A stretch of 64,000 bases of DNA, from the NCBI RefSeq assembly GCF_000187935.1, contig NZ_AEUT02000001.1, positions 620,001 through 684,000 on the forward strand, read 5' to 3'. Made by a program: the position numbers and the translations under genes. The DNA comes from Streptococcus parauberis NCFD 2020 (GTDB lineage Bacteria; Bacillota; Bacilli; Lactobacillales; Streptococcaceae). Shown here one piece after another: positions 1 through 64,000 of the stretch. Position 1 is the stretch's first letter; each line of letters starts with the position of its first letter. The notes beneath the pieces were generated by a model, which worked only from the letters and a program-made list of their open reading frames with translations, ran no database searches and was not told the origin of the DNA.

Positions 1-989
1 ATAAAGAATTGAGGACGAATGATATACATCTTTGGATATTCATGACTGACATCTACTATCCCTGTGTTATAGTAATCATTGTCTGCTTCAAGCATAGTGA
101 CTAAAACGGCATACTCACACCCTTTTTCACGACGATCACGGTCAAGTTCTTTCAAAAAATCACTATTTCTATGTTTGGTCTTGGTGGTGTCTGCCTCATT
201 TTTCATTTCAAACATGATAGACAAGAGTTCTATCCCGTCTATATTCTCCTTAAAAATATAGTCCCCTTTTGAGCCACGACTTGATAATTCATTATCTTTA
301 GCAAAATAAGCATTCGGAAAGGCATAAGCGCGAACTTTATTAAATTCAGTTTCTGCGTATAATTCTAAACTTTCTCCTATTGCTTTGGTTGATTGCTGTG
401 CTTTAAAGTTTTTATAGAAATCAACTTGTTCATTTGCTGCTTTAAGTTGAGCATCGTAATCACGTTTTAAGGAAGCAAGAGATAGCTCGCTTTCTTTCTC
501 CTGAAGAAGAATTTGATTTTGTAAGGCATCGCGCTCTTTTTCAATACTTGTCATTGCTGACTGTAATTTACTCTGATTTTCCAGTTCCATTTTTTCTAGC
601 TTATTTTGTAACTGGGTTAATGCTTTATCTTTTTCAGTTAATGATTTGGCTAAATCTAAAGCATTTTGAGATTTAATCTTTTCAAGTTGACTTTCAAGTT
701 CATAAATCTCTTTATCCTTTTGAGCTAGAGCTTCTTGCCGAACCATAGTCTGATCTTTTTCAGATTGGCTGAGTCGATTACTTAACTCTTGAATCGACTT
801 ATCTTTCTCCGCCAATTTTTCTTGTAACAGTCCTTTAGCTTTTTCTTGATGGATTGCTAATTCATTAGTAAGTCGTTGTTGAATTTCACGGTCAAATTCT
901 TCACCTCTTATTTGTGACAATAATAAACTATATTCTGATTCATCAATTGTAAATACTGTATGACATTTAGGACATTTAATTTCTTTCAT
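1..989 (-). CDS. DUF2130 (COG4487) family protein, 3' end missing
   Basis: Reading leftward from an ATG at 989 the frame stays open to the window edge, so the C-terminus is cut off. A good Shine-Dalgarno (TTGGAG) precedes the ATG. The N-terminus has a CPKC motif and looks like a half zinc ribbon. It is followed by about 170 residues of charged heptad-like coiled coil, and then by the globular DUF2130 part, which begins near ESLELYAETEFNKVR and contains DFLKELDRDRREKG. The family is widespread in Firmicutes and its function is not established; a nuclease-like fold has been suggested for the C-terminal domain. A terminator follows the neighbouring upstream gene, so this gene is probably its own unit. 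Confidence 0.85.
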   Translation of the reverse strand, partial: MKEIKCPKCHTVFTIDESEYSLLLSQIRGEEFDREIQQRLTNELAIHQEKAKGLLQEKLAEKDKSIQELSNRLSQSEKDQTMVRQEALAQKDKEIYELESQLEKIKSQNALDLAKSLTEKDKALTQLQNKLEKMELENQSKLQSAMTSIEKERDALQNQILLQEKESELSLASLKRDYDAQLKAANEQVDFYKNFKAQQSTKAIGESLELYAETEFNKVRAYAFPNAYFAKDNELSSRGSKGDYIFKENIDGIELLSIMFEMKNEADTTKTKHRNSDFLKELDRDRREKGCEYAVLVTMLEADNDYYNTGIVDVSHEYPKMYIIRPQFF

Positions 990-1029
990 GATTACTCCAA
1001 TCACTGATATTCATGGTTACTATTATAGC

Positions 1030-1063
1030 AAAAAAGACTAAGAATATGCTCATCTTAGCCTTT
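1030..1063 (-). terminator. Rho-independent terminator after the exporter-like gene
   Basis: On the minus strand GGCTAAGA pairs with TCTTAGTC across a short loop and is followed by a run of six T. It lies just after the stop of the 1068-2039 gene and before the DUF2130 gene. Confidence 0.7.
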
Positions 1064-1067
1064 GTAA

Positions 1068-2039
1068 TTATCTCTTTGTTAACTCACCCTCTTGATAAGT
1101 TTGATAAAAATTTGTTTTTTCCAATATAAAAGATTCCAAATCATTTAATAGTTGAAATAGCGAGGCACGATTTTCAAATTCTAATCGTGTTTTTGGTAAT
1201 TCTTCATGCCTAAAAGTCTCTAATAGTTGTTCAATATCATCAATCAGTGTCAATGCTGGATTTCCTTGACTGAGTTGACTAGCTGTTTCGTGAATCAGGT
1301 GGGCTAGTAAGATACTTTGCCTTGTCGTTACTGATACTTTTGATATACTTACGAACATCTGTTTCATTAATTTAGTTTGTTGTTTGCGCATTTCAAAATA
1401 ATGTACTTGATAGTTGCTAGCTTGAAATAATTGATTATAACTATCCCGATAAACAAGACCTAATGCCTCTTTTAAACTAGATTCTAAGTGTTGGATTTCT
1501 GACAAGCTACTTTGACTTGATTCTTCCAACAAATCTGCTTCCATCTCAAATAAAATTGTTTTCATTTGCTCTTCTACTTTTCTATGGTATTGGGCAATTT
1601 TACGTTGATTTGATCCCATATAACTATTAAACAAAAGAGCAACACATGTTCCAATGACAAAAATATAAAATTCATTTAATAACATTGATAGAGCAATTGA
1701 CTGGATAGCCCATAAATGGCTGACTAAGACAGTAATTGGAACTAATCCAGATTCCAATTTAAAGAGATACAATATTGGAATTGTTAGTAAAAGGTATACT
1801 GAGAATGCTAATAGAGTATAACCTGTTACTTTAAAAATTAGTATGGCAATTGCAAATGCTAGAAAGAAGGATAAGAATCTGCTTAAGGCCACCGACAAAC
1901 TAGATTTCCGAGTATCCAGTATACTTAGTAAAGCAATAATGCCTGCAGAACTGGCAAAGTCTAATTTGAAATATTGTGCGATTAGAATTGAAATAACTGT
2001 AGCAAAGACCATCTTAAGGGTCCGTTCAATAATATTCAT
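1068..2039 (-). CDS. Aromatic acid exporter family (ArAE, DUF939) membrane protein
   Basis: This 323-residue protein has an N-terminal half of about six hydrophobic segments (residues 10-150). Its cytoplasmic C-terminal half is helical and charged (about 150-320), which matches the ArAE_1/DUF939 plus DUF939_C layout of small Gram-positive membrane proteins related to the aromatic-acid exporter and FUSC families. The substrate is unknown. The ATG is preceded by GGGAG. It starts 10 bases after the stop of the HsdS-like gene, so the two are probably co-transcribed. Confidence 0.8.
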   Translation of the reverse strand: MNIIERTLKMVFATVISILIAQYFKLDFASSAGIIALLSILDTRKSSLSVALSRFLSFFLAFAIAILIFKVTGYTLLAFSVYLLLTIPILYLFKLESGLVPITVLVSHLWAIQSIALSMLLNEFYIFVIGTCVALLFNSYMGSNQRKIAQYHRKVEEQMKTILFEMEADLLEESSQSSLSEIQHLESSLKEALGLVYRDSYNQLFQASNYQVHYFEMRKQQTKLMKQMFVSISKVSVTTRQSILLAHLIHETASQLSQGNPALTLIDDIEQLLETFRHEELPKTRLEFENRASLFQLLNDLESFILEKTNFYQTYQEGELTKR

Positions 2040-2049
2040 GTGAACTCCC

Positions 2050-2646
2050 TCAACTTAAAGCCTTTTCAATTTCATTTTGAAGATGTTGCCATTCTTGTTG
2101 GGCTCGATTCAATTTGCGATGATAATCGTTCAAACCCCTTAGATAATTATTTATTAAATAATCTTGTTTAACTAAGGGAATTACAGGTATAGAGATATCC
2201 AGTAAATCTTTGGTCGACAGATTAATAACATCTTTGCCATGATCTGCTTCATCTAATAAGGCTTGGCCAATTGGTGAATCCAAAAAGAACTTGATGTAAT
2301 AGCCCCGGAAAGCTTTTTTTGGTCTTAATACTGTAATATTTGATGAAGCAACAATGTCATTTTCTTGTTTATGAAAAACACAAACTTTTTTAACTGTTCC
2401 TTTAGAAGCAATCAGGACATCCCCTTCTTCTAAAATATAACGTAATAGTTGTCGTCGTTCCATTTGGAATGTTCTTAAATGCTCATAATTGATTCCATCT
2501 TTTTGCATATCAGATAAATTAATCAATCCAAATTCGCCTTCTTCAATTTTGCTAGAAATTGCTTTGCCTTTAAAGCAGTCTGCAGTTTCTGCTAAAGTCA
2601 TTTTCTCTCTACCATCATTAATGTAAGTATCAATAATGCTTTTCAT
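2050..2646 (-). CDS. Orphan HsdS-like (type I restriction specificity subunit) protein
   Basis: This 198-residue protein resembles one target-recognition half of a type I restriction specificity subunit. It has an opening of the form MTLAETADCFKGKAIS, a central LLRYILEEGDVLIASKGT segment, an S/N-rich NITVLRP core and a C-terminal helix ending NEIEKALS that matches the HsdS conserved helical spacer. True HsdS proteins carry two such halves and lie with hsdM and hsdR; none is seen here. The Shine-Dalgarno is weak for the first ATG, and a start at the internal ATG near 2601 is possible. The role is unknown; it could be a half-size DNA-binding relic or a repurposed protein. Confidence 0.7.
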   Translation of the reverse strand: MKSIIDTYINDGREKMTLAETADCFKGKAISSKIEEGEFGLINLSDMQKDGINYEHLRTFQMERRQLLRYILEEGDVLIASKGTVKKVCVFHKQENDIVASSNITVLRPKKAFRGYYIKFFLDSPIGQALLDEADHGKDVINLSTKDLLDISIPVIPLVKQDYLINNYLRGLNDYHRKLNRAQQEWQHLQNEIEKALS

Positions 2647-2711
2647 ATTATCTAGTATCTTTCTATCAATTCTTGGTATTTAAATACTATCATATTGTAC
2701 TAAGAAATACA

Positions 2712-2736
2712 AGAAAAATGGATGCATTTTGCACCC
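2712..2736 (-). terminator. Terminator of the FtsX-type ABC operon
   Basis: On the minus strand GGGTGCA pairs with TGCATCC over an AAA loop (one G-T pair) and is followed by ATTTTTC. It sits just downstream of the permease stop codon. Confidence 0.7.
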
Positions 2737-2742
2737 AAATTT

Positions 2743-5373
2743 TTAGTCAACTGATTTTAATGCATCTAGCATATCTAGCCTTTTTAGTGACAAGTGAACA
2801 ATAAAGCCTAAACCAATTATAAGAAGTGTAATTGTTATGACCGGAACCAAATAAACATATAAGTCCACATCCGTTCCAAAATTCATATTAGAAGCACCCA
2901 TTAAAGTCATTAAAAGCTGATGGAGATAATAACCACTTATCAATCCTAATATAATACCAATTCCTGACAAGAGAATTGTTTCCTTGAAGATATACATGGT
3001 GACCTCTTTATCAAAAAATCCTAAGACCTTGATTGTAGATAGTTCTCGAATGCGCTCAGCAATATTTATTGTCGTTAAGTTATATAAAATGACTAATGAC
3101 AGTGAGGCTGACAAAATGACAAGCAATGCCATCACTTGATTTAATGAATCAACAATTGATTGGACATAATCAGTAATCATGATATTTTTGGATAAACTAA
3201 TCACTTCTGGCTTATTCATGAAAAATTTTGAGATGGATCTGACATCTTTTCTTGAATGCTTAGGGAGATTTATCAGAAAGGCTGGATTAGTCTCAAGCTG
3301 CTTAAAGGCTTTTTGATAATAGTCGTTTGAACAAATAATATAATGTCCAACTCGCATATCAATTACATTTGCTACTTTTACATTAAAGTTTTTCCCGTGT
3401 TTATCTGTTAATGTTAGATTTTGTCCTGGTTTTACGTTATAAAAAGATGCGAGTTTAGTAGAGATGAAAACGCCATTTTTAGGAACTAATAATGGTTTCT
3501 TTGTTCCATCATCAATAAGTTCCATATAAGGCTTTAAAGACGGTTTCTGGCTTGAAAGAACAGTGACCTTGGTATTAGTTCTCTGCCCATTAATGTCCAA
3601 GTCCAAACTAGTTAAATTGATTTCTTGATAGGATGAGATATTTTGTATATGAAAATAGTCTTGAATAGTTTTCTGACTCTCTTCACTTTTTTTGGACACT
3701 AGTAAGATATCATATGGAGTTAATTCAGAAAATTGCTTATCAATTACTTTAGAAAGCGAAGATTGTATACCTAACCCTGAAAATAGTAAAGCTACTGAAC
3801 CAGCTACACCTACGATAGTCATGATCATTCGTAGTTTGTATCTAATGATATTTCGGGCTGTCACTTTCTGTGTAAAAGTGAGACGCGACCAAATAATAGG
3901 AAGACGTTCTAAAAATATTTTAGCACCCTTGCTTGGTGGTTTTGGGAGTAATAGCTGAGCAGGTGCCTGATTAAGTTCTTTTCTAGCCACTAAATATGCT
4001 GGTAAGAGAGCTGATAAAGCAGCTAAAAAGAATGCCAAAGCAGTATAATTCCAATAAAAATGATAAGTGACACTCTCAAGAATTAAATTATTTAAACAGA
4101 TTTTAACAATCATGGCTGATAAGAGATAGGTTCCTCCAATCACACCGATAAGTGTACCAAGTGCACTAGCAATAAATCCATAAATAATAAACTTTTTATA
4201 GATATCTTTTTTTGAATAACCAATTGCTAGTAATAATCCTGAATTAGTCCGTTCTTCATCGACAAAGCGGGTCATCGTAGTAAATGTAACTAGAGCTGCA
4301 ACTAAGTACAGAACTACTGGAAATATATTACTGACATTCGCAATTGAAATGGTTGATGAATGATAAACCTGGTAACCTTCTCCACCTTCTTGGGTCTGAC
4401 GGTTAGAGATTAGATAGACTGGTTTAGGCATTGCTTTGACATCTGATTTAGCCTGCTCAATTGTTTTTTCTTTTTTGGCTAATTCTTTTCTTGCCTGATC
4501 AATTTTTGTTTTAGCAGTTTTTAAAGCTGGGCCATTTAAATAAATTAGTTTCTTTTCTTGATTTGAAAGATTAGTTTCTGCTTCAGTAATTTTTTGCTCA
4601 TTTTCAGCAATTTGTGATAGGGACTTCTTTTGTAAGTCCTTAAGTCGCTCTTTACTATTATTATAAAAAATATTTTCTAAGGACTCCTCCTTTGTTTGCA
4701 AACTTTTATCATATTTAATTCCAAAAGGATTTAATTTTGCTAAATCATTATAGCGAATGCGAGCAAGGTTTTTTTCGCCTTTAAAAGCATTTGGAGCTAT
4801 GAGACCATAGAGAGCTAAATTACCATCTCCTGTCCGAGATGCGCCTAAATTTTTCATTGACCAAATTTCTGGATTTTCGTAAAAACCAACTATTTTGAAT
4901 GAATCTTGGTTTAAAAGTTGTGTTTTTGGGCTATGGATTCTGACAGTATCCCCGATTTTATAATCCTTTTGATACCAGCTCGAGAGAGCTATCTCTGAAC
5001 TAGTGCTTGGTAATCTACCTTTTTGTAAGCTACTAGTTGAAATTCTTTTGTCAGGTGATTGTAGCCGAATGGCAGCACCGCTAGTATCGAAATTTGCTTC
5101 AACTTGATGAGACAATTCATAAGTAGCATTTGGGATTGATTTTATCTCTTGGAGATCTTTTTTTGAAAAGCCGTGACTTCCCATTATTGAAAGATCCATT
5201 AGCCTATGCTGATTAATATAGTGTCTGGCTGTGTTTTCTAGGTTTGGTCCTGAGACTTTTAAGCCAACTAATGCAAATGAGCCTAAGGCCATGAGCAAAA
5301 AAAGTGATAGAAAACGGCCCTTTGTTTGCCATATCGATCGGAAGATATCTTTCCATAAGGTTTTTTTCATCAT
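2743..5373 (-). CDS. ABC transporter permease, two FtsX-like domains
   Basis: This is an 876-residue MacB/FtsX-type permease. An N-terminal membrane anchor (about residues 17-38) is followed by a long extracellular domain. That domain contains a coiled coil at roughly 225-305, rich in K, E and Q. A first FtsX block of three membrane helices lies near 340-465, then a second anchor near 510-535, a second extracellular domain, and a final FtsX block at about 745-870. It pairs with the ATPase gene, which ends 9 bases upstream. The architecture suggests mechanotransmission or export of a lipid, peptide or antimicrobial rather than import. The substrate is not visible, and regulation is probably by the divergent TetR protein. 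Confidence 0.85.
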   Translation of the reverse strand: MMKKTLWKDIFRSIWQTKGRFLSLFLLMALGSFALVGLKVSGPNLENTARHYINQHRLMDLSIMGSHGFSKKDLQEIKSIPNATYELSHQVEANFDTSGAAIRLQSPDKRISTSSLQKGRLPSTSSEIALSSWYQKDYKIGDTVRIHSPKTQLLNQDSFKIVGFYENPEIWSMKNLGASRTGDGNLALYGLIAPNAFKGEKNLARIRYNDLAKLNPFGIKYDKSLQTKEESLENIFYNNSKERLKDLQKKSLSQIAENEQKITEAETNLSNQEKKLIYLNGPALKTAKTKIDQARKELAKKEKTIEQAKSDVKAMPKPVYLISNRQTQEGGEGYQVYHSSTISIANVSNIFPVVLYLVAALVTFTTMTRFVDEERTNSGLLLAIGYSKKDIYKKFIIYGFIASALGTLIGVIGGTYLLSAMIVKICLNNLILESVTYHFYWNYTALAFFLAALSALLPAYLVARKELNQAPAQLLLPKPPSKGAKIFLERLPIIWSRLTFTQKVTARNIIRYKLRMIMTIVGVAGSVALLFSGLGIQSSLSKVIDKQFSELTPYDILLVSKKSEESQKTIQDYFHIQNISSYQEINLTSLDLDINGQRTNTKVTVLSSQKPSLKPYMELIDDGTKKPLLVPKNGVFISTKLASFYNVKPGQNLTLTDKHGKNFNVKVANVIDMRVGHYIICSNDYYQKAFKQLETNPAFLINLPKHSRKDVRSISKFFMNKPEVISLSKNIMITDYVQSIVDSLNQVMALLVILSASLSLVILYNLTTINIAERIRELSTIKVLGFFDKEVTMYIFKETILLSGIGIILGLISGYYLHQLLMTLMGASNMNFGTDVDLYVYLVPVITITLLIIGLGFIVHLSLKRLDMLDALKSVD

Positions 5374-5382
5374 AGTGTCACC

Positions 5383-6084
5383 TTAATATTCTATCTGATC
5401 AATACTGAGTGGATTTTCGTTCTTAGTAACCTTTGTAACCTTAGCATCATGCATATGGATAACTCGATTTGCGATTGGCGCAAGGGCAGTGTTATGGGTC
5501 ACTATTATGACTGTTGTTTCTTTATTTGCTGCCATCTTTTGAAGTAATTTCAAAATCTGCTTACCAGTTTGATAATCTAATGCTCCTGTAGGCTCATCAC
5601 ATAAGAGAATTTTAGGTTTTTTGGCTAATGCTCTTGCAATTGACACCCGTTGTTGTTCCCCACCAGATAACTGACTTGGAAAGTGGTCCAAACGATGTGA
5701 GAGTCCAACCTCTGTTAGGACTGTTTCTGGATCTAATGCATCTCTTACTATCTCTACTGCTAATTCAACATTCTCTTTGGCTGTTAAATTTGGAACAAGG
5801 TTATAAAATTGGAAAACAAAGCCAATATCATTGCGTCGATAGTTGGTTAATTCCTTACTACTATAACTGGAGACGAGCTGACCATCTACTAGCACCTGAC
5901 CTTGGTCATTGGTATCCATTCCACCTAAGATATTTAAGACAGTTGATTTACCAGCACCAGAAGCTCCTAGTATAACGACCAACTCCCCTTTTTCAATATC
6001 AAAAGTAACCTTGTTATTGGCAATAACTTGGCTTTCTCCTATTTGATAATATTTGGATGACTCTTTTAATTCTATATATGCCAT
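5383..6084 (-). CDS. ABC transporter ATP-binding protein (MacB/LolD type)
   Basis: This 233-residue nucleotide-binding subunit has Walker [10 protein letters not shown], the Q-loop [10 protein letters not shown], the signature [15 protein letters not shown], Walker [13 protein letters not shown] and the switch histidine in VTHNTA. The insertion and signature are typical of ATPases that drive FtsX-like permeases. It is transcribed with the 876-residue permease. Its 5' region carries the palindromes described separately, so a TetR-controlled efflux operon is likely. Confidence 0.9.
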
Positions 6085-6099
6085 TGGATATCTCCTTAT

Positions 6100-6116
6100 A
6101 TCAACATGCTGTTGAT
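6100..6116. promoter_or_regulatory. Putative TetR operator palindrome
   Basis: ATCAACA-TGC-TGTTGAT is a perfect inverted repeat with 7-bp arms, centred between the divergent ABC operon and the tetR-like gene. TGTTGAT recurs at 6178-6184 within a second repeat. Location and symmetry fit an operator for the divergent regulator. This is an inference. Confidence 0.5.
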
Positions 6117-6160
6117 TTAACTTTATGTCTATTATATAATGTCTTTAAAGTATCTTCAAG

Positions 6161-6184
6161 AACAGACTAATGCAATCTGTTGAT
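6161..6184. promoter_or_regulatory. Second putative TetR operator half-site pair
   Basis: AACAGA and TCTGTT (9-base spacer) form an inverted repeat, and TGTTGAT at 6178-6184 repeats the arm of the upstream palindrome. It ends 14 bases before the TTG start of the regulator and overlaps the region of its ribosome-binding site, as expected for autoregulation. Confidence 0.4.
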
Positions 6185-6198
6185 TTAAGGAGAGAATT

Positions 6199-6744
6199 TT
6201 GGTAAATAAACGACATACGAATTCAAAAGCAGCTATTAATAAGGCTTTTATTTCATTAATGAATGAGAAAGAGTTGGAAGCAATTACTATCTTTGAATTA
6301 ACGAGAAAGGCCCACTTAAATAGAGGGACCTTTTATCTACATTACAAAGATAAAAATGATTTACTTGAACAGATCAAAGCAGATTTTTTCAATCATTTGT
6401 TTATGATTTTAGATGATGAAATAATTTACACGGATACTGCTCATATTTTAGAAAAAACTTTAGAAGCCTTTAAGGCAAACTATCCCCTTGTTGCAGCCTT
6501 ATCTCAATCTACAAATTTAGATTTTAGAAAAACACTTGCTGATTTTATTTATAGTGTTCTTTTGAGTATTGATAACTATCAATTTTTGATTCAAGAATCA
6601 TATGATATACCTTTAGACTATGCTCTTGAAGTTTATATGACAACGATTATTTCAATTATCTCCCATTGGATAAGTAAAGGATGTTTAGAAGACCCTGAAC
6701 AAATTTCTAGATATATTTTAAAAATAATTTCTGTCGCAAACTAA
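6199..6744 (+). CDS. TetR/AcrR family transcriptional regulator
   Basis: This 181-residue regulator has a helix-turn-helix near residues 8-55 (ITIFELTRKAHLNRGTFYLHY, with the F-Y-x-H-Y signature of TetR proteins). The C-terminal helical ligand domain resembles the TetR_C_33/DhaS type. The start is a TTG supported by AAGGAG seven to eight bases upstream; no ATG is better placed. It is divergent from the ABC exporter genes, with palindromic sites between them, so it probably represses that exporter and itself. The effector is unknown. Confidence 0.85.
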   Translation: MVNKRHTNSKAAINKAFISLMNEKELEAITIFELTRKAHLNRGTFYLHYKDKNDLLEQIKADFFNHLFMILDDEIIYTDTAHILEKTLEAFKANYPLVAALSQSTNLDFRKTLADFIYSVLLSIDNYQFLIQESYDIPLDYALEVYMTTIISIISHWISKGCLEDPEQISRYILKIISVAN

Positions 6745-6773
6745 AAAGTACCATTTGATAATGGTACTTTTTA
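6742..6773. terminator. Bidirectional terminator between tetR-like gene and tpx
   Basis: TAAAAAGTACCAT pairs perfectly with ATGGTACTTTTTA around a six-base loop, giving A- and T-runs on both sides. It overlaps the regulator stop codon and ends next to the tpx stop codon, so it can serve both convergent genes. Confidence 0.85.
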
Positions 6774-6774
6774 G

Positions 6775-7266
6775 TTATTTGATTGCTTTTAAGGCTGTGA
6801 TTGCAGAAACATAGTCAGGTTCATTATTAACATTTTCTAAGTATTGAGTATACACAATTTTATTGTCTTCATCAAGTACTAGTACTGCGCGTGCTAATAG
6901 ATGCCATTCTTCCATTAATAAGCCATAGGCTTTACCAAATGAATTATCATAGTAATCTGATAGCATGATCACATTATCTAGTCCTTCCGCTGCGCAAAAA
7001 CGCCCTTGGGCAAAAGGGAGATCACAAGAAATTGTCAGTACATATGTGTCATCTGACTTTGTCAATTCTTCATTAAACGTACGCGTTTGAGTTGAGCATA
7101 CACTAGTGTCAATTGAAGGCACTACACTAATAACTTTTTTCCCTTTGAAATCTGAGAGTGATTTTTCTACCAAATCCGGTGTGATCAGTGTGAAATCTGG
7201 TGCAATTTCTCCAACTTGAAATTGTTTACCAACTAATGTTACTGGTTTCTCAATAAATGTAGTCAT
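6775..7266 (-). CDS. tpx: Thiol peroxidase (2-Cys peroxiredoxin, Tpx)
   Basis: This 163-residue peroxiredoxin reduces hydrogen peroxide and alkyl hydroperoxides with thioredoxin. The peroxidatic cysteine is C57 in [11 protein letters not shown] and the resolving cysteine is C91 in AQGRFC, with the spacing typical of atypical 2-Cys Tpx enzymes. The ATG at 7266 has AAAGGAGG just upstream and is preferred to the in-frame codon 24 bases earlier. It is cytoplasmic and monocistronic, with a bidirectional terminator behind it. Confidence 0.95.
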
Positions 7267-7383
7267 AATTTTCCTCCTTTGTAAATTCAAACATAAAACA
7301 AGTTCTTACAGTTCTATTTTATCGTAGAAAGGAATAGATTGAAAATGAAAGGTTTTGTTAATTTATCAAATTAATTTGGGATA

Positions 7384-8028
7384 TTATAAGCCCATTCTTA
7401 AATTAAAATAATTTTTCATGCGTGAAAGTACAGACTCATCACCGACAAAGTAAATATGATCACCTTTTTCTATGACGGCATAAGGTCCAGGAGAGATAAT
7501 GAAATGGCCTTCATGCTCGATAGCAACTACTGTAGCACCTGTCTGATGCCATAAATTTAGGACACCAATAGATTTACCAAAATGATCAGAATCCTGGCTA
7601 CAAATAATTTCATAGGGTGCTAATGGATATTGCTTACTGATTGATTGACTTTGCATCATAAAGTCATTAACCAATAAAGACAACTCCTCCATTTCTTGCT
7701 TTTGTTGGTGAATGTTTTTTCTGATATTTTCTTTGATAACAGCAATAGAATGAGTTGTTTCATATTGATTAATGAATTCCATTGCTTTCTCTTTAGATAA
7801 TACAATTGCCCCGCTACCATGTTTTAAGGTTAAAATTTTTAAATCTGCTAAAATATTTAAACCTTTTCTAGCGGTTTCTGGTGACACATTAAAAGTGGAG
7901 GCAATTGTTGTCCTAGACTTTAATTTTTCTCCTACTTCATATTCACCACTGGCAATCCTTTCAGCCACTGAAATAGCAATCTGCTGATATTTTGAGCTCG
8001 TTAGTTCGCTCTTATTACCCTTTGCCAT
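7384..8028 (-). CDS. busR: BusR-type GntR/RCK_C transcriptional regulator
   Basis: This 214-residue protein joins a GntR winged helix (about 10-80, with FNVSPETARKGLNILADLKIL), a helical linker (85-130) and a C-terminal RCK_C/TrkA-C domain (about 135-210, with HEGHFIISPGPYAVIEKGD). That combination defines BusR, a c-di-AMP-binding repressor of the glycine-betaine importer BusAB in lactococci and streptococci. The busAB genes are not next to it here, so it acts in trans or on another target. It stands alone behind the terminator of the stress operon. Confidence 0.8.
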   Translation of the reverse strand: MAKGNKSELTSSKYQQIAISVAERIASGEYEVGEKLKSRTTIASTFNVSPETARKGLNILADLKILTLKHGSGAIVLSKEKAMEFINQYETTHSIAVIKENIRKNIHQQKQEMEELSLLVNDFMMQSQSISKQYPLAPYEIICSQDSDHFGKSIGVLNLWHQTGATVVAIEHEGHFIISPGPYAVIEKGDHIYFVGDESVLSRMKNYFNLRMGL

Positions 8029-8123
8029 ATTATCGCTCCTTTTATACTAACTAAAACATTCCTATTATTTCATATTTCCAAACTTTTTTCAACACCACCT
8101 TTTAAGGTTGTTTCAAACTTATA

Positions 8124-8151
8124 GAAAAAGCTGGCAAAAAACCAGCTTTTC
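8124..8151. terminator. Terminator of the Asp23/Gls24 operon
   Basis: GAAAAAGCTGG pairs with CCAGCTTTTC across an A-rich loop, 28 bases beyond the stop of the last Asp23-family gene. It separates that operon from busR. Confidence 0.8.
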
Positions 8152-8178
8152 GGGTTAACACTGTCAGTTATCTGAAAA

Positions 8179-8724
8179 CTAGTTCACTAATCCATCAGTT
8201 TGATTTGAAGATGAGTTATTCTTTTTCATTTTCTCAGTTTTTTCACTGACAAATTGTGATGTTGAATTAGCAGCTTTAGACATACGATCTTGGACTGTTA
8301 CTTCTGCTTTTTCTTGTTCCTCTTTTGTACGAATGTCAACAACGTTAACATTAACTTCAATGACCTTAAGATGTGTCATCTTATCAACGTTTTCTGCTAC
8401 AATTTCCTTAATATGATCAGCAATTTTTGGAATATCTTTACCGTATTCAACAATTATATCCAAGTCAACAGCAACTTCTTCGCTACCAACTTCTACACTA
8501 ACTCCGTCTGTAACTGAATTGGAATTAACCATATTGTTTTTCACACTAGAGAAGAAACCTCCTTTTGCGGATAGTAAGCCATCAACACTTTCTAGTGCAT
8601 GTCCAACGATTTTCTCAATTACTTTGTCATCATAAGTTATCTTATTTTTTATGTTAGTGTTAGTTGGATTTGATGTATTATTTTTTGAATAGTTTTCGGT
8701 TGTATTTGTATTGATTTCAGTCAT
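8179..8724 (-). CDS. Asp23/Gls24 family envelope stress protein (second copy)
   Basis: This 181-residue Asp23/DUF322 protein has an N-terminal polar tail rich in N and T. The Asp23 core (about 30-140) carries VIEKIVGHALESVDGLLSAKGG and VNVVDIRTKEE, followed by a charged tail. Family members sit at the membrane through AmaP and respond to alkaline or envelope stress. It is a clear paralogue of the 8962-9510 gene and is the last gene of the operon, 10 bases after csbD. Confidence 0.9.
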   Translation of the reverse strand: MTEINTNTTENYSKNNTSNPTNTNIKNKITYDDKVIEKIVGHALESVDGLLSAKGGFFSSVKNNMVNSNSVTDGVSVEVGSEEVAVDLDIIVEYGKDIPKIADHIKEIVAENVDKMTHLKVIEVNVNVVDIRTKEEQEKAEVTVQDRMSKAANSTSQFVSEKTEKMKKNNSSSNQTDGLVN

Positions 8725-8734
8725 AGTGTTCTCC

Positions 8735-8932
8735 TTATTTAATATCTTTCAGACCTTTTGAAAGCCCTTTTAGTGAGTCTTTTACATCAGTAGTAAATTC
8801 GTCTACTTTACCGGCTGTATTTTCGACTTTACCTTCAGCCTCTAATGACTTGTTATTAGAAGCTTTACCAAAAGTCTCTTTCACTTTACCACTTACCTGA
8901 CGTAATTTAGCATCTACTTTTTCTTCTGACAT
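8735..8932 (-). CDS. CsbD family stress protein
   Basis: This 65-residue hydrophilic helical protein is of the CsbD type ([15 protein letters not shown], then [12 protein letters not shown]). CsbD proteins are general-stress proteins of unknown mechanism. The ATG at 8932 is chosen because AGAAGGTGA lies six bases upstream; a GTG nine bases earlier lies inside that ribosome-binding site. It is inserted between the two Asp23 paralogues. Confidence 0.85.
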
Positions 8933-8961
8933 ATGATTCACCTTCTTTGTAAGATAATTAA

Positions 8962-9510
8962 TTATTTAACGCGAGGCTCGCTTTGCATGTTTTCAGCACC
9001 AGACTTAGCGTTATTTACTTGTTTTTTTGTAAATTGGCTTGTTGTTTGTGCAGCATCAGACATTTTATCTTGAAGAGTTACTTTGTCTTGTTCATGTTGC
9101 GCACGAGTTTTGATATCAACTACGTTAACATTACATTCAACAACATCTAAATCTGTCATTTTCTTAACTTCTGTTTCAACAATTCCTTTAATGTCTTTAA
9201 AGATTGTTGGAACATGTTTTTGATATTCAGCGACGATATCAAGATCAACGGCTACCTGTTTTTTACCTACTTCAACGTTGACACCATCTCGAACATTATC
9301 AGTATTAACAAGTTTTCCTTTAATGTTTGAGAGAAGACCACCAGTTACGGCTAGTAATCCATCAACGTTTTCAATAGCAAGACCGACGATTTTTTCAATA
9401 ACTTTATTTTCATAAGATAATTCGCCACGAATTCCTGCACCATTTGCGTTAAAATCATTAGTGTTACGAGTGTTAGTTGTTTGAGTGTTTTTAATGTAAG
9501 TTTCAGTCAT
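8962..9510 (-). CDS. asp23: Asp23/Gls24 family envelope stress protein (first copy)
   Basis: This 182-residue Asp23-family protein has a 30-residue N/T-rich leader, a core containing [22 protein letters not shown] and [11 protein letters not shown], and a C-terminal basic tail. It probably forms a membrane-peripheral network anchored by AmaP, whose gene lies upstream in the same operon. It is about as long as the second copy and shares its core almost block for block, which points to a duplication around csbD. Confidence 0.9.
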
Positions 9511-9563
9511 AATCTTTCTCCTTTAAATCAAGTCAATAACTAATAAAATGATATTTCCATATA

Positions 9564-9752
9564 TTAGCGACGATTAATAAAATTATCTATAAGTCCAGTG
9601 CTTTTAACAAATAAGCCAGCATAGATACCTAAAACAATGAATATGATTGCAATTAAAGTTTTAAGGAATCCAAATGACATAAGTAATATTGCTAATACTA
9701 GGCCTACTACGCCACCAATAATTGGATATTTATATTTTTCGAAAAATGCCAT
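9564..9752 (-). CDS. DUF2273 small membrane protein
   Basis: This 62-residue protein has two membrane helices (about 12-30 and 32-50) and ends in a basic FINRR. DUF2273 proteins are regular partners of Asp23 and AmaP in Gram-positive stress operons. The gene lies nine bases after amaP and before asp23. Its function is unknown; it may help recruit Asp23 to the membrane. Confidence 0.85.
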   Translation of the reverse strand: MAFFEKYKYPIIGGVVGLVLAILLMSFGFLKTLIAIIFIVLGIYAGLFVKSTGLIDNFINRR

Positions 9753-9761
9753 ACATAACTC

Positions 9762-10343
9762 CTATTCTACTCGGTTTTTCTTACCGAATGTCATATCTGA
9801 ATCAGAAATGTCCTTAACTCGAACTTTGAAGTTAACGGGTTTATCTAAACCAAAGAATTCGTTAAAACCTTTTTCAATACCTTCTTTGATACCACTAACT
9901 TGTTCATTTACACCGATACGAGAATCTAAACGTCCAGCAACGTCAATATCAAATTTACGTTTATAAAGAGTTGCTGAAACATTTGGGTTTAACATTAAAC
10001 CAGTTTCTTTTAAAGCTGTTTTTACATATGCTTCAATAGCTGATTTTTTTAATAGTAAACTACCATTATTTTTTCCAAGTTTAATTTCTGTATAAGTTCT
10101 TGGATAAAAAATTACTGCTAAAATTCCGATTATAGTTAAAATAGCTAATGTGACTGCAGTCCAGAAGAAAAAGTACTGTAGCCCTGGTGTAAGATAGTCA
10201 GGTACGCGATTCATGTCGAATCCCATCCAGTCATAGCTATGAGGCATATTCAAATAACCTTGAGTCACTCCAATTATCAATAAGAACATCGATAATAATA
10301 TCAGACCTAACAGTGTATAAAATACTTTCAATGATTTTGCCAT
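9762..10343 (-). CDS. amaP: Alkaline shock response membrane anchor AmaP
   Basis: This 193-residue protein has two N-terminal membrane helices (about 8-28 and 56-80), followed by a cytoplasmic domain that resembles Asp23 itself (residues 90-185, with VDVAGRLDSRIGVNEQV). This is the AmaP layout; in Staphylococcus the protein tethers Asp23 to the membrane. It lies in the expected place between glsB and asp23. Confidence 0.9.
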   Translation of the reverse strand: MAKSLKVFYTLLGLILLSMFLLIIGVTQGYLNMPHSYDWMGFDMNRVPDYLTPGLQYFFFWTAVTLAILTIIGILAVIFYPRTYTEIKLGKNNGSLLLKKSAIEAYVKTALKETGLMLNPNVSATLYKRKFDIDVAGRLDSRIGVNEQVSGIKEGIEKGFNEFFGLDKPVNFKVRVKDISDSDMTFGKKNRVE

Positions 10344-10386
10344 AATTACCTCTTTTCTACTGTGCGACTAATTTAATTAATAAAAA

Positions 10387-10632
10387 TTAGTTCATTTTAC
10401 TTAAGATAATTGAGGTAACAAAAACTACCAGTACTGCACCAATGATCGAAGGAATCAATGCCATTCCTGCTAATGATGGTCCCCAAGAACCTAGTAATGC
10501 TTGACCAACCCAGGCACCGACTAAACCAGCAACGATGTTAGCAATCCAACCCATTGAACCACCATGTTTTGTAAGTGCTCCGGCAATCAAACCAATGATA
10601 CCACCTACGATTAATGTCCATAATAATCCCAT
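10387..10632 (-). CDS. glsB: GlsB/YeaQ/YmgE family membrane protein (copy 2)
   Basis: This 81-residue transglycosylase-associated (GlsB/YeaQ) protein has three hydrophobic segments with a G-rich pattern (LIAGALTKHGGSMGWI, IVAGLVGAWVGQALLG). It is nearly the same as the neighbouring 10692-10934 protein and differs mainly by one inserted residue (KHGG against KGG) and at the C-terminus. GlsB proteins accompany Gls24 in envelope-stress operons; the biochemical role is unknown. Confidence 0.9.
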   Translation of the reverse strand: MGLLWTLIVGGIIGLIAGALTKHGGSMGWIANIVAGLVGAWVGQALLGSWGPSLAGMALIPSIIGAVLVVFVTSIILSKMN

Positions 10633-10691
10633 AATATTTCTCCTTATATGTCTAACGATGAAACTTTCATCGTCTAACGGTATTTAATATA

Positions 10692-10934
10692 TTAATGCAT
10701 TTTACTTAGTACAAATGATACAACAACGACGACGATCACTGCACCAATGATTGAAGGAATCAATGCCATCCCTGCTAATGATGGTCCCCAAGCTCCGAGT
10801 AATGCTTGACCTAACCAAGCACCAACTAAACCTGCTACTATGTTAGCAATCCAACCCATAGAGCCGCCTTTTGTAAGAGCTCCTGCGATTAAACCGATTA
10901 AACCACCTACAATCAATGTCCATAATATAGCCAT
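10692..10934 (-). CDS. glsB: GlsB/YeaQ/YmgE family membrane protein (copy 1)
   Basis: This 80-residue GlsB/YeaQ protein has three membrane helices and is the first gene of the stress operon. It follows a long leader of about 170 bases after the promoter at 11107-11134. Its near identity to the next gene shows a recent tandem duplication. It is probably induced with the whole asp23 cluster. Confidence 0.9.
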   Translation of the reverse strand: MAILWTLIVGGLIGLIAGALTKGGSMGWIANIVAGLVGAWLGQALLGAWGPSLAGMALIPSIIGAVIVVVVVSFVLSKMH

Positions 10935-11106
10935 AATGACATCTCCTTTTTTTTGGACAATTGTCCTTGATATTTTTTATCACCTAAGTGACCATATAAA
11001 TTAACTTCATAGTGTCTTTAAAATATATTTGTTAGATAAACAATTATATAAAGCTTATATAACAACGTCTTTAAAAGTGACCACTCGTTATTTAATTTAT
11101 ATTGTT

Positions 11107-11134
11107 ATTATACAATACTGATTTCAGATTGCAA
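11107..11134 (-). promoter_or_regulatory. Sigma-A promoter of the Gls24/Asp23 operon
   Basis: On the minus strand TTGCAA (11129-11134) and TATAAT (11107-11112) are 16 bases apart and face the operon. The leader between it and 10934 contains two copies of GTCTTTAAAA and two of AGTGACCA, which may be regulatory. No other gene lies in this 294-base gap. Confidence 0.65.
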
Positions 11135-11172
11135 GGAATAACACTCGATTTATTGAAAATATATTTATAGAA

Positions 11173-11222
11173 TTAAAAAAAAGTTCTTGCAAATCCCTAA
11201 TCTATAGGATTTACAAGAACTT
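11173..11222 (-). terminator. pcrA terminator
   Basis: AAGTTCTTGTAAATCC pairs with GGATTTGCAAGAACTT on the minus strand and is followed by seven T. It starts seven bases beyond the pcrA stop codon. Confidence 0.9.
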
Positions 11223-11228
11223 AAAATT

Positions 11229-13523
11229 TTATTTTTTTGTAATTGGAGCTACACTTGCTAGTAATTTTTTAAGGCCAACGTCAGGAAATTTTATTTTTAA
11301 TTCCATTGTTTTTCCACTGCCAGACACTTCTAGGACAGTTCCATCCCCCCACTTTTTGTGCTGGGCAATATCTCCAATTTGCCAATCTATACTATCTGAT
11401 TGCGCTAAGTTATTGCCAAATGGTAAGTGACCATCCGCTAATGAAGTGACTCTTTCTTTATTTTGAGCTTGGCTCTTACGAGCTTGAATGGCTTGTGAGA
11501 GACTCATACCTTGTCCGAATTCAGATGTTTTTTGTTGACTGTAGCGAACACCAAAGGAAGAATTTGCTGGACGAGCTAGTCCTTGATAAGATAACAACTG
11601 GTCAGAAATTTCTCTTAAGAAGCGTGTTGGTCGATTATAGCTGCTTTTACCAAACAAGGTTCTTGTATTTGCATTTGTTAAAAAGAGTACTTGTTCAGCA
11701 CGTGTAATACCAACATAAGCAAGACGACGTTCTTCTTCAAGTTCAGCTGGATCTTCAGAAGCTCTAGATAGTGGGAAGACACCTTCTTCCATACCTATCA
11801 GAAAGACCACTGGAAACTCTAATCCCTTAGCAGCATGGAGGGTCATCAGTGTCACTTCAGCTACATCTGCATCGCCATTATCTGTGTCAGCAATCAATGC
11901 TAAGTCATTTAAGAATCGACCAAGTCGGTCAAGCCCGCTTTCATCTTCTTCAACATTGTTTTGATTGTCATCGAAGTTTTTAGTTACCGAAATGAATTCT
12001 TCAAGATTTTCTATTCGGGCTTGACTCTCAAGTGTATTCTGAATCCGCAGAGCTTCTAGATAACCCGATTGATCGATTAACTGCTCTGTTAGTTCTGTAA
12101 TTGTTAAGTTATCCAATTTTAATCGAAAATCTAACAATAGATTTGCCAGGTCCATAATTGACTGCGCAGCTTTTCCCTTTAGGGGAGACATTAACAGATT
12201 TGATGAGGCATCCATTAATGACATCTCATTTTGAAAAGCAAATAAACGGAGTTTTTCCATTGTTCCTGGTCCCACGCCACGTTTAGGTTCATTGACAATG
12301 CGCTCAAAAGAGATGTTATCAGAAGGGTTGGCTATAATATTAAGATAAGATATAACATCGCGAATTTCTTTTCGGCTATAGAACTTAGTCCCACCAACCA
12401 TAGTATAAGGTATATTTGATTTCAAAAATGCTTCTTCAATAGTACGTGATTGAGCATTAGTACGATATAAAACGGCGAAATCTTTGAAATTTTTCTCATT
12501 ACCTTGGCACATATTTGAAATAGTTGATGCTATAAAGACTGCTTCATCATGTTCATCGTTTGCTCGATAATAGACAATCTGTTCACCATCAGCATTCTGT
12601 GTCCAGAGTTTTTTATCACGTCTATTTTGATTATTTTTTATGACATCATTTGCAGCTTGAAGAATTGTTTTAGTTGAACGATAGTTTTCTTCTAATAATA
12701 CCACCTTAGCAGATGGGTAATCTTTTTCAAAATCCAAGATATTTTGCATATCCGCTCCGCGCCAGCCATAGATTGACTGGTCGGCATCACCGACAACACA
12801 AATATTTTTAAAGCGAGAGGCCAATAATTTTACTAACTGATATTGAGCATGGTTAGTATCTTGATACTCATCAACATGTATGTATTGGTAACGTTGTTGA
12901 TAGTAAGCTAAGACATCTTTATTGGTATCAAAAAGACGAAGGGTCATCATAATTAAATCATCGAAGTCCATTGCTTCACTACGTCGCAATTCCTCTTGAT
13001 ATGCCTTATAACAACGAGCTACAATTTGGCTATACATGTCAGCTGCTTGAGCTTCAAATATTTTTTCATCCAATAAGTCATTTTTGGCATTGGAAATAGT
13101 CCCTAAGATTGAGCGTTCACTCCATTTCTTAGGATCCAAATTAAGTGATTTAAGAATTCGCTTCATCAATGTTCTTTGTTCGCCTGGATCAACTATCGTG
13201 AAATTACGATTATAGCCAATATGGTCCGCTTCACGTCTTAAGATTCTGACACACATTGAGTGAAAGGTCGCAATTAAAGTGTCTATAGTTGCAGGATTCA
13301 AAGCAAGTGCTCTGTCTCGCATTTCACGCGCAGCTTTATTGGTAAAGGTAATTGCTAAAATGTTCCAAGGATTGACAAATTTTTCATCAATCAAGTAAGC
13401 GATTCTGTGAGTTAAAACTCTTGTTTTACCAGACCCTGCTCCAGCCATAATTAACAACGGTCCTTCCGTTGTTTGGACTGCTTCTGCTTGTTTTTCATTC
13501 ATTCCATTTAATAAAGGATTCAT
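11229..13523 (-). CDS. pcrA: ATP-dependent DNA helicase PcrA
   Basis: This 764-residue superfamily-1 helicase has motif I AGAGSGKTRVL (about 27-37), the Q motif LNEKQAEAVQT-like opening, motif II VDEYQDTN, motif III GDADQSIYGWRGAD, motif IV ENYRS, motif V TLMTLHAAKGLEFPVVF and motif VI RRLAYVGITRA. The C-terminal tail ends in a Tudor-like fold (residues 700-760, IGDIAQHKKWGDGTVLEV) known from PcrA to contact RNA polymerase. It acts in repair and in removing proteins from DNA. It is monocistronic. Confidence 0.97.
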   Translation of the reverse strand: MNPLLNGMNEKQAEAVQTTEGPLLIMAGAGSGKTRVLTHRIAYLIDEKFVNPWNILAITFTNKAAREMRDRALALNPATIDTLIATFHSMCVRILRREADHIGYNRNFTIVDPGEQRTLMKRILKSLNLDPKKWSERSILGTISNAKNDLLDEKIFEAQAADMYSQIVARCYKAYQEELRRSEAMDFDDLIMMTLRLFDTNKDVLAYYQQRYQYIHVDEYQDTNHAQYQLVKLLASRFKNICVVGDADQSIYGWRGADMQNILDFEKDYPSAKVVLLEENYRSTKTILQAANDVIKNNQNRRDKKLWTQNADGEQIVYYRANDEHDEAVFIASTISNMCQGNEKNFKDFAVLYRTNAQSRTIEEAFLKSNIPYTMVGGTKFYSRKEIRDVISYLNIIANPSDNISFERIVNEPKRGVGPGTMEKLRLFAFQNEMSLMDASSNLLMSPLKGKAAQSIMDLANLLLDFRLKLDNLTITELTEQLIDQSGYLEALRIQNTLESQARIENLEEFISVTKNFDDNQNNVEEDESGLDRLGRFLNDLALIADTDNGDADVAEVTLMTLHAAKGLEFPVVFLIGMEEGVFPLSRASEDPAELEEERRLAYVGITRAEQVLFLTNANTRTLFGKSSYNRPTRFLREISDQLLSYQGLARPANSSFGVRYSQQKTSEFGQGMSLSQAIQARKSQAQNKERVTSLADGHLPFGNNLAQSDSIDWQIGDIAQHKKWGDGTVLEVSGSGKTMELKIKFPDVGLKKLLASVAPITKK

Positions 13524-13698
13524 TATTACTCCTTGTCGTAATTATCCATACAGTTATCAACTTTAAAATTATACCATGATTAGATGAAAAAATAAAAAGC
13601 ATTTCTTTTTGAACCAAATAAAAAAAGAAAGTTTAACTGACAATAAATTAGATTTTAAATTAAATATTGTTTTTATCTATACTTTTACAAAATTATTA

Positions 13699-13727
13699 TT
13701 GACAACATTCGTAATTTACTGTATTAT
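13699..13727 (+). promoter_or_regulatory. Promoter of the glycine riboswitch transcript
   Basis: TTGACA (13699-13704) and TATTAT (13722-13727) are separated by 17 bases, about 30 bases before the riboswitch. The AT-rich stretch from 13524 to 13698 shows nothing else that I can assign. Confidence 0.8.
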
Positions 13728-13756
13728 TAATACAATTTAATATAACCGATTGATAT

Positions 13757-13916
13757 CATACAGGAGAAGAAAGTTTTTTCGCCGAAGGAGTTATACTCTC
13801 AGGTGTTCAATTTATTTGAACGGGACTGCATGATGGACGGACTTCTGGAGAGACCTATCTAGGCGCCGAAGGGGCAAGGCAATTTCGCTCAATCTCTCAG
13901 GCAAAAGGACAGAAGA
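13757..13916 (+). ncRNA. Tandem glycine riboswitch (two aptamers)
   Basis: Two aptamers follow each other. The first runs from CAGGAGAAG to GGACTGCATGATGGA, with GCCGAAGGAG and CTCTCAGGTG. The second runs from CGGACTTCTGGAGAGACC to AGGCAAAAGGACAG, with GCGCCGAAGGGGCAAG. Both GCCGAAG and CTCTCAGG(T/C) signatures of the gcvT element are present. It lies in the leader of an AGCS symporter, with an intrinsic terminator 60 bases later, so control is probably transcriptional. For transporters of this type in S. pyogenes glycine has been reported to switch expression off. Confidence 0.95.
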
Positions 13917-13976
13917 TAATAATAATTACTAGTTAAGGTTTTTCCTTTATTGGTTTATTTTATCTACCTTACATTT

Positions 13977-14005
13977 CAGAAGTCATCCTCAGGATGACTT
14001 CTTTT
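13977..14005 (+). terminator. Riboswitch-controlled terminator
   Basis: AGAAGTCATCC pairs with GGATGACTTCT over a TCA loop and is followed by TTTTGT. It lies between the riboswitch and the symporter start and is the likely expression platform. Confidence 0.85.
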
Positions 14006-14038
14006 GTATTATCATCGGTGAAATAAAAAGGAGATAGC

Positions 14039-15370
14039 ATGTTAAATATTGTTAAAATTATCGATGATTTGGTTTGGGGACCTCCTCTACTAATTCTTTT
14101 GGTCGGAACTGGGATTTACTTAACAGTTCGTTTAGGACTTTTACAAGTTACAAAATTGCCAATGGCATTCAAACTAATCTTTTCAGAAGATGAAGGTCAT
14201 GGCGATATTTCTTCCTTTGCCGCTTTAGCCACTGCATTGGCTGCAACAGTAGGAACAGGAAATATCGTAGGTGTTGCTACAGCCATCAAATCAGGTGGAC
14301 CAGGGGCATTATTTTGGATGTGGATTGCCGCTTTCTTTGGGATGGCTACAAAATACTCAGAGGGAGTCTTAGCCATTAAATATCGAACTAAAGATGCTAA
14401 TGGCGAAATTTCCGGTGGACCAATGTACTACATACTTAATGGTATGGGCCAAAAATGGAAACCTTTAGCCATTCTATTTGCAATTTCTGGTATATTAGTT
14501 GCCTTATTCGGAATTGGTACTTTTGCTCAAGTCAATTCCATTACTTCCGCTTTAGACCATAGTTTTGGAATTTCAGGAAAATTTTCAAGTATATTAATGG
14601 CAATTATTGTTGCCTTTATTATCTTTGGAGGAATCCAATCAATCTCGAAAGTTGCAGAAAAATTAGTACCTTTTATGGCATTTATATATATTGTTGCCAG
14701 TCTGGCTGTTATCATCATGAAATACGATCAAATCATTCCAGTCATTTCCTTAGTCTTAAAATCTGCTTTTACTCCAACTGCTGCTATTGGCGGATTTGCT
14801 GGTAGTCTGGTAAAGGATGCTATCCAAAAAGGGATTGCCCGCGGGGTCTTTTCAAATGAATCTGGACTCGGATCAGCACCGATTGCAGCCGCTGCAGCAA
14901 AAACAAATGAACCCGTAGAACAAGGATTAATATCTATGACAGGTACATTTATTGATACTATTATCATATGTACTTTAACTGGTTTAACAATTCTAGTTTC
15001 TGGTCAATGGACAAGTAACCTTGAAGGAGCTCCATTAACCCAAGCATCATTTGCCTCTGTCTATGGTAATTTCGGAAGTATGGCATTAACAATCTCACTT
15101 GTATTATTTGCCTTCACGACTATCCTAGGGTGGAGTTATTATGGTGAAAGATGTTTTGAATTTTTATTTGGAACAAAACATATCCGCATATTCCGTCTTC
15201 TTTTTGTATCAATGGTTGCCCTAGGTGGCTTCTTAAAATTAGAACTCATCTGGATTATTGCTGATATCGTAAATGGACTAATGGCCCTTCCAAATTTAAT
15301 TGCCCTTCTAGCACTTTCACCAATTATTATTTTTGAAACCAAAAATTATTTTCAACGAAAAAACATCTAG
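14039..15370 (+). CDS. Alanine/glycine:cation symporter (AGCS family)
   Basis: This 443-residue protein has about ten membrane helices and the family signatures GTGNIVGVATAIKSGGPGALFWMW (residues about 78-101) and FSNESGLGSAPIAAAAA (about 277-293). It imports alanine or glycine with Na+ or H+. AAAAAGGAG lies eight bases before the ATG. It is the sole gene under the glycine riboswitch, which points to glycine as a physiological substrate. Confidence 0.95.
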   Translation: MLNIVKIIDDLVWGPPLLILLVGTGIYLTVRLGLLQVTKLPMAFKLIFSEDEGHGDISSFAALATALAATVGTGNIVGVATAIKSGGPGALFWMWIAAFFGMATKYSEGVLAIKYRTKDANGEISGGPMYYILNGMGQKWKPLAILFAISGILVALFGIGTFAQVNSITSALDHSFGISGKFSSILMAIIVAFIIFGGIQSISKVAEKLVPFMAFIYIVASLAVIIMKYDQIIPVISLVLKSAFTPTAAIGGFAGSLVKDAIQKGIARGVFSNESGLGSAPIAAAAAKTNEPVEQGLISMTGTFIDTIIICTLTGLTILVSGQWTSNLEGAPLTQASFASVYGNFGSMALTISLVLFAFTTILGWSYYGERCFEFLFGTKHIRIFRLLFVSMVALGGFLKLELIWIIADIVNGLMALPNLIALLALSPIIIFETKNYFQRKNI

Positions 15371-15465
15371 CCAAAAATGGATTTCAGTAATGACACACAG
15401 CTCCACTAGCACAATAAATACGATGACTTATGGTATAATGGTATGATTAGTATAAAGGAGTTACA

Positions 15466-16704
15466 ATGACAAGAGATCCGAGTGCAGACCTTAAATTAGC
15501 AAAAAGAGGTCCAATTTTAAGTATAGTAGTCTACCTATTAATTAGTTTGGCAAAATTGATTTTTGGCTATAGTTTAAACTCAAATTCACTGATTGCTGAC
15601 GGGTTTAACAACGTTTCAGACATTATCAGTAATGTCGCTTTATTAGTCGGACTCCATTTAGCAAGTCAACCAGCCGACTCTAATCATCGTTTTGGTCATT
15701 GGAAAATAGAAGATCTGTCAAGCTTAGTCACATCATTCATCATGTTCATCGTTGGTTTCCAGGTTTTGATCCAAACGGTGCAGAATATCATAAAAGGTGA
15801 CACCGCACCAATTGATCCACTAGGAGCAATTGTCGGACTAGTCTCCGCAGGACTAATGTTTATTGTTTACTTGTATAACCGAAAATTATCAAAAAAAGTT
15901 AAATCCAGTGCACTGGTAGCTGCTTCTAAAGATAACTTGTCTGATGCCGTTACGTCAATTGGAACCTCAATTGCTATCGTTGCAGCCTCACTGAATCTAC
16001 CAATCATCGATAGAATAGCTGCCATTATTATTACTTTCTTTATCTTAAAAACAGCTTATGATATCTTTTTACAAAGCGCTTTTAGTTTATCCGACGGATT
16101 TGATAACAAACATTTAAAATCATATAAAGACGCCATATTAACAATTCCAAAAATAACTGATGTTAAATCTCTCCGAGGTCGCACTTATGGGAGCAACGTT
16201 TATTTAGATATTGTCCTTGAAATGAATCCTGATTTATCAGTATTTGAAAGTCATGCCATTACCGAAGAAGTTGAACAACTCCTAAGTGATAAGTTTTATG
16301 TTTATGATATTGATATTCATGTCGAACCTTCAGTCATTCCTGAAGATGAAATATTTGATAATGTCAAAAAGAAGATTTTTAGAAATGAAAAGATTATTCT
16401 CTCAAAAGTCCCCGACTATCACCGTTACATTGCAGATGACTTTACTTTAATTGATAAAGATGGACAAACTTATAATCGGATGCAATTTTTAGAAAAAGAA
16501 GACTATTTCCCAAGTAACTTTGAAGAATTCAATATGATTTCGATTAGTCAAAAAACTAAATTAGTGACCTATAAATTGAATGGTTGCCAACATACCAGTA
16601 TCTGGCGACGCCACGAAGTATGGTTCTTAATTTTCCATCAAATATCACCAAATCAAATACCTGAATTAAAACATAAACATTATACAGTTAAAAGACTACA
16701 TTAA
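15466..16704 (+). CDS. mntE: Cation diffusion facilitator, manganese efflux type (MntE)
   Basis: This 412-residue CDF transporter has six membrane helices in residues 15-210. The metal-site motifs are LIADGFNNVSD in helix 2 and SKDNLSDAV in helix 5. The streptococcal signature QPADSNHRFGHWKIEDL is present, and a long cytoplasmic C-terminal domain (220-412) contains VYDIDIHVEP. The N-D-D-D type site and the close match to pneumococcal MntE point to Mn(II) export rather than Zn(II). It has its own GGAG and is followed by a terminator. Confidence 0.85.
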   Translation: MTRDPSADLKLAKRGPILSIVVYLLISLAKLIFGYSLNSNSLIADGFNNVSDIISNVALLVGLHLASQPADSNHRFGHWKIEDLSSLVTSFIMFIVGFQVLIQTVQNIIKGDTAPIDPLGAIVGLVSAGLMFIVYLYNRKLSKKVKSSALVAASKDNLSDAVTSIGTSIAIVAASLNLPIIDRIAAIIITFFILKTAYDIFLQSAFSLSDGFDNKHLKSYKDAILTIPKITDVKSLRGRTYGSNVYLDIVLEMNPDLSVFESHAITEEVEQLLSDKFYVYDIDIHVEPSVIPEDEIFDNVKKKIFRNEKIILSKVPDYHRYIADDFTLIDKDGQTYNRMQFLEKEDYFPSNFEEFNMISISQKTKLVTYKLNGCQHTSIWRRHEVWFLIFHQISPNQIPELKHKHYTVKRLH

Positions 16705-16719
16705 TAAGATGCCAAGAGT

Positions 16720-16749
16720 GAGGACAAAAATACTTGTCTTCATTTTTTT
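16720..16749 (+). terminator. mntE terminator
   Basis: GAGGACAA pairs with TTGTCTTC (one G-T pair) and is followed by ATTTTTTT, 16 bases after the mntE stop. The rest of the gap to 16970 holds no convincing gene or RNA. Confidence 0.65.
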
Positions 16750-16970
16750 AACCCAGTATTTGAAGCCAACAATGTATCCTTGCTTTGATATATCTAGGAT
16801 TGCAAGTAAATCGAACACTGAACTATTGCTTTCAAAATTATACAAAAAGGACATTAGTTATGATAGATTAAACAGGAATTTATCAATGATAATCATCCTT
16901 AACATAAAAATAATACATTTTTCTGTGGTGGAAGTATTATAGAAAATCTTTCTCGAGATATCTATACATT

Positions 16971-17000
16971 AAAAAGATGACCATACGGTCATCTCTTTTT
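16971..17000. terminator. Terminator of the amino-acid ABC operon
   Basis: AAAAAGATGACC pairs with GGTCATCT-C-TTTTT over an ATAC loop, directly beyond the stop of the solute-binding protein gene. It could also act on the plus strand. Confidence 0.8.
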
Positions 17001-17835
17001 AATTTTTAACTTGATCAGTTGCTACGTCTTCACCAAACCATTTGTTTGAGATTTCTTGGAATTTGCCATCTTTATATAGTTTTTTAAGTGATTTATTTAG
17101 ATTTTTAACAAGTGTTTTGTCTTCTTTACGAACACCAACAGCAAAGTTCTCACCCTCGTATTCACTTTTTACAATATTATAGTTAGCTAATTCGCCCTCT
17201 TGTTTCAAATAGTAGTTAGCATAAACTTTATCAATCAATAAGCCATCAATACGACCACTTTTAAGGTCGATAAAGGCTTGTGTGAAGGTTTCATATTGAG
17301 TTGCATCTTTATCCTTAACAATGTCTTTAAGGACCTTAGGATTTGATGTAAAGGCGTCATAACCCGATGAACCGGATTGAGCTCCTAAAACTTTTCCTTT
17401 CATCCCTGAAAATGAGGTGATATTAGCCGATTTTTTGGTTACTAAAACTTGTTCATTCTTCATATACGGATTCGAAAAGGCCACTTTAGCTTGACGTTCT
17501 TTTGTAATGGAATAACCATTCCAGATCATATCAATTTTACCGTTTTTAAGCTCAGTTTCTTTCAAATCCCAGTTAATTGGTTGGAATTTAACTTTAATAC
17601 CGTATTGATCAAAAACGGCTTTAGCCAATTCCACATCGAAACCAGTATTTTTACCAGATTCATCTTTATATCCCATTGGAACAAAAGTATTATCAAAACC
17701 TAGGGTAATTGTTTTTGTTTTTTTATAGTTAGCCCAACCATCACTTTTAGTTGAACTTTCTTTACTGCCGCATGCTACAAGAATAATAGCCATAAAAGCT
17801 GTCATTGCTGTCAAAATTAGTTTTTTTAATGTCAT
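16999..17835 (-). CDS. Amino-acid ABC transporter substrate-binding lipoprotein
   Basis: This 278-residue family-3 solute-binding protein has a lipoprotein signal (KKLILTAMTAF, lipobox ILVAC with C22) and the SBP_bac_3 core FDNTFVPMGYKDESGKNTGFDVELAKA. The later part holds IDMIWNGYSITKERQAKVAFS and DGLLIDKVYANYYLK. It would bind a polar amino acid outside the membrane. It is the third gene of a permease-ATPase-binding protein operon and is followed by a terminator. Confidence 0.92.
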   Translation of the reverse strand: MTLKKLILTAMTAFMAIILVACGSKESSTKSDGWANYKKTKTITLGFDNTFVPMGYKDESGKNTGFDVELAKAVFDQYGIKVKFQPINWDLKETELKNGKIDMIWNGYSITKERQAKVAFSNPYMKNEQVLVTKKSANITSFSGMKGKVLGAQSGSSGYDAFTSNPKVLKDIVKDKDATQYETFTQAFIDLKSGRIDGLLIDKVYANYYLKQEGELANYNIVKSEYEGENFAVGVRKEDKTLVKNLNKSLKKLYKDGKFQEISNKWFGEDVATDQVKN

Positions 17836-17846
17836 AAGTCTACTCC

Positions 17847-18476
17847 TTATTTCGGATTCACTTTAATGATTCGATCAGAAATGGTTTCAGCAAACTGCAA
17901 ATCATGGGTTACCACAATTTGAGTAATACCCATTTCTCGATTTTGAAGAATCAATTTCTCTACCTCCTGGCGTAGTTCAGGATCGAGAGCACTGGTTGGC
18001 TCATCATAGCCAATTATTTGGGGGTCAATCATCATTGCTCTGGCAAGGGCGACCCTTTGTTTCTGTCCTCCAGAGAGTGAATGGGGATACACCAGCATAT
18101 GGTCTTTTAGCCCCAAACGCGTCAACAAATCTTCAGCTTTCTTCTTAGCTTCAGCTTTTTTAAGGTCCATGGTAATTGTCGGAGACAAAATGAGATTATC
18201 TAAAACTGTTAAATGAGGAAAGAGCTGAAAATCTTGGAAGACAAAGCCCAGTAAATTACGATTTTCCAGGTGGTCAATTGGAACTGGTTCATTATTATAA
18301 ATGATTTCACCTGAATCAATCGGTTCCAACCCTGCTAACATTCTTAAGAGCGTTGTTTTACCACCACCTGAAGGTCCTACTAAGGATAAAACCTCACCAT
18401 TGGATAAGGTTAAATTAAATTGGTCAAAAATGTGTTTGTTACCAAATTGTTTGGAAATATTTTTTAATTCTAACAT
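17847..18476 (-). CDS. Amino-acid ABC transporter ATP-binding protein
   Basis: This 209-residue GlnQ-type ATPase is short for the family (about 240). It has Walker A GPSGGGKTT, Q-loop FVFQDFQLFPHL, signature LSGGQKQRVALARAM, Walker B IIGYDEPTSALDPEL and the switch H in VTHDLQFAE. It lies nine bases after the permease and 11 bases before the binding protein. Confidence 0.93.
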   Translation of the reverse strand: MLELKNISKQFGNKHIFDQFNLTLSNGEVLSLVGPSGGGKTTLLRMLAGLEPIDSGEIIYNNEPVPIDHLENRNLLGFVFQDFQLFPHLTVLDNLILSPTITMDLKKAEAKKKAEDLLTRLGLKDHMLVYPHSLSGGQKQRVALARAMMIDPQIIGYDEPTSALDPELRQEVEKLILQNREMGITQIVVTHDLQFAETISDRIIKVNPK

Positions 18477-18485
18477 ATGGTCTCC

Positions 18486-19127
18486 TTACTTATAGTAATT
18501 GAAACGTTTTTCAACATGACGAGAAATTAAAGTCACGATACCAATCAAGAGCAAGTAAATAATTCCAGCAATAAACATTGGTGCTAATGTTGCATCTCGG
18601 TTAGCAGCTGTCTTGCTAGCAAGTAACAAGTCACCAACTCCTAAAACATAAACTAATGAAGAATCTTTAACTAAGTTAATCACTTCATTAAAGACACTAG
18701 GAAGGACAATCTTAAAAACTTGGGGCAAGATGATGTGACGAATTGTTTGTAACTGTGACATTTTCAAGACTTTTGCAGCTTCATATTGCCCTTTAGGAAT
18801 AGCTTCTATTCCACCTCTGAAAATTTCAGCAAAATATGCGGCATAGTTCATTGTAAAAGCAAGAATTGCTGCCGGCATCCGGTCAAAGGTAATACCTACA
18901 CTAGGTAAAACATAATAGAAGAATATTAACTGTAATAATAAAGGTGTGCCACGCATTACCCAAACATACAGTGTTAAAAACCATTGCAAGGGTTTGAAAT
19001 TGACTTTCATTAAAAATGCTAAAACAGCTCCTAAAGGAATAGACAGTATAATGACTATAGAGAATACTTGTAAGGTAACCATAGCCCCATCTAATAAACT
19101 GGGTAAAACTTGTAATATATATGTCAT
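18486..19127 (-). CDS. Amino-acid ABC transporter permease (HisM/GlnP type)
   Basis: This permease has 213 residues and about five membrane helices, with the HisM-type EAA loop IPKGQYEAAKVLKMSQLQTI (about 120-139). The ATG at 19127 is preferred over an earlier in-frame codon (19157) because AGGAGC lies six bases upstream and the protein then starts MTYILQVLPSLL as in its family. It is the first gene of the operon. Confidence 0.9.
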   Translation of the reverse strand: MTYILQVLPSLLDGAMVTLQVFSIVIILSIPLGAVLAFLMKVNFKPLQWFLTLYVWVMRGTPLLLQLIFFYYVLPSVGITFDRMPAAILAFTMNYAAYFAEIFRGGIEAIPKGQYEAAKVLKMSQLQTIRHIILPQVFKIVLPSVFNEVINLVKDSSLVYVLGVGDLLLASKTAANRDATLAPMFIAGIIYLLLIGIVTLISRHVEKRFNYYK

Positions 19128-19232
19128 AGAAGCTCCTAAAAAAATAGTTGTTCTCATTATATCAAATTTTCAGATTTTTTGTTTCAAATATGAATAAAAA
19201 TTCACTGAAAGAATGAATACACATTTTATGAT

Positions 19233-19577
19233 TTACAATTTCTTTACAAATTCTGACTTTAATTTCATTGGTCCAAAACCATCAATCTTACAATCAATAT
19301 TATGATCACCTTCAGCAAGTCGAATATTTTTAACGCGTGTACCTTGTTTTAAATCTTTTGGTGCACCCTTAACTTTTAAATCTTTTATGATTGTGACTGT
19401 GTCGCCATCTTGTAAGAGACTGCCATTACTATCAAGGACTTTTAGATCTTCTTTAAAATCTTCTTCAATCTCTTCTTGACCTGGTGTCCATTCTAATCCG
19501 CACATTGGACAAATCAATAAATTACCATCTTCATAGACATATTCAGATTGGCATTGTAAACAATTTGGTAGTGACAT
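19233..19577 (-). CDS. phnA: PhnA/YjdM family zinc-ribbon protein
   Basis: This 114-residue protein has an N-terminal zinc ribbon (CLQCQ, then CPMCG) and a C-terminal beta-barrel PhnA domain with [25 protein letters not shown]. The family name refers to alkylphosphonate uptake, but no phosphonate genes are near and the true role is unknown. It is a single gene. Confidence 0.9.
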
Positions 19578-19657
19578 AATTTTCCCCTTATATTTGTAGA
19601 TTTCTAATAGTTTACAGTAGATTCCATAATTTTACAACATGAATACGTTCACAATAT

Positions 19658-19684
19658 GAAAAAACCTAGCAATAACTAGGCTTT
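19658..19684 (-). terminator. mtl operon terminator
   Basis: On the minus strand AGCCTAG pairs with CTAGGTT over a short loop and is followed by TTTTTTC. It lies just beyond the mtlD stop. Confidence 0.8.
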
Positions 19685-19688
19685 ACTT

Positions 19689-20834
19689 TTAAACTGCTTC
19701 AATACTTGCAACAATTTCATTAATTAATTCTTGATCTTCTAAAGATGTCACATCAGCCACAACTTTTGGAAGGTCATTTTCTGAAAGCATGACTTGAAGT
19801 TGTACACTTTGTTCATCGTTTGGATCATTGTATTTAAATACGTAAGCAACTGTCTCGAGGAGATTAGAGTAAGACAAACCACGTTCTTTTAGTTCACGAA
19901 TCGGACGGATAAATCGTTCATCATAACCAAGTTTACGAATAGGAGTTCTTGCAACACGAACAACATCGTCAACAATAAATGGATTTTCAAAACGACTAAT
20001 AATCACATTGTGGTAAGCAACTAAGTCTTCTTCGTCAAAGTTCCATTTAGCAACTAGTAATGAACGTATTTCTGCTAAAACAGCATGAAGTTGTTCTTTA
20101 ACAGCTGGTATTTGTAAAGCTTCTAAAATTGTTTTAGCACCAGCATGTGCTCCGGTGTATGCTGATGTCGCATGACCTGAGTTTACTGAGAACAATTTAC
20201 GTTCAATAAATGGCTCCAAATCTTCTTCGTAATGCACGCCTTCTAATTGAAGGTCTCTATTTTTCATACGACTTGTTTCAACAACCCACTCATTAAATGG
20301 TTCAACGACAACAAATAATGGATCTTCATGGATCTGAGCAGGAACAATTCTATCAACAGCCGCATTGGGGAAACCAACAAATTCTTCTACATAAGCTTCA
20401 TTTTCTTCAGAAAGGTATTTTTTTACTTCTTCCAGTAAAAATTGTGACCCCCCAATCATATTTTCACAAGCCAAAACATCAATTGGGTTATTATTTCCAT
20501 CTGCTTGACGTTTTTGAATACCTTTTGCGATTAATTCTGCTATAAAAGGCAAGATATTTGGCCCAATTGCTGTTGTAATAATATTAGCTTCTGCAACTGC
20601 ATTAACAACTTCTTCAGGATTGAGACGGTTATTAATTCCTGAAACATTTTCAACTAAGATATGACGTTTGCCATCTTCAGCAATCTCAATTTCATAGGCA
20701 TGTCTGTCATTTAAGGCGTTGATAATAGCTTCATTAACATCAACAAATTGAATTGAAAATCCATTTGCGGCTAATATTTCACCAATAAAACCACGTCCAA
20801 TATTTCCTGCTCCGAAGTGTACTGCTTTTTTCAT
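19689..20834 (-). CDS. mtlD: Mannitol-1-phosphate 5-dehydrogenase
   Basis: This 381-residue polyol dehydrogenase oxidises mannitol-1-phosphate to fructose-6-phosphate with NAD. It has the N-terminal Rossmann motif [15 protein letters not shown] and the conserved [20 protein letters not shown] region. It is the last gene of mtlA-mtlR-mtlF-mtlD and ends at a terminator. The length is typical. Confidence 0.97.
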
Positions 20835-20875
20835 TCTTTTTCTCCTTTAGAAAGCTTGTAAGAGTATATTAAAAA

Positions 20876-21313
20876 TTAGTCGACTGAGTTTAGTAATGCA
20901 ATAATTTGACTTTCTGTTTTTGCATCAGCTAAGCGAACAACGTTATCAACATCTGCACAGAAGATTGAAATTTTTTGAATCAATTGTAAATGTTCATCAC
21001 CAATTCCAGCAATCCCAAATAGTACTGTAGCTGTTTGAGGCGCTTCTTCTGTTCCGAAATTAACACCATCTGGTACTTGAACAACAGACAATCCAGATTT
21101 AATCACTTTTTCTTTTGCTATATCTGTACCATGAGGAATAGCAATAAAATTACCCATAAAGACTGATAGTTCATTGTTACGATCAATCATCGCCTGAATA
21201 TAATCTTCTTCAACGTAACCATTTTCAAATAGTAATTGACCACAATAACGGATTGCTTCTTCCTTGTCATTAAATGACTGGTTTAATTTAATAAGTTCTG
21301 GTTGAAATTCCAT
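20876..21313 (-). CDS. mtlF: PTS mannitol-specific EIIA component
   Basis: This 145-residue EIIA (PTS_EIIA_2 fold) carries phosphohistidine H61 in [10 protein letters not shown]. It takes phosphate from HPr and passes it to the EIIB domain of MtlA. The start codon is one base from the mtlR stop, so the two are translationally coupled. Confidence 0.95.
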
Positions 21314-21314
21314 C

Positions 21315-23267
21315 TTAATTCTCCAATTTTTTAATTCTCTCTGTAAAAATCTGATTTAGTAATTGATAGATAATATCATAGTTTGCTTTTTTATAAATTT
21401 CGGTGTAGAGATGATTTTCAATGATTGATTGACTAATGGCAGTCATCAAATCTCTAATTTCATCTCCCTCATCAATGCGGGTTAGCATAATCAAAACACG
21501 AGTTACTAACTCATCTTGTCCATTCATTGACTTAGCCATTACTGGGTGTTCCAGCTCCACAATTCTAAAAATGGACTTGTCCGTTTTACTAGACTGAGTA
21601 TGTAATAAAGCTAAGTTAGTATCAGGAATAGCCATTGGACTATCGTGAAAGCGACTAATTAGTTTATTTGCCAGATAAGCTTTATCTGCCACAAAATCCA
21701 ACTCATTAATCAGTTCATTAATGGTTTGATCAAATTGCTGTGAGTTATCTATTCGATGCAATGAGAATTCTTTGAGGATTAGCTGACTTGCAGATAGGTA
21801 ATCTTCAAAATTTTTTTGATTGCTGATCGCGTCGCTATCTCGCAACTTAACATCTCGATTTAATTGAACCTCTTGAAGAAACTGTTCGATTTCAAGAATT
21901 TCAGCTGGATTTGGGAAGGTAGATACTAGTCGAATGCGATTATCATTTAGTAGCTTAGTCGACAAAATGGCGTCATAGGCATCGAAGTCTCTTTCTTCCA
22001 ATCCATTTGTCCCTTTAGTATGAATCATTTCAATAAAAGGAGCAATATTTTTAAGGCGAGAAACTAATAACTCAGTTGCAAGTGGCCGCTCATCTGTTAG
22101 CAATAAGATTCTAACTGGATAAATCTGTGGACTTCTGCGTAAACTTGATGCAAAATGTAGGGTCAATAATTCCAGTTCACTATCTGTTCGTAAGTAGGCT
22201 GGGAAAATTTCCATGACTAATAAGGTAATGACCCGATGTAAATATTCATTGTGGATTAATGCTTCTTGTGCTAAGTCAGCAATGTTTCGGTCAGTATATA
22301 GGATTGGTACTGCTAAATTCAATCTAATATGATTGAATAAAAATTTAAAAAGTGTTTGATCCTTTGTAAAATTAATTTTTGTATAAAGGGAAACCTTATC
22401 AATTAAATTTGACACATTATAATAAAATTCACTGTCAAAATTCTCTTGAAAAAGAGGTGTTTCTTGTCTTTTTAATATCAAATTATCAAGCATCTTGGCA
22501 AAATATAGAATTTCTTGAATAGCATATAACTCATTCATTTCAATTGATAATTTTGCAAAAACTCTTTTTGAAAAATCTAAGGCAACTTTACTTACCGGCT
22601 GTTTGTCAACATCAATTAATGACCAGTTGCTCAATGCCAATAAGATAATGAAAAATTGGACTAGTTTAGCATCCATCTCAGGTAAATCTGATTGATATGA
22701 CTGAAAAATATCTTTGGTCAAACTGAGTCGTTTTTTACTAATAAAGTCAAAATACTGTGTCTCTAAGTGCCAATAATCAGATAAATGCAGGTTATTAGCA
22801 AGAAGGATAGCTAATAGTTGACGTTTCTTATGAAACTCATCAACTATAGTATATCCTTTTTGTCTACTAACAGTTAGACCAAAATCAGCTAAACGTTTTT
22901 CAATATCACTAATATCTTGAATAATAGTAACATTGCTAACACCAAGCTGTTCTTGTAAGTACTCATTTGTTACTTCCTTTGTTTGAATTAACAAAAAATA
23001 AGTAATTAAATTCAGGCGTTCCGTTTTTGTGAAGTTTTCCTGACTCGAAAATTCGGATAAACGGTCAAGTTGGCCAGTTAAATAATATTTTTGATCTTCT
23101 TTGACAATTCCAATATTCAGTGTATTTAAAGAGTTTGTCAAATCATTCAGTACACGATAAACTGTACGTCTTGAAACTTTTAAAATATCACTTATATTAT
23201 CAATTGAAAGCTTCCCATAATTCAGGAAAGCTTTCAATAATTGTTCTTCACGTTTTGTTAATAGCAT
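21315..23267 (-). CDS. mtlR: PTS-regulated transcriptional activator MtlR
   Basis: This 650-residue activator has an N-terminal HTH (about 1-65, [19 protein letters not shown]), a second winged helix, two PRD domains (about 190-400), an EIIB-like domain near 405-480 and an EIIA-like domain at the C-terminus with [12 protein letters not shown]. The EIIB-like segment ([12 protein letters not shown]) has no cysteine where B. subtilis MtlR carries one, so that phosphorylation input appears to be missing. PRD phosphorylation by HPr and the mannitol enzymes should tune it. It lies within the operon it controls. Confidence 0.93.
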
Positions 23268-23293
23268 ATGTTAATTATACACCATATTTAGTC

Positions 23294-25069
23294 TTATTTA
23301 TGCATTCTATCAACCATTTTGTCATATTCTGGTGTAGTAACCAAACTATCTACTACAAGAATTTGAGCATTTGGCGCATATTTTTGTGCTTCTGCTTGAT
23401 TAGCAATGTTAGATACAACTAAAATGTTTTTGGCATTGAAACGACCAAGTTGAGAATTTTCTACTTTTGATACAGGAATATCGACTTTTCTCACTTTGAA
23501 AATTTCGGCTAAGGTAGCTTGACCCATTGTTGCAGATCCTTTTGCTTCTCCATAAGCAAATACTACTTCATCAATATAGTTCAAATCAATAGATTCTTCA
23601 GATCCTGAATCTTGATTTGGAGTTACAAGACCAGCTTCAGGCTTTTTTGCAAGTTTCGCTACGATTTCATCATATTTTGGAGTTGCTAAGAAATTATCAA
23701 CAGACACATGTGAAGCACGTGGTGTTTTTTGTGCAGCACGTGGTGCTAATTCTTGTTGAGTAACAATCAATGTATTAGTTACATCTGTTAAGTTTGAGAT
23801 TGCTTTATTTGTAACTGGGATAGCAAGACCAGCTTTTTTAACTTTATCACGAAGGATTGAAGCACCCATTGCTGAGCTTCCCATACCTGCATCACATGCA
23901 AAGATAATTTGTTGAATATCATCGTTTGCAAATTCTTCTGAAGCGACACCGTTAATAGATTGGCCTTTTGATTCTGCTTTGGCAGCTTTAGTAGCCGCTT
24001 GTGCTTCTGCTAGGGCGCTTTCATCATCCTCAGATTTATCTGCTTTAAGAATAACAGAGGCAATTAAGAATGATACAGCTGCTGCTGAGAATACACCGGC
24101 TAGAACTGCTAATAAGTTACCTACGTAGTTTCCTGCTTTTGGAACCATACTAACGATTGCAAAGATAGATCCAGGTGATGCTGGAGCACCTAAACCAGAA
24201 CCTAGTAATTGGTTTGTGAATGTACCTGTAACACCACCACCGATAACTGCTAAGAATAAAGCTGGTTTCATCATTACATATGGGAAGTAAATTTCATGGA
24301 TACCACCAAAGAAATGAATGATTAATGCACCCCATGAAGATGATTTAGCTGCGCCACGACCAAAGACTAAGTAAGCTAATAAGATACCAAGACCTGGACC
24401 AGGGTTTGCTTCAAGTAGGAAGAGGACAGATTTTCCTGTTTTAGCAACTTGTTCTGCACCAAGTGGTGTAAAGATACCATGGTTAAGAGCATTGTTTAGG
24501 AATAAGATTTTTGCTGGTTCAATTAGGATATTTGCTAATGGTAACAATTTCATATCAACAATTGTTTGAACACCATTACCAATAGCTGTTGTAAATACTG
24601 CAACAAAAGGACCAACTAATTTAAAGGCAATTAAAAGTAAGGCAAAACCGATTAAGCCTGCTGAAAAATTGTTAACCAACATTTCAAAACCAGGACGAAT
24701 TTTTTCTTGGAAGGCTTGGTCAAATTTTTTGATAGCCCATCCACCTAGAGGACCCATAGCCATAGCACCAATAAACATTGGAACTGTTGAACCTGCAACA
24801 GCACCGAAGGTTGCAATTGCACCAACAACACCACCACGTTGACCGTGAATAACATAACCACCAGTATACCCAATTAAAATTGGGAGTAAGTATGAGATCA
24901 TTGGACCAACAGCTGCACCAAATTCTTTATTTGGTAACCAACCAGTTGGAATGAATAGGGCAGTTAAGACACCCCAAGCAATAAATGCACCAATATTGGG
25001 CATAACCATATTAGACAAAGCTGTTCCCAGCTTTTGTACTTTAACTTTAAGTGAAGATTTTTGTTCCAT
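23294..25069 (-). CDS. mtlA: PTS mannitol EIICB transporter with a second, degenerate EIIB domain
   Basis: This 591-residue EIICB permease has an EIIC membrane part in residues 15-345 (GGIHEIYFPYVMMKP is the sugar-site region), a linker, and an EIIB domain with phosphocysteine C392 in IIFACDAGMGSSAMG. Residues about 500-591 repeat the EIIB fold (VVFAYGEAKGSATMG), but the cysteine position holds Y506, so this copy cannot be phosphorylated. It imports and phosphorylates mannitol. It is the first gene of the operon and has AGGAGG before the ATG. Confidence 0.95.
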   Translation of the reverse strand: MEQKSSLKVKVQKLGTALSNMVMPNIGAFIAWGVLTALFIPTGWLPNKEFGAAVGPMISYLLPILIGYTGGYVIHGQRGGVVGAIATFGAVAGSTVPMFIGAMAMGPLGGWAIKKFDQAFQEKIRPGFEMLVNNFSAGLIGFALLLIAFKLVGPFVAVFTTAIGNGVQTIVDMKLLPLANILIEPAKILFLNNALNHGIFTPLGAEQVAKTGKSVLFLLEANPGPGLGILLAYLVFGRGAAKSSSWGALIIHFFGGIHEIYFPYVMMKPALFLAVIGGGVTGTFTNQLLGSGLGAPASPGSIFAIVSMVPKAGNYVGNLLAVLAGVFSAAAVSFLIASVILKADKSEDDESALAEAQAATKAAKAESKGQSINGVASEEFANDDIQQIIFACDAGMGSSAMGASILRDKVKKAGLAIPVTNKAISNLTDVTNTLIVTQQELAPRAAQKTPRASHVSVDNFLATPKYDEIVAKLAKKPEAGLVTPNQDSGSEESIDLNYIDEVVFAYGEAKGSATMGQATLAEIFKVRKVDIPVSKVENSQLGRFNAKNILVVSNIANQAEAQKYAPNAQILVVDSLVTTPEYDKMVDRMHK

Positions 25070-25155
25070 CAGAACGCCTCCTAGTTTATTTACATTATTA
25101 TCTTATCACGAAAGCACTTTTCCTAAAACTCAAACTTTGGCACATCTTTTGTGAC

Positions 25156-25188
25156 AAAAAAAGACATCTGTGACACAGACATCTTTTT
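25156..25188. terminator. glmS terminator
   Basis: AAAAAGA and TCTTTTT flank TCTGTG-A-CACAGA with a two-base internal loop on each side. It lies between glmS and mtlA and is followed by T-runs on either strand. Confidence 0.7.
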
Positions 25189-25200
25189 GGATTAAAACTA

Positions 25201-27015
25201 TTACTCAACAGTTACTGCTTTCGCAAGGTTACGTGGTTTGTCGACATCAAGCCCACGTTGTAATGATGCGTAATATGCAATTAATTGAGTCGGGATGACC
25301 ATTCCAATAGTAGCTAAGTAAGGGTGAACTTTATTAACAACGATATCGTCGTCTTCCCGTTCTAAACCTTCTTCTACTACGGTTAATACGCTAGCGCCAC
25401 GAGCAGAAACTTCTTGGATATTGCCTCTCGTATGCGCAGCAACTAATTCGCTAGATGAAATCAGTCCAATGACCGGCGTACCATCTTCAATCAGAGAAAT
25501 TGTACCGTGTTTTAATTCACCAGCGGCAAAGCCTTCACATTGAATATAAGAAATTTCTTTCAATTTAAGCGAAGCTTCCATTGCTACATAATAATCGTTA
25601 CCACGACCAATGTAGAATGCGTTACGAGTAGTTGCTAATAATTTTTCAACTTTTGAAGCAATTAAATCTTTTTCAGAAAGTGTTGCTTCAATAGATTGTG
25701 CAACAAGAGACAATTCATGAACTAAATCAAATTCAATAGCTTCTTTTTTACCATTAGCTTCACCAACAGCTTTAGATAGGAATGCAAGTGCTGCAACTTG
25801 TGCAGTATAAGCTTTTGTGGAAGCTACGGCAATTTCAGGACCTGCATGAAGAAGCATTGTGAAAGTCGCTTCACGTGAAAGAGTTGAACCGGGGACGTTT
25901 GTTACTGTCAAACTTGGAATACCCATTTGATTAGCTTTCACAAGTACTTGACGACTATCAGCAGTTTCTCCTGATTGGCTAAGTAAGATAAACATTGGTT
26001 TTTTACTTAGTAATGGCATGTTATAACCCCACTCTGAAGCTACACCCATTTCAACTGGAGTGTCAGTTAATTTCTCAATCATTGATTTAGAAGCAAAACC
26101 AGCATTGTAAGAAGTACCAGCTGCAAGTATATAGATACGGTCAGCTTCTTGTACTGATTTAACAATTGCTGGATCAATAACCATCTGTCCAGATTCGTCT
26201 GCATAAGTTGAAATTAATTTACGCATTACAGTTGGTTGCTCATCGATTTCTTTCAACATGTAGAAAGGATAAGTTCCTTTTCCGATATCAGACAAATCAA
26301 GTTCAGCAGTGTATGAACCACGTTCCATTTGATTGCCTTCATAGTCAAGAACAGTTACTGAATCTTTGGTAAGAATAACGAGTTCTTTATCATGAATTTC
26401 CATGAATTCACTTGTTTCACGAATCATAGCCATTGCATCAGAACAAACCATGTTATAGCCTTCACCTAAACCAATCAATAATGGTGATTTGTTTTTAGCG
26501 ACATAGATTGTTTCTGCATCTTCTCTGTCAATAAGTGCAAAAGCATATGACCCTTCAATAATTGATAATGCTTTTTTGAAAGCTTCCAAAACTGACATAC
26601 CATCTTCATCGACGAATTTACCAATTAAATGAACAGCAATTTCAGTATCAGTCTGACCTTTAAAGTCATGACCTGCCAAATATTCCTCTTTCATTTGGAG
26701 ATAATTTTCGATAACACCATTGTGCACTAACACAAAGCGTCCAGTTGCTGAGGTATGCGGGTGTGCATTTTCTTCCGTTGCTTGACCATGTGTAGCCCAA
26801 CGTGTATGTCCAATACCTGTATGTCCTGCAACGTCTATACCGATTTTAGCACGAAGATCTGCAATTCTTCCTACAGATTTTACTAAGCTAGATCTGTCAC
26901 CATTTGCAACAAAGATTCCAGCTGAATCATATCCACGGTATTCAAGTTTTTCAAGTCCTTGCATTAAAATATCAGTTGCATTTCGATTACCAACAACGCC
27001 AACAATTCCACACAT
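25201..27015 (-). CDS. glmS: Glutamine-fructose-6-phosphate aminotransferase
   Basis: This 604-residue enzyme makes glucosamine-6-phosphate, the first step to UDP-GlcNAc. It has nucleophile C2 in MCGIVG, a glutaminase domain with GHTRWATHG (about 70-78), two SIS isomerase domains and the C-terminal KNLAKAVTVE-type tail. Its leader carries two NagR-like operators and no sign of the glmS ribozyme core known from Bacillus. Confidence 0.97.
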   Translation of the reverse strand: MCGIVGVVGNRNATDILMQGLEKLEYRGYDSAGIFVANGDRSSLVKSVGRIADLRAKIGIDVAGHTGIGHTRWATHGQATEENAHPHTSATGRFVLVHNGVIENYLQMKEEYLAGHDFKGQTDTEIAVHLIGKFVDEDGMSVLEAFKKALSIIEGSYAFALIDREDAETIYVAKNKSPLLIGLGEGYNMVCSDAMAMIRETSEFMEIHDKELVILTKDSVTVLDYEGNQMERGSYTAELDLSDIGKGTYPFYMLKEIDEQPTVMRKLISTYADESGQMVIDPAIVKSVQEADRIYILAAGTSYNAGFASKSMIEKLTDTPVEMGVASEWGYNMPLLSKKPMFILLSQSGETADSRQVLVKANQMGIPSLTVTNVPGSTLSREATFTMLLHAGPEIAVASTKAYTAQVAALAFLSKAVGEANGKKEAIEFDLVHELSLVAQSIEATLSEKDLIASKVEKLLATTRNAFYIGRGNDYYVAMEASLKLKEISYIQCEGFAAGELKHGTISLIEDGTPVIGLISSSELVAAHTRGNIQEVSARGASVLTVVEEGLEREDDDIVVNKVHPYLATIGMVIPTQLIAYYASLQRGLDVDKPRNLAKAVTVE

Positions 27016-27076
27016 AATTTACTTTCCATCAGTAAGTTTTCTTACTGCTTTCTATATTTTTCATTATATTTTTAAA

Positions 27077-27171
27077 ATTGGTATAGTCTAATTTTACATA
27101 TCAGAAAACCTGTATTTAAAGTATAAACCTTTGATAACTTCTTGTCAACAATTAAATTGGTATAGTTTGAT
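27077..27171 (-). promoter_or_regulatory. glmS promoter flanked by two NagR-like operators
   Basis: On the minus strand TTGACA (27143-27148) and TATACT (27120-27125) are 17 bases apart. ATTGGTATAGTCTAATT (27077-27093) and ATTGGTATAGTTTGAT (27156-27171) match the pseudo-palindromic site of the GntR-type amino-sugar regulator NagR (core ATTGGTATAG). One lies downstream of the -10 and one upstream of the -35, a layout suited to repression by looping or roadblock. The nagR gene is not in the window. Confidence 0.7.
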
Positions 27172-27185
27172 AAAAATTCTACAAA

Positions 27186-27216
27186 GAAAAAGTAGAGTAG
27201 TTTTACTACTCCACTT
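27186..27216 (-). terminator. Terminator overlapping the end of the signal peptidase gene
   Basis: On the minus strand GGAGTAGT pairs with ACTACTC over AAA and is followed by TACTTTTTC. The stem includes the stop codon of the upstream gene. Confidence 0.65.
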
Positions 27217-27763
27217 CTACGAAACCAAACTTATTAAGAGGTAAAACTCTGAAAATAACAATTCCTTTAATTTTTGATTTATCAATCAAACCAAATGACC
27301 GACTATCATCTTTGTTTAAACGATTATCATTTAGCACTAAAAACTTATTTTGCGGAATAACATCTGTTTTTCCCTCAGTAAGTGTTGAGATATTAAAATC
27401 ATCGGTATACAAAGAACCCATCGGAGCCGTTGATAAATAATCTGTTTTTTCTTTTTCAATATAAGTTTGAGGCTCAACTCTATCATTTAAGTAAAAAATG
27501 TCATCCATATATGTGACTTTTTCACCTTGAGTAGCCACCACTCGGCTCATATATTTTTTCCCATTCATATTATAAACAACGAAATCTTTATATTTAGGGG
27601 TTATATTCTTCTTTATTGTTATTAAATCACCTGGTTGTAAATAGGAATTAGCTGAATTATCTGTTACTTTATAAGTTGAAAACACAAATATCTTTAACAA
27701 AATTGCAACTATTACTATTATCAAAGCAAGTATAATGTTTCGTATAAAATCTCTTTTTACCAT
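27206..27763 (-). CDS. lepB: Signal peptidase I family protein with altered active site
   Basis: This 185-residue S26 peptidase has one N-terminal membrane anchor (about 8-28). The box B serine appears kept as S37 in VTDNSANS, but the usual SMxPT is lost. The lysine general base of the KR(V/I) motif is replaced by S73 (KYMSRVVATQG). Box E is recognisable (NDNRLNKDDSRSFG). It may be inactive, use another base, or have a special substrate, as in SipA-type streptococcal peptidases. It lies between pyk and glmS as its own unit. Confidence 0.8.
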   Translation of the reverse strand: MVKRDFIRNIILALIIVIVAILLKIFVFSTYKVTDNSANSYLQPGDLITIKKNITPKYKDFVVYNMNGKKYMSRVVATQGEKVTYMDDIFYLNDRVEPQTYIEKEKTDYLSTAPMGSLYTDDFNISTLTEGKTDVIPQNKFLVLNDNRLNKDDSRSFGLIDKSKIKGIVIFRVLPLNKFGFVEVE

Positions 27764-27853
27764 GTTTGCTCCTAGTCTTTAATCTATTATAACATGATAT
27801 TGATAATAACTAAAGTATGGTAATTTCAAACTGTTTGAAAATTCCTTAAATAA

Positions 27854-27886
27854 GAAAAAGACATAAGCTAATCTTATGTCTTTTAA
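27854..27886 (-). terminator. Terminator of the dnaE-pfkA-pyk unit
   Basis: AAAAGACATAAG pairs with CTTATGTCTTTT across a CTAAT/ATTAG loop, just beyond the pyk stop codon. Confidence 0.85.
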
Positions 27887-27893
27887 TATTTAT

Positions 27894-29396
27894 TTATTTA
27901 ACAGTACGAACACGCATTGTGTTAGTTCCTCCAGAACCAACTGGTACACCGGCAACAATAACAATGTTGTCACCTGATTTAACAAGACCAGCTTTAAGTG
28001 CAACTTCTTCAGCAACTTCAAACATATCATCAGTTGATGCTGGTTTAGTAGCAAGAACTGGAATAACACCCCAATAGATCATCAATGCTTTTTGAACTTT
28101 TTCATCGAAAGTAATAGCAAGGATATCCGCATCAGGACGGAATTTAGAAATTGAACGAGCAGTGTAACCTGATTCAGTAATAGTTACAACTAATTTAATG
28201 TCCATTGAATGTGTAGCATCTTTAACTGCTGATGCAATAACATCTGTTTTATTTGTACGTGGGAATTTAGAAGAATCTAAACGACCATATTCGTTAAGCA
28301 ATGTTTGTGCATTCTTATCGATTGTAGCCATTGTACGTACTGATTCTACTGGGTATTTACCATTTGCTGATTCACCTGATAACATTGTTGCATCAGTACC
28401 ATCAATAACAGCATTGAATACGTCTGAAACTTCTGAACGAGTTGCACGAGGTTTATCAGTCATTGTTTCAAGCATGTTTGTTGCAGTAATAACTGCCTTA
28501 CCTGCAGCATTAACTTTAGTGATAATCATTTTTTGGAATACTGGAACCATTTCGAATGGTACTTCAATACCCATATCTCCACGAGCAATCATGATACCAT
28601 CAGCAGCTTCAATAATTTCATCTAAATTATCAATACCTTGTTGGTTTTCGATTTTAGCAAATAATTGGACATGTTCATTACCAGTTTCACGACAAATTTC
28701 GCGAACTTCTTCAACGTCTTTTGCAGTACGCACAAATGAAATAGCGATAAAGTTTAAGCCTTGTTCAAGTCCAAAACGAATGTCAGCATTATCACGTTCA
28801 GCTAAAGCTGGGAAAGGAATCTTAGTGTTTGGAATATTAACACCTTTTTGATTAGCAATCAAACCATCGTTTTCAACGACAGTAACAAATTGACGTGTTG
28901 AAATATCTTTTTCAACAATTTTTAAGCCAAGTTTACCATCATCGATAAGGATTGTATTACCAACTTCAACTTCATCATAAATATCAAGATTACCAGCTAC
29001 ACTCAAAGCAATAACTTCACGAGTTGATTTGATACCTTGTTCAGTAGCAACGCGAATAGTTTCACCAGTTGTATAACTAAACTCTTTAGAACCATCTTCA
29101 AATAGTTCTGTTCTCATCTCAGGACCTTTTGTATCCAATAAGAAAGCTACTTTTTGACGAGCCATTTCTTCGGCACGACGAACTGTCGCCATACGATCAC
29201 CTTGCTCTTGGTGATCACCATGAGAAAAGTTGAAACGGAAAACATTTGCACCAGCTTCGATTAATTCAGCAATTTTTTTAGCTGAAGCTTCAACATCAAG
29301 TTTGCCAGACCAGTAGCCATCTTCACCGTATTTTTTACCACCACGGATTTCTACCGCAGGACCAAGTGTTGCAACAATTTTTACGCGTTTATTCAT
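27894..29396 (-). CDS. pyk: Pyruvate kinase
   Basis: This 500-residue glycolytic enzyme makes pyruvate and ATP from phosphoenolpyruvate and ADP. It has KIVATLGPA at the N-terminus, FRFNFSHG near residue 54, the signature IMIARGDMGIEVPFE (about 262-276) and the MLSGESANGKYP segment. The length is normal. It lies 72 bases after pfkA on the same strand, the usual order in lactic acid bacteria. Confidence 0.98.
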   Translation of the reverse strand: MNKRVKIVATLGPAVEIRGGKKYGEDGYWSGKLDVEASAKKIAELIEAGANVFRFNFSHGDHQEQGDRMATVRRAEEMARQKVAFLLDTKGPEMRTELFEDGSKEFSYTTGETIRVATEQGIKSTREVIALSVAGNLDIYDEVEVGNTILIDDGKLGLKIVEKDISTRQFVTVVENDGLIANQKGVNIPNTKIPFPALAERDNADIRFGLEQGLNFIAISFVRTAKDVEEVREICRETGNEHVQLFAKIENQQGIDNLDEIIEAADGIMIARGDMGIEVPFEMVPVFQKMIITKVNAAGKAVITATNMLETMTDKPRATRSEVSDVFNAVIDGTDATMLSGESANGKYPVESVRTMATIDKNAQTLLNEYGRLDSSKFPRTNKTDVIASAVKDATHSMDIKLVVTITESGYTARSISKFRPDADILAITFDEKVQKALMIYWGVIPVLATKPASTDDMFEVAEEVALKAGLVKSGDNIVIVAGVPVGSGGTNTMRVRTVK

Positions 29397-29468
29397 ATTA
29401 TATGAAACTCCCTCTTTTTTGTCGAATGTCGACGATATTACTATAATTATTGTGGTTTTTATACCTAA

Positions 29469-30506
<1,038 letters not shown>

Positions 30507-30563
30507 TTAACGACTTTATTATAGCATATTACTTTGAAAAATACTTCACTAATAGACCACTTT

Positions 30564-33500
30564 TTACTTATAAATCGTTTTCATTGCGATTGTAGCGATT
30601 TCATTTTCAAAATCATTTGTGATAGCAATAAACTTACCATCAATTGCGAGCGTTTCCTTAGATTCTTGATAGTGAATAATAACCGGAACAGATCCTGGAT
30701 ATCTATCTAAAATATTAGCTATTAGAGCATCCTGATCATGATTTTTAAGTAAAATCCAATAACACTTTTCCTGAGCAAATTGAATTGAGGATAATATCAT
30801 CTGCAAGCGATTGTCACGCTCTTTTACTCGACCAGATATAAAATAGAGTTGGCCTTCTTGTAGCATGTCCTTGACCTTAGCATACTGCTCTGGGAAGATT
30901 GTCACATCGAATTTTTTCTTCGTATCAGTCACCGATAAAAATGCCATTTGTTGCCCATTACTTTTAGTTCTGATAATTCGAATAGAATCAATTTGTACTA
31001 GAATCTCAGCATCTGTATCTTTAACAAGTTTTGTGATTGGTGTAAACTGTTTTCGCGTCTTCTCAGCTAAAGCTAATAGAGGATGTTTACTCAAACCCAC
31101 CCCTATTATTTCTTGTTCAAGTTGATATTTTTCAGAATTTGAGTAATCATCTGCATCAACCCAACTAAAAGAAGAATCCGCAAATAAAGAACCAAGTTCA
31201 TTCACAAATACAAGCAAAGCTTCACAGTTTTCGATTACTTTTTTTCGATTAGGTTCAAATTGATCAAATAGGCCAATTTGAATCAAAGGAATCAGTGCTT
31301 CTTTTTTCTTATATTTTTCAGGAATTCTAGTCATAAAGCTTTCAATTCCACTAAAGGGACGATTTTCAATAATCCAATAAGCAAAATCCCTTGGAAGACC
31401 TTTAATATTTTTCATCCCCATTAAAATGGTGTTTTTTTCCACTTTATCAGTATAGGGAATATTATTAATACTTAAAGGGATAACTTTAAAATCAGAATCC
31501 AGAGCATCACTGATATAATCACTATTTGAGTAATTCATAATAACATCAAAAAAAATACCAGGGTAATGTGCTTTAAAATAGGCCAGTTGAAAAGCTAAAG
31601 CTGAATAAGCAAAGGCATGACTCCTGTTAAAACCATAACCAGCAAACTTCTCCATCCGTTTAAATAACAACTTTGCAGTTTCAAGTGAACGACCTAATTG
31701 AGCAGCACCAGCTAAAAATTCAGATTCGAGCTTCTTCATTTCAGCACTATTTTTTTTGGACATAGCTCGGCGCAATAAATCGGCTTTGCCTAAACTAAAA
31801 CCTGCGAAGACTTGGGCAATCTGCATAACTTGTTCTTGATAGAGCATGATGCCATATGTCGATTCCAAAATAGGAGCAATTACGGGATCAATTAAATCAA
31901 CGACCTCCTGACCATTGCGCCTTTTAATGAAATTGTTTGTATAATCACTGGCACCGGGACGATTTAATGACGTTGTCGCAACAATCTCTTCAAAGCGAAC
32001 AGGTTTAATCCGCTTCAATAAACTAATAGCTCCATTTTGTTCAAACTGAAAAATACCTTTAGTATCACCACGCGCAAACAATGCTAAGGTATCAGAATCT
32101 TCTAAATTAATATCCGCAATCGAAATATCAATACCTTGATCTTTAAACAATTTCTCTTTCATTTTTTGGACAAAAGTCAGATTGCGTAAGCCAAGAAAGT
32201 CCATTTTCAATAAGCCATTGGCCTCAACTGCCACTGCATCATACTGAGTAATCATCATATCATCGCCAAGTTTCAAAGGGATGTGGTCAGTTAAATTATC
32301 ATCACTCATCACAATTCCCGCAGCATGAATTGACGTCTGCCTTGGATTACCTTCAATGCGCTTAGCAATTTCAAAAGCCCTTTGATACTCGAGTCGACTA
32401 TTAACAAATTGTCTGAAGCTTATATTTTTTTCATAAACGGAATCAAGTGTATCTTTAAAACCTATTTTTTTGGTTAAATGGCTCAGTTCATATTCAGGTA
32501 CTCCGAATCTTTTGAAAACATCTCGAATAGCTTGTTTAGGTCCAAATGTTGAAAAGGTTACAATTTGAGCAGAATGATCACTACCATATCTATTTCGAAC
32601 ATAGTGTAGAAATTCACTTCGGTAAATATCGGGTAAATCAATATCGATATCTGGCATACTATAGCGTTCTTTGTTTAGAAAACGTTCAAATAGCAAGTCG
32701 TTTTTTATTGGATCAATTCCAGTTATTTCAAGACTATATGCAACTAAAGAACCTGCTGCCGAACCACGCCCCATCCCCATGTAGTAGCCTTTACTCCGTC
32801 CAAAACGAAGTAAATCCCAGACAATTAAGAAATAATCATCAAAGCCCATTTCTGAAATAATTTGCAGTTCTTTTTCTAATCTTACTTGGTAATCAGGCAA
32901 CCAAAGGTTCTTTTTCTTTAGTCCTTCTTCGGTCAATTGTCTTAACTGATCCTTAGCAGGAATTTCCCTATTAAATCTTGGCAATTTTAGTTGTGAATCA
33001 AAGTGATATGAAATAGTCGATGTGAGATTCTCGAGATTTTTTAATGCATCTGGAAATTGCACTTTAAAGAAATCCGTTACTGTTTCAACAGAGTCTAAAA
33101 ATTGACCTTGCTCTACTAATGATGTTTCAGTCAGGTTTACATTATCACGAATAGCATGTAAGGTTTGAAGACTTTCTCGATCATTATCAGAGAAATATCT
33201 GACTTTCCGTAATGCAATCAGAGGATTATCTGTTGGATTTGATCGAGTATCCGGATAGACTCCAAAATATGTTTTTAATGGTAAGTCTATAGCTTGCAGA
33301 TTTGCTTGGTCGGGAATTATTGCAACTAGACCATCTTTAAAATGCTCTAAGTCTATTTGATTAAATTCACCAGACATTTTGGACGTTGAAATCTTCAGAA
33401 GATTTTTATACCCTTGATTATTTTGAGCAATTAAAAACAGGGTCATTAAATTGTCTTGACTAGGGTAATCTATCTCTAGACCTAAAATGGGTTGGAGGCC

Positions 33501-33668
33501 ATGTTTCTGACAACCAGTAATAAAATGATAAGCTGCATAAAGGTTATCCTTATCCATGATACCTATTGTTTTATAGCCTAGTTTTTTTGCTTCTGTAAAA
33601 TAATGTTCTAAGTCAACCAGACTATCCATGAATGAATAAACTGTTTTTGTATCTAATTGTGCAAACAC
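30564..33668 (-). CDS. dnaE: DNA polymerase III alpha subunit DnaE
   Basis: This 1034-residue error-prone replicative polymerase makes the first DNA after RNA primers. The polymerase core has MGRGSAAGSLVAYSL and the catalytic aspartates in DIDIDLPD. The H-h-H region, the OB fold (about 890-970) and a short C-terminus follow. The N-terminal PHP domain lacks its metal histidines (AQLDTKTVYSF and IMDKDN replace H-x-H and TDHGN), so it should have no exonuclease activity. Confidence 0.97.
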   Translation of the reverse strand: MFAQLDTKTVYSFMDSLVDLEHYFTEAKKLGYKTIGIMDKDNLYAAYHFITGCQKHGLQPILGLEIDYPSQDNLMTLFLIAQNNQGYKNLLKISTSKMSGEFNQIDLEHFKDGLVAIIPDQANLQAIDLPLKTYFGVYPDTRSNPTDNPLIALRKVRYFSDNDRESLQTLHAIRDNVNLTETSLVEQGQFLDSVETVTDFFKVQFPDALKNLENLTSTISYHFDSQLKLPRFNREIPAKDQLRQLTEEGLKKKNLWLPDYQVRLEKELQIISEMGFDDYFLIVWDLLRFGRSKGYYMGMGRGSAAGSLVAYSLEITGIDPIKNDLLFERFLNKERYSMPDIDIDLPDIYRSEFLHYVRNRYGSDHSAQIVTFSTFGPKQAIRDVFKRFGVPEYELSHLTKKIGFKDTLDSVYEKNISFRQFVNSRLEYQRAFEIAKRIEGNPRQTSIHAAGIVMSDDNLTDHIPLKLGDDMMITQYDAVAVEANGLLKMDFLGLRNLTFVQKMKEKLFKDQGIDISIADINLEDSDTLALFARGDTKGIFQFEQNGAISLLKRIKPVRFEEIVATTSLNRPGASDYTNNFIKRRNGQEVVDLIDPVIAPILESTYGIMLYQEQVMQIAQVFAGFSLGKADLLRRAMSKKNSAEMKKLESEFLAGAAQLGRSLETAKLLFKRMEKFAGYGFNRSHAFAYSALAFQLAYFKAHYPGIFFDVIMNYSNSDYISDALDSDFKVIPLSINNIPYTDKVEKNTILMGMKNIKGLPRDFAYWIIENRPFSGIESFMTRIPEKYKKKEALIPLIQIGLFDQFEPNRKKVIENCEALLVFVNELGSLFADSSFSWVDADDYSNSEKYQLEQEIIGVGLSKHPLLALAEKTRKQFTPITKLVKDTDAEILVQIDSIRIIRTKSNGQQMAFLSVTDTKKKFDVTIFPEQYAKVKDMLQEGQLYFISGRVKERDNRLQMILSSIQFAQEKCYWILLKNHDQDALIANILDRYPGSVPVIIHYQESKETLAIDGKFIAITNDFENEIATIAMKTIYK

Positions 33669-33780
33669 TGACTACTCCTTTCCTAACTGTTTTCTTCTAT
33701 TATACTATGAAAAGCCATTTGATGCCTTATTTTTATTTTTATGCATTATATGATAAAATTGTCGCAAAATATTAGTTTAC

Positions 33781-33823
33781 TTGACATTTCCAACTATTTT
33801 CTGTACCATTGATATAGTACAAT
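33781..33823 (+). promoter_or_regulatory. Promoter and likely autoregulatory operator of the GntR/ABC operon
   Basis: TTGACA lies at 33781-33786. The best -10 is either TACCAT (33804-33809, 17-base spacer) or TACAAT (33818-33823). TGTACCAT-TGAT-ATAGTACA (33802-33821) is an inverted repeat with one mismatch that covers both, as expected for a YtrA-type repressor that shuts off its own operon. Confidence 0.55.
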
Positions 33824-33876
33824 TCAATATGTCTTACATTTCAATTGTGATTGAATATTTTTAGAGAGGGGAACAT

Positions 33877-34245
33877 ATGTCTTGGAATTTTGATGAAAAA
33901 TCTCCCATCTACGCACAAATTGCACAGCATATCAAAATGCAAATTGTCAGTCAAGAAATTAAAAGTGGTGATCAATTACCAACAGTTAGAGAGTATGCAG
34001 AAAATGCAGGTGTTAACCCAAATACTATGCAACGAGCTTTTACAGAATTAGAACGTGAAGGCATGGTTTATTCGCAACGCACCGCAGGACGATATGTCAC
34101 TGATGATCAAGAACTGATTTCTCAAAAAAGACGTGAACTTGCCAAAGAAGAGCTAGATTCTTTTGTAACAAATATGTCTAAAATGGGTTTCAGTAAAAAT
34201 GAAATTCTTCCAGTTTTAGAGGCCTATATAAAGGAGGACAAATAG
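33877..34245 (+). CDS. YtrA-subfamily GntR transcriptional regulator
   Basis: This 122-residue regulator consists of a GntR winged helix (about 10-78, SPIYAQIAQHIKMQI, then NPNTMQRAFTELEREG) and only a short helical tail for dimerisation, which defines the YtrA subfamily. The ATG has GAGAGGGGA upstream. It heads an operon with an ABC ATPase two bases downstream and an ABC-2 permease. It probably represses this operon until an envelope-active compound is sensed. Confidence 0.9.
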   Translation: MSWNFDEKSPIYAQIAQHIKMQIVSQEIKSGDQLPTVREYAENAGVNPNTMQRAFTELEREGMVYSQRTAGRYVTDDQELISQKRRELAKEELDSFVTNMSKMGFSKNEILPVLEAYIKEDK

Positions 34246-34246
34246 T

Positions 34247-34945
34247 ATGGGACACTTGTTACAATTGCACCATGTTTCTAAATCCTACAAACGAAAAAAT
34301 GTTATAAATGATCTAACACTTACCATTCCACCAGGAAAGATTATCGGTTTACTTGGTCCAAATGGAAGTGGAAAGACAACTTTAATTAAATTGATTAATG
34401 GTCTAATTCAACCAAATAAGGGTGAGATTGTTATTGATGGATTTAGACCATCAATTGAGACAAAAAAAATTATCTCATATCTTCCAGATACATCATACCT
34501 TCGTGAAGATATGAAAATTGCTGATATTGTTGAATTATTTGCTGATTTCTATAATGATTTTGATAGAGCAAAGGCATACAGTTTATTTAGAGATTTAAAT
34601 CTAGACTTGGATGATCGTCTAAAAAATTTATCCAAGGGTAACAAGGAAAAAGTCCAATTAATATTGGTTATGAGTCGTAAAGCAAAACTATATATTCTTG
34701 ATGAACCAATTGGTGGAGTCGATCCTGCTGCCCGTGATTATATTTTAAAGACAATTATTAACAACTACAGTGAAGATGCTTCAGTACTGATTTCAACCCA
34801 TCTCATTTCTGATATTGAACCAATATTGGATGAAATTATTTTCCTTAAAGATGGAAATGTTCATTTAAGCGGAAATGTTGATGATTTAAGAGAAAGTCAT
34901 AAACAATCCATTGACTCACTCTTTAGAGAAACTTACAAAGTATAG
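34247..34945 (+). CDS. ABC transporter ATP-binding protein (drug/bacteriocin exporter type)
   Basis: This 232-residue ATPase has Walker A GPNGSGKTT, a signature-like LSKGNKEKVQLILVMS, Walker B LYILDEPIGGVDP and switch H in STHLISD. The relaxed signature (LSKGN) is typical of ATPases paired with YtrA-type regulators. AAAGGAGG precedes the ATG, and the gene is tightly coupled to the regulator and to the permease. Confidence 0.92.
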   Translation: MGHLLQLHHVSKSYKRKNVINDLTLTIPPGKIIGLLGPNGSGKTTLIKLINGLIQPNKGEIVIDGFRPSIETKKIISYLPDTSYLREDMKIADIVELFADFYNDFDRAKAYSLFRDLNLDLDDRLKNLSKGNKEKVQLILVMSRKAKLYILDEPIGGVDPAARDYILKTIINNYSEDASVLISTHLISDIEPILDEIIFLKDGNVHLSGNVDDLRESHKQSIDSLFRETYKV

Positions 34946-34953
34946 GAGGCACT

Positions 34954-35745
34954 ATGTTTGGAAAACTATTAAAATATGAGTTCAAATCTATCGGTAAATG
35001 GTATTTTGCGATAAATTTAGCAATTATTGCCATTGCAGGTTTACTCTCAGTAACCATTAAATGGTTGGAAATTGGCAGCAAACCTCAAAGTGCCACAATG
35101 TCACTGCTCAACCAACTCCTACCATTAGCCCTAAGTCTAATATTTGGATCACTAATTACTGGTTCACTCTTAGCAACATTGTTAATTATCATCAATCGTT
35201 TCAATAAAAATATTTTCGGACGAGAAGGATATTTAACAATGACTTTACCCGTCTCAGAACATCAATTAATATTATCGAAACTAATATCATCTTTAGTATG
35301 GGGATTCTTTAATGGATTGATTTTAATTCTAGCAACACTAATTATGGTCATCCCCCAAGTATCATCGAGGGAAATTAATGGTGTAATTAAAAATGTTAGT
35401 GACATAATAATGAAAAACCCATCAACCAGCGTTCAAATAGCTGTCTATTACCTATTATCTGCTATTGGAAGCGTCTTATTAATCTATTTAGCAATTTCAA
35501 TTGGACAATTATTTGCTAATAGACGTGGCTTAAAAGCGTTCATTGCCTATTTTATCATTACTATCGCTGTAAGTATCCTCTTAGCATTTATCAACTTCCA
35601 AATTTTTGATATAAAAACTACTAATTCTAACCTGATATTTAGTCAAAGGTTTTATTTAATTGGAATTGTTGAAGCACTGATTGAAACCATTATTTTCTAT
35701 CTAGCTACATATGGAATTATCAAATACAAACTAAATTTACAATAA
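34954..35745 (+). CDS. ABC-2 type transporter permease
   Basis: This 263-residue integral membrane protein has about six helices (residues 18-40, 55-80, 113-135, 160-185, 195-215, 232-255) and a first extracytoplasmic loop. It is the membrane partner of the ATPase encoded upstream. No substrate-specific motif is recognisable; resistance or export of envelope-active compounds is the common theme of this operon type. A terminator follows directly. Confidence 0.85.
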   Translation: MFGKLLKYEFKSIGKWYFAINLAIIAIAGLLSVTIKWLEIGSKPQSATMSLLNQLLPLALSLIFGSLITGSLLATLLIIINRFNKNIFGREGYLTMTLPVSEHQLILSKLISSLVWGFFNGLILILATLIMVIPQVSSREINGVIKNVSDIIMKNPSTSVQIAVYYLLSAIGSVLLIYLAISIGQLFANRRGLKAFIAYFIITIAVSILLAFINFQIFDIKTTNSNLIFSQRFYLIGIVEALIETIIFYLATYGIIKYKLNLQ

Positions 35746-35778
35746 AAACTTTAACCATTTAGGGTTAAAGTTTTTTTG
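35744..35778. terminator. Bidirectional terminator
   Basis: AAAAACTTTAACC pairs with GGTTAAAGTTTTT over ATTTAG. It lies between the permease gene and the convergent TVP38-family gene. Confidence 0.85.
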
Positions 35779-35787
35779 TTATAAATC

Positions 35788-36399
35788 CTATTTAATAAAC
35801 CACCTAAATAAATCCTCTCCGAAAATAAAGAGATAACTATACCCAATAATTGAAATAGGTTTAAAAATCATGATTATACTTAAAAATCGTTTAGAGGACA
35901 TGTTTGTTAAGCCAGTAATCATAACCATAATATCGGCAGGTGATATTGGTGAAGCCATGCAAAAAATAAATAATTTCTCATACCCTGGTGTTTCAAGCTT
36001 TCGCTCATAACTGTAAAAAGTTTTCTCATCCACAAATAATAAGATAAACTTTCTCCCATATATTTTAACAATAATAAACAATAGGTAACTGCCAATAATA
36101 ATTCCTATATAATTATATATAAAACCCTCAATAGGTCCAAAAATGAGAAATCCAGCAATAGTTGTCAGTCCACCAGGTATAACTGGAAAAACAATTTGGA
36201 AAATCTGAACAACGATAAAAATAACCGGACCCCAAAATGGATAGGCCATTACTAAATCCTTAAGGGCATTACTATCATTCAGAATCCCTAATCGATAAGC
36301 CCACAGGGCAAGGAAAAAAGTACCTACCAAGGCTAATAAACCTAATATTTTAAACAATTTTTGCATAAATTTATAGGTTTTTGAATTTTGATCTTTCAT
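35788..36399 (-). CDS. TVP38/TMEM64 (VTT/DedA-like) family membrane protein
   Basis: This 203-residue protein has about five membrane helices and the VTT-domain pattern FPVIPGGLTTIAGFLIFGPIEG (residues about 70-91). Later there is MASPISPADIMVMITGLTNMS, with the conserved proline and glycine positions of the family. These proteins are linked to phospholipid translocation or membrane homeostasis. It is a single gene just before ssrA and transcribed away from it. Confidence 0.88.
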   Translation of the reverse strand: MKDQNSKTYKFMQKLFKILGLLALVGTFFLALWAYRLGILNDSNALKDLVMAYPFWGPVIFIVVQIFQIVFPVIPGGLTTIAGFLIFGPIEGFIYNYIGIIIGSYLLFIIVKIYGRKFILLFVDEKTFYSYERKLETPGYEKLFIFCMASPISPADIMVMITGLTNMSSKRFLSIIMIFKPISIIGYSYLFIFGEDLFRWFIK

Positions 36400-36428
36400 A
36401 ATTTTATCATACCATAAGCAAAGATATT

Positions 36429-36457
36429 TTGCTATCTAATTTATTTTTTGTTATAAT
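36429..36457 (+). promoter_or_regulatory. ssrA promoter
   Basis: TTGCTA (36429-36434) and TATAAT (36452-36457) are 17 bases apart. A perfect hairpin GTAAGTT-A-AACTTAC (36465-36479) lies between the start site and the mature tmRNA 5' end and may help 5' processing. Confidence 0.75.
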
Positions 36458-36491
36458 ACTACAAGTAAGTTAAACTTACCCTTTATATTAA

Positions 36492-36836
36492 GGGGTTGTT
36501 ACGGATTCGACAGGCATTATGAGACATGTTTTGCGACCCATCGGCAGATGTAAAATGCCAGTTAAATATAACTGCAAAAAATACAAACACTTACGCTTTA
36601 GCTGCCTAAAAACCAGTTAGCGTGACTTCAACAAGATTGCTTGTGTCCTGTTAGAAGTCTCAAAATAGCAAGCTACGCTAATGTGTCCGTCTAGCCACCT
36701 TAGAAGAGATTAATAGACTCGCATCTTAATGGCTTGAGTTATGTGTCCTTAGTATGTTAAATTAATACATAACCTATGGTTGTAGACAAATATGTTAGCA
36801 GATGTTTGGACGTGGGTTCGACTCCCACCAGCTCCA
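36492..36836 (+). ncRNA. ssrA: tmRNA
   Basis: This 345-base transfer-messenger RNA rescues stalled ribosomes. The 5' GGGGTTG pairs with CAGCTCC at the 3' end, the T-arm is GTGGG-TTCGACT-CCCAC, and the discriminator is A36836; CCA is not encoded. The tag frame at 36574-36609 reads AKNTNTYALAA and then TAA, one residue from the AKNTNSYALAA reported for S. pyogenes. The 3' end is the apparent prophage attachment site. Confidence 0.98.
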
Positions 36837-36960
36837 TCTTTATTTCGTAAAACTTACTAAACCTTCTTAAAACCTTGTTAAATCAAGGTTTTTTATTTTG
36901 TTCTTTTCTATTCCTTTCTATTCTTTCTTACATAAGAGACAACTAATAGACAACTAGTTA
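36811..36960. other. Chromosome/prophage junction at the 3' end of ssrA (putative att)
   Basis: Chromosomal sequence ends with ssrA and phage lysis genes begin within 260 bases, so integration at the T-arm/acceptor end of ssrA is likely. The exact core cannot be set without the other att site. Beyond ssrA there are two copies of AGACAACTA (36936-36944 and 36949-36957 region) and a CTTTCTATTC tandem, which could be integrase arm sites. Confidence 0.55.
36869..36896 (+). terminator. ssrA terminator
   Basis: AAAACCTTG pairs with CAAGGTTTT over TTAAAT and is followed by further T. It lies 33 bases after the tmRNA 3' end, possibly already on the phage side. Confidence 0.8.
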
Positions 36961-37040
36961 GCTTTTTTTGTATCCTTGTAAAAACTTTCTTCTATTAAAT
37001 ATAATAATTAATATTTTTATTTCCGCTATAACCGCCATTT

Positions 37041-37099
37041 TAAAAAATGTCCGTTGTAGAGGACATAAAAAAAGCCCCCACTATTAAGTGAGGTTTTTT
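37041..37099 (-). terminator. Tandem terminators after the phage lysis cassette
   Basis: On the minus strand the first hairpin pairs CCTCACT with AGTGGGG and is followed by CTTTTTTT. The second pairs ATGTCC with GGACAT and is followed by TTTTTTA. Together they close the long late transcript before it reaches ssrA. Confidence 0.75.
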
Positions 37100-38342
37100 A
37101 TATCTTATTAAGTTTGAATCCTTGGATATATCTTACGTGAGCAGGATATCCTTTACTTACATGTTCTGTTTGGATTCCAGTGTATTGTTTTTTGATAAAG
37201 TCAACTTCTGCTTTATTACTTACTTTGCTATAAGTTCCACGGTCAAAATTTAGTAATATGTAATCGCCTTTTTTATATCCGTTTAGATCTTCATCAAATA
37301 CAAGTAGTCTTGCGCTAGTTTGTTCATTGGATGCCACTGATTTGGTCTCCTTTGTTTGTGGTTTAGGTGTTTCTTTTTTAGGCGTTTCATTGTAATACTG
37401 TTTAACTTTTTCGATATACGCTGGTACGTCCATAGCTTGGGGGCATGCGGTTGCAAAAACCGACTTATGAGGTACGATAGTTTTATTGCTTGGTACAATT
37501 CCTAGGCGCTTACAAATTTCAGCTACTAGCTTAGCTCCAGTCTCAATTGTTTGAGCTGAGAAAGTGGAATTTTCTCCATTAATTTTATTGTTTACATGCT
37601 CTACACCAATGCTATTTTGGTTAGTGATTGCGCCTGTTCCTCCACAATGCCAAGCAGTGAAGTTTTCGCCAACACAACCAACAATTTGATTATCGTGTAC
37701 AATGTACTGTGCGCTTGCTTCTCTTCCGCCAGTCCAAGCATCAACTGCACTTTGTACTGATAAGCCATAAGTGCCATGCAATACAATATATTTAATAGAT
37801 TTTATGTCACGTTCTCCCCAACTTCCAAAGATTTCAGGACGTGAGCTAGTGATTAAGTTTGAGTAAATATCTCCATTTACGTTTTTAACTTGCATTTTCG
37901 CTCCTTTTTTAACTCTAAATGCTGTTGGATACGTTGCTGAATAAGGCAACATGACAAGATTAAACGCTGAGCCACCGTTTGGATTTGGGATACCGCCTTG
38001 ATTTTGACCAAGGAACCATCCATAAACGCCGTCAATGTCACTATCAAAAATAGCTACATGGCTAGATGGTGTAGCAGTTGCAACCTCTTTAAAGATTGCA
38101 ACATCACCACCTTCCATGGTATCGACCTCATCGAAATAGGTTAGCATGCCATTTGTTTTACGTTGCTCCCATAAGTCTTTTGCATATCCACTATGATTTA
38201 TAGGGTCAGTGTTAATGATTGGAATGCCATTTGCCACGCACAATTCTGCGAAACCGTCCCAACACTGCCAGCCAAAAGCTCCTCCGTCATGATCATAACC
38301 ATTATTTAAAACTCTGCTTTTAAAATCAAGGTATGCAACCAT
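37098..38342 (-). CDS. Phage endolysin, CHAP plus N-acetylmuramoyl-L-alanine amidase
   Basis: This 414-residue lysin has two catalytic domains. The N-terminal CHAP peptidase (about 5-145) has C27 in FGWQCWDG and H95 in SSHVAIFD. The central amidase_2 domain (about 165-310) has zinc ligands H189 (YIVLHGT), H292 (VPHKS) and C300 (ATACPQ). A K/T/P-rich linker (about 318-340) leads to a C-terminal SH3-like wall-binding region (345-414). It digests peptidoglycan at lysis. It lies last in the late operon, just after the holin. Confidence 0.93.
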   Translation of the reverse strand: MVAYLDFKSRVLNNGYDHDGGAFGWQCWDGFAELCVANGIPIINTDPINHSGYAKDLWEQRKTNGMLTYFDEVDTMEGGDVAIFKEVATATPSSHVAIFDSDIDGVYGWFLGQNQGGIPNPNGGSAFNLVMLPYSATYPTAFRVKKGAKMQVKNVNGDIYSNLITSSRPEIFGSWGERDIKSIKYIVLHGTYGLSVQSAVDAWTGGREASAQYIVHDNQIVGCVGENFTAWHCGGTGAITNQNSIGVEHVNNKINGENSTFSAQTIETGAKLVAEICKRLGIVPSNKTIVPHKSVFATACPQAMDVPAYIEKVKQYYNETPKKETPKPQTKETKSVASNEQTSARLLVFDEDLNGYKKGDYILLNFDRGTYSKVSNKAEVDFIKKQYTGIQTEHVSKGYPAHVRYIQGFKLNKI

Positions 38343-38345
38343 GCG

Positions 38346-38531
38346 CTACTCCTTAATTTGGCTGATATTCATCAAGATGCATGCAAATCCTGCCATAAGT
38401 ACACCAGATAGCCATACTTGCCAATTGACATCACTGATTAGTGCACTTGTACCGAGCAATCCCAGACCAGTTTGCGCCATCGTTTTGATTGTTTTAATTA
38501 ATACATCTTTTGACCATTTTTCTAAGTTCAT
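38346..38531 (-). CDS. Phage holin
   Basis: This 61-residue protein has two hydrophobic helices (about 18-36 and 40-56) separated by a short turn and ends in a charged tail, as in small streptococcal holins. The ATG at 38531 is chosen because AAGGAGG lies seven bases upstream and the codon overlaps the previous stop (ATGA); a GTG 24 bases earlier is less likely. It forms the pore that releases the lysin. Confidence 0.8.
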   Translation of the reverse strand: MNLEKWSKDVLIKTIKTMAQTGLGLLGTSALISDVNWQVWLSGVLMAGFACILMNISQIKE

Positions 38532-38848
38532 TTTTTGTCCTCCTTCTCTTTCCACAAAGTTTTCAACTGTTCATCGTGACTAATAAGCTTATCTTCTACA
38601 ACTCCGATTCTTTCCTCGTGCTTATCTTGAGTATTTTGCAATCGGTCTCTGTGTGCTCGAGAATCAGCCCATTTGTAATCATTGTCTTTTAAATCGATGT
38701 TAAGTTTGTTGATAGCGTTTTTTAGTCCTTCCATTGCTATTTTGTTATTTTCAAGCAATATTTTGATTGGTGCTGATACATATTTTAAAAATACAATGAT
38801 TGCTACTAATGCAGTGCACCATTGTGAGATTGCTGTGATGTCAATCAT
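38528..38848 (-). CDS. Phage membrane protein with coiled coil, lysis cassette
   Basis: This 106-residue protein has one N-terminal membrane segment (about 8-28) and a long charged helical tail ending LISHDEQLKTLWKEKEDKK. Such proteins commonly precede the holin in streptococcal phages and may act as a second holin or haemolysin XhlA-like factor. The ATG at 38848 has GGAGG upstream. It overlaps both neighbours by four bases. Confidence 0.65.
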   Translation of the reverse strand: MIDITAISQWCTALVAIIVFLKYVSAPIKILLENNKIAMEGLKNAINKLNIDLKDNDYKWADSRAHRDRLQNTQDKHEERIGVVEDKLISHDEQLKTLWKEKEDKK

Positions 38849-39567
38849 CCGACCACCTCCCTCCAATTTGCTGGGTAGTCAGATGGCGAATATACATTTG
38901 TATCAGCTAAGCTTTCGTATACTTTGCCATTAAACGTTACTTTATCCCCTTTTTTGTATGCATCATGTGCGCCTGTTGGTTGTTTGAATTCGTCAATAAC
39001 TACGATTTCAGCACTTGTACCGTCTACTTGTTCAATTGTACCGGTGGCATTGATTAAAGGCTTATACAAGCTCGCTACGCCATCTGGTAACCAATCTGAT
39101 TGACTGCGATGCGCTTGGATAACTTCGTATAGATTATTATTGTAGCTAAATATGTCTTTTGCATTATAATCGTGCGCTACTTCGTAAGAAGGATATTGAC
39201 TAGCAATTTCTGTTTTTGCTTCTTCTGACAAGTCAACTGATTTAATCAATGTTTTTATAATTGCAGTTGTTTTGTTAGTTTCGTCAACTGCTTGCTTAAC
39301 CTCTGACATTGCTTTTTCTGCAGTATCTTTGATTAAATCAATTGCTTGTTTTACTTCATCAACCTTTTGCGATGTCACTTGATTATCGTATGTTTGCACG
39401 TATTTATTGACAAGCCACTCAATAGCTTTCGATTTCAAATCGGCAGCTTCTACTGTTCCTTTTACGATGGCAGTAAAAGAGAGGCTAACTTGTGGGTCAG
39501 TCTCTCTAACAACTATTTCAGTTTGATTCGATAATTCGTCGTAATACGCTTTACAATTCAGAGTCAT
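38845..39567 (-). CDS. Phage protein with DUF1366-like start and carbohydrate-binding repeats
   Basis: This 240-residue protein has a beta-rich N-terminal part (1-75) and a helical middle (75-130). Two C-terminal repeats resemble CBM5/12 chitin-binding modules (YNNNLYEVIQAHRSQSDWLP and KVYESLADTNVYSPSDYP, each ending in W-x-P or NW). It may bind host wall or sugar and act as a baseplate accessory. The assignment comes from pattern only. Confidence 0.6.
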   Translation of the reverse strand: MTLNCKAYYDELSNQTEIVVRETDPQVSLSFTAIVKGTVEAADLKSKAIEWLVNKYVQTYDNQVTSQKVDEVKQAIDLIKDTAEKAMSEVKQAVDETNKTTAIIKTLIKSVDLSEEAKTEIASQYPSYEVAHDYNAKDIFSYNNNLYEVIQAHRSQSDWLPDGVASLYKPLINATGTIEQVDGTSAEIVVIDEFKQPTGAHDAYKKGDKVTFNGKVYESLADTNVYSPSDYPANWREVVG

Positions 39568-39694
39568 TTGCCACCTCTTCCCCTTTTGCGTTTAGTTGTG
39601 CTTGAAGTTCTTCGACTTGCACCTCTAAAACAGTTTTATCATAGTTTAATTGTGCCACTTGCATTGCTAGTTTTTGTATAATTTTATCGTTCAT
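39551..39694 (-). CDS. Small phage protein, coiled coil
   Basis: This 47-residue open frame begins MNDKIIQKLAMQVAQLNYDK and is almost entirely helical heptads. AAGGAG lies upstream of the ATG, and the end overlaps the start of the next gene out of frame. Its place between the tail tip and lysis genes is typical for short streptococcal phage proteins of unknown role. Confidence 0.65.
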   Translation of the reverse strand: MNDKIIQKLAMQVAQLNYDKTVLEVQVEELQAQLNAKGEEVANDSEL

Positions 39695-39704
39695 GTTTTT
39701 CTCC

Positions 39705-42700
39705 TTAAAAACCTAAATCTTGGAAGTATGACTGACCGAGATTTTTCATCCCGGAATTAAATGCTCTCAATATCTCAAATAAGTTCCAGTCTTTCCCTTT
39801 GTAATCGGTATTACTCCAGTAAAGCCTTCCTGCGCCAGAAAATGAATGATTAAATGTTATAGTATCGCCGTACAAATCAATCCTATCTTTTGTACTATCT
39901 GACCTAAAAATACGAATTCCAGCGAAGTAGCCTTCTGATTGACTGTTAATGCCTGCGTTGTTTGATGTAACTCCAAATCCTGCGTAAACTCCACCGTATG
40001 AATCATCGGCCAATTCCATAAATCCAGTCTTATCATTCAATTTTCTAAAAATCGCATTTGTTGGACTGTTAAATTCAATCGTGGCGTTATTGTAAAATGA
40101 TAATTTAGAACCATTCAAATCAATCTTCATGTTTCCATTCAGCGCACTGATAACACCACCATTGATACGTTCGCCAGTAATGTCAATTGCTTTTACAGAT
40201 GTGATGAAAGCAGTTTTTGCAGTCAATTTATTAACTAGTGCATCATCTACAGTCAGTTTATTTATCATTGCGCTATCGACAACCATTTTTTCAGCGGTTA
40301 TGCTTCCTGCTTTAATACGATTAGCATCAAGATAACCAGTTTGTATCTTCCCGGCATCTACGTTAAGTATGTGTGCATCTTTAATGACGGCATTATCTAT
40401 TAACGTTTGACCATCGAGGTGGATAAGTCTACCTTGCAATGTAATTCCATTGTAGTCCATATTAATTCTTGTTATTATGTCTTTCGAACTATTTAAGACT
40501 TTGATTGCATAACTATCAGCAAGTTGTGTGACTTGCGTTTGTGTGGCAGTTGTTTGTTTTGCAGTACTAATTAACTGTAAGTTAGTGTTATCGCTAAATT
40601 CAGTTGGGATTGCTGAACCTTTAACAATCATCATTTGGTGGAATGATACTGTTCCATTTTTGACAATTTTTACATTTAACGCATACTCGTCTATATCAAT
40701 AGCTCGATATGGTACAAATGTTCCTGTGAAAACTTGGTTATTACCTGTTTTTGTAGGGTTAATTTGGAAGCTACCAAAAGTGTAATTATTGTACATTAGT
40801 TGCACGATAATCCCAGCATCTGGAATAACATCAACATCTAACACAAATCGATAAGCATAAGTTTCACCATTATTTGTGAAGTTTGATGTTATTGGAATCT
40901 TAAATCCGTAATTAACATTGGTTGTATTACCTGTACTTGTTATTATTAAGAGATTTGCTGTTGACCCTAAAATAAGTCGTACATCTGCTAAATCATTTGT
41001 TTTTTGCCACTTAGACAATTTACTTGGGTCATAAATAATATTCCCATCACTACTATCCTCAACTGCCTTACTAACAGTCGTTTGGATAACTTCCGAAGTT
41101 GCAACCATGTTTGTGATATTTGTTGTGACATCGCCTTCGGTTTTTCCAAGCACACGTTGGTACATATCAGATGTTTGTTTGACCGTTTGAAAGTCTGATT
41201 TAGTAGTATTGTAATCATTTTGAAGTGTTGAGATATTTAAATTAATACCGTTTACAGTCTGGTCAAACGTTGATGTGTTTACCTTGGTTCCGACTTGCGC
41301 TGATAAGCTTGCGTAGTTTTGGTCTACAGTTTGTTTGTATTCAGCAATTTTAGTATTTGTGTAATTTTCAACATCTTCAGGGGCTGGTGACCAGTCTGTT
41401 GAGATATTGCCTTTTTCAATTTTGTATTTATACGGTACTGCGTTCGCTGTGCTTGCTGGTTTATAGCCTCCAGCATTTGGGTAAAAAATGACCGCTGTCC
41501 TAGTATTGACAGCGGGCTTTTTAAATTTAACAGTTGCTTTGCCATTAATAATCGGAACATTATTGTTTCTTTGCTCATTGTCATTTGCGCTCGTAGGATT
41601 ACATAATCCAATCGTTACTTGATTATCTGGATTGTTGACAATATCTTTTAACCAAAGCGTTACCGTGTAATCTTCCTCAATTGTGTCGAGGTATGTTGGC
41701 ATTATTACAAATGCATTGCTTATAGCTCGTGGATTTAAAACAGTGTCGGATTTTTTAAATCTGTTAACTCCACCGACTTGAATGCTCTCAAATTTTGCAG
41801 TCAGTCCATTTACATCAGACGTCAATTGAGCTTTGCTTGCGTAAGTGTTAGACACTTCTGTTCTTAATGCAGTTGTCTGCTTTGCATTTTCATCCTTGAC
41901 ATATGTTTGCATAGCAGTCGTTCTTGTGCCATCTTCATTAACATAAGTTTGTAATGCTGAGATATCAGTCTTTATACCATTAACAGTTGTCTCGATGGTA
42001 GTTTTGTTTGTCTCGATATTATTTGCATTTGTTTGTGTTGTACGCTGTAAACTAGTTAATTGAGTATCAATAGTTTGTTTATATTGTGCAAGTTCGTACG
42101 TGCTGTCTGTTTGATTAGGCACCCAGTCTGTTGCAGTGCTTCCATATTCCACTTTGTAAGGCTTAGCATATACACCAGCCATTGAAAATTTAACAGATGC
42201 TACGTTTGATGCAAATGTAAATGTCTTAGAATATTGTGTGTTTTGTGCTGTGCCATACTCACGACTAATAAACTTACCAGAACTATCGTATTTAGAAGCA
42301 TAAATTACTACATTAGCTGGAACGGTAACAGTCACTTCTTTTTTAGTTGAGACATCTATTTTACCTGTTGTAAAATCTGTTGTCGTTGTTTTGAATGTAC
42401 CGTCAGAATCAATATAGCCATTAGTTAAATCTGATTTTGCTATCAAGTTCCCACTGCCAACTTGAATTTTAGAAAGCGTAGTATAAACGCCTTCCAAACT
42501 ATCCTCAAAAGTTTTAACAGATTGTGTCACGCTATCTACACTTCCAGTTAATCCGCTGACAGTTTTATCTAATTGAGCCACAGTCGTTTTTGTACCGTTT
42601 GCGGTTGTTTCTACTTGAGTAACACGACTTGATAATTCGTTTTGCTTATTGGCTTGATCTAATACGTCAGATTCAGCCTTTTTTAAGTCTGTAACGACTT

Positions 42701-44063
42701 GTGAAGATGTTGCTTCTAAGCTATCAATGTCAGCTTGTAACGTTGTCTTTGCGCTTGATAAGTCATTTTTCACCTTAGTTAAATCATTTGTAACAGTCGT
42801 GACGTTACTTAATGCTAAAACAGCTTTTGCATCAGCATCCTTAATAGCGCTATCCATGCTATTAGCCTGTGCTTGGACTTCTGATATTTTACCATTAACA
42901 GTAGCAATTTGTTCTTCGGCTTTAACTTCCGAAGCTACGATTCCTTGTTGGATTTCCTCTTTTAAATCAGATTGTTTTTTGTCAAATATAGCGTTAGCAT
43001 TGTCTATCTTGCGTTGCAGTTCTTCTTCTGTGCTATTATTAACATTCAAAATTTCCGCAACTGCTCCTGATAAACCGCTTCTACTAATTCCGCCTGACCA
43101 AGCATTTTCGCTAAACGTAAATTCGGTGTAGACTTGTTCTAATGCATCGTATTTATAAGCTACAATTTTAAATAGGCCATCGACATGGTGAGCCTTGCTC
43201 TTAACAGTTACATAATCGCCCAAGTGGACTGTTTGTCCGTCAACTTCAAAGGCTTTAATTGTATATTTTACTTTTGGTTTATCGATTTTTTCAACACTAA
43301 ATTTACGCTCTAACCACCTCTTCATTTCTGCGCCATCAGTGATATTGTTGTTTGTAAATGTAGCTTCGTTAACATATGGCAAAGCATCAATAATAGGACT
43401 ATCTACTGTGATAGATAATCCTTTATCATTTTCTCCAGTGATACGTGTGACAACTCCTGTTGTGTCACTTTCTCGTGCATAATCTTCTAGATTGTAATGC
43501 GTTGAGATGACTGCTCCACGGTTGCTACCACGTTCATTTGGTATTGATATAGAGTAGTTGTCTCTGACTATCTCACCTTCCCATGTTCCTACGATACTGT
43601 GTTTACCATCTAACAATAGATTATAGAGCGTATCCTCTTTATCAGTCGTAAACGTATGTACATCTGTAATATCACTATCAAATGTAAATGGCATTAGTGC
43701 AGTTTGTGAGCCTGCAATTAATAAGTCTAGTGCAACTTGACAAGACTTAGTAATAACATTAAGTGGCTTTACCTTGCGGATAAAAATATCTTCAGTAATG
43801 TGATAGCACGTCAGCACAACTTCATCTAATGATTCTACTTTATTTTTAATCCTAAAAAATTGCTTGCCATGTTGTGGTGTTGGTGCGGATATTAGGTCAT
43901 TTTCTAGTAGTAACAAATGGTTATCAGTATCTGATAATGGGTATTTAACGATTAGTTTATACTCGCCATTTCTTTCTTCTTCAATCTCTGCAAAATAGGC
44001 TTCTGGTAGTGGACTACCGTTATAATCTACTACGCCGGTTTTTGCTCCATAATAATAAAGCAT
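39705..44063 (-). CDS. Phage tail tip / receptor-binding protein (Tal-like)
   Basis: This 1452-residue protein has an N-terminal prophage tail (gp27/endopeptidase tail-type) hub domain in residues 1-330. The rest alternates coiled coils with three beta-sandwich, carbohydrate-binding-like inserts near 560-680, 785-925 and 1050-1200; the first two end with DW(V/S)P. The final 250 residues have a gp58/neck-passage-like pattern (AGKIQTGYLDANRIKAGSITAEKM) and a C-terminal receptor-binding region. No hyaluronidase motif is visible. It overlaps the Dit gene by one base. Confidence 0.85.
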   Translation of the reverse strand: MLYYYGAKTGVVDYNGSPLPEAYFAEIEEERNGEYKLIVKYPLSDTDNHLLLLENDLISAPTPQHGKQFFRIKNKVESLDEVVLTCYHITEDIFIRKVKPLNVITKSCQVALDLLIAGSQTALMPFTFDSDITDVHTFTTDKEDTLYNLLLDGKHSIVGTWEGEIVRDNYSISIPNERGSNRGAVISTHYNLEDYARESDTTGVVTRITGENDKGLSITVDSPIIDALPYVNEATFTNNNITDGAEMKRWLERKFSVEKIDKPKVKYTIKAFEVDGQTVHLGDYVTVKSKAHHVDGLFKIVAYKYDALEQVYTEFTFSENAWSGGISRSGLSGAVAEILNVNNSTEEELQRKIDNANAIFDKKQSDLKEEIQQGIVASEVKAEEQIATVNGKISEVQAQANSMDSAIKDADAKAVLALSNVTTVTNDLTKVKNDLSSAKTTLQADIDSLEATSSQVVTDLKKAESDVLDQANKQNELSSRVTQVETTANGTKTTVAQLDKTVSGLTGSVDSVTQSVKTFEDSLEGVYTTLSKIQVGSGNLIAKSDLTNGYIDSDGTFKTTTTDFTTGKIDVSTKKEVTVTVPANVVIYASKYDSSGKFISREYGTAQNTQYSKTFTFASNVASVKFSMAGVYAKPYKVEYGSTATDWVPNQTDSTYELAQYKQTIDTQLTSLQRTTQTNANNIETNKTTIETTVNGIKTDISALQTYVNEDGTRTTAMQTYVKDENAKQTTALRTEVSNTYASKAQLTSDVNGLTAKFESIQVGGVNRFKKSDTVLNPRAISNAFVIMPTYLDTIEEDYTVTLWLKDIVNNPDNQVTIGLCNPTSANDNEQRNNNVPIINGKATVKFKKPAVNTRTAVIFYPNAGGYKPASTANAVPYKYKIEKGNISTDWSPAPEDVENYTNTKIAEYKQTVDQNYASLSAQVGTKVNTSTFDQTVNGINLNISTLQNDYNTTKSDFQTVKQTSDMYQRVLGKTEGDVTTNITNMVATSEVIQTTVSKAVEDSSDGNIIYDPSKLSKWQKTNDLADVRLILGSTANLLIITSTGNTTNVNYGFKIPITSNFTNNGETYAYRFVLDVDVIPDAGIIVQLMYNNYTFGSFQINPTKTGNNQVFTGTFVPYRAIDIDEYALNVKIVKNGTVSFHQMMIVKGSAIPTEFSDNTNLQLISTAKQTTATQTQVTQLADSYAIKVLNSSKDIITRINMDYNGITLQGRLIHLDGQTLIDNAVIKDAHILNVDAGKIQTGYLDANRIKAGSITAEKMVVDSAMINKLTVDDALVNKLTAKTAFITSVKAIDITGERINGGVISALNGNMKIDLNGSKLSFYNNATIEFNSPTNAIFRKLNDKTGFMELADDSYGGVYAGFGVTSNNAGINSQSEGYFAGIRIFRSDSTKDRIDLYGDTITFNHSFSGAGRLYWSNTDYKGKDWNLFEILRAFNSGMKNLGQSYFQDLGF

Positions 44064-44782
44064 TATTTATACCCCCAATTCGTTTCAACTTTTAAACTTG
44101 CTACTCCTGCACCTAAAACAACTCCATATATATCTTTATCTGGATCAACAGTCACAAAATCACCCCTCCATTTAACTTGATTACCAGTGCTATCTCTAAC
44201 CGATGGCATTTGTTGATTATTAATCATAACAGTTGTCTTAACTGCATCGATTAATTCGACGTAATTTCCAGCTATCGAAAAATAGCAGTCTGTTGTTGAT
44301 TCAGGAACAATGGTAATTGTTGGAAATGCTAAGGCAGTCCCTTGCGTATTATATGAGCCATTTGCAGTAAATGTTTGAGTGTCAATTGTCGTCATATATT
44401 TTGTCGGATGACAATTAAAAGTTACGTCAGCAACCCACGCTCCAAAATCATCCACTCTAAACTCAAAATCATCAACTGTATAGCACCAAAAACGGATACC
44501 TTGAAGTCGTTCATTCATTAACCAAAAATTCTCTTTTGTCAGTAATTCTGTAAATTCTAACACTTGCATATAATCACAGTCTATCAAGCTAATATGATAG
44601 CCACGTTTTACCATAGAGCGATGTTTATTGGTTGATTTGATAGCGCCTGAAATGCCGTTATGCTCAATTAGCCTTGTCTTTGAACTCGAGACTTTTAAAA
44701 ACGGATGGTCTTCCACGATAACCTTAAAAGGAAAAGACGATGTCCGAACACCGTCAATGATTAATTCATTATCAATTATCAT
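44063..44782 (-). CDS. Distal tail protein (Dit)
   Basis: This 239-residue protein lies between tape measure and tail tip, the fixed position of Dit in siphoviruses. The N-terminal half has DGVRTSSFPFKVIVEDHPFL and a beta-rich ring domain; the C-terminal half is a galectin-like domain. Dit forms the hexameric hub joining tube and tip. It overlaps both neighbours by a few bases. Confidence 0.85.
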   Translation of the reverse strand: MIIDNELIIDGVRTSSFPFKVIVEDHPFLKVSSSKTRLIEHNGISGAIKSTNKHRSMVKRGYHISLIDCDYMQVLEFTELLTKENFWLMNERLQGIRFWCYTVDDFEFRVDDFGAWVADVTFNCHPTKYMTTIDTQTFTANGSYNTQGTALAFPTITIVPESTTDCYFSIAGNYVELIDAVKTTVMINNQQMPSVRDSTGNQVKWRGDFVTVDPDKDIYGVVLGAGVASLKVETNWGYK

Positions 44783-47682
44783 GCTCTACCTCCTAAGGAT
44801 GATTGTCGTCTTATCTCGTAAGCAAGTCTGTTTGATACTTCTTCCGCAATGCTTGTAATGTCATTGTCATTTCTGACTACTACATCAGATATTTTAACTT
44901 CAATAGCATTGTTAGTATTCATCGTGTTGGCAATACCTTGCCCAATCATGCCAAGTGTCTTACTGTTAAGTGGTAAGATAGCTTCGTTTCCTGCTTCTCC
45001 ACCTACCATTGCTCTATTTCCATTCATGCCAAATAATGTTGGCTTTGTCATGATACCACCTTTTGCAAACCATTGGACGTCGATGGATGGTCTTGTTGAT
45101 GGGTCTGTAATCCAGTCTATTGGATTTACTGAACCTGAAGCGGAAAAATATGGCAATGGAATGTGTGGCCATTGAAATTGGAAGTTAAACAATTCTTTAA
45201 TTGCTTCAATTGCGGTTGCTACTGCTTCTTTTGCACCATTGATTTTCTCGGAAATTGTATTAAAAATTGCATCCCAAATGTTTTGAACAACACCCCAAAT
45301 ACCATTTAGTGTATTTGACATAACAGATAAGATTGCATTAATAACTGTACTTACAATATTTAATATACCGTCCCATGTTGATTGTAATACGCCTTTGATT
45401 GTCTCCCAAGCACCCGACCAATCGCCATTTATAACCTGCATTACTGCCTTAATAACACCTAAGATGATATCTAGCGCTGTGCTGATAGTCGTCTTGATGA
45501 TTTCCCAAGCCGAGAAGATAATTGTTTGAATATTTTCCCACTGTGCTTGCAAATAAGGCCACAAGGTTTCCATGACAAACTGGATAGTTGTGAGAATAAA
45601 ATTCCAAACTATCTCAGCGGTTGACCTGATTAATTCTTGATTTTCAATCCACCATGTTGTAATTTCTCCCCACATTGTCATTACAAAATCATAAATAATT
45701 TGTACAACTGTTTGAATAGTGGTTGAAATAAATTCCCATGCGATTGTCACTGCCTCTCTAAAACCCTCATTAGTTTCCCAAAGATATTTTAATCCAATGA
45801 CAAGCCCAGCTATTGCTAGCGCAATACCAGCCACAATTCCGATGATAGGCATTGCCCCAGCGATTAATGCGCCTATTGTGGTTCCTGCTGCCAAAGCTGC
45901 CGCTTGAAGTGCAATAAAAATTGGTGCTAACACACCAACAGCGGTTATGACTAAGCCTAAGACAACAGAAAATTCTTTAACTGGTGCTGGCAAGTCTTTG
46001 AACCATCCTGCAAAGCTTTTTAGTATATCTCCTAGTGTTTCCAATACTGGTGCTACAGTTTCAATTAAAGTTCCACCGAATTCTGCCATTGCTTCTTTAG
46101 CCTGATTAGACGCTACTGTTAATTTATCAAATGGATCCTGTGTTGCTTCAAAAGTTTTGCTTACTGTTCCAGAAGCTCCTTCAGAAGCTTTTGCCAAATC
46201 GTCAAACGTTAAAGCGCCACGTTGAATAGCATCAACCATTCTTGGCGCCGCCTTGCTTCCGAAAATCTCAGAAGCTATTGTTAAGGCTTCTGTCTCATCC
46301 TTGCTATTTTTAATTTGGTCAACAGTACCTTTTAGACCTTCTTCTAATGATTTCCCATCTTTTGCATAGTTTACACTTGCTTTTGATAATGATGTCAAAG
46401 CAGATGCCGAATCAATCCCTGATTTTTCAAACTTACCAATTAAGTTTGCCCCTTCTTCAAAAGATAGACCAAGCATTTTTATTTGTGGCGCACCATCTAT
46501 TGCTTTCTGTATGATATCATCAACTGATTGGTCGGTTTCTTGCGCTACTTTTGTAACATTATCAAGCACCTTACCTAAATCATCGTTAGATAATCCGAAA
46601 GCTTCTATTGCTTGCTTAGCAGACATGGCGGAATCAGTTACATCCGTTCCGTTAATCTGTGAATATTTAATTAATTGTTCCGAAGCGGATTGGAGTTTTT
46701 CTCCAGTAAATCCAAATTGGGTGTTTAAACTTCCAATAGCATCACCAGCTGTTTGAAAATCTGTTGATATTGAACCAATGACCCCACTTACTACACTTTG
46801 AAGTGATTCTAATTCCTTACCAGTTGCGCCGGTTTTAGTTGCAACAGTATCCATTGAGTCGTCGACTTCTTTCCACGCTTCGACTGCCATTTTTCCTGCT
46901 TCAACTAATTTTTGTCCAACTTCTTGTGCAGCATCTGCAACTTCCATCATCACATCAGCTTTTAAGTAGCTAGTTGCTTCTTTAATGCCTGCGCCTGCTT
47001 GCGCAGATGAATCATCTAACCCTTTCATGGCACGGTCAATTTCCATTACCTCAATTTCAGCTTGGCCAATTTCATTTTGTAACCTTTTCCACTCTTCCGT
47101 GCCGATATTATCATTGCCAAGAGCAGATTGTTTGTCCTTTAAACCATCTACTTTTTGTTCAGCGTATTCAGCTTGTTCACCGAGCAATTTCATTTTTTGT
47201 TCTGTTAACTCGACATTGCCGGGATCTAATTGCAATTTACGATTAACGATATCTAGTTCTTGGCCAATGTCTCCAATTGCTTTGTTGAGATTTAAAATAG
47301 ATTGTGGATTGCCTACATCTTCAATATGTTGCTTTGTCTTGTTCATCGCAACATCGACAGAATTCATTTGCGTGGATACTTTTTCTATCTCAACTTGTAG
47401 CTTCATCCACTTATCAGAGCCAATTTCGTCTTTTCCAAGTTGGGCTTGTTTGTTTTTTAGTTCTTCAATCTTTAAAGCACCAAGCCTTGCTTGCTCTTGT
47501 AAGTTCTCTAGCTTTCTGTTTAAAAGTTCTGTATTGTCTGGGTCAAATTTAAGTTGTCTATTGATATTGGTAAAGTCTTTTTTAAGTGTTGATAAAGCAC
47601 CGTTTATACCTTTTACCGACTTGTCAAATTCAACTGTATCTGCTCCAAATTTAACATACAGACCTTCGTAAGTTTCTGACAT
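44779..47682 (-). CDS. Tail tape measure protein
   Basis: This 967-residue protein sets tail length. Residues about 35-230 form two tandem copies of an 85-residue coiled-coil unit, each with NR(Q/K)L-x-(F/L)DP-x-N-x-EL and ending in a (V/I)D-x-AM. Then follow an APRMVDAIQRGALTFDDLA phage tail domain (PhageMin_Tail), five or six hydrophobic segments (about 580-720), amphipathic tryptophan repeats (740-830) and a C-terminal GEAGNEAILPL motif. AGGAGGTAAT precedes the ATG. Confidence 0.93.
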   Translation of the reverse strand: MSETYEGLYVKFGADTVEFDKSVKGINGALSTLKKDFTNINRQLKFDPDNTELLNRKLENLQEQARLGALKIEELKNKQAQLGKDEIGSDKWMKLQVEIEKVSTQMNSVDVAMNKTKQHIEDVGNPQSILNLNKAIGDIGQELDIVNRKLQLDPGNVELTEQKMKLLGEQAEYAEQKVDGLKDKQSALGNDNIGTEEWKRLQNEIGQAEIEVMEIDRAMKGLDDSSAQAGAGIKEATSYLKADVMMEVADAAQEVGQKLVEAGKMAVEAWKEVDDSMDTVATKTGATGKELESLQSVVSGVIGSISTDFQTAGDAIGSLNTQFGFTGEKLQSASEQLIKYSQINGTDVTDSAMSAKQAIEAFGLSNDDLGKVLDNVTKVAQETDQSVDDIIQKAIDGAPQIKMLGLSFEEGANLIGKFEKSGIDSASALTSLSKASVNYAKDGKSLEEGLKGTVDQIKNSKDETEALTIASEIFGSKAAPRMVDAIQRGALTFDDLAKASEGASGTVSKTFEATQDPFDKLTVASNQAKEAMAEFGGTLIETVAPVLETLGDILKSFAGWFKDLPAPVKEFSVVLGLVITAVGVLAPIFIALQAAALAAGTTIGALIAGAMPIIGIVAGIALAIAGLVIGLKYLWETNEGFREAVTIAWEFISTTIQTVVQIIYDFVMTMWGEITTWWIENQELIRSTAEIVWNFILTTIQFVMETLWPYLQAQWENIQTIIFSAWEIIKTTISTALDIILGVIKAVMQVINGDWSGAWETIKGVLQSTWDGILNIVSTVINAILSVMSNTLNGIWGVVQNIWDAIFNTISEKINGAKEAVATAIEAIKELFNFQFQWPHIPLPYFSASGSVNPIDWITDPSTRPSIDVQWFAKGGIMTKPTLFGMNGNRAMVGGEAGNEAILPLNSKTLGMIGQGIANTMNTNNAIEVKISDVVVRNDNDITSIAEEVSNRLAYEIRRQSSLGGRA

Positions 47683-47696
47683 ATTACCTCCTTTCT

Positions 47697-47879
47697 TTAA
47701 ACCATCGCACTCAATAAATCAGAGTTAGACGCTGGTTTTTTAGTTTCTTCTTTGTGTGACATTTCTCTGAATAGACTCATTAAATAATTAAAATGTTGTT
47801 GTTCTGCCCAGTCCACATCCACACGTAATTCAAAAATAACTTTATATAGTTTTTCAGAAGTGATTACTTCCTTTGTGGC
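47697..47879 (-). CDS. Tail assembly chaperone, frameshift extension (gpT-like part of gpGT)
   Basis: This frame has no start of its own. It is entered by a -1 shift from the upstream chaperone gene at the slippery A-AAA-AAG (47879-47885). It adds 60 residues (beginning ATKEVITSEKLYK and ending SDLLSAMV) to residue K152, giving about 212 residues. A small hairpin GAAGT-AATC-ACTTC lies about ten bases past the slip site. This is the classic gpG/gpGT arrangement between major tail protein and tape measure. Confidence 0.8.
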   Translation of the reverse strand, partial: ATKEVITSEKLYKVIFELRVDVDWAEQQHFNYLMSLFREMSHKEETKKPASNSDLLSAMV

Positions 47880-48334
47880 TTTTTTTTATCTTGAGGTACA
47901 TTCTTACTATTGCTTGAAAACTCACGCATGATTTCGCCTAAAAATTGCACGTTTAGTAATTCACCAAACCAATCTGACATTTCAGCATTTTCGGCGGTAA
48001 ATGTAGATTGAATAAACTTACCGTTTTCGACTTCTCCATAGATGCATGGAATTGCTCTTGCTAAGAAATTAAGAATTACTTTGTCAGCCATGATTGGTAA
48101 AAGTTGTGTTTGTTCTTCTGGTGATAGTTCGCTCATTTTAGCAATATCAACACCTTTAAACATTTCACCAAAGCGTTTTACTGCTTGTTCGTACTCTGCA
48201 AAGAAGTTAGTTTGGTAGCGTTCTTCATATAATTTAATAGCCTTCAAAGAATAAAGAAAACGCACTAAGATAGTGCGTTCTACATCATTCCCAGAACTAT
48301 CAAAATCAATTGTTGTTAGTTCTTTTTTAATCAT
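47864..48334 (-). CDS. Tail assembly chaperone (gpG-like)
   Basis: This 156-residue protein starts MIKKELTTIDFDSSGND and ends in DKKKPQRK. It corresponds to gpG of lambda: it coats the tape measure while the tail tube polymerises. Most ribosomes end at its TAA at 47864; a minority should shift to make the longer gpGT product. It lies two bases after the major tail gene. Confidence 0.85.
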   Translation of the reverse strand: MIKKELTTIDFDSSGNDVERTILVRFLYSLKAIKLYEERYQTNFFAEYEQAVKRFGEMFKGVDIAKMSELSPEEQTQLLPIMADKVILNFLARAIPCIYGEVENGKFIQSTFTAENAEMSDWFGELLNVQFLGEIMREFSSNSKNVPQDKKKPQRK

Positions 48335-48335
48335 T

Positions 48336-48986
48336 TTATGCTCCTGTAATTGCTTCAGTGATTAGATCTAATACAGTAGTAGGCTCTGATTCAGCAAATA
48401 ATTCATCAATCTTACCTCGTACTGTTCCTTCAGAATCATCACGCCACACAATTTCTGTAACCGACTTACCTTTACTATCTTTAATAAATGTATTCGGCGA
48501 AGCAGTACATGGGATTTCAAATTCTTTCGGTTCAACTGAACTTTCATCTGTTTTTGATGATGATGTTGGAGCTGATGCCTTAACATTTGTGAAGATATGG
48601 AATTCTTCAACTTCTCCACCAAAGGCATCTGTTACAGTTTCAGCATATCCCCAAACAAAGTTAGAGTTTACACCTGTGTCGATAAGTGCCGGTGGTGTTG
48701 ATGATGTTTTTGTTTTCCCTAAGTGATCTAAAATAAATTGTTCTGGAAATTGGTAAGTTGTGATAGTGCCTTCTGTTGTCTTCGCACCTTGCAAACGTAC
48801 ATGTTCTACGTTATCTGCATAGTAAGCATTTGATTCTTGTGATGTCTCAAATGAGTTAGCACGTAACCCTGTAAATTCGTGCGGTGTACCAATTTCTAAC
48901 CCACCGCTTACTGCTTGCGAAATTTTAGCAAAGAAGCCAAAGGCATTACCGTGTGCTACTTCTCGTTTGTCGTATGTATAAGTCAT
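48336..48986 (-). CDS. Major tail protein
   Basis: This 216-residue tail-tube protein has TKTEGTITTYQFPEQFI and a C-terminal beta-rich half (DSEGTVRGKIDELFAE). Its position before the chaperone and tape measure identifies it. It probably assembles in hexameric rings around the tape measure protein. Confidence 0.88.
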   Translation of the reverse strand: MTYTYDKREVAHGNAFGFFAKISQAVSGGLEIGTPHEFTGLRANSFETSQESNAYYADNVEHVRLQGAKTTEGTITTYQFPEQFILDHLGKTKTSSTPPALIDTGVNSNFVWGYAETVTDAFGGEVEEFHIFTNVKASAPTSSSKTDESSVEPKEFEIPCTASPNTFIKDSKGKSVTEIVWRDDSEGTVRGKIDELFAESEPTTVLDLITEAITGA

Positions 48987-48997
48987 ATTTTCTCCTT

Positions 48998-49351
48998 TTA
49001 TTTAGCGTTTAATTTAATAGACTTTAATTCTTCTAAGTAGCGTTCCTTGTTAACCATATAAGCTGGTCTGATATGTTCTTGTGGTGCTACAAAACCACCG
49101 TTTTTTTTAGCGTGTCCTAATTCCAATAAATGTGTTAACGTTTTTTCTTTTCCGGTATTAGCGACAATATAAGTCGAGTCGGTAATCGGAAAATCTGTCC
49201 ATCCATTCGCATACTCACCACCATTTGCACGTTTAGGACTTCTACTACGTATATCATTTGCAGTATTCTCTGCATGTTTTTTCGTTAATTCTTTTACTTG
49301 TCCTGATATATCGAATCTAAGTGGTGATATCTTTACGCTTCCTGTACTCAT
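48998..49351 (-). CDS. HK97 gp10-like tail completion protein
   Basis: This 117-residue basic protein has the gp10 family pattern: ELTKKHAENTANDIRSRSPK at the start, a central YIVANTGKEKTLTHLLELGHAKKNGG and a C-terminal HIRPAYMVNKERY. It acts at the head-tail joint or tail terminator. It is adjacent to the next connector gene. Confidence 0.85.
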   Translation of the reverse strand: MSTGSVKISPLRFDISGQVKELTKKHAENTANDIRSRSPKRANGGEYANGWTDFPITDSTYIVANTGKEKTLTHLLELGHAKKNGGFVAPQEHIRPAYMVNKERYLEELKSIKLNAK

Positions 49352-49699
49352 TTACCAAGTTCCTTTTGTTAATATTTCAAAACGATAATGTGTCGCAAAA
49401 TAATCTGTATCAATTTGCTTAACATCGTGTGTTAAAGGTTCACAATTAAAAAAAGACAACATCAAGTCTTGTATGTTGTCTAATTTCTTTTTGTGAAAAT
49501 GTGTAACTTGTACCATTACTTTTTTAATGTGGATAGTATCATCAGCAAAAAGGCTTTTGTTTGGTGATAAACGATAGTACACAATAACATTGTCTGGTGA
49601 TGATGTTTCTTCTCTCTCGAGATAATAGACATCGGATTTCAGACTATTGGTTTCTAGGATATCTTGTATCTGACTTCTTGTAAAAAACTTTTTAGCCAT
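49352..49699 (-). CDS. Head-tail joining / tail terminator protein
   Basis: This 115-residue protein resembles the tail-component proteins found between the head closure gene and the gp10-like gene in streptococcal siphoviruses. It has VYYLEREETSSPDNVIVYYR and VQVTHFHKKKLDNIQDL. It may be the tail terminator. The stop of the upstream gene overlaps its ATG (TAATG). Confidence 0.7.
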   Translation of the reverse strand: MAKKFFTRSQIQDILETNSLKSDVYYLEREETSSPDNVIVYYRLSPNKSLFADDTIHIKKVMVQVTHFHKKKLDNIQDLMLSFFNCEPLTHDVKQIDTDYFATHYRFEILTKGTW

Positions 49700-50004
49700 T
49701 AAATCAACTCTCCTAACTCAATTATCATAAAGTGTTTATCGACCATTGGATTAATGGAATTGATTTTGTATTTTTTACCCTTCCATTTAGCATAGTCTAG
49801 ATTATCTTCTTTTAAGCCATCACGCACGATGAAGCGTGCTGTAATGACGTAACCTTCAGCCATAGCCTTATCTCGTCTCGCTTGGAATACCTGTTCTTCT
49901 TCCGCCTTGACTTTTTTCTCTGATAAGCTATTTTCGTAAACACCTTTTTCAACCTCAATACGTTTGTTATAAACAAGTATTAATGATGTTCTTGATGATT
50001 TCAT
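49699..50004 (-). CDS. Phage head closure protein
   Basis: This 101-residue head-tail adaptor is of the SPP1 gp16/Phage_H_T_join type (YNKRIEVEKGVYENSLSEKK, then KWKGKKYKINSINP). The ATG at 50004 shares its first base with the upstream stop (TGATG) and has GAGGTG five bases before it. A TTG one codon earlier is not needed. Confidence 0.8.
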   Translation of the reverse strand: MKSSRTSLILVYNKRIEVEKGVYENSLSEKKVKAEEEQVFQARRDKAMAEGYVITARFIVRDGLKEDNLDYAKWKGKKYKINSINPMVDKHFMIIELGELI

Positions 50005-50336
50005 CAAATCACCTCACGATCATATCTCACTTTTAATTGCATAATGAGGTTACTCATTTCGCTATCTATCCATTCTTGAGTAGTTCCGCTACTTGACATT
50101 AACGTTCTGTCGTAGCGCTGCAAACAGTATAAATGTAGCCATTGAATGACGATATCACTATCGTCATCTTTTAGGCCACTCCATTTATCTGTTGTGTTGT
50201 CTATGCGTGTGACTGGTATTGCATTATTTTTTAAGTAAGCAATACCCCCATTTGCATATAGTAAAAGCTGTTTGTCATAGATTTGTTCCTCAAGGTCAAT
50301 CTCTAACAGCTCTTTTAAATCGTCCAAGATTGCCAT
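50004..50336 (-). CDS. Head-tail connector protein (gp6/gp15-like)
   Basis: This 110-residue, mostly helical protein (MAILDDLKELLEIDLEEQIYDKQLLLY) matches the Phage_connect_1/gp6 DNA-packaging family, which forms the ring under the portal. It lies just after the capsid gene. Confidence 0.82.
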   Translation of the reverse strand: MAILDDLKELLEIDLEEQIYDKQLLLYANGGIAYLKNNAIPVTRIDNTTDKWSGLKDDDSDIVIQWLHLYCLQRYDRTLMSSSGTTQEWIDSEMSNLIMQLKVRYDREVI

Positions 50337-50351
50337 AGGTTAATCTCCTGA

Positions 50352-51617
50352 CTAAGCTTGTTCAGTAAATTTAACTGCACCTTTGAATGCTGATAAACGA
50401 CCACCCATTACGGATGCAAGCTCGATGTGACGACGGTTAATTGTAACGTCATAATCTTCAAATCGGTCAGCTGATACATTATCACCGATTAATGTGTATG
50501 CCTTGTCAGCAAATGCAATTATTGGATTTGTAGCTTCATTCATCCAGTCGTAAACAAAAACTTGGTAACCAGCAATTTGACCACCGTTTGACGAAATCGG
50601 TGCGAACGGTTGTAAGTCCATATAACGACCTTCTGAATCTTTTGCAAGCTTCATTTTACGTGCTACAGCTTTTGAAGTGATGATAATTGGAGTACCGCTT
50701 GCCATAATTTGGTCAAGTCCAGCTACCAATGCTTCAAATTGAGTATTTGTAAATTCTGCCACAGATGTGTCAATTGCTTGTGTTGCAAAAAGGTTAGCTT
50801 CTGTTTCTTCAGCGATTGATTTAATTTCGGTAATTTTATCTTCATCTTCTGGTGCTAAACCGTCTCCAATCACAATTGCACGCTCAACTGCACGAATAAA
50901 TCCTTGTGCCAACTCTTGCATTACATGATTAAAGTAAACACCGTTGACATCTTTTTTAAGGTCAGCATATTCAAATGCGTGTTTAATATAAACTGTTGCT
51001 GAGTTGATTGCGATTGATACGAAATTAATATCTGTATCTTTCTTAGTTTTTCCAGCTAAGTGACCTTTAGCAAAGTTTTTAACAGTTTGTAGAGTGATTT
51101 TAGCAGCATAACGAGGATCTTTAGATACGTGATTTAAGACACCTTGATAGTCTTCAAATGCGTTCTCAATTGCAAGTAAAACTGGTTCTGGTAATACTGC
51201 TTCAAGATTTGTAACACCTTTAGCTTTTAGGTTTTCTTCCCACATATTAGCAAGTGATTTGCTTGATACACCTTGATTATCAGCAAGTAATTTGGCGTAA
51301 TCTAATCCAGCTTGTTTAGTTTTTAAGTATTCAGTCATTGTTTTCTCCTTAATGTTGTTAGTTTCGTTTAATTTTTTAGTAGCTTCTTCAAGCGCTTGTT
51401 CGTCCGAAGTAATTTCGGCATCCAATGCGTCAATTTCTGTTTTAAGTGTTTCTGCTTGAGCAAGTAGTCCATCTGCTTGTTCTTTCAGTGCAGTGTATGC
51501 GTCATCTTCAACGGTTACTGCTTTTAATTTCGTAGCGTTTTCTAGGCTTTTTTCTTTAACCGAAGCAAGTTCTGTTTGCTTGGTTTCTAAAGCCTCACGC
51601 TTATCTTGTAAGTTCAT
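50352..51617 (-). CDS. Major capsid protein (HK97 fold) with N-terminal scaffold domain
   Basis: This 421-residue HK97-type capsid protein has residues 1-93 as a highly charged coiled coil (K, E and A rich) that corresponds to the delta/scaffold region, and 94-421 as the capsid fold (VKNFAKGHLAGKTK, GTPIIITSKAVARKMKL, DYDVTINRRHIELASVMGG). The protease gene lies directly upstream. M94 is preceded by AAGGAG six bases away (51345-51350), so a 328-residue product could start internally as well. Confidence 0.92.
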   Translation of the reverse strand: MNLQDKREALETKQTELASVKEKSLENATKLKAVTVEDDAYTALKEQADGLLAQAETLKTEIDALDAEITSDEQALEEATKKLNETNNIKEKTMTEYLKTKQAGLDYAKLLADNQGVSSKSLANMWEENLKAKGVTNLEAVLPEPVLLAIENAFEDYQGVLNHVSKDPRYAAKITLQTVKNFAKGHLAGKTKKDTDINFVSIAINSATVYIKHAFEYADLKKDVNGVYFNHVMQELAQGFIRAVERAIVIGDGLAPEDEDKITEIKSIAEETEANLFATQAIDTSVAEFTNTQFEALVAGLDQIMASGTPIIITSKAVARKMKLAKDSEGRYMDLQPFAPISSNGGQIAGYQVFVYDWMNEATNPIIAFADKAYTLIGDNVSADRFEDYDVTINRRHIELASVMGGRLSAFKGAVKFTEQA

Positions 51618-52151
51618 TTAAATACCTTCCAATTTCTTAATTAATTCTTGTTTATCAAATTCCTTTTTGATTGTGTTAGCAATATCAAGAGATTTAACTG
51701 CGCTAACTGTCGCACTTGGATTAGCTGGCACAGTTACAATAGATGTTTCTAATAATTCTGCTTCTTTGATTTTTACTCCACTGTACATTGACTTATTGTC
51801 AATTGTTTCATAATCTTTAACTATAAAACCAATTGAGAATGAATCTAAAGCACCCATTTTCATAAGGTCATAAGCTTTTTTAGCTTCAGGATCATTCAAA
51901 TTAAAAAAGCCTTTTACTAAAAGACCTTTTTCATCTGTTTCTAAATCAAATCGACCTAAGACAATATTCTGATTATGATTGAAACACATCGGAACTGAAT
52001 TACTTGCTTTAAGCGACTTATCAAAACAACCTTTTTCCATGATGTCGCCATCTCTGTCAACATTCCCAAAAGTAGAACCATACCCCTCAAAGTGATAGCC
52101 TGAATCTTCTTCTAATGCTTTTAGTTTAAAATTCTTTTTTAGTACTTCCAT
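51618..52151 (-). CDS. HK97 family prohead protease
   Basis: This 177-residue serine protease (S78/U35 type) matures the procapsid. It has FEGYGSTFGNVDRDGDIMEKG at the N-terminus, histidine H59 in FNHNQNIVLGRF and the serine motif LDSFSIGF (S104/S106). Its stop codon abuts the capsid ATG, and its last codons supply the capsid Shine-Dalgarno (GGAAGG). Confidence 0.92.
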   Translation of the reverse strand: MEVLKKNFKLKALEEDSGYHFEGYGSTFGNVDRDGDIMEKGCFDKSLKASNSVPMCFNHNQNIVLGRFDLETDEKGLLVKGFFNLNDPEAKKAYDLMKMGALDSFSIGFIVKDYETIDNKSMYSGVKIKEAELLETSIVTVPANPSATVSAVKSLDIANTIKKEFDKQELIKKLEGI

Positions 52152-52153
52152 AT

Positions 52154-53287
52154 TTAAGTATCACCTCCTTTCTCTGCTCCGACTTGAACTGCATTCTTGT
52201 TACTTTCAAATACTTCACCGCCGACATATCCCGGTAAGCCAAGATACATTTCACGCAATTCATTTGAGTTCATAAGCCCAGAATATTTAGCCTTGAACGT
52301 AAATTCTGACAAGTCTTTGAGACTGGTAATATCTGTCATGTCAAAGTAAACAACTAGCTTGTGTCCTTGCGTTCGTGCAGTCTTACTAAAATATTTACGA
52401 TTAATTTCTTCATCAATAACACGTTGGTACAATTTCAACACGCTTGAGAAGTAAGCTCTATACTGTTCTTCGGTGTAGTCGCAAGTAAATAACTTTTCGT
52501 TAATTCCGAAACCGTTATATAATTGAGATTTTAAGAATTCTAAATCATCACTACTTGCTGATGAATAAACGTTCTGTAATTCTTGGAATTCTTCTCCTTG
52601 TTCCAAATAGCCAATACCACCATTTTGAGCAGTTTCCATCATGCTTTCAACACGCTTTTTAACGCGATCTTGCAGTTCTTTGTCTGCTGCCTTAGTACCA
52701 AGTTTTAAAAAACCTTTGAGCCATGAATTCTGTTCATCAAGCTTGTTTGAGATTGTCATCAAGTTTGCATCAATGATGTTTGTGATTTGATTTAACTGTA
52801 CTGATAAATTTTGTTTAGGATTTTTAAATATCCAAACGTTATTGATATCCAGTTCAATGTCAAAATCATCAATACGTAACTTAACTGAGTGTGTCCCCCA
52901 ATCATAAGCCTTGTTTGCTAAATGAATTTCTGTTAGCACGCCTTTTTCGTAACGTGGCACAACAACTGCAACTCCCTCTTTAATCATCGTTCGGACAACA
53001 TCCGACCAAAAAACAATAGGTGTGTCGTGGTCATTTGGAGATACAGTTAACACTTGTGCTAAATCGCTTTGTTCAAACCACTGCATTTCATCAACCGCAT
53101 TCTCATGTCTAGTCACTTTTACGTGCTTAAAACGAAGCATAGCAACATCTGTCGATATCTTGTTATAAATGTTATCCAAATAGATTGAGTTGCGCTTATA
53201 GTAATTCTGTGAGCGTCTCAGATACACATCTGTTGATTGTCGTCTATCTCGTCTCAATATACGTCTAAAAATTTCTTTTAAGTCCAT
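52154..53287 (-). CDS. Phage portal protein (HK97 family)
   Basis: This 377-residue portal protein has RRSQNYYKRNSIYLDNIYNK at the N-terminus, NVWIFKNPKQNLS mid-way and a C-terminal YSGLMNSNELREMYLGLPGY segment. It forms the dodecameric DNA channel to which terminase docks. It lies between terminase and protease as usual. Confidence 0.93.
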   Translation of the reverse strand: MDLKEIFRRILRRDRRQSTDVYLRRSQNYYKRNSIYLDNIYNKISTDVAMLRFKHVKVTRHENAVDEMQWFEQSDLAQVLTVSPNDHDTPIVFWSDVVRTMIKEGVAVVVPRYEKGVLTEIHLANKAYDWGTHSVKLRIDDFDIELDINNVWIFKNPKQNLSVQLNQITNIIDANLMTISNKLDEQNSWLKGFLKLGTKAADKELQDRVKKRVESMMETAQNGGIGYLEQGEEFQELQNVYSSASSDDLEFLKSQLYNGFGINEKLFTCDYTEEQYRAYFSSVLKLYQRVIDEEINRKYFSKTARTQGHKLVVYFDMTDITSLKDLSEFTFKAKYSGLMNSNELREMYLGLPGYVGGEVFESNKNAVQVGAEKGGDT

Positions 53288-53307
53288 CTTCTTTTATCAC
53301 CCCCTTT

Positions 53308-55020
53308 CTACTCATAGTAATAAGCTAAATCTTCCCTATGTTGCTCATAGACAATAAATGCATCTAGCTGACTAGCGAATACGTCAATTTTGTCTTTGGC
53401 TTTTGCTTTATTTGGAAAAATATTTCCATTAGCATCCACTTTAACCATTACATTTGAGTGATTCCATGTCGATACCTCATCATCAAAAATGATTTTACCC
53501 ATCTTCGCTTTTTCTTTGTAAACTTTTAAGTGAGAAGATAAATTTTTGACTGTCTGCGGTACGTCGTAACAGATATCACCATAATAATCATTAAACAGTC
53601 TCACTAACTCTTTAGCATTCCATCTGTCATATCCAACCGCTATCGGTAATATGTGTTGTTCGTTCATAAACTCACGCAAGTTATCAAAGATATAACGCTG
53701 GTCGTTGTAGTCTAATTCGTGGATATGCAGTAAACCTTTAGTTTCCCATTCAAGATATTTCAGTTGCTGGTCTCGTGGTAGACTATCGATTGTTTGTCGT
53801 GGCATGTATTTTTTATTGATATATTGTCTTTCTTCTCCATTCACAATCATAAATGAAATTGAGCATATGTCATTTACATCTGACAAGTCGGCACCTAAGA
53901 CACATCTTGCAGTCTTATCCTCATCACCTTTAAATAAACTAGCATCAAACTTATCTATCCAACCTTTACATTCGTCGTTTGTGAAATAAGCAAGGTAATT
54001 ATTAATCGGCAAATTGAAAGTCTTAGCCATCAATTCAGCTTGCTTTGCTGGATCGTTACGACTGCTTTCGATATCTTGTGCGATAGTTTCTTTTTCGGTA
54101 GTAATCCCAAGCAAAGGCATTGCTTTCATCCACAAATCAGGATTGTTGATTTCTGACACATCGTCTAGCTTATATATCCAAGGCATGACACTATCGTTTG
54201 TGACTTTACCTGTTAAGACATCCATCCAATATGAATAATACCTATCAAATAACTTATCTCGTTTAGTACCATTTGTTGATATGTACCAAGTCATCCAGTT
54301 TTTACGCTTACGACTTGAACCATCATTAACAACTTTTATAAAGTCATCGTCGTATGTGTGTACTTCATCGAAGATATTGTAATGCGCATTAGTACCATCA
54401 AGACTTTCATAGTCTGATGTCTTAATCGACATCAAACTATTTGTCGTTTCGTATAAGATACCTTGTTTAGTAGAGCGTATAACATCAGCTTCACGCATGT
54501 AATAGAGTAAACTATCCTCGTTAGACAACATTGCCCTAGAAGCATTAAATAGGAATCCTGCCTGCTCTCGTGAGTAGGCAAGTAGTTGTATGTCAGCTCC
54601 ATATTCCCCATCAATTATCTGGCCAACTTCACCGATGGCACTTCCTAATGTTGTTTTACCAGTACCGCGAGGAACAATAATAGGCACCTCATGAATAAGG
54701 CGCCTTTCTTCTGTAATTTGGTATTCTTCTAATGTATCATGATTTGTTTTAGTGACTAAAGCCTCGTGATAGAAACCCCACGCACTTTCTAACCAAACTT
54801 TTTGCGGTAAGGCAAGTTTCAACTTCCCAGATTGGCCTTTTGTGTTGCTGCATTCTTCTTCGATGAATTTAATCCGCTTGTCTGCTTCATCCTGCTTAAA
54901 AATGTATTGCTTTTTAAAGCGTTTGATACGTTCTATTTCTAGTTTTGTCGGAATTGATACTGGTATTAGCCCAGATTCAACCATTTCAACATATTTATCA
55001 AAGTATTTCATTTTAACCAT
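53308..55020 (-). CDS. terL: Terminase large subunit
   Basis: This 570-residue packaging motor of the Terminase_1 family has an N-terminal ATPase with VPRGTGKTTLGSAIG (P-loop at about 117-124) and NIFDEVHTYDDD (Walker B). The C-terminal RNase H-like nuclease has LGADLSDVNDI and later VGYDRWNAKE and KDKIDVFAS. It overlaps the small subunit by eight bases. Confidence 0.95.
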   Translation of the reverse strand: MVKMKYFDKYVEMVESGLIPVSIPTKLEIERIKRFKKQYIFKQDEADKRIKFIEEECSNTKGQSGKLKLALPQKVWLESAWGFYHEALVTKTNHDTLEEYQITEERRLIHEVPIIVPRGTGKTTLGSAIGEVGQIIDGEYGADIQLLAYSREQAGFLFNASRAMLSNEDSLLYYMREADVIRSTKQGILYETTNSLMSIKTSDYESLDGTNAHYNIFDEVHTYDDDFIKVVNDGSSRKRKNWMTWYISTNGTKRDKLFDRYYSYWMDVLTGKVTNDSVMPWIYKLDDVSEINNPDLWMKAMPLLGITTEKETIAQDIESSRNDPAKQAELMAKTFNLPINNYLAYFTNDECKGWIDKFDASLFKGDEDKTARCVLGADLSDVNDICSISFMIVNGEERQYINKKYMPRQTIDSLPRDQQLKYLEWETKGLLHIHELDYNDQRYIFDNLREFMNEQHILPIAVGYDRWNAKELVRLFNDYYGDICYDVPQTVKNLSSHLKVYKEKAKMGKIIFDDEVSTWNHSNVMVKVDANGNIFPNKAKAKDKIDVFASQLDAFIVYEQHREDLAYYYE

Positions 55021-55483
55021 AATTTGCTAACTTCTCCTTTATCATATTGGATAAGTTATCAGCTTGTGGTTTGACTTTCTCAATGTCAGACATGATTTTC
55101 ATGTTTAGCTTTTGAAATTTTTCCATTGAGTCTAGAATAAATTTGTCAGGTATCTCTCCACTTGCAATCATCAAGTCAATTTCTTTTTGCAAGCTATCAA
55201 TTAACTTTTTATTATTATTAAATTGAGTTTTTAACTGCAACACTTCAAACGGATCAGATTTTTCTAAAAGGTATAAATCTTTCACAACTGCTTCATCTAT
55301 TATTTTGTCTAAATCAATTTTTTTAGTATACTTTACTGTTTGTCTAGCTTCCTTTTTTAGTTGTTCAAAGTGAGTTACATCTACATCATCTTTTGTTTCA
55401 GAGACAATGCCAAGCTTTTTCCTATATCTATATAGCGTTGTGCGTGATATATTTAGCAATTCAGCAGCTTCTTCAAGTTTCAA
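55013..55483 (-). CDS. terS: Terminase small subunit
   Basis: This 156-residue DNA-recognition subunit has a helix-turn-helix near the N-terminus (LEEAAELLNISRTTLYRYRKKLG) and a long helical oligomerisation region. The start is taken as TTG at 55483 because AGGAGG lies six bases before it; a start further upstream would run through that site. It should bind cos near the phage genome end. Confidence 0.82.
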   Translation of the reverse strand: MKLEEAAELLNISRTTLYRYRKKLGIVSETKDDVDVTHFEQLKKEARQTVKYTKKIDLDKIIDEAVVKDLYLLEKSDPFEVLQLKTQFNNNKKLIDSLQKEIDLMIASGEIPDKFILDSMEKFQKLNMKIMSDIEKVKPQADNLSNMIKEKLANYG

Positions 55484-55551
55484 TTTATACCTCCTTTCTG
55501 TTTCAAGTGTCAAAAAAAATGGGAGAGAGTTTTACAAGAGGAGTACAACCG

Positions 55552-55896
55552 TTATTCTGGCGCGGTTTTCGAGCGTTTCATAGGGGGGTTATGAAACAAA
55601 TCAATGGAACGATTATCTAAATTAAAATTTTTTTTATCTCCAAATGTTTTCGTTTGATGACATTTAAAACAAAGCAATTGTAAGTTATCTTCATTAAGTG
55701 TGATACTCTCGTCCATATAGTTCTGTGGTGTGATTTCTATGATGTGGTCGACAATAGACTTGCCTTTGATTAACTTACCACACATGTCGCATCGCATCCG
55801 TCTATCGTTTCTGATTTTATTTCGTAATGGATGCCAAACTTTTTTATTATTGTAAAACTTTATTTGCCATTGCCTAAACCAGTCTGGATGTTTCAT
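55552..55896 (-). CDS. Phage HNH endonuclease
   Basis: This 114-residue nuclease has two zinc CxxC pairs (C36/C39 and C76/C79) enclosing the HNH core (VDHIIEITP with D50-H51, and N71 in NEDNLQLLC). In cos phages this gene sits beside terS and its product works with terminase on cos. The ATG at 55896 with GGAGG is preferred over an upstream GTG. Confidence 0.92.
   Translation of the reverse strand: MKHPDWFRQWQIKFYNNKKVWHPLRNKIRNDRRMRCDMCGKLIKGKSIVDHIIEITPQNYMDESITLNEDNLQLLCFKCHQTKTFGDKKNFNLDNRSIDLFHNPPMKRSKTAPE
55575..55597. repeat. Inverted repeat around a G-run, possible cos element
   Basis: GTTTCATA-GGGGGGT-TATGAAAC is a perfect 8-bp inverted repeat with a seven-base, G-rich centre. It lies within the last codons of the HNH gene, just before terS. 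It could be a terminase or HNH recognition site; cleavage positions cannot be inferred. Confidence 0.45.
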
Positions 55897-55906
55897 AATT
55901 CCTCCA

Positions 55907-55932
55907 TAATAAAAAGCCACTCAATGAGTGAC
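55907..55932 (-). terminator. Hairpin with T-run in front of the packaging genes
   Basis: On the minus strand GTCACTC-ATT-GAGTGGC is followed by TTTTTATT, 11 bases before the HNH start. It looks like an intrinsic terminator inside the phage operon and could be a point of antitermination or attenuation. Confidence 0.55.
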
Positions 55933-55992
55933 TAGAAAACTAGAACGACACTAATGTCCCGTCCCTTACAAAAGCTTTCGCTTTATTAATAA

Positions 55993-56040
55993 TTGAGATA
56001 GCAGGATTCGAACCTGCGATACTTCCGATAGTTATCTCAA
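55993..56040 (-). ncRNA. tRNA-like minihelix 1 (T-arm on acceptor-like stem)
   Basis: On the minus strand TTGAGATA pairs perfectly with TATCTCAA (8 bp), enclosing a 15-base linker ACTATCGGAAGTATC and a canonical T-arm GCAGG-TTCGAAT-CCTGC. The T-loop has the TTCRA(N)Y signature. There is no room for D and anticodon arms, and no alternative 5' acceptor strand is found upstream. It resembles a tRNA top half. It could be an RNase P/Z substrate, a tRNA pseudogene or an armless tRNA-like RNA. Confidence 0.55.
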
Positions 56041-56128
56041 CCAAATAGTAAGTTCGATTTATTATATGGTAATCGTCTAATCATATGTAGACCAGTTTGT
56101 TAATTGTTATCTCTTCTTACTATTCCGA

Positions 56129-56151
56129 TAATACAATAATACAGTAATACA
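56129..56151 (-). repeat. Triple TGTATTA repeat between late activator and packaging genes
   Basis: TGTATTA (minus strand) occurs three times with one base between copies, an 8-base period. An inverted repeat GCGAC...GTCGC (56155-56178) lies next to it, just beyond the activator stop codon. The spacing suggests a site for a protein or a promoter element of the late operon. Confidence 0.5.
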
Positions 56152-56181
56152 AGTGCGACTAATAGCGGTATTTGTCGCAAG

Positions 56182-56610
56182 CTATATAATCCCATAATAA
56201 TCTGCAAAGATTTCCAATATCCTAGCTCGTTTACGATATATTGTAGCTCTGTCGTAACATGTTTTTTGTGCTATTTCTTCCCATGAGTTAACACTACCTC
56301 TTGACCATCTTAACCAGAATATTTCTGTTAAATCGTCGTCTAATGTGTCTAGTGTGCTCTCTATCGCTTCTTTCTGTGCGTATAAGCTATTTAACCGTTT
56401 ATCACTATCCCACCGTTCTATGATGTTCTCTGTTGGTTTAGAAATGCGGTTAGCTTTTCCACCTCCTATGTTTGTGTCTTCGTTTGGAATATCTGTTACT
56501 TCCAGTTTTCGTACTGCAATCTTATGTTCAATACTTGGATATTCGAATAGTAATTCATCCAATGCTTTTAATTGCGACATACTAAGTTTCCCCACTATTT
56601 GCCCCCCCAT
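56182..56610 (-). CDS. RinA/ArpU-type phage late transcription activator
   Basis: This 142-residue protein resembles ArpU/RinA/DUF722 regulators: a conserved IGGGKANRISKPTENI segment (about 48-63), a helical middle, and a sigma-70 region-4-like HTH at the C-terminus (WEEIAQKTCYDRATIYRKRARI). In related phages such proteins switch on the packaging and structural operon. The first ATG lacks a clear Shine-Dalgarno; a GTG at 56595 or ATG at 56580 is possible. Confidence 0.75.
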   Translation of the reverse strand: MGGQIVGKLSMSQLKALDELLFEYPSIEHKIAVRKLEVTDIPNEDTNIGGGKANRISKPTENIIERWDSDKRLNSLYAQKEAIESTLDTLDDDLTEIFWLRWSRGSVNSWEEIAQKTCYDRATIYRKRARILEIFADYYGII

Positions 56611-56613
56611 TTA

Positions 56614-56668
56614 TGGTATAATATAGTTACGAACTAATACCAAGGCGCTCTTTCGTGGGGCGCTTTTT
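56614..56668 (+). promoter_or_regulatory. Plus-strand extended -10 promoter and nearby terminator hairpin
   Basis: TGGTATAAT (56614-56622) is an extended -10 element facing right. It is followed at 56642-56668 by a hairpin (AAGGCGCTC with GGGCGCTT) and TTTTTG. It could give a very short antisense or decoy transcript opposite the start of the late activator, or the hairpin may serve only in the sense RNA. Confidence 0.35.
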
Positions 56669-56838
56669 GTTGTCTTATCGGAGTAGCTATACCTCTTTTC
56701 TTTTTTTATTTTCGGACAGGCACACGATCCGTATTGAAATTCTCACGATGCCTTATTGAATAGGATATAACCGATAATATCCGTTAGATTTAGTATTTAT
56801 GACGTAAGGAGACCTCCATTTTTTTAATTTCGGTTAAT

Positions 56839-56879
56839 ACCAACCGAGCGAGTCGAACGCTCGTGATACCGTTGTTGGT
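56839..56879 (-). ncRNA. tRNA-like minihelix 2
   Basis: On the minus strand ACCAAC pairs with GTTGGT (6 bp), enclosing the linker AACGGTATCAC and a T-arm GAGCG-TTCGACT-CGCTC with a canonical T-loop. It begins at the stop codon of the upstream gene. It shares CGG and GTATC in the linker with minihelix 1, so the two look related. No space for D or anticodon arms exists. Confidence 0.5.
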
Positions 56880-57250
56880 TATTTTAGTTGCATAATCATA
56901 TCAATATGCGGTGATAGAATAGGAATTAATGCTCTGGTTATGCACCAAACGACAATAATAACTGCTGTCAATATACTTGTATTTTTGAGCACCGCCTTTT
57001 CTCTTGTAACATCATTATTAAAATCAATGGCCACCTCTAAACTTGTAAACGCCCATAAAAGAATAAATAACAAAGGTATTACTAATGCACCTAACCATGA
57101 TATAGATTGTAAAAACCTATACCACTGCCATTCATGTAACAACCGCTCATAAATCTGTGGTGCATTCATATTCAGACTGCTTACAATTTTCTCTAGTTCA
57201 CTAGCTGATATATCTAAAATCTTTGCTAGTGGTTTAATTAGTTCGTTCAT
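56879..57250 (-). CDS. Phage membrane protein of unknown function
   Basis: This 123-residue protein has a polar N-terminus (1-48) and two membrane helices (about 53-70 and 94-112). I recognise no family. It overlaps the upstream gene by four bases, so it belongs to the early or middle operon, and it is the last gene before a structured untranslated region of about 270 bases (56611-56878). Confidence 0.7.
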   Translation of the reverse strand: MNELIKPLAKILDISASELEKIVSSLNMNAPQIYERLLHEWQWYRFLQSISWLGALVIPLLFILLWAFTSLEVAIDFNNDVTREKAVLKNTSILTAVIIVVWCITRALIPILSPHIDMIMQLK

Positions 57251-57435
57251 TTTATTTTCTCCATTTCAGCTACTGATTCAATTGTAAGCCAACCTTTAAA
57301 GTCATTTTTACTGCAATTGCCAACTAAATTATATACTTGTTCAAAAAATTCTAAACCTGCATGATACTCGTTTTTAGCTTCGATTTCTTTGTCCATTCCA
57401 AAATCTTTAAAATATCCTCTTACTAGATATATCAT
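57247..57435 (-). CDS. Small phage protein
   Basis: This 62-residue protein begins MIYLVRGYFKDFGMDKEIEA. It has an alternating beta/alpha pattern and no recognised motif. Both ends overlap neighbours by four bases, typical for tightly packed phage genes. Confidence 0.7.
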   Translation of the reverse strand: MIYLVRGYFKDFGMDKEIEAKNEYHAGLEFFEQVYNLVGNCSKNDFKGWLTIESVAEMEKIK

Positions 57436-57620
57436 TTCAACTCCTCCAATTCTGACAGCGGAACAAATTCAAACTGTGGAAACTGTTCTGCTTCTTTGCG
57501 TTTTATACGACGTGCCTTATTGATATTTCGTGTCATAACTAAAAAGCCAATCCTACTTCTCCACAGAACGTAATAATTCTCATCGATTTTTGACTGCAAC
57601 ACTCCTAACTCTTTATTCAT
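57432..57620 (-). CDS. Small phage protein
   Basis: This 62-residue protein has a basic centre (NINKARRIKRKEAEQFPQF) and no recognised family. The ATG at 57620 with AAAGAGG upstream is chosen over an in-frame codon 27 bases earlier. Confidence 0.65.
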   Translation of the reverse strand: MNKELGVLQSKIDENYYVLWRSRIGFLVMTRNINKARRIKRKEAEQFPQFEFVPLSELEELK

Positions 57621-57637
57621 TCTATGTCCTCTTTCTT

Positions 57638-57955
57638 TTAACCCCACGAAATAAGAATAAATCTATCTAAAATCATATGATTACCAAAAATAGTATAAAT
57701 AGACTCTGTTTTTAATTTTTCAACTTTAAAACCTTCACCAAGCCGATTTTTAAGCAAATCAATTGTCCTTTCGTCACCTAATCTTTTTGCAAGATATTTA
57801 TCTGGTTCTTTTCCAATATTGATACGATAGGCGTTGTACCCTTCCATAGCTGTTTTTTTGATTTTTGCTTCAAGGTTACATTTATCAAAATACCGATTAA
57901 ACCATTTCTCATGGCTTTCGTCACCTAATTCTTTTACTTCATCAAATAAACTCAT
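57638..57955 (-). CDS. Phage protein of unknown function
   Basis: This 105-residue protein begins MSLFDEVKELGDESHEKWF and includes LGDERTIDLLKNRLGEGFKV. It resembles short streptococcal phage proteins with no known role. The ATG at 57955 overlaps the upstream stop (ATGA) and has GAGGTGA before it. Confidence 0.7.
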   Translation of the reverse strand: MSLFDEVKELGDESHEKWFNRYFDKCNLEAKIKKTAMEGYNAYRINIGKEPDKYLAKRLGDERTIDLLKNRLGEGFKVEKLKTESIYTIFGNHMILDRFILISWG

Positions 57956-58455
57956 TCCGTCACCTCTTTCGCCCATCTAAACGCCCAGTCAAAATCTTTG
58001 CGGATTTCTTCTTCGGTTAAATACATGCCCTTTGTAAAATCATTAGTTGAGTAAGTTGTTACAATTCTTACTTTTCCTTCCACCCATTTTTCAAGTCTCA
58101 AAGCTTTTTGCTTATCATTCGGATTTGGAATCTCCACTGTATACAACTTCTCTTTTTCGACTGTGTAGCCGAATTGGTGCATGTTGATTAGTTTGCGAAC
58201 TGGATTATTTGTTTTTTCCATCCAATAATAAAAGTCATCTTTTTTTGGTTTTAAATCATAGATTGACATTTGATATAAATACAAATCATATTCTAAATCT
58301 TCCTTATGCTCTTCATACCACTCAGCCACAAACTTCGGCACGACTGTTTTTGGTTGGTCGAGTTGGTCTAATATATTTATTGCAAATCCTGCAGGAACCA
58401 AACCTGTTCCTTTTTGGCATTCTTTAATAGCTTCTTTCGCTTCTTTTTTATTCAT
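57952..58455 (-). CDS. DUF1642 family phage protein
   Basis: This 167-residue protein has PKTVVPKFVAEWYEEHKED, NNPVRKLINMHQFGYTVEKEKLY and a basic C-terminus. That matches DUF1642, common in prophages of streptococci and lactococci, function unknown. GAAAGAGGTAACAA precedes the ATG. Confidence 0.85.
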   Translation of the reverse strand: MNKKEAKEAIKECQKGTGLVPAGFAINILDQLDQPKTVVPKFVAEWYEEHKEDLEYDLYLYQMSIYDLKPKKDDFYYWMEKTNNPVRKLINMHQFGYTVEKEKLYTVEIPNPNDKQKALRLEKWVEGKVRIVTTYSTNDFTKGMYLTEEEIRKDFDWAFRWAKEVTE

Positions 58456-58510
58456 TTGTTACCTCTTTCTTCTTCAAAATGTAATAAAGGTGTTCTTCAA
58501 ATTCGTTCAT
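58448..58510 (-). CDS. Tiny phage ORF (20 residues)
   Basis: An ATG at 58510 with GGAGGT eight bases upstream opens a 20-residue frame, MNEFEEHLYYILKKKEVTNE. Its stop overlaps the start of the DUF1642 gene. It may be a leader peptide coupling translation, or only a chance frame; the strong ribosome-binding site supports use. Confidence 0.4.
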   Translation of the reverse strand: MNEFEEHLYYILKKKEVTNE

Positions 58511-58683
58511 CAGCAACCACCTCCGCAACCTGAATCGATTCGCTCTTTAAATATTTCAATGTCATCTACCACATCTGCCAACACTCGTTTTTCTTGGTTT
58601 ATGTCTTTTTCACTTGCACCGTCACGTTCAATATAATGTTCTAATGCGTGTTTTAGGATGTGTAATCTTCTAAATTCGTTCAT
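58510..58683 (-). CDS. Small phage protein with Cys/Gly-rich end
   Basis: This 57-residue protein begins MNEFRRLHILKHALEHYIERD and ends in SGCGGGC. It is helical and charged. It overlaps the upstream 47-residue ORF and abuts the tiny downstream ORF. No family is recognised; the CGGGC end could bind metal. Confidence 0.6.
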   Translation of the reverse strand: MNEFRRLHILKHALEHYIERDGASEKDINQEKRVLADVVDDIEIFKERIDSGCGGGC

Positions 58684-58813
58684 GCTGTGCCTCGCTACAA
58701 TATCGTTTAAGAAGTTTACTTAGTTCTTTTTCGTACTCATCAGGCATAAGCAATTCAGTATATGCCCGCATTTGTAATTTTTCATACTCGACTTCGTATT
58801 CTTGTCTTGTCAT
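58670..58813 (-). CDS. Small phage protein
   Basis: This 47-residue frame begins MTRQEYEVEYEKLQMRAY and has GGAGGATAGGG before the ATG. It is helical and charged, with no recognised motif. It overlaps the next gene by 14 bases. Confidence 0.55.
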   Translation of the reverse strand: MTRQEYEVEYEKLQMRAYTELLMPDEYEKELSKLLKRYCSEAQHERI

Positions 58814-58815
58814 CC

Positions 58816-59298
58816 CTATCCTCCATTTCCAGTAAGTTCAAATTTCATAAACGTCATCCAGTGAGTTGTTCCTCGTTGCTGTCCAAAAAGTGGTCTAAAC
58901 GGTATTGCTGATAAAACCTCTTTTACATTTACCTGACAATCAGACCATTTAAAAACTAAAGTGCCACCAACTTTTAAAGCTCGCATACATTCTTCAAAGC
59001 CTTTTGAAATATCTTCTTTCCAGTTGTCTTTATCAAGTTGGCCATACTGTGCTTTCATAATTGAATTCTGGCCAACATGTTTTAAATGTGGCGGATCAAA
59101 CACAACCAAGTTAAATGTATTGTCTTCAAATGGCATATTTCTAAAATCTCCAACAACATCAGGTTGAACATTTACATGCTTCCCATGAATGTCAAATGTC
59201 TCTTGTCTGATATCCATAAAAATGGTATGTTTTTCATTTTTGTCAAACCAAAATAACCGACTGCCACAACAAGCATCTAAAATTTTAATTTCTGACAT
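58816..59298 (-). CDS. Phage class I SAM-dependent methyltransferase-like protein
   Basis: This 160-residue protein has a short motif I (LDACCGSRLF), a DIRQE acidic position and a catalytic-type VVFDPPHLKHVG. Such genes are common in streptococcal phages. The substrate may be DNA or a small molecule; DPPH is unlike the usual DPPY of adenine methylases. The ATG at 59298 with GGAGG is preferred over a GTG six bases earlier. Confidence 0.75.
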   Translation of the reverse strand: MSEIKILDACCGSRLFWFDKNEKHTIFMDIRQETFDIHGKHVNVQPDVVGDFRNMPFEDNTFNLVVFDPPHLKHVGQNSIMKAQYGQLDKDNWKEDISKGFEECMRALKVGGTLVFKWSDCQVNVKEVLSAIPFRPLFGQQRGTTHWMTFMKFELTGNGG

Positions 59299-59300
59299 CT

Positions 59301-59510
59301 TCACCCTCCGTTCTTCGTTAATTCCGCAATCCTAGCAGTCTTATCAGCTGATTCTTCACTAACTTTTTTAAGCTGTTTCTGCGTTCTATCTAGTTGTTTA
59401 GTTAGTCCGTCGATTTGTGGTTGGTAGTAAACATTAGAAATGTATACACCAAGACTAAAAATAATAAACAGGAACACTGCGAGTAACAAATTTTCTAACC
59501 AGTCTGTCAT
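59301..59510 (-). CDS. Small phage membrane protein with coiled coil
   Basis: This 69-residue protein has one N-terminal membrane helix (about 7-27) and then a charged coiled coil (LTKQLDRTQKQLKKVSEE). No family is recognised. It overlaps the upstream gene by four bases. Confidence 0.65.
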   Translation of the reverse strand: MTDWLENLLLAVFLFIIFSLGVYISNVYYQPQIDGLTKQLDRTQKQLKKVSEESADKTARIAELTKNGG

Positions 59511-59692
59511 TCTTGTACCTCGTAATTCAGTGCATTCATCAAAAACGGATTATCTTCTGCAATTTCTTCTAATTGATAAACTTCAACAATTTCTCTTTCA
59601 ATAAGTTCATCAAGTATTTCTTCTTTTGCTAATGCTCTATTTGCATAGTCAATTGGCAAAGTCATCATTCCTGCTTTATTGTTTTCTTTCAT
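59507..59692 (-). CDS. Small acidic phage protein
   Basis: This 61-residue protein begins MKENNKAGMMTLPIDYANRA and is rich in E and I. I recognise no motif. Its start overlaps the stop of the 56-residue ORF upstream. Confidence 0.6.
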   Translation of the reverse strand: MKENNKAGMMTLPIDYANRALAKEEILDELIEREIVEVYQLEEIAEDNPFLMNALNYEVQE

Positions 59693-59859
59693 TCTTCCAC
59701 CTCTTTATAAGACAGCGTAACTACTAACTTCCTACCTGAACCATTGTCAGTCAATTCAGCAGTACACACTGTTGAGTTGTCATTTCTTAAATAAACCAAA
59801 AGGTCCATTATAGTTGCATTCAAAAAATCTTGTGGTGTTTTAATTTCAATGTTGTTCAT
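59689..59859 (-). CDS. Small phage protein
   Basis: This 56-residue frame begins MNNIEIKTPQDFLNATIMDL. It overlaps both neighbours by four bases (ATGA), which supports it as a real gene. No motif is recognised. Confidence 0.65.
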   Translation of the reverse strand: MNNIEIKTPQDFLNATIMDLLVYLRNDNSTVCTAELTDNGSGRKLVVTLSYKEVEE

Positions 59860-60269
59860 TCTTCCACGCTTTCTAGTTCGTAAATGTTGCCGATGACTTC
59901 ATTCTCATCTACTTCGCTCCAAAGCGATATTGCTTGTTTATTTTTATCATCAACAATCAACCAACTACCTTCTAAAAATGTGACAACACCTTTTATTTCA
60001 TCAACTATCTGTTCACCTTTGAACTTAGGTATTGAAAATGTTTGCTTAACAATATCCCCTTCAAAAATTTCTTTTCCGTTTTTATCAAACAAACCTGTGG
60101 ATTGCATCAAATGGTACTCACCATCATTTAATATCGTCGTAAAAAATTCATCAAATTTATCACCAATAGGTGAGCAATGTGCAGCGAGGTTGTTTTTTGT
60201 CCAAAATAAACCTCTAACTCCACGCATAATCTGTTGATTCTTATCCCAAGCTCTAAATTTTGGTATCAT
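59856..60269 (-). CDS. YopX family phage protein
   Basis: This 137-residue protein has IPKFRAWDKNQQIM at the N-terminus, LMQSTGLFDKNGKEIFEGDIVK in the middle and VIGNIYE near the end. That is the YopX signature known from SPbeta and many phages. Its role is unknown. Confidence 0.92.
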   Translation of the reverse strand: MIPKFRAWDKNQQIMRGVRGLFWTKNNLAAHCSPIGDKFDEFFTTILNDGEYHLMQSTGLFDKNGKEIFEGDIVKQTFSIPKFKGEQIVDEIKGVVTFLEGSWLIVDDKNKQAISLWSEVDENEVIGNIYELESVEE

Positions 60270-60508
60270 TCCACTTCCTCCATTAATTTCCTCATACGAG
60301 TAAGAACATTTTTGTCTGGTAAGTCTTCCTCGTTATATAACCGATTAGCTTTATTTGCTGAAACGTTTAGCATTTTGCCAATCTCTACATAATTATCAGT
60401 ATTTAACCAATCTTTAAAATTCCTTAGTTCGTCCAATGGTGTTAAATACTGCTTGTTGGTGACAGTTACTGCGAACTTTGTTTTCAATTTATTGCTTCCT
60501 GTGGTCAT
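60266..60508 (-). CDS. Small phage protein with HTH-like segment
   Basis: This 80-residue protein contains YVEIGKMLNVSANKANRLYN (about 40-59), which looks like a helix-turn-helix, and a short acidic end. It may bind DNA. It overlaps its neighbours by four bases. Confidence 0.6.
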   Translation of the reverse strand: MTTGSNKLKTKFAVTVTNKQYLTPLDELRNFKDWLNTDNYVEIGKMLNVSANKANRLYNEEDLPDKNVLTRMRKLMEEVE

Positions 60509-60786
60509 ATGTATAAACTTTCTATCATAGCCATTTTGTTTTTAATTCTCCTAATGGCACGCTGTTTTTCTCTCTCCTCCGATTCATCAACTAGATATTT
60601 CCTAGCAATAGCAAGTTCCTTCATCGGATTTTTCTCTCTTTGGCTTACGGACAAACTGATCATGGCCTTGAATTCTTTTTCAGTGTAATATTTTTCAAAA
60701 TATAGCAATTTTGACGGCGCTGGTAGTCTCCCAATTCTTTTTTGACTGTGCACAAGATTGATATATTCTGTGATATGTTTTCCCAT
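60505..60786 (-). CDS. Phage protein of unknown function
   Basis: This 93-residue basic protein begins MGKHITEYINLVHSQKRIGR and includes KRAIRR-like basic clusters near its end. No strong Shine-Dalgarno is seen. It overlaps a second open frame (60695-60865), so one of the two may be read through a frameshift or only one may be real. Confidence 0.55.
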   Translation of the reverse strand: MGKHITEYINLVHSQKRIGRLPAPSKLLYFEKYYTEKEFKAMISLSVSQREKNPMKELAIARKYLVDESEEREKQRAIRRIKNKMAMIESLYI

Positions 60787-60865
60787 CTGTCATTCCAAAT
60801 TCGTCATACAGGCTTTTTCTTATATCTTCATCAAATCTTTTGTAAAATTCATCTACTAAATTCAT
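60695..60865 (-). CDS. Overlapping small ORF after rusA
   Basis: This 56-residue frame begins MNLVDEFYKRFDEDIRKSLY and starts at an ATG that overlaps the rusA stop (ATGA), the usual coupling in this operon. It overlaps the next gene by 92 bases in another frame. Confidence 0.5.
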   Translation of the reverse strand: MNLVDEFYKRFDEDIRKSLYDEFGMTDGKTYHRIYQSCAQSKKNWETTSAVKIAIF

Positions 60866-61344
60866 AATTCTGTAATTTCAACCTCAATTCTAGGATTTGG
60901 ACTGTATACCTTTTTTGCAACCAGATAGCATATAATGTTGTCATCAGACCAAACTTTATTTGATTTTGTGATACTGTCAAAAACAGACTTTACTAGATTA
61001 TCGATATCAGGAAGCTTGTCGTGCCATATAAGTTCTTTAACAAACCTGATGAACTTTTCCTTAGTCGACTGTCTTGAACGCTCTGACGGCTCTTTTTTGA
61101 GTTTCTCAGGGGCTTCCATGAAGAAAGTGACATCTACTTTTATTGGTGTCTCGTAAAATGGCCCTTTGTATAGATTTTTGACTAGCATTGTGCAAGCACG
61201 TCGCCAAACTCTCATGTTCCTATCTTCTCTGACAATAATGCGATTGTTTTTTATTGATGATCGTGGTCTGCTCTGTGGTTTTGGTTCTATCGGTATTATT
61301 AATTTATAAGTATTCAAATATATCTGTCTGCCTTCCTCTTTCAA
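60862..61344 (-). CDS. RusA family Holliday junction endonuclease
   Basis: This protein of about 150-160 residues has IPIEPKPQSRPRSS at the start, LPDIDNLVKSVFDSI with the catalytic aspartates and VWSDDNIICYL. It resolves branched DNA during phage replication. The start is a TTG at 61344, overlapping the upstream stop, or another TTG at 61317; neither has an ideal Shine-Dalgarno. Confidence 0.9.
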   Translation of the reverse strand: MKEEGRQIYLNTYKLIIPIEPKPQSRPRSSIKNNRIIVREDRNMRVWRRACTMLVKNLYKGPFYETPIKVDVTFFMEAPEKLKKEPSERSRQSTKEKFIRFVKELIWHDKLPDIDNLVKSVFDSITKSNKVWSDDNIICYLVAKKVYSPNPRIEVEITEL

Positions 61345-62093
61345 AATAAACTGGTTTGAAAGGTACTTAACATTTCTGATTGTGCCTTATTGTAAAAATC
61401 TTTCTTGATTTCAAACCCATAAGCACAGCGATTCATTTCAATGGCGGCTCGAATAGTTGACCCACTTCCAGCTACTGGATCAATAACAACATCCTCAGGG
61501 TCTGTAAAGATTTCAATTAATCGTTTTAAAACTGGTATTGGTTTCTGTGTTGGGTGAATTGTTGGATATGAGCTGTCCTTTTCCCAAACCATATGATTTA
61601 GAACCATTGAGCCATTGTTGTTAAATTTCGGTAGTTTATCACGATATAAAACAGTTGCTTCTTCGGTAGCTCCAACAATTTTCATATTTGCTTTTAAAAC
61701 TTGAGGGCTTGATTTCTTAGTAAAATACAATGGATATGCGTTATTAAAACCATGCTTTTTTCCACACTGGATAACCATCTCTCTTTGTTGCCATGAATGA
61801 AAGACTATCATCGCTGGGGCTTGCCCTTTTTCTTTTGGTTCTTTTTTTAGCAACCTTGCACAAAAATCAAAGAAGTTATTAATTTTGAAATCATTATCAG
61901 TATCAAAGAATGACTTTCCAGCTAGTTTTGACTCTCCGTTTTTATTACTACCATTTTCATACCACCGCGGATCACTTGCATAAGCGTTATTACCTAAATT
62001 ATATGGAATATCTGCGATAATTAATTGCGCTCTTGGAATTTGATACCGTTTTGCATTTTCGAAGTGGTCATTAAATAATTCATATCTAGCCAT
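61341..62093 (-). CDS. Phage DNA methyltransferase (N4/N6, beta class)
   Basis: This 250-residue enzyme has motif IV at IADIPYNLG (residues 26-34), where the common D/N-PPY is DIPY, and motif I at DPVAGSGST (205-213). The order IV then I marks the beta class. PTQKP lies before motif I. No restriction partner is visible, so it is an orphan that may protect phage DNA from host restriction. Confidence 0.88.
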   Translation of the reverse strand: MARYELFNDHFENAKRYQIPRAQLIIADIPYNLGNNAYASDPRWYENGSNKNGESKLAGKSFFDTDNDFKINNFFDFCARLLKKEPKEKGQAPAMIVFHSWQQREMVIQCGKKHGFNNAYPLYFTKKSSPQVLKANMKIVGATEEATVLYRDKLPKFNNNGSMVLNHMVWEKDSSYPTIHPTQKPIPVLKRLIEIFTDPEDVVIDPVAGSGSTIRAAIEMNRCAYGFEIKKDFYNKAQSEMLSTFQTSLF

Positions 62094-62361
62094 TCTTACC
62101 CTCCAACCAGACCGCTAACATTAAGCAATAATTGGCCATGTCCTTAAGGGTGTCTGATAAACTTTCTTTTACATTAGCTTCGCTTTTTATTAGGTTTTTT
62201 AAACGAGTAAACTTATCCATGATTCTTGTAACGCCTGCTATGATACCTAACTCATTTAACGATTCTTCAAATGAACTGCCATAATCTGCATTCTTCTTCA
62301 AAAACGTTTGAAAATTTTCGTCGTATACTTTTTGCATTGTTTCTGCGTTTATCTTATCCAT
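62086..62361 (-). CDS. DUF1599 (nucleotide-modification-associated) protein
   Basis: This 91-residue protein has KKNADYGSSFEESLNELGI and ESLSDTLKDMANYC, the pattern of DUF1599/Nmad1 proteins, which look like MazG-type nucleotide pyrophosphatases. It lies beside the methyltransferase and overlaps it by eight bases, so it may act on modified nucleotides. The activity is unproven. Confidence 0.75.
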   Translation of the reverse strand: MDKINAETMQKVYDENFQTFLKKNADYGSSFEESLNELGIIAGVTRIMDKFTRLKNLIKSEANVKESLSDTLKDMANYCLMLAVWLEGKNG

Positions 62362-62512
62362 TCATCACCTCAATTGGTCTCTCTTTTTTAACTGTTATCG
62401 GTAAGTGATTGTAAAACCATTCAGCCTGTTCCATTGTGTCAAAGTAATGTTTTTCATATTCCGTCACAAACCAATTTTTACGTTGCTTAATTAATACTTG
62501 ATATTTTTTCAT
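62354..62512 (-). CDS. Small phage protein
   Basis: This 52-residue basic protein begins MKKYQVLIKQRKNWFVTEYE and has an alternating pattern with aromatic residues. It overlaps the VRR-NUC gene by 26 bases and the next gene by eight. No motif is recognised. Confidence 0.6.
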   Translation of the reverse strand: MKKYQVLIKQRKNWFVTEYEKHYFDTMEQAEWFYNHLPITVKKERPIEVMNG

Positions 62513-62834
62513 CTTCAATTATCTCCAATGCATCTTCCACAGACCTAGCCACACCAGCTAGTGCGCCTTTAGATTTTGCTACTTTCATAAAATTTTCTTG
62601 TTCTGGTCTTACTCGACCTTTATTGTCTTTTACTTCTATAAAAAATATTTGTCCATCTTGCCTATATCCAAATAAATCTGGGAAGCCTTTAGGTGCTCCT
62701 GTAGAAAACCATCTACCATCTTTCATCTTGACTTTGCCAACATTTATCCTAAAGCAAGGAATGCCTAACTTTGTAAGTTCCAATCTAATAAGAGATTGAA
62801 TATCGTGTTCCGACTTTTCGTTTTGCTGATTCAA
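62487..62834 (-). CDS. VRR-NUC domain nuclease
   Basis: This 115-residue stand-alone VRR-NUC protein has the PD-(D/E)xK core: D53 in KGFPDLFG, E67 and K69 in FFIEVKDNKG and Q79. These nucleases act on branched DNA or replication intermediates. The start lies inside the end of the primase gene. Confidence 0.9.
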   Translation of the reverse strand: MNQQNEKSEHDIQSLIRLELTKLGIPCFRINVGKVKMKDGRWFSTGAPKGFPDLFGYRQDGQIFFIEVKDNKGRVRPEQENFMKVAKSKGALAGVARSVEDALEIIEDEKISSIN

Positions 62835-63660
62835 TAGTTAGTTCGAACTCCTCTCTCGTAAATACATCTCTACCTTTAACAGTTCCAATGACTGAAGACA
62901 AATCATCAATATCAATATCGTTTTCAAACGCCCAACAAGCACCCTTAAATAAATCATCATTCCTGTTATACGATGTTCCAGTGGCAACTCTTTCATAAGC
63001 TTCTCTACCTTCATGGTTTCCTGTTGATTTTGGTTTAACAATTGAACCACTAAAGTAAGTAGTAAAGTTTTCTTTTGGCTTGAATATTTCTTCTTCAAAT
63101 TTTCCATTATAGTAAGGTAAGTTTTTAACTGCTTTTAAAACCTCACGTCCATCAGATGGGAAAATTTTGACATAGTTATTGTCATGCGCTTTGATATCAA
63201 TACTTGGAAGTACACTTGGTTTTTGTGAGTAATTAACACCATCACGTTTTTTAAACAAGACATGCATGCCACCACTTTTTGTGATTTCCACAAACGTATT
63301 TTTAAAATTACCAATCAATTCTTCTTTATATTCACTTTTTAATAGAGAAGAATAACCATCTAAACCATTGTTATAACGTTCTGTTGATAGCACTGATAGC
63401 AAATCAACACCAAGCGTTTTTATCATCGTTTTTAATTCTTTAGCTAATTTTTCATCTGTCATTTTGTGAGTATCAATATCTATACACCACATTCCTCTCA
63501 TGAGTAGTGCATAGTCACATTCAAGCCAATTAATGCTTTTTATAATGTCCTCTGTTATTTGGATATCTTTAAATTTAATTATCGGTCTACCAGTCTTTTT
63601 GTTAAGTGGTATGACTTGATAACCTTTTTTTAGAAATGATAGTGCTGTAGTGTGGTGCAT
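62785..63660 (-). CDS. Bifunctional DNA primase/polymerase (Prim-Pol)
   Basis: This 291-residue archaeo-eukaryotic-type primase has D61 and D63 in WCIDIDTHK and the SGGMHVLF (G-x-H) motif of AEP enzymes. A C-terminal primase-C-like helix bundle lies at about 215-285. It makes primers for phage replication. Upstream there is a 226-base gap with repeats and then the end of another gene. Confidence 0.88.
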   Translation of the reverse strand: MHHTTALSFLKKGYQVIPLNKKTGRPIIKFKDIQITEDIIKSINWLECDYALLMRGMWCIDIDTHKMTDEKLAKELKTMIKTLGVDLLSVLSTERYNNGLDGYSSLLKSEYKEELIGNFKNTFVEITKSGGMHVLFKKRDGVNYSQKPSVLPSIDIKAHDNNYVKIFPSDGREVLKAVKNLPYYNGKFEEEIFKPKENFTTYFSGSIVKPKSTGNHEGREAYERVATGTSYNRNDDLFKGACWAFENDIDIDDLSSVIGTVKGRDVFTREEFELTIESAKRKVGTRYSISY

Positions 63661-63678
63661 TTAATAATTACCAAATCG

Positions 63679-63912
63679 ACACTTGATAAAATCATCTAAT
63701 AAAGCTTGTCATATCAACCAAAACACCTAATACAGTTATTTTTTTACACCCCAAGGGTCTATATATATAATTAATACTTAACAATCATTGTTTAGACTTA
63801 ATTGTTGTATTAAGTGTTTTCTTGTTTTTGTACTCTCTAAGCGTTGATATGACTGACTTTTTATTGCACTTAATAGAACTACTTAATTAAGTGTTATCAA
63901 GTGTATCAAGTG
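63679..63912. repeat. TATYAAGTG repeat cluster beside the primase gene
   Basis: At least six copies of TAT(C/T)AAGTG or a close variant lie at 63679-63688 (inverted), 63808-63816, 63867-63875 (inverted), 63885-63893, 63895-63903 and 63904-63912. The last two are direct tandem. The stretch is AT-rich and includes the 3' end of the upstream gene. An iteron-type replication origin or operator is possible. Confidence 0.5.
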
Positions 63913-64000
63913 CAAATTTGTCAAATCTATTTTTATTGATGACTAAATACGTCGCTTTCCTTTCACCATTAATAGTTTTTGTTTGTTGTTTGACTCCTAT
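63887..64000 (-). CDS. 3' end of a phage gene, product unknown
   Basis: Only the last 37 codons are seen, ending RFDKFALDTLDNT before a TAA at 63887. The frame is open to the window edge. Its place before the Prim-Pol gene suggests a replication protein such as a helicase, but the sequence seen does not identify it. Confidence 0.6.
   Translation of the reverse strand: MGVKQQTKTINGERKATYLVINKNRFDKFALDTLDNT

Follow-up and report, generated by a model that had tools for sequence, protein, structure and literature searches.

The closest described systems include the t-elements, tRNA-like sequences without a translational role that lie at the ends of mRNAs and rRNAs, are cut there by RNase P and RNase Z, and are described for plant mitochondria and also upstream of the 5S rRNA in Haloferax (PMC11658184, PMC8003010, PMC4326828). 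As characterised in one of these sources, t-elements are homologous to tRNA genes and adopt a typical tRNA-like fold (PMC11658184). A second point of comparison is given by the model hairpins and external guide sequences of RNase P; according to the source, hairpins that consist of acceptor stem, T-stem and T-loop are cleaved by E. coli RNase P RNA (PMC11143913). For some substrates, for example the T4 dimer, the enzyme is described as preferring or needing a 3′ (R)CCA (PMC11143913), and the same is reported for a pseudoknot substrate (PMC12710915). M3 RNA and C4 antisense RNA are given as phage transcripts cut by RNase P (PMC11143913), and the 3′ tRNA-like structures of plant viruses as cases of viral tRNA mimicry that are RNase P substrates (PMC11143913, PMC4810235). 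The plant-virus structures differ from those considered here in that they belong to RNA genomes, are aminoacylated, lie in the 3′ UTR and have a pseudoknotted acceptor. M3 RNA and C4 antisense RNA are single RNAs with folds of their own, in contrast to the repeated and intergenic minihelices described below. The tRNA-like domain of tmRNA, finally, combines an acceptor stem and a T-arm with a D-loop that lacks a D-stem.

Here, we describe two elements of Streptococcus parauberis NCFD 2020 in a window of 64,000 nt, that is, the whole stretch of DNA that was analysed (GCF_000187935.1, NZ_AEUT02000001.1:620,001-684,000, forward strand). An initial annotation of this DNA had described them as two minus-strand minihelices, each with a T-arm joined to an acceptor stem, and direct reading of the sequence agrees. 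Element 1 (56040-55993, 5′ to 3′) consists of TTGAGATA, a 15-nt linker, GCAGG TTCGAAT CCTGC and TATCTCAA, giving an acceptor-like stem of 8 bp that sits flush on a 5-bp T-stem with the loop TTCGAAT. Element 2 (56879-56839, 5′ to 3′) consists of ACCAAC, the 10-nt linker AACGGTATCA, CGAGCG TTCGACT CGCTCG and GTTGGT; its 6-bp acceptor and its 7-nt loop TTCGACT stand as first described, whereas the T-stem has 6 bp instead of 5 and the linker 10 nt instead of 11. Linkers of 10 and 15 nt are indeed too short for D and anticodon arms to fit. The proposed prophage location is confirmed by 1501 bp at 100 % identity between the element region and Javan411 and Javan400, Streptococcus phages from S. parauberis, and the gene that the elements flank, taken before for a late activator, belongs to the RinA family TIGR01636 (Table 1). 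The TAA stop of the 123-aa ORF (56879-56881) shares the first base of element 2. The ORF at 53308-55020 is the terminase large subunit of Javan411 and is preceded by the probable small-subunit gene, whose match to PHROG 4102 (terminase small subunit) is weak.

Table 1. Features discussed in the text, in window coordinates unless another sequence is named.
Feature	Position	Strand	Details
Element 1, tRNA-like minihelix	55993..56040	-	acceptor 56033-56040/55993-56000; linker 56018-56032; T-arm 56001-56017
Element 2, tRNA-like minihelix	56839..56879	-	acceptor 56874-56879/56839-56844; D-loop-like linker 56864-56873; T-arm 56845-56863
Competing hairpin, 3′ acceptor strand of element 2 paired with sequence just downstream	56830..56843	-	predicted stability slightly above that of the acceptor stem
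RinA-family phage transcriptional activator, between the elements	56182..56610	-	TIGR01636, E 2.5e-14; PHROG 36
ORF upstream of element 2, 123 aa	56879..57250	-	PHROG 26340 (function unknown)
HNH endonuclease gene, downstream of element 1	55552..55920	-	PF01844
Probable terminase small subunit	55013..55513	-	PHROG 3567 (function unknown); weak PHROG 4102 match
Similar copies of 56611-56686	G000:C1:2162398 and 1436904		own genome

ARAGORN called no tRNA at either element, and no Rfam family matched either of them at gathering scores; at loose thresholds, element 1 reached 23.4 bits for tRNA (RF00005; cut-off 29, E 0.06) and element 2 gave nothing. Of the features that define RF00005, a TTCRANY-type T-loop arm flush on an acceptor stem is present, and the cloverleaf with an anticodon arm is absent from both elements. 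The idea that software had overlooked full tRNAs is disfavoured, as D and anticodon arms are absent. With the two covariance models introduced below, element 2 is matched by R1 and also by R2, by the latter at E 9.8e-11 with the window itself being part of the R2 training set, and R1 matches the T-arm alone of element 1, at a non-significant E of 0.44; the support for element 1 is comparative and comes from its relatives. RNA folding z-scores are −2.7 for element 1 and −2.1 to −2.2 for element 2. A minihelix scanner returned 3 minihelices from the window, whereas 40 dinucleotide shuffles gave 0.875 on average (maximum 4); when GG was required in the linker, the count stayed at 3 and the shuffle mean was 0.15 (maximum 1). 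The third minihelix, at 12731-12774, looks like a chance match. Chance as an explanation is disfavoured by these shuffles and by the flank-permutation test given below.

What the minihelices share with t-elements is a tRNA-like signal that lies on the coding strand where coding units end. They are, in contrast, borne by phages, often arrayed and devoid of D-stem and anticodon arm, and their cleavage is something that we infer; since both window elements consist of acceptor and T-arm only and thus lack the defining full tRNA-like secondary structure, they are not classed as t-elements, even though they would work like them. The minimal architecture is that of the RNase P model hairpins and external guide sequences (PMC11143913), to which relatives of element 1 with a 1-nt linker come close in plan. 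These model substrates are synthetic and their numbering includes a C+74-type 3′ end, whereas the minihelices are natural, have no CCA in the window and mostly carry a D-loop-like linker. In contrast to tmRNA, the window elements are about 40 nt long and have neither an mRNA-like domain with a tag reading frame nor an encoded CCA; no Rfam tmRNA match was obtained at the elements, and the window's tmRNA lies away from both, at 36492-36836.

Relatives of element 2 were sought in 14 streptococcal phage regions (L006-L019, taken from 52 matching records). The element lies upstream of the activator in 12 of these; SpSL1 and phiKSM96 are the regions without it. The sequence before it differs between relatives, the annotated genes upstream being 117 to 636 nt long. 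In 9 of these 12 regions, the start of the element 2 match lies no more than 2 nt from the end of an annotated gene. In L006 it is an unannotated ORF that ends there, the upstream gene overlaps the element by 9 nt in L014, and it ends 75 nt before it in L013. When 13 hand-chosen orthologues were aligned (11 distinct rows, with L010, L011 and L013 coming from a scanner that required pairing), 132 of 132 cells paired, and 7 pairs were changed on both sides. CCAAC/GTTGG of the window is replaced by CCCAT/ATGGG in L013, L014 and L029. Covariation amounted to 0.624, as compared to 0.190 in shuffled and at most 0.098 in slid alignments; the number of further pair types was not above that of shuffles (187/500). 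The compensatory changes that a covariance search had been proposed to reveal are thus present for element 2.

Relatives of element 1 were found with the letters of the T-arm and the 3′ strand fixed and with the 5′ partner taken as the best of 42 places, and therefore the 5′ acceptor strand alone is tested in this comparison. Among 12 distinct variants, 7 of 7 acceptor pairs form in 10 and 6 pairs in the other 2, and the two innermost pairs change jointly (T-A, A-T to C-G, G-C). Linker lengths are 1, 12, 15, 35 or 36 nt, the longer relatives (35-36 nt) being those of L002/L007 and L032. As the linker varies and the acceptor pairing is kept, the acceptor/T helix rather than the linker is the conserved unit; the CGG and GTATC common to both linkers find no support as a functional motif, given linkers of 1-36 nt in the relatives of element 1. 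The initial annotation had also suggested a duplicated functional RNA. Pairing that is kept through compensatory changes in relatives of both elements supports a functional RNA, whereas a duplication finds no support: each element has its own orthologues with their own acceptor sequence, and the two hence look like members of one class rather than products of a recent duplication. As a separate observation, rows of odd-sized tRNA-like elements (about 37-110 nt by the scanner, some of them called as tRNAs) occupy the interval between activator and terminase in L008:3777-4342, L009:3399-3871, L010:3431-3862 and L015:3284-3790.

The putative class may be described as an acceptor-like stem that would stack on a T-arm, usually with 11-13 bp together and with no D-stem or anticodon arm, and a short linker usually resembling the D-loop of a tRNA (AAYGGT). 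By means of covariance models, and of patterns that ignore the acceptor stem, the same design was found in phages of Streptococcus, other Lactobacillales, Streptomyces and Mycobacterium as well as in many metagenomic contigs. Model R1 was built from 14 hand-chosen sequences, some of whose end letters are inaccurate, which makes pair 1-45 unreliable; R2 was built from R1 matches taken from real sequence, and the pairing, covariation and position counts given in this text are likewise based on real sequence. Members with other stems were returned by R1 in 9 of 118 Streptococcus genomes (own genome included), and matches by R2 in 10 of 118. In Lactobacillales, R1 gave 7 of 246 genomes, of which 4 lie outside Streptococcus, in 4 genera. 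Class- and phylum-wide genome samples returned the own genome only (1/299 each), an incidence that is a lower bound because filters were strict and 21 candidates were scored per genome. A pattern search led to arrays in high-GC metagenomic contigs and from these to Streptomyces phages of the Arquatrovirinae, and a separate scan to the Mycobacterium phage Cuke, which is identical to locus L156 over 4001 bases. The Streptomyces phages Joe and Izzy carry 8 and 10 minihelices and the mycobacteriophage Cuke carries 10, all of them unannotated in the fetched records. Shuffled sequences yielded 0.20 for the 8 of Joe and 0.13 for the 10 of Izzy, all of which have GG; one of Joe's 8 scanner minihelices (+21166, within a gene) looks like chance. 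In Endor2 (44378-44460; L073:4379-4461), a minihelix coincides in part with a deposited 'tRNA-Arg', which also covers the 3′ end of the upstream gene and is probably a false tRNA call.

A test independent of the acceptor stem used the pattern AAYGGT-N8..11-GGTTCGANTCC in viral contigs, which fixes the linker, the T-loop letters and the two loop-proximal T-stem pairs. At least 244 distinct matches were obtained; among the matches listed, 69 (in 56 loci) combine a fully paired T-stem with 5 or more acceptor pairs, as compared to 7.1 expected with permuted 3′ flanks. Over 74 chosen loci, R1 gave 143 matches. In the alignment of R1 matches, whose rows were fitted to the structure and in part selected by means of it, 96.3 % of cells were paired (51.5 % shuffled) with a covariation of 0.991 (0.172 shuffled), and 2 of 5 covariation measures were not above shuffles (309 and 239 of 500). 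Among the 130 distinct members that were parsed, the linker contains GG in 129 and measures 10-11 nt in 118, and acceptor and T-stem add up to a helix of 11-13 bp in 115; these figures are to be read in the light of GG having been built into several search patterns and of members having been parsed with linkers of 7-16 nt only. R2 matched 109 of 200 pattern-found viral loci (drawn by patterns with GG and T-loop letters, and in part used to train R2) 184 times, 96 of these matches being held-out. The 70 distinct held-out members that were parsed present a looser picture than the 130, with GG in 66, a 10-11 nt linker in 35 and an 11-13 bp helix in 47. Another pattern yielded 16 genome-contig loci, of which R2 matched 13 at an E of 0.1 or lower; Lactobacillus, Lachnospiraceae and Bacteroidota are among the names in their titles, as is a contig binned as Bathyarchaeota. 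The latter (L310:778-1255, Bathyarchaeota archaeon) contains four minihelices within 0.5 kb and is likely viral or else a phage contig that was binned wrongly. At cut-off, Rfam matched no minihelix in the five loci that were scanned. The actinophage-form pattern gave 0 matches against genome contigs, locus L095 had no match among named phages, and phiC31 as well as the fetched part of phiadh had no R2 match at E 0.1. Phage phiC31 has unusual early terminators.

With respect to genes, a same-strand ORF (at least 40 codons) ends −12 to +60 nt upstream of 102 of the 130 members, as compared to 25 % of random places and, for the opposite strand, to 32 of 130. A position inside a same-strand ORF is found for 23 of the 130, as compared to 62 % of random places. 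The bias recurs in held-out members (56/70, versus 21 % of random places and 12/70 on the opposite strand), and all 33 loci with two or more R2 matches are strand-uniform. In Joe, Izzy and Cuke, the minihelices are on the coding strand in every case, and 22 of 28 are located 4-16 nt after a stop codon (match edges measured against the deposited annotation). Those of Joe and Izzy lie between co-directional genes, 4-37 nt past the previous stop (one at 132 nt) and with the next start 23-68 nt further on; one in Joe is overlapped by a weak opposite-strand gene call. In Cuke, all 10 begin between −8 and +8 nt relative to a stop; there is overlap with the upstream gene's end for 2 and with the next gene's annotated start for 2. 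In the prophage of the window, the activator starts about 230 nt downstream of element 2, a spacing unlike the tight one of the actinophages. Within the blocks around matches, 8 of 9 (Joe), 10 of 11 (Izzy) and 8 of 11 (Cuke) co-directional gaps of at least 60 nt are filled (26/31 together); over all genes listed, the values are 8 of 26, 10 of 23 and 8 of 22 (26/71), most longer gaps outside the blocks having no minihelix. The annotated Cuke genes gp43 and gp44 (L325:17430-17477, 17662-17761) begin before a minihelix and run through it; their true starts may be further downstream. Comparison of the sequences thus demonstrates the structure, covariation, strand, position and recurrence of the minihelices, and shows an acceptor/T fold under selection, on the coding strand and at gene ends.

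We infer that the RNA is made, folds in this manner and is cut, and that the cutting matters. The reading that we favour, at a probability of roughly 60 %, is that the minihelices are minimal tRNA mimics that would be cut in cis by host RNase P and RNase Z and thereby split the phage mRNA. Acting on the coding strand just past a stop codon, a minihelix would be cut by RNase P on its 5′ side, and its 3′ side would be handled by RNase Z or an exonuclease, which would turn a polycistronic phage transcript into separately stable mRNAs. Cleavage at element 2 would separate the last early gene from the RinA-type activator, and at element 1 the activator from the HNH and terminase (late) genes. With 6+6 and 8+5 bp, the elements offer the continuous acceptor/T helix of about 12 bp with a T-loop that constitutes a minimal RNase P substrate. 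The linker AAYGGT, which corresponds to the tRNA D-loop (A14..G18G19), could dock on the T-loop. A 3′ RCCA, with which bacterial RNase P makes contact in many substrates, is absent: no CCA follows element 1 or element 2, which is a point against RNase P cleavage, the importance of CCA varying by substrate. A broader proposal, which we regard as evenly balanced between true and false, is tRNA punctuation without tRNAs: phages of many bacterial groups would place a mimic after successive genes and so have the essential tRNA-processing enzymes of the host cut their long operons into mRNAs of one gene each, which would then, as is seen in Cuke, start with a protective hairpin.

This hairpin is a regular companion in Cuke, where one of 7-9 bp begins at most 5 nt after each minihelix (10/10, mean z −3.8); in Joe and Izzy it is weaker (mean z −1.4 and −0.9), all of these z-scores being based on mononucleotide shuffles. 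A 5′ hairpin can stabilise bacterial mRNA, and in Cuke the new 5′ end created by cleavage would carry it as a possible stabiliser of the cleaved mRNA. One alternative is that the minihelix is an uncut structural element in cis, which blocks 3′ exonucleases, ribosome run-on or re-initiation, or insulates genes, with no cleavage by RNase P or RNase Z. A stable flush helix right behind the stop codon is what such a function would use, but it leaves unexplained why a T-loop and a linker with a D-loop-like GG are found rather than any hairpin, and a separate hairpin is already present after each Cuke minihelix; we consider this alternative unlikely. Somewhat less likely again is a small RNA acting in trans, in which excised mimics of about 40 nt would serve as decoys that titrate a tRNA-binding host factor (RNase P, EF-Tu and a tRNA-targeting defence nuclease were considered). 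The 8-10 copies per genome in Joe, Izzy and Cuke would provide dosage for such a decoy and the features of the tRNA elbow are kept, yet nothing in it calls for copies in most of the longer block gaps at a near-fixed distance from the stop codon.

Folding predictions bring in a further alternative. With 16 nt of downstream sequence, ViennaRNA, which ignores coaxial stacking and elbow or tertiary contacts, preferred the minihelix in none of the 12 element 2 sequences folded, with acceptor pair probabilities of 0.01-0.19; the preferred fold was the downstream hairpin in 9 and another fold in 3 (L013, L015, L019). In the window, the 3′ acceptor strand finds its alternative partner in the downstream AACCG, and the software favours this fold (−15.4 versus −14.6 kcal/mol). 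A switch between two predicted folds is possible for element 2. A terminator, attenuator or switch, with acceptor stem and downstream hairpin as the two states of a regulator, would draw on the hairpin predicted in these 9 of 12 sequences; against it, the 3 others fold differently, the two-state prediction is one for element 2, and the GC-rich hairpin followed by a U-run that marks a Rho-independent terminator is not found. No U-run directly follows either window element, and among the held-out members TTTT occurs within 12 nt in 4 of 70 (6.9 % background), hence with no enrichment. We regard this explanation as improbable.

Decayed tRNA genes remaining in prophages, as had been suggested at first, would be in keeping with the presence, close by in several streptococcal phages, of full tRNAs and of tRNA-like elements of odd size, and with the longer relatives of element 1. 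They are disfavoured by pairing that is maintained through compensatory changes, by the narrow linker length of most members (10-11 nt in 118 of 130), by arrays confined to one strand, and by ARAGORN, which over 16 loci placed every tRNA call downstream of the activator and none at the site of element 2, and we deem this origin very improbable. A DNA-level site that happens to resemble a tRNA T-arm (for recombination, att, or a homing endonuclease) has the nearby HNH genes in its favour, together with module exchange, which must happen nearby since the upstream sequence varies and element 2 stays, but a DNA site needs neither stems that vary with compensatory changes nor a strand and stop-codon bias, and can practically be dismissed.

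A full-text literature search, with most subscription papers outside its scope, returned no recognisable report of such phage minihelices, and the class is apparently widespread and uncatalogued. If the minihelices are cut as we propose, phages would be recruiting RNase P and RNase Z extensively for the processing of their mRNA, many gaps between phage genes that look empty would be accounted for, and few natural tRNA mimics would be smaller than the minihelices. These might then be of use as compact natural transcript cutters in bacteria and allow the in vivo requirements of RNase P to be tested directly. Should the punctuation proposal hold, it would amount to a general and previously unrecognised layer of phage gene control. 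Cultured phages of Streptomyces and Mycobacterium carry a conserved class of RNA that Rfam scans miss and that merits cataloguing whatever its mechanism.

Three further observations concern the window. Just upstream of the probable terminase small-subunit gene, 93 bp at 55500-55592 are 98-99 % identical in Javan401 and Javan402, satellite phages of S. parauberis, which suggests, on the basis of this sequence match, a packaging site common to helper and satellite. The stretch directly upstream of the RinA-type gene (56611-56686) has two copies elsewhere in the same genome, with 81 % and 77 % similarity (Table 1). Outside the prophage region studied, a glycine riboswitch aptamer is located at 13835-13922 (68.6 bits).
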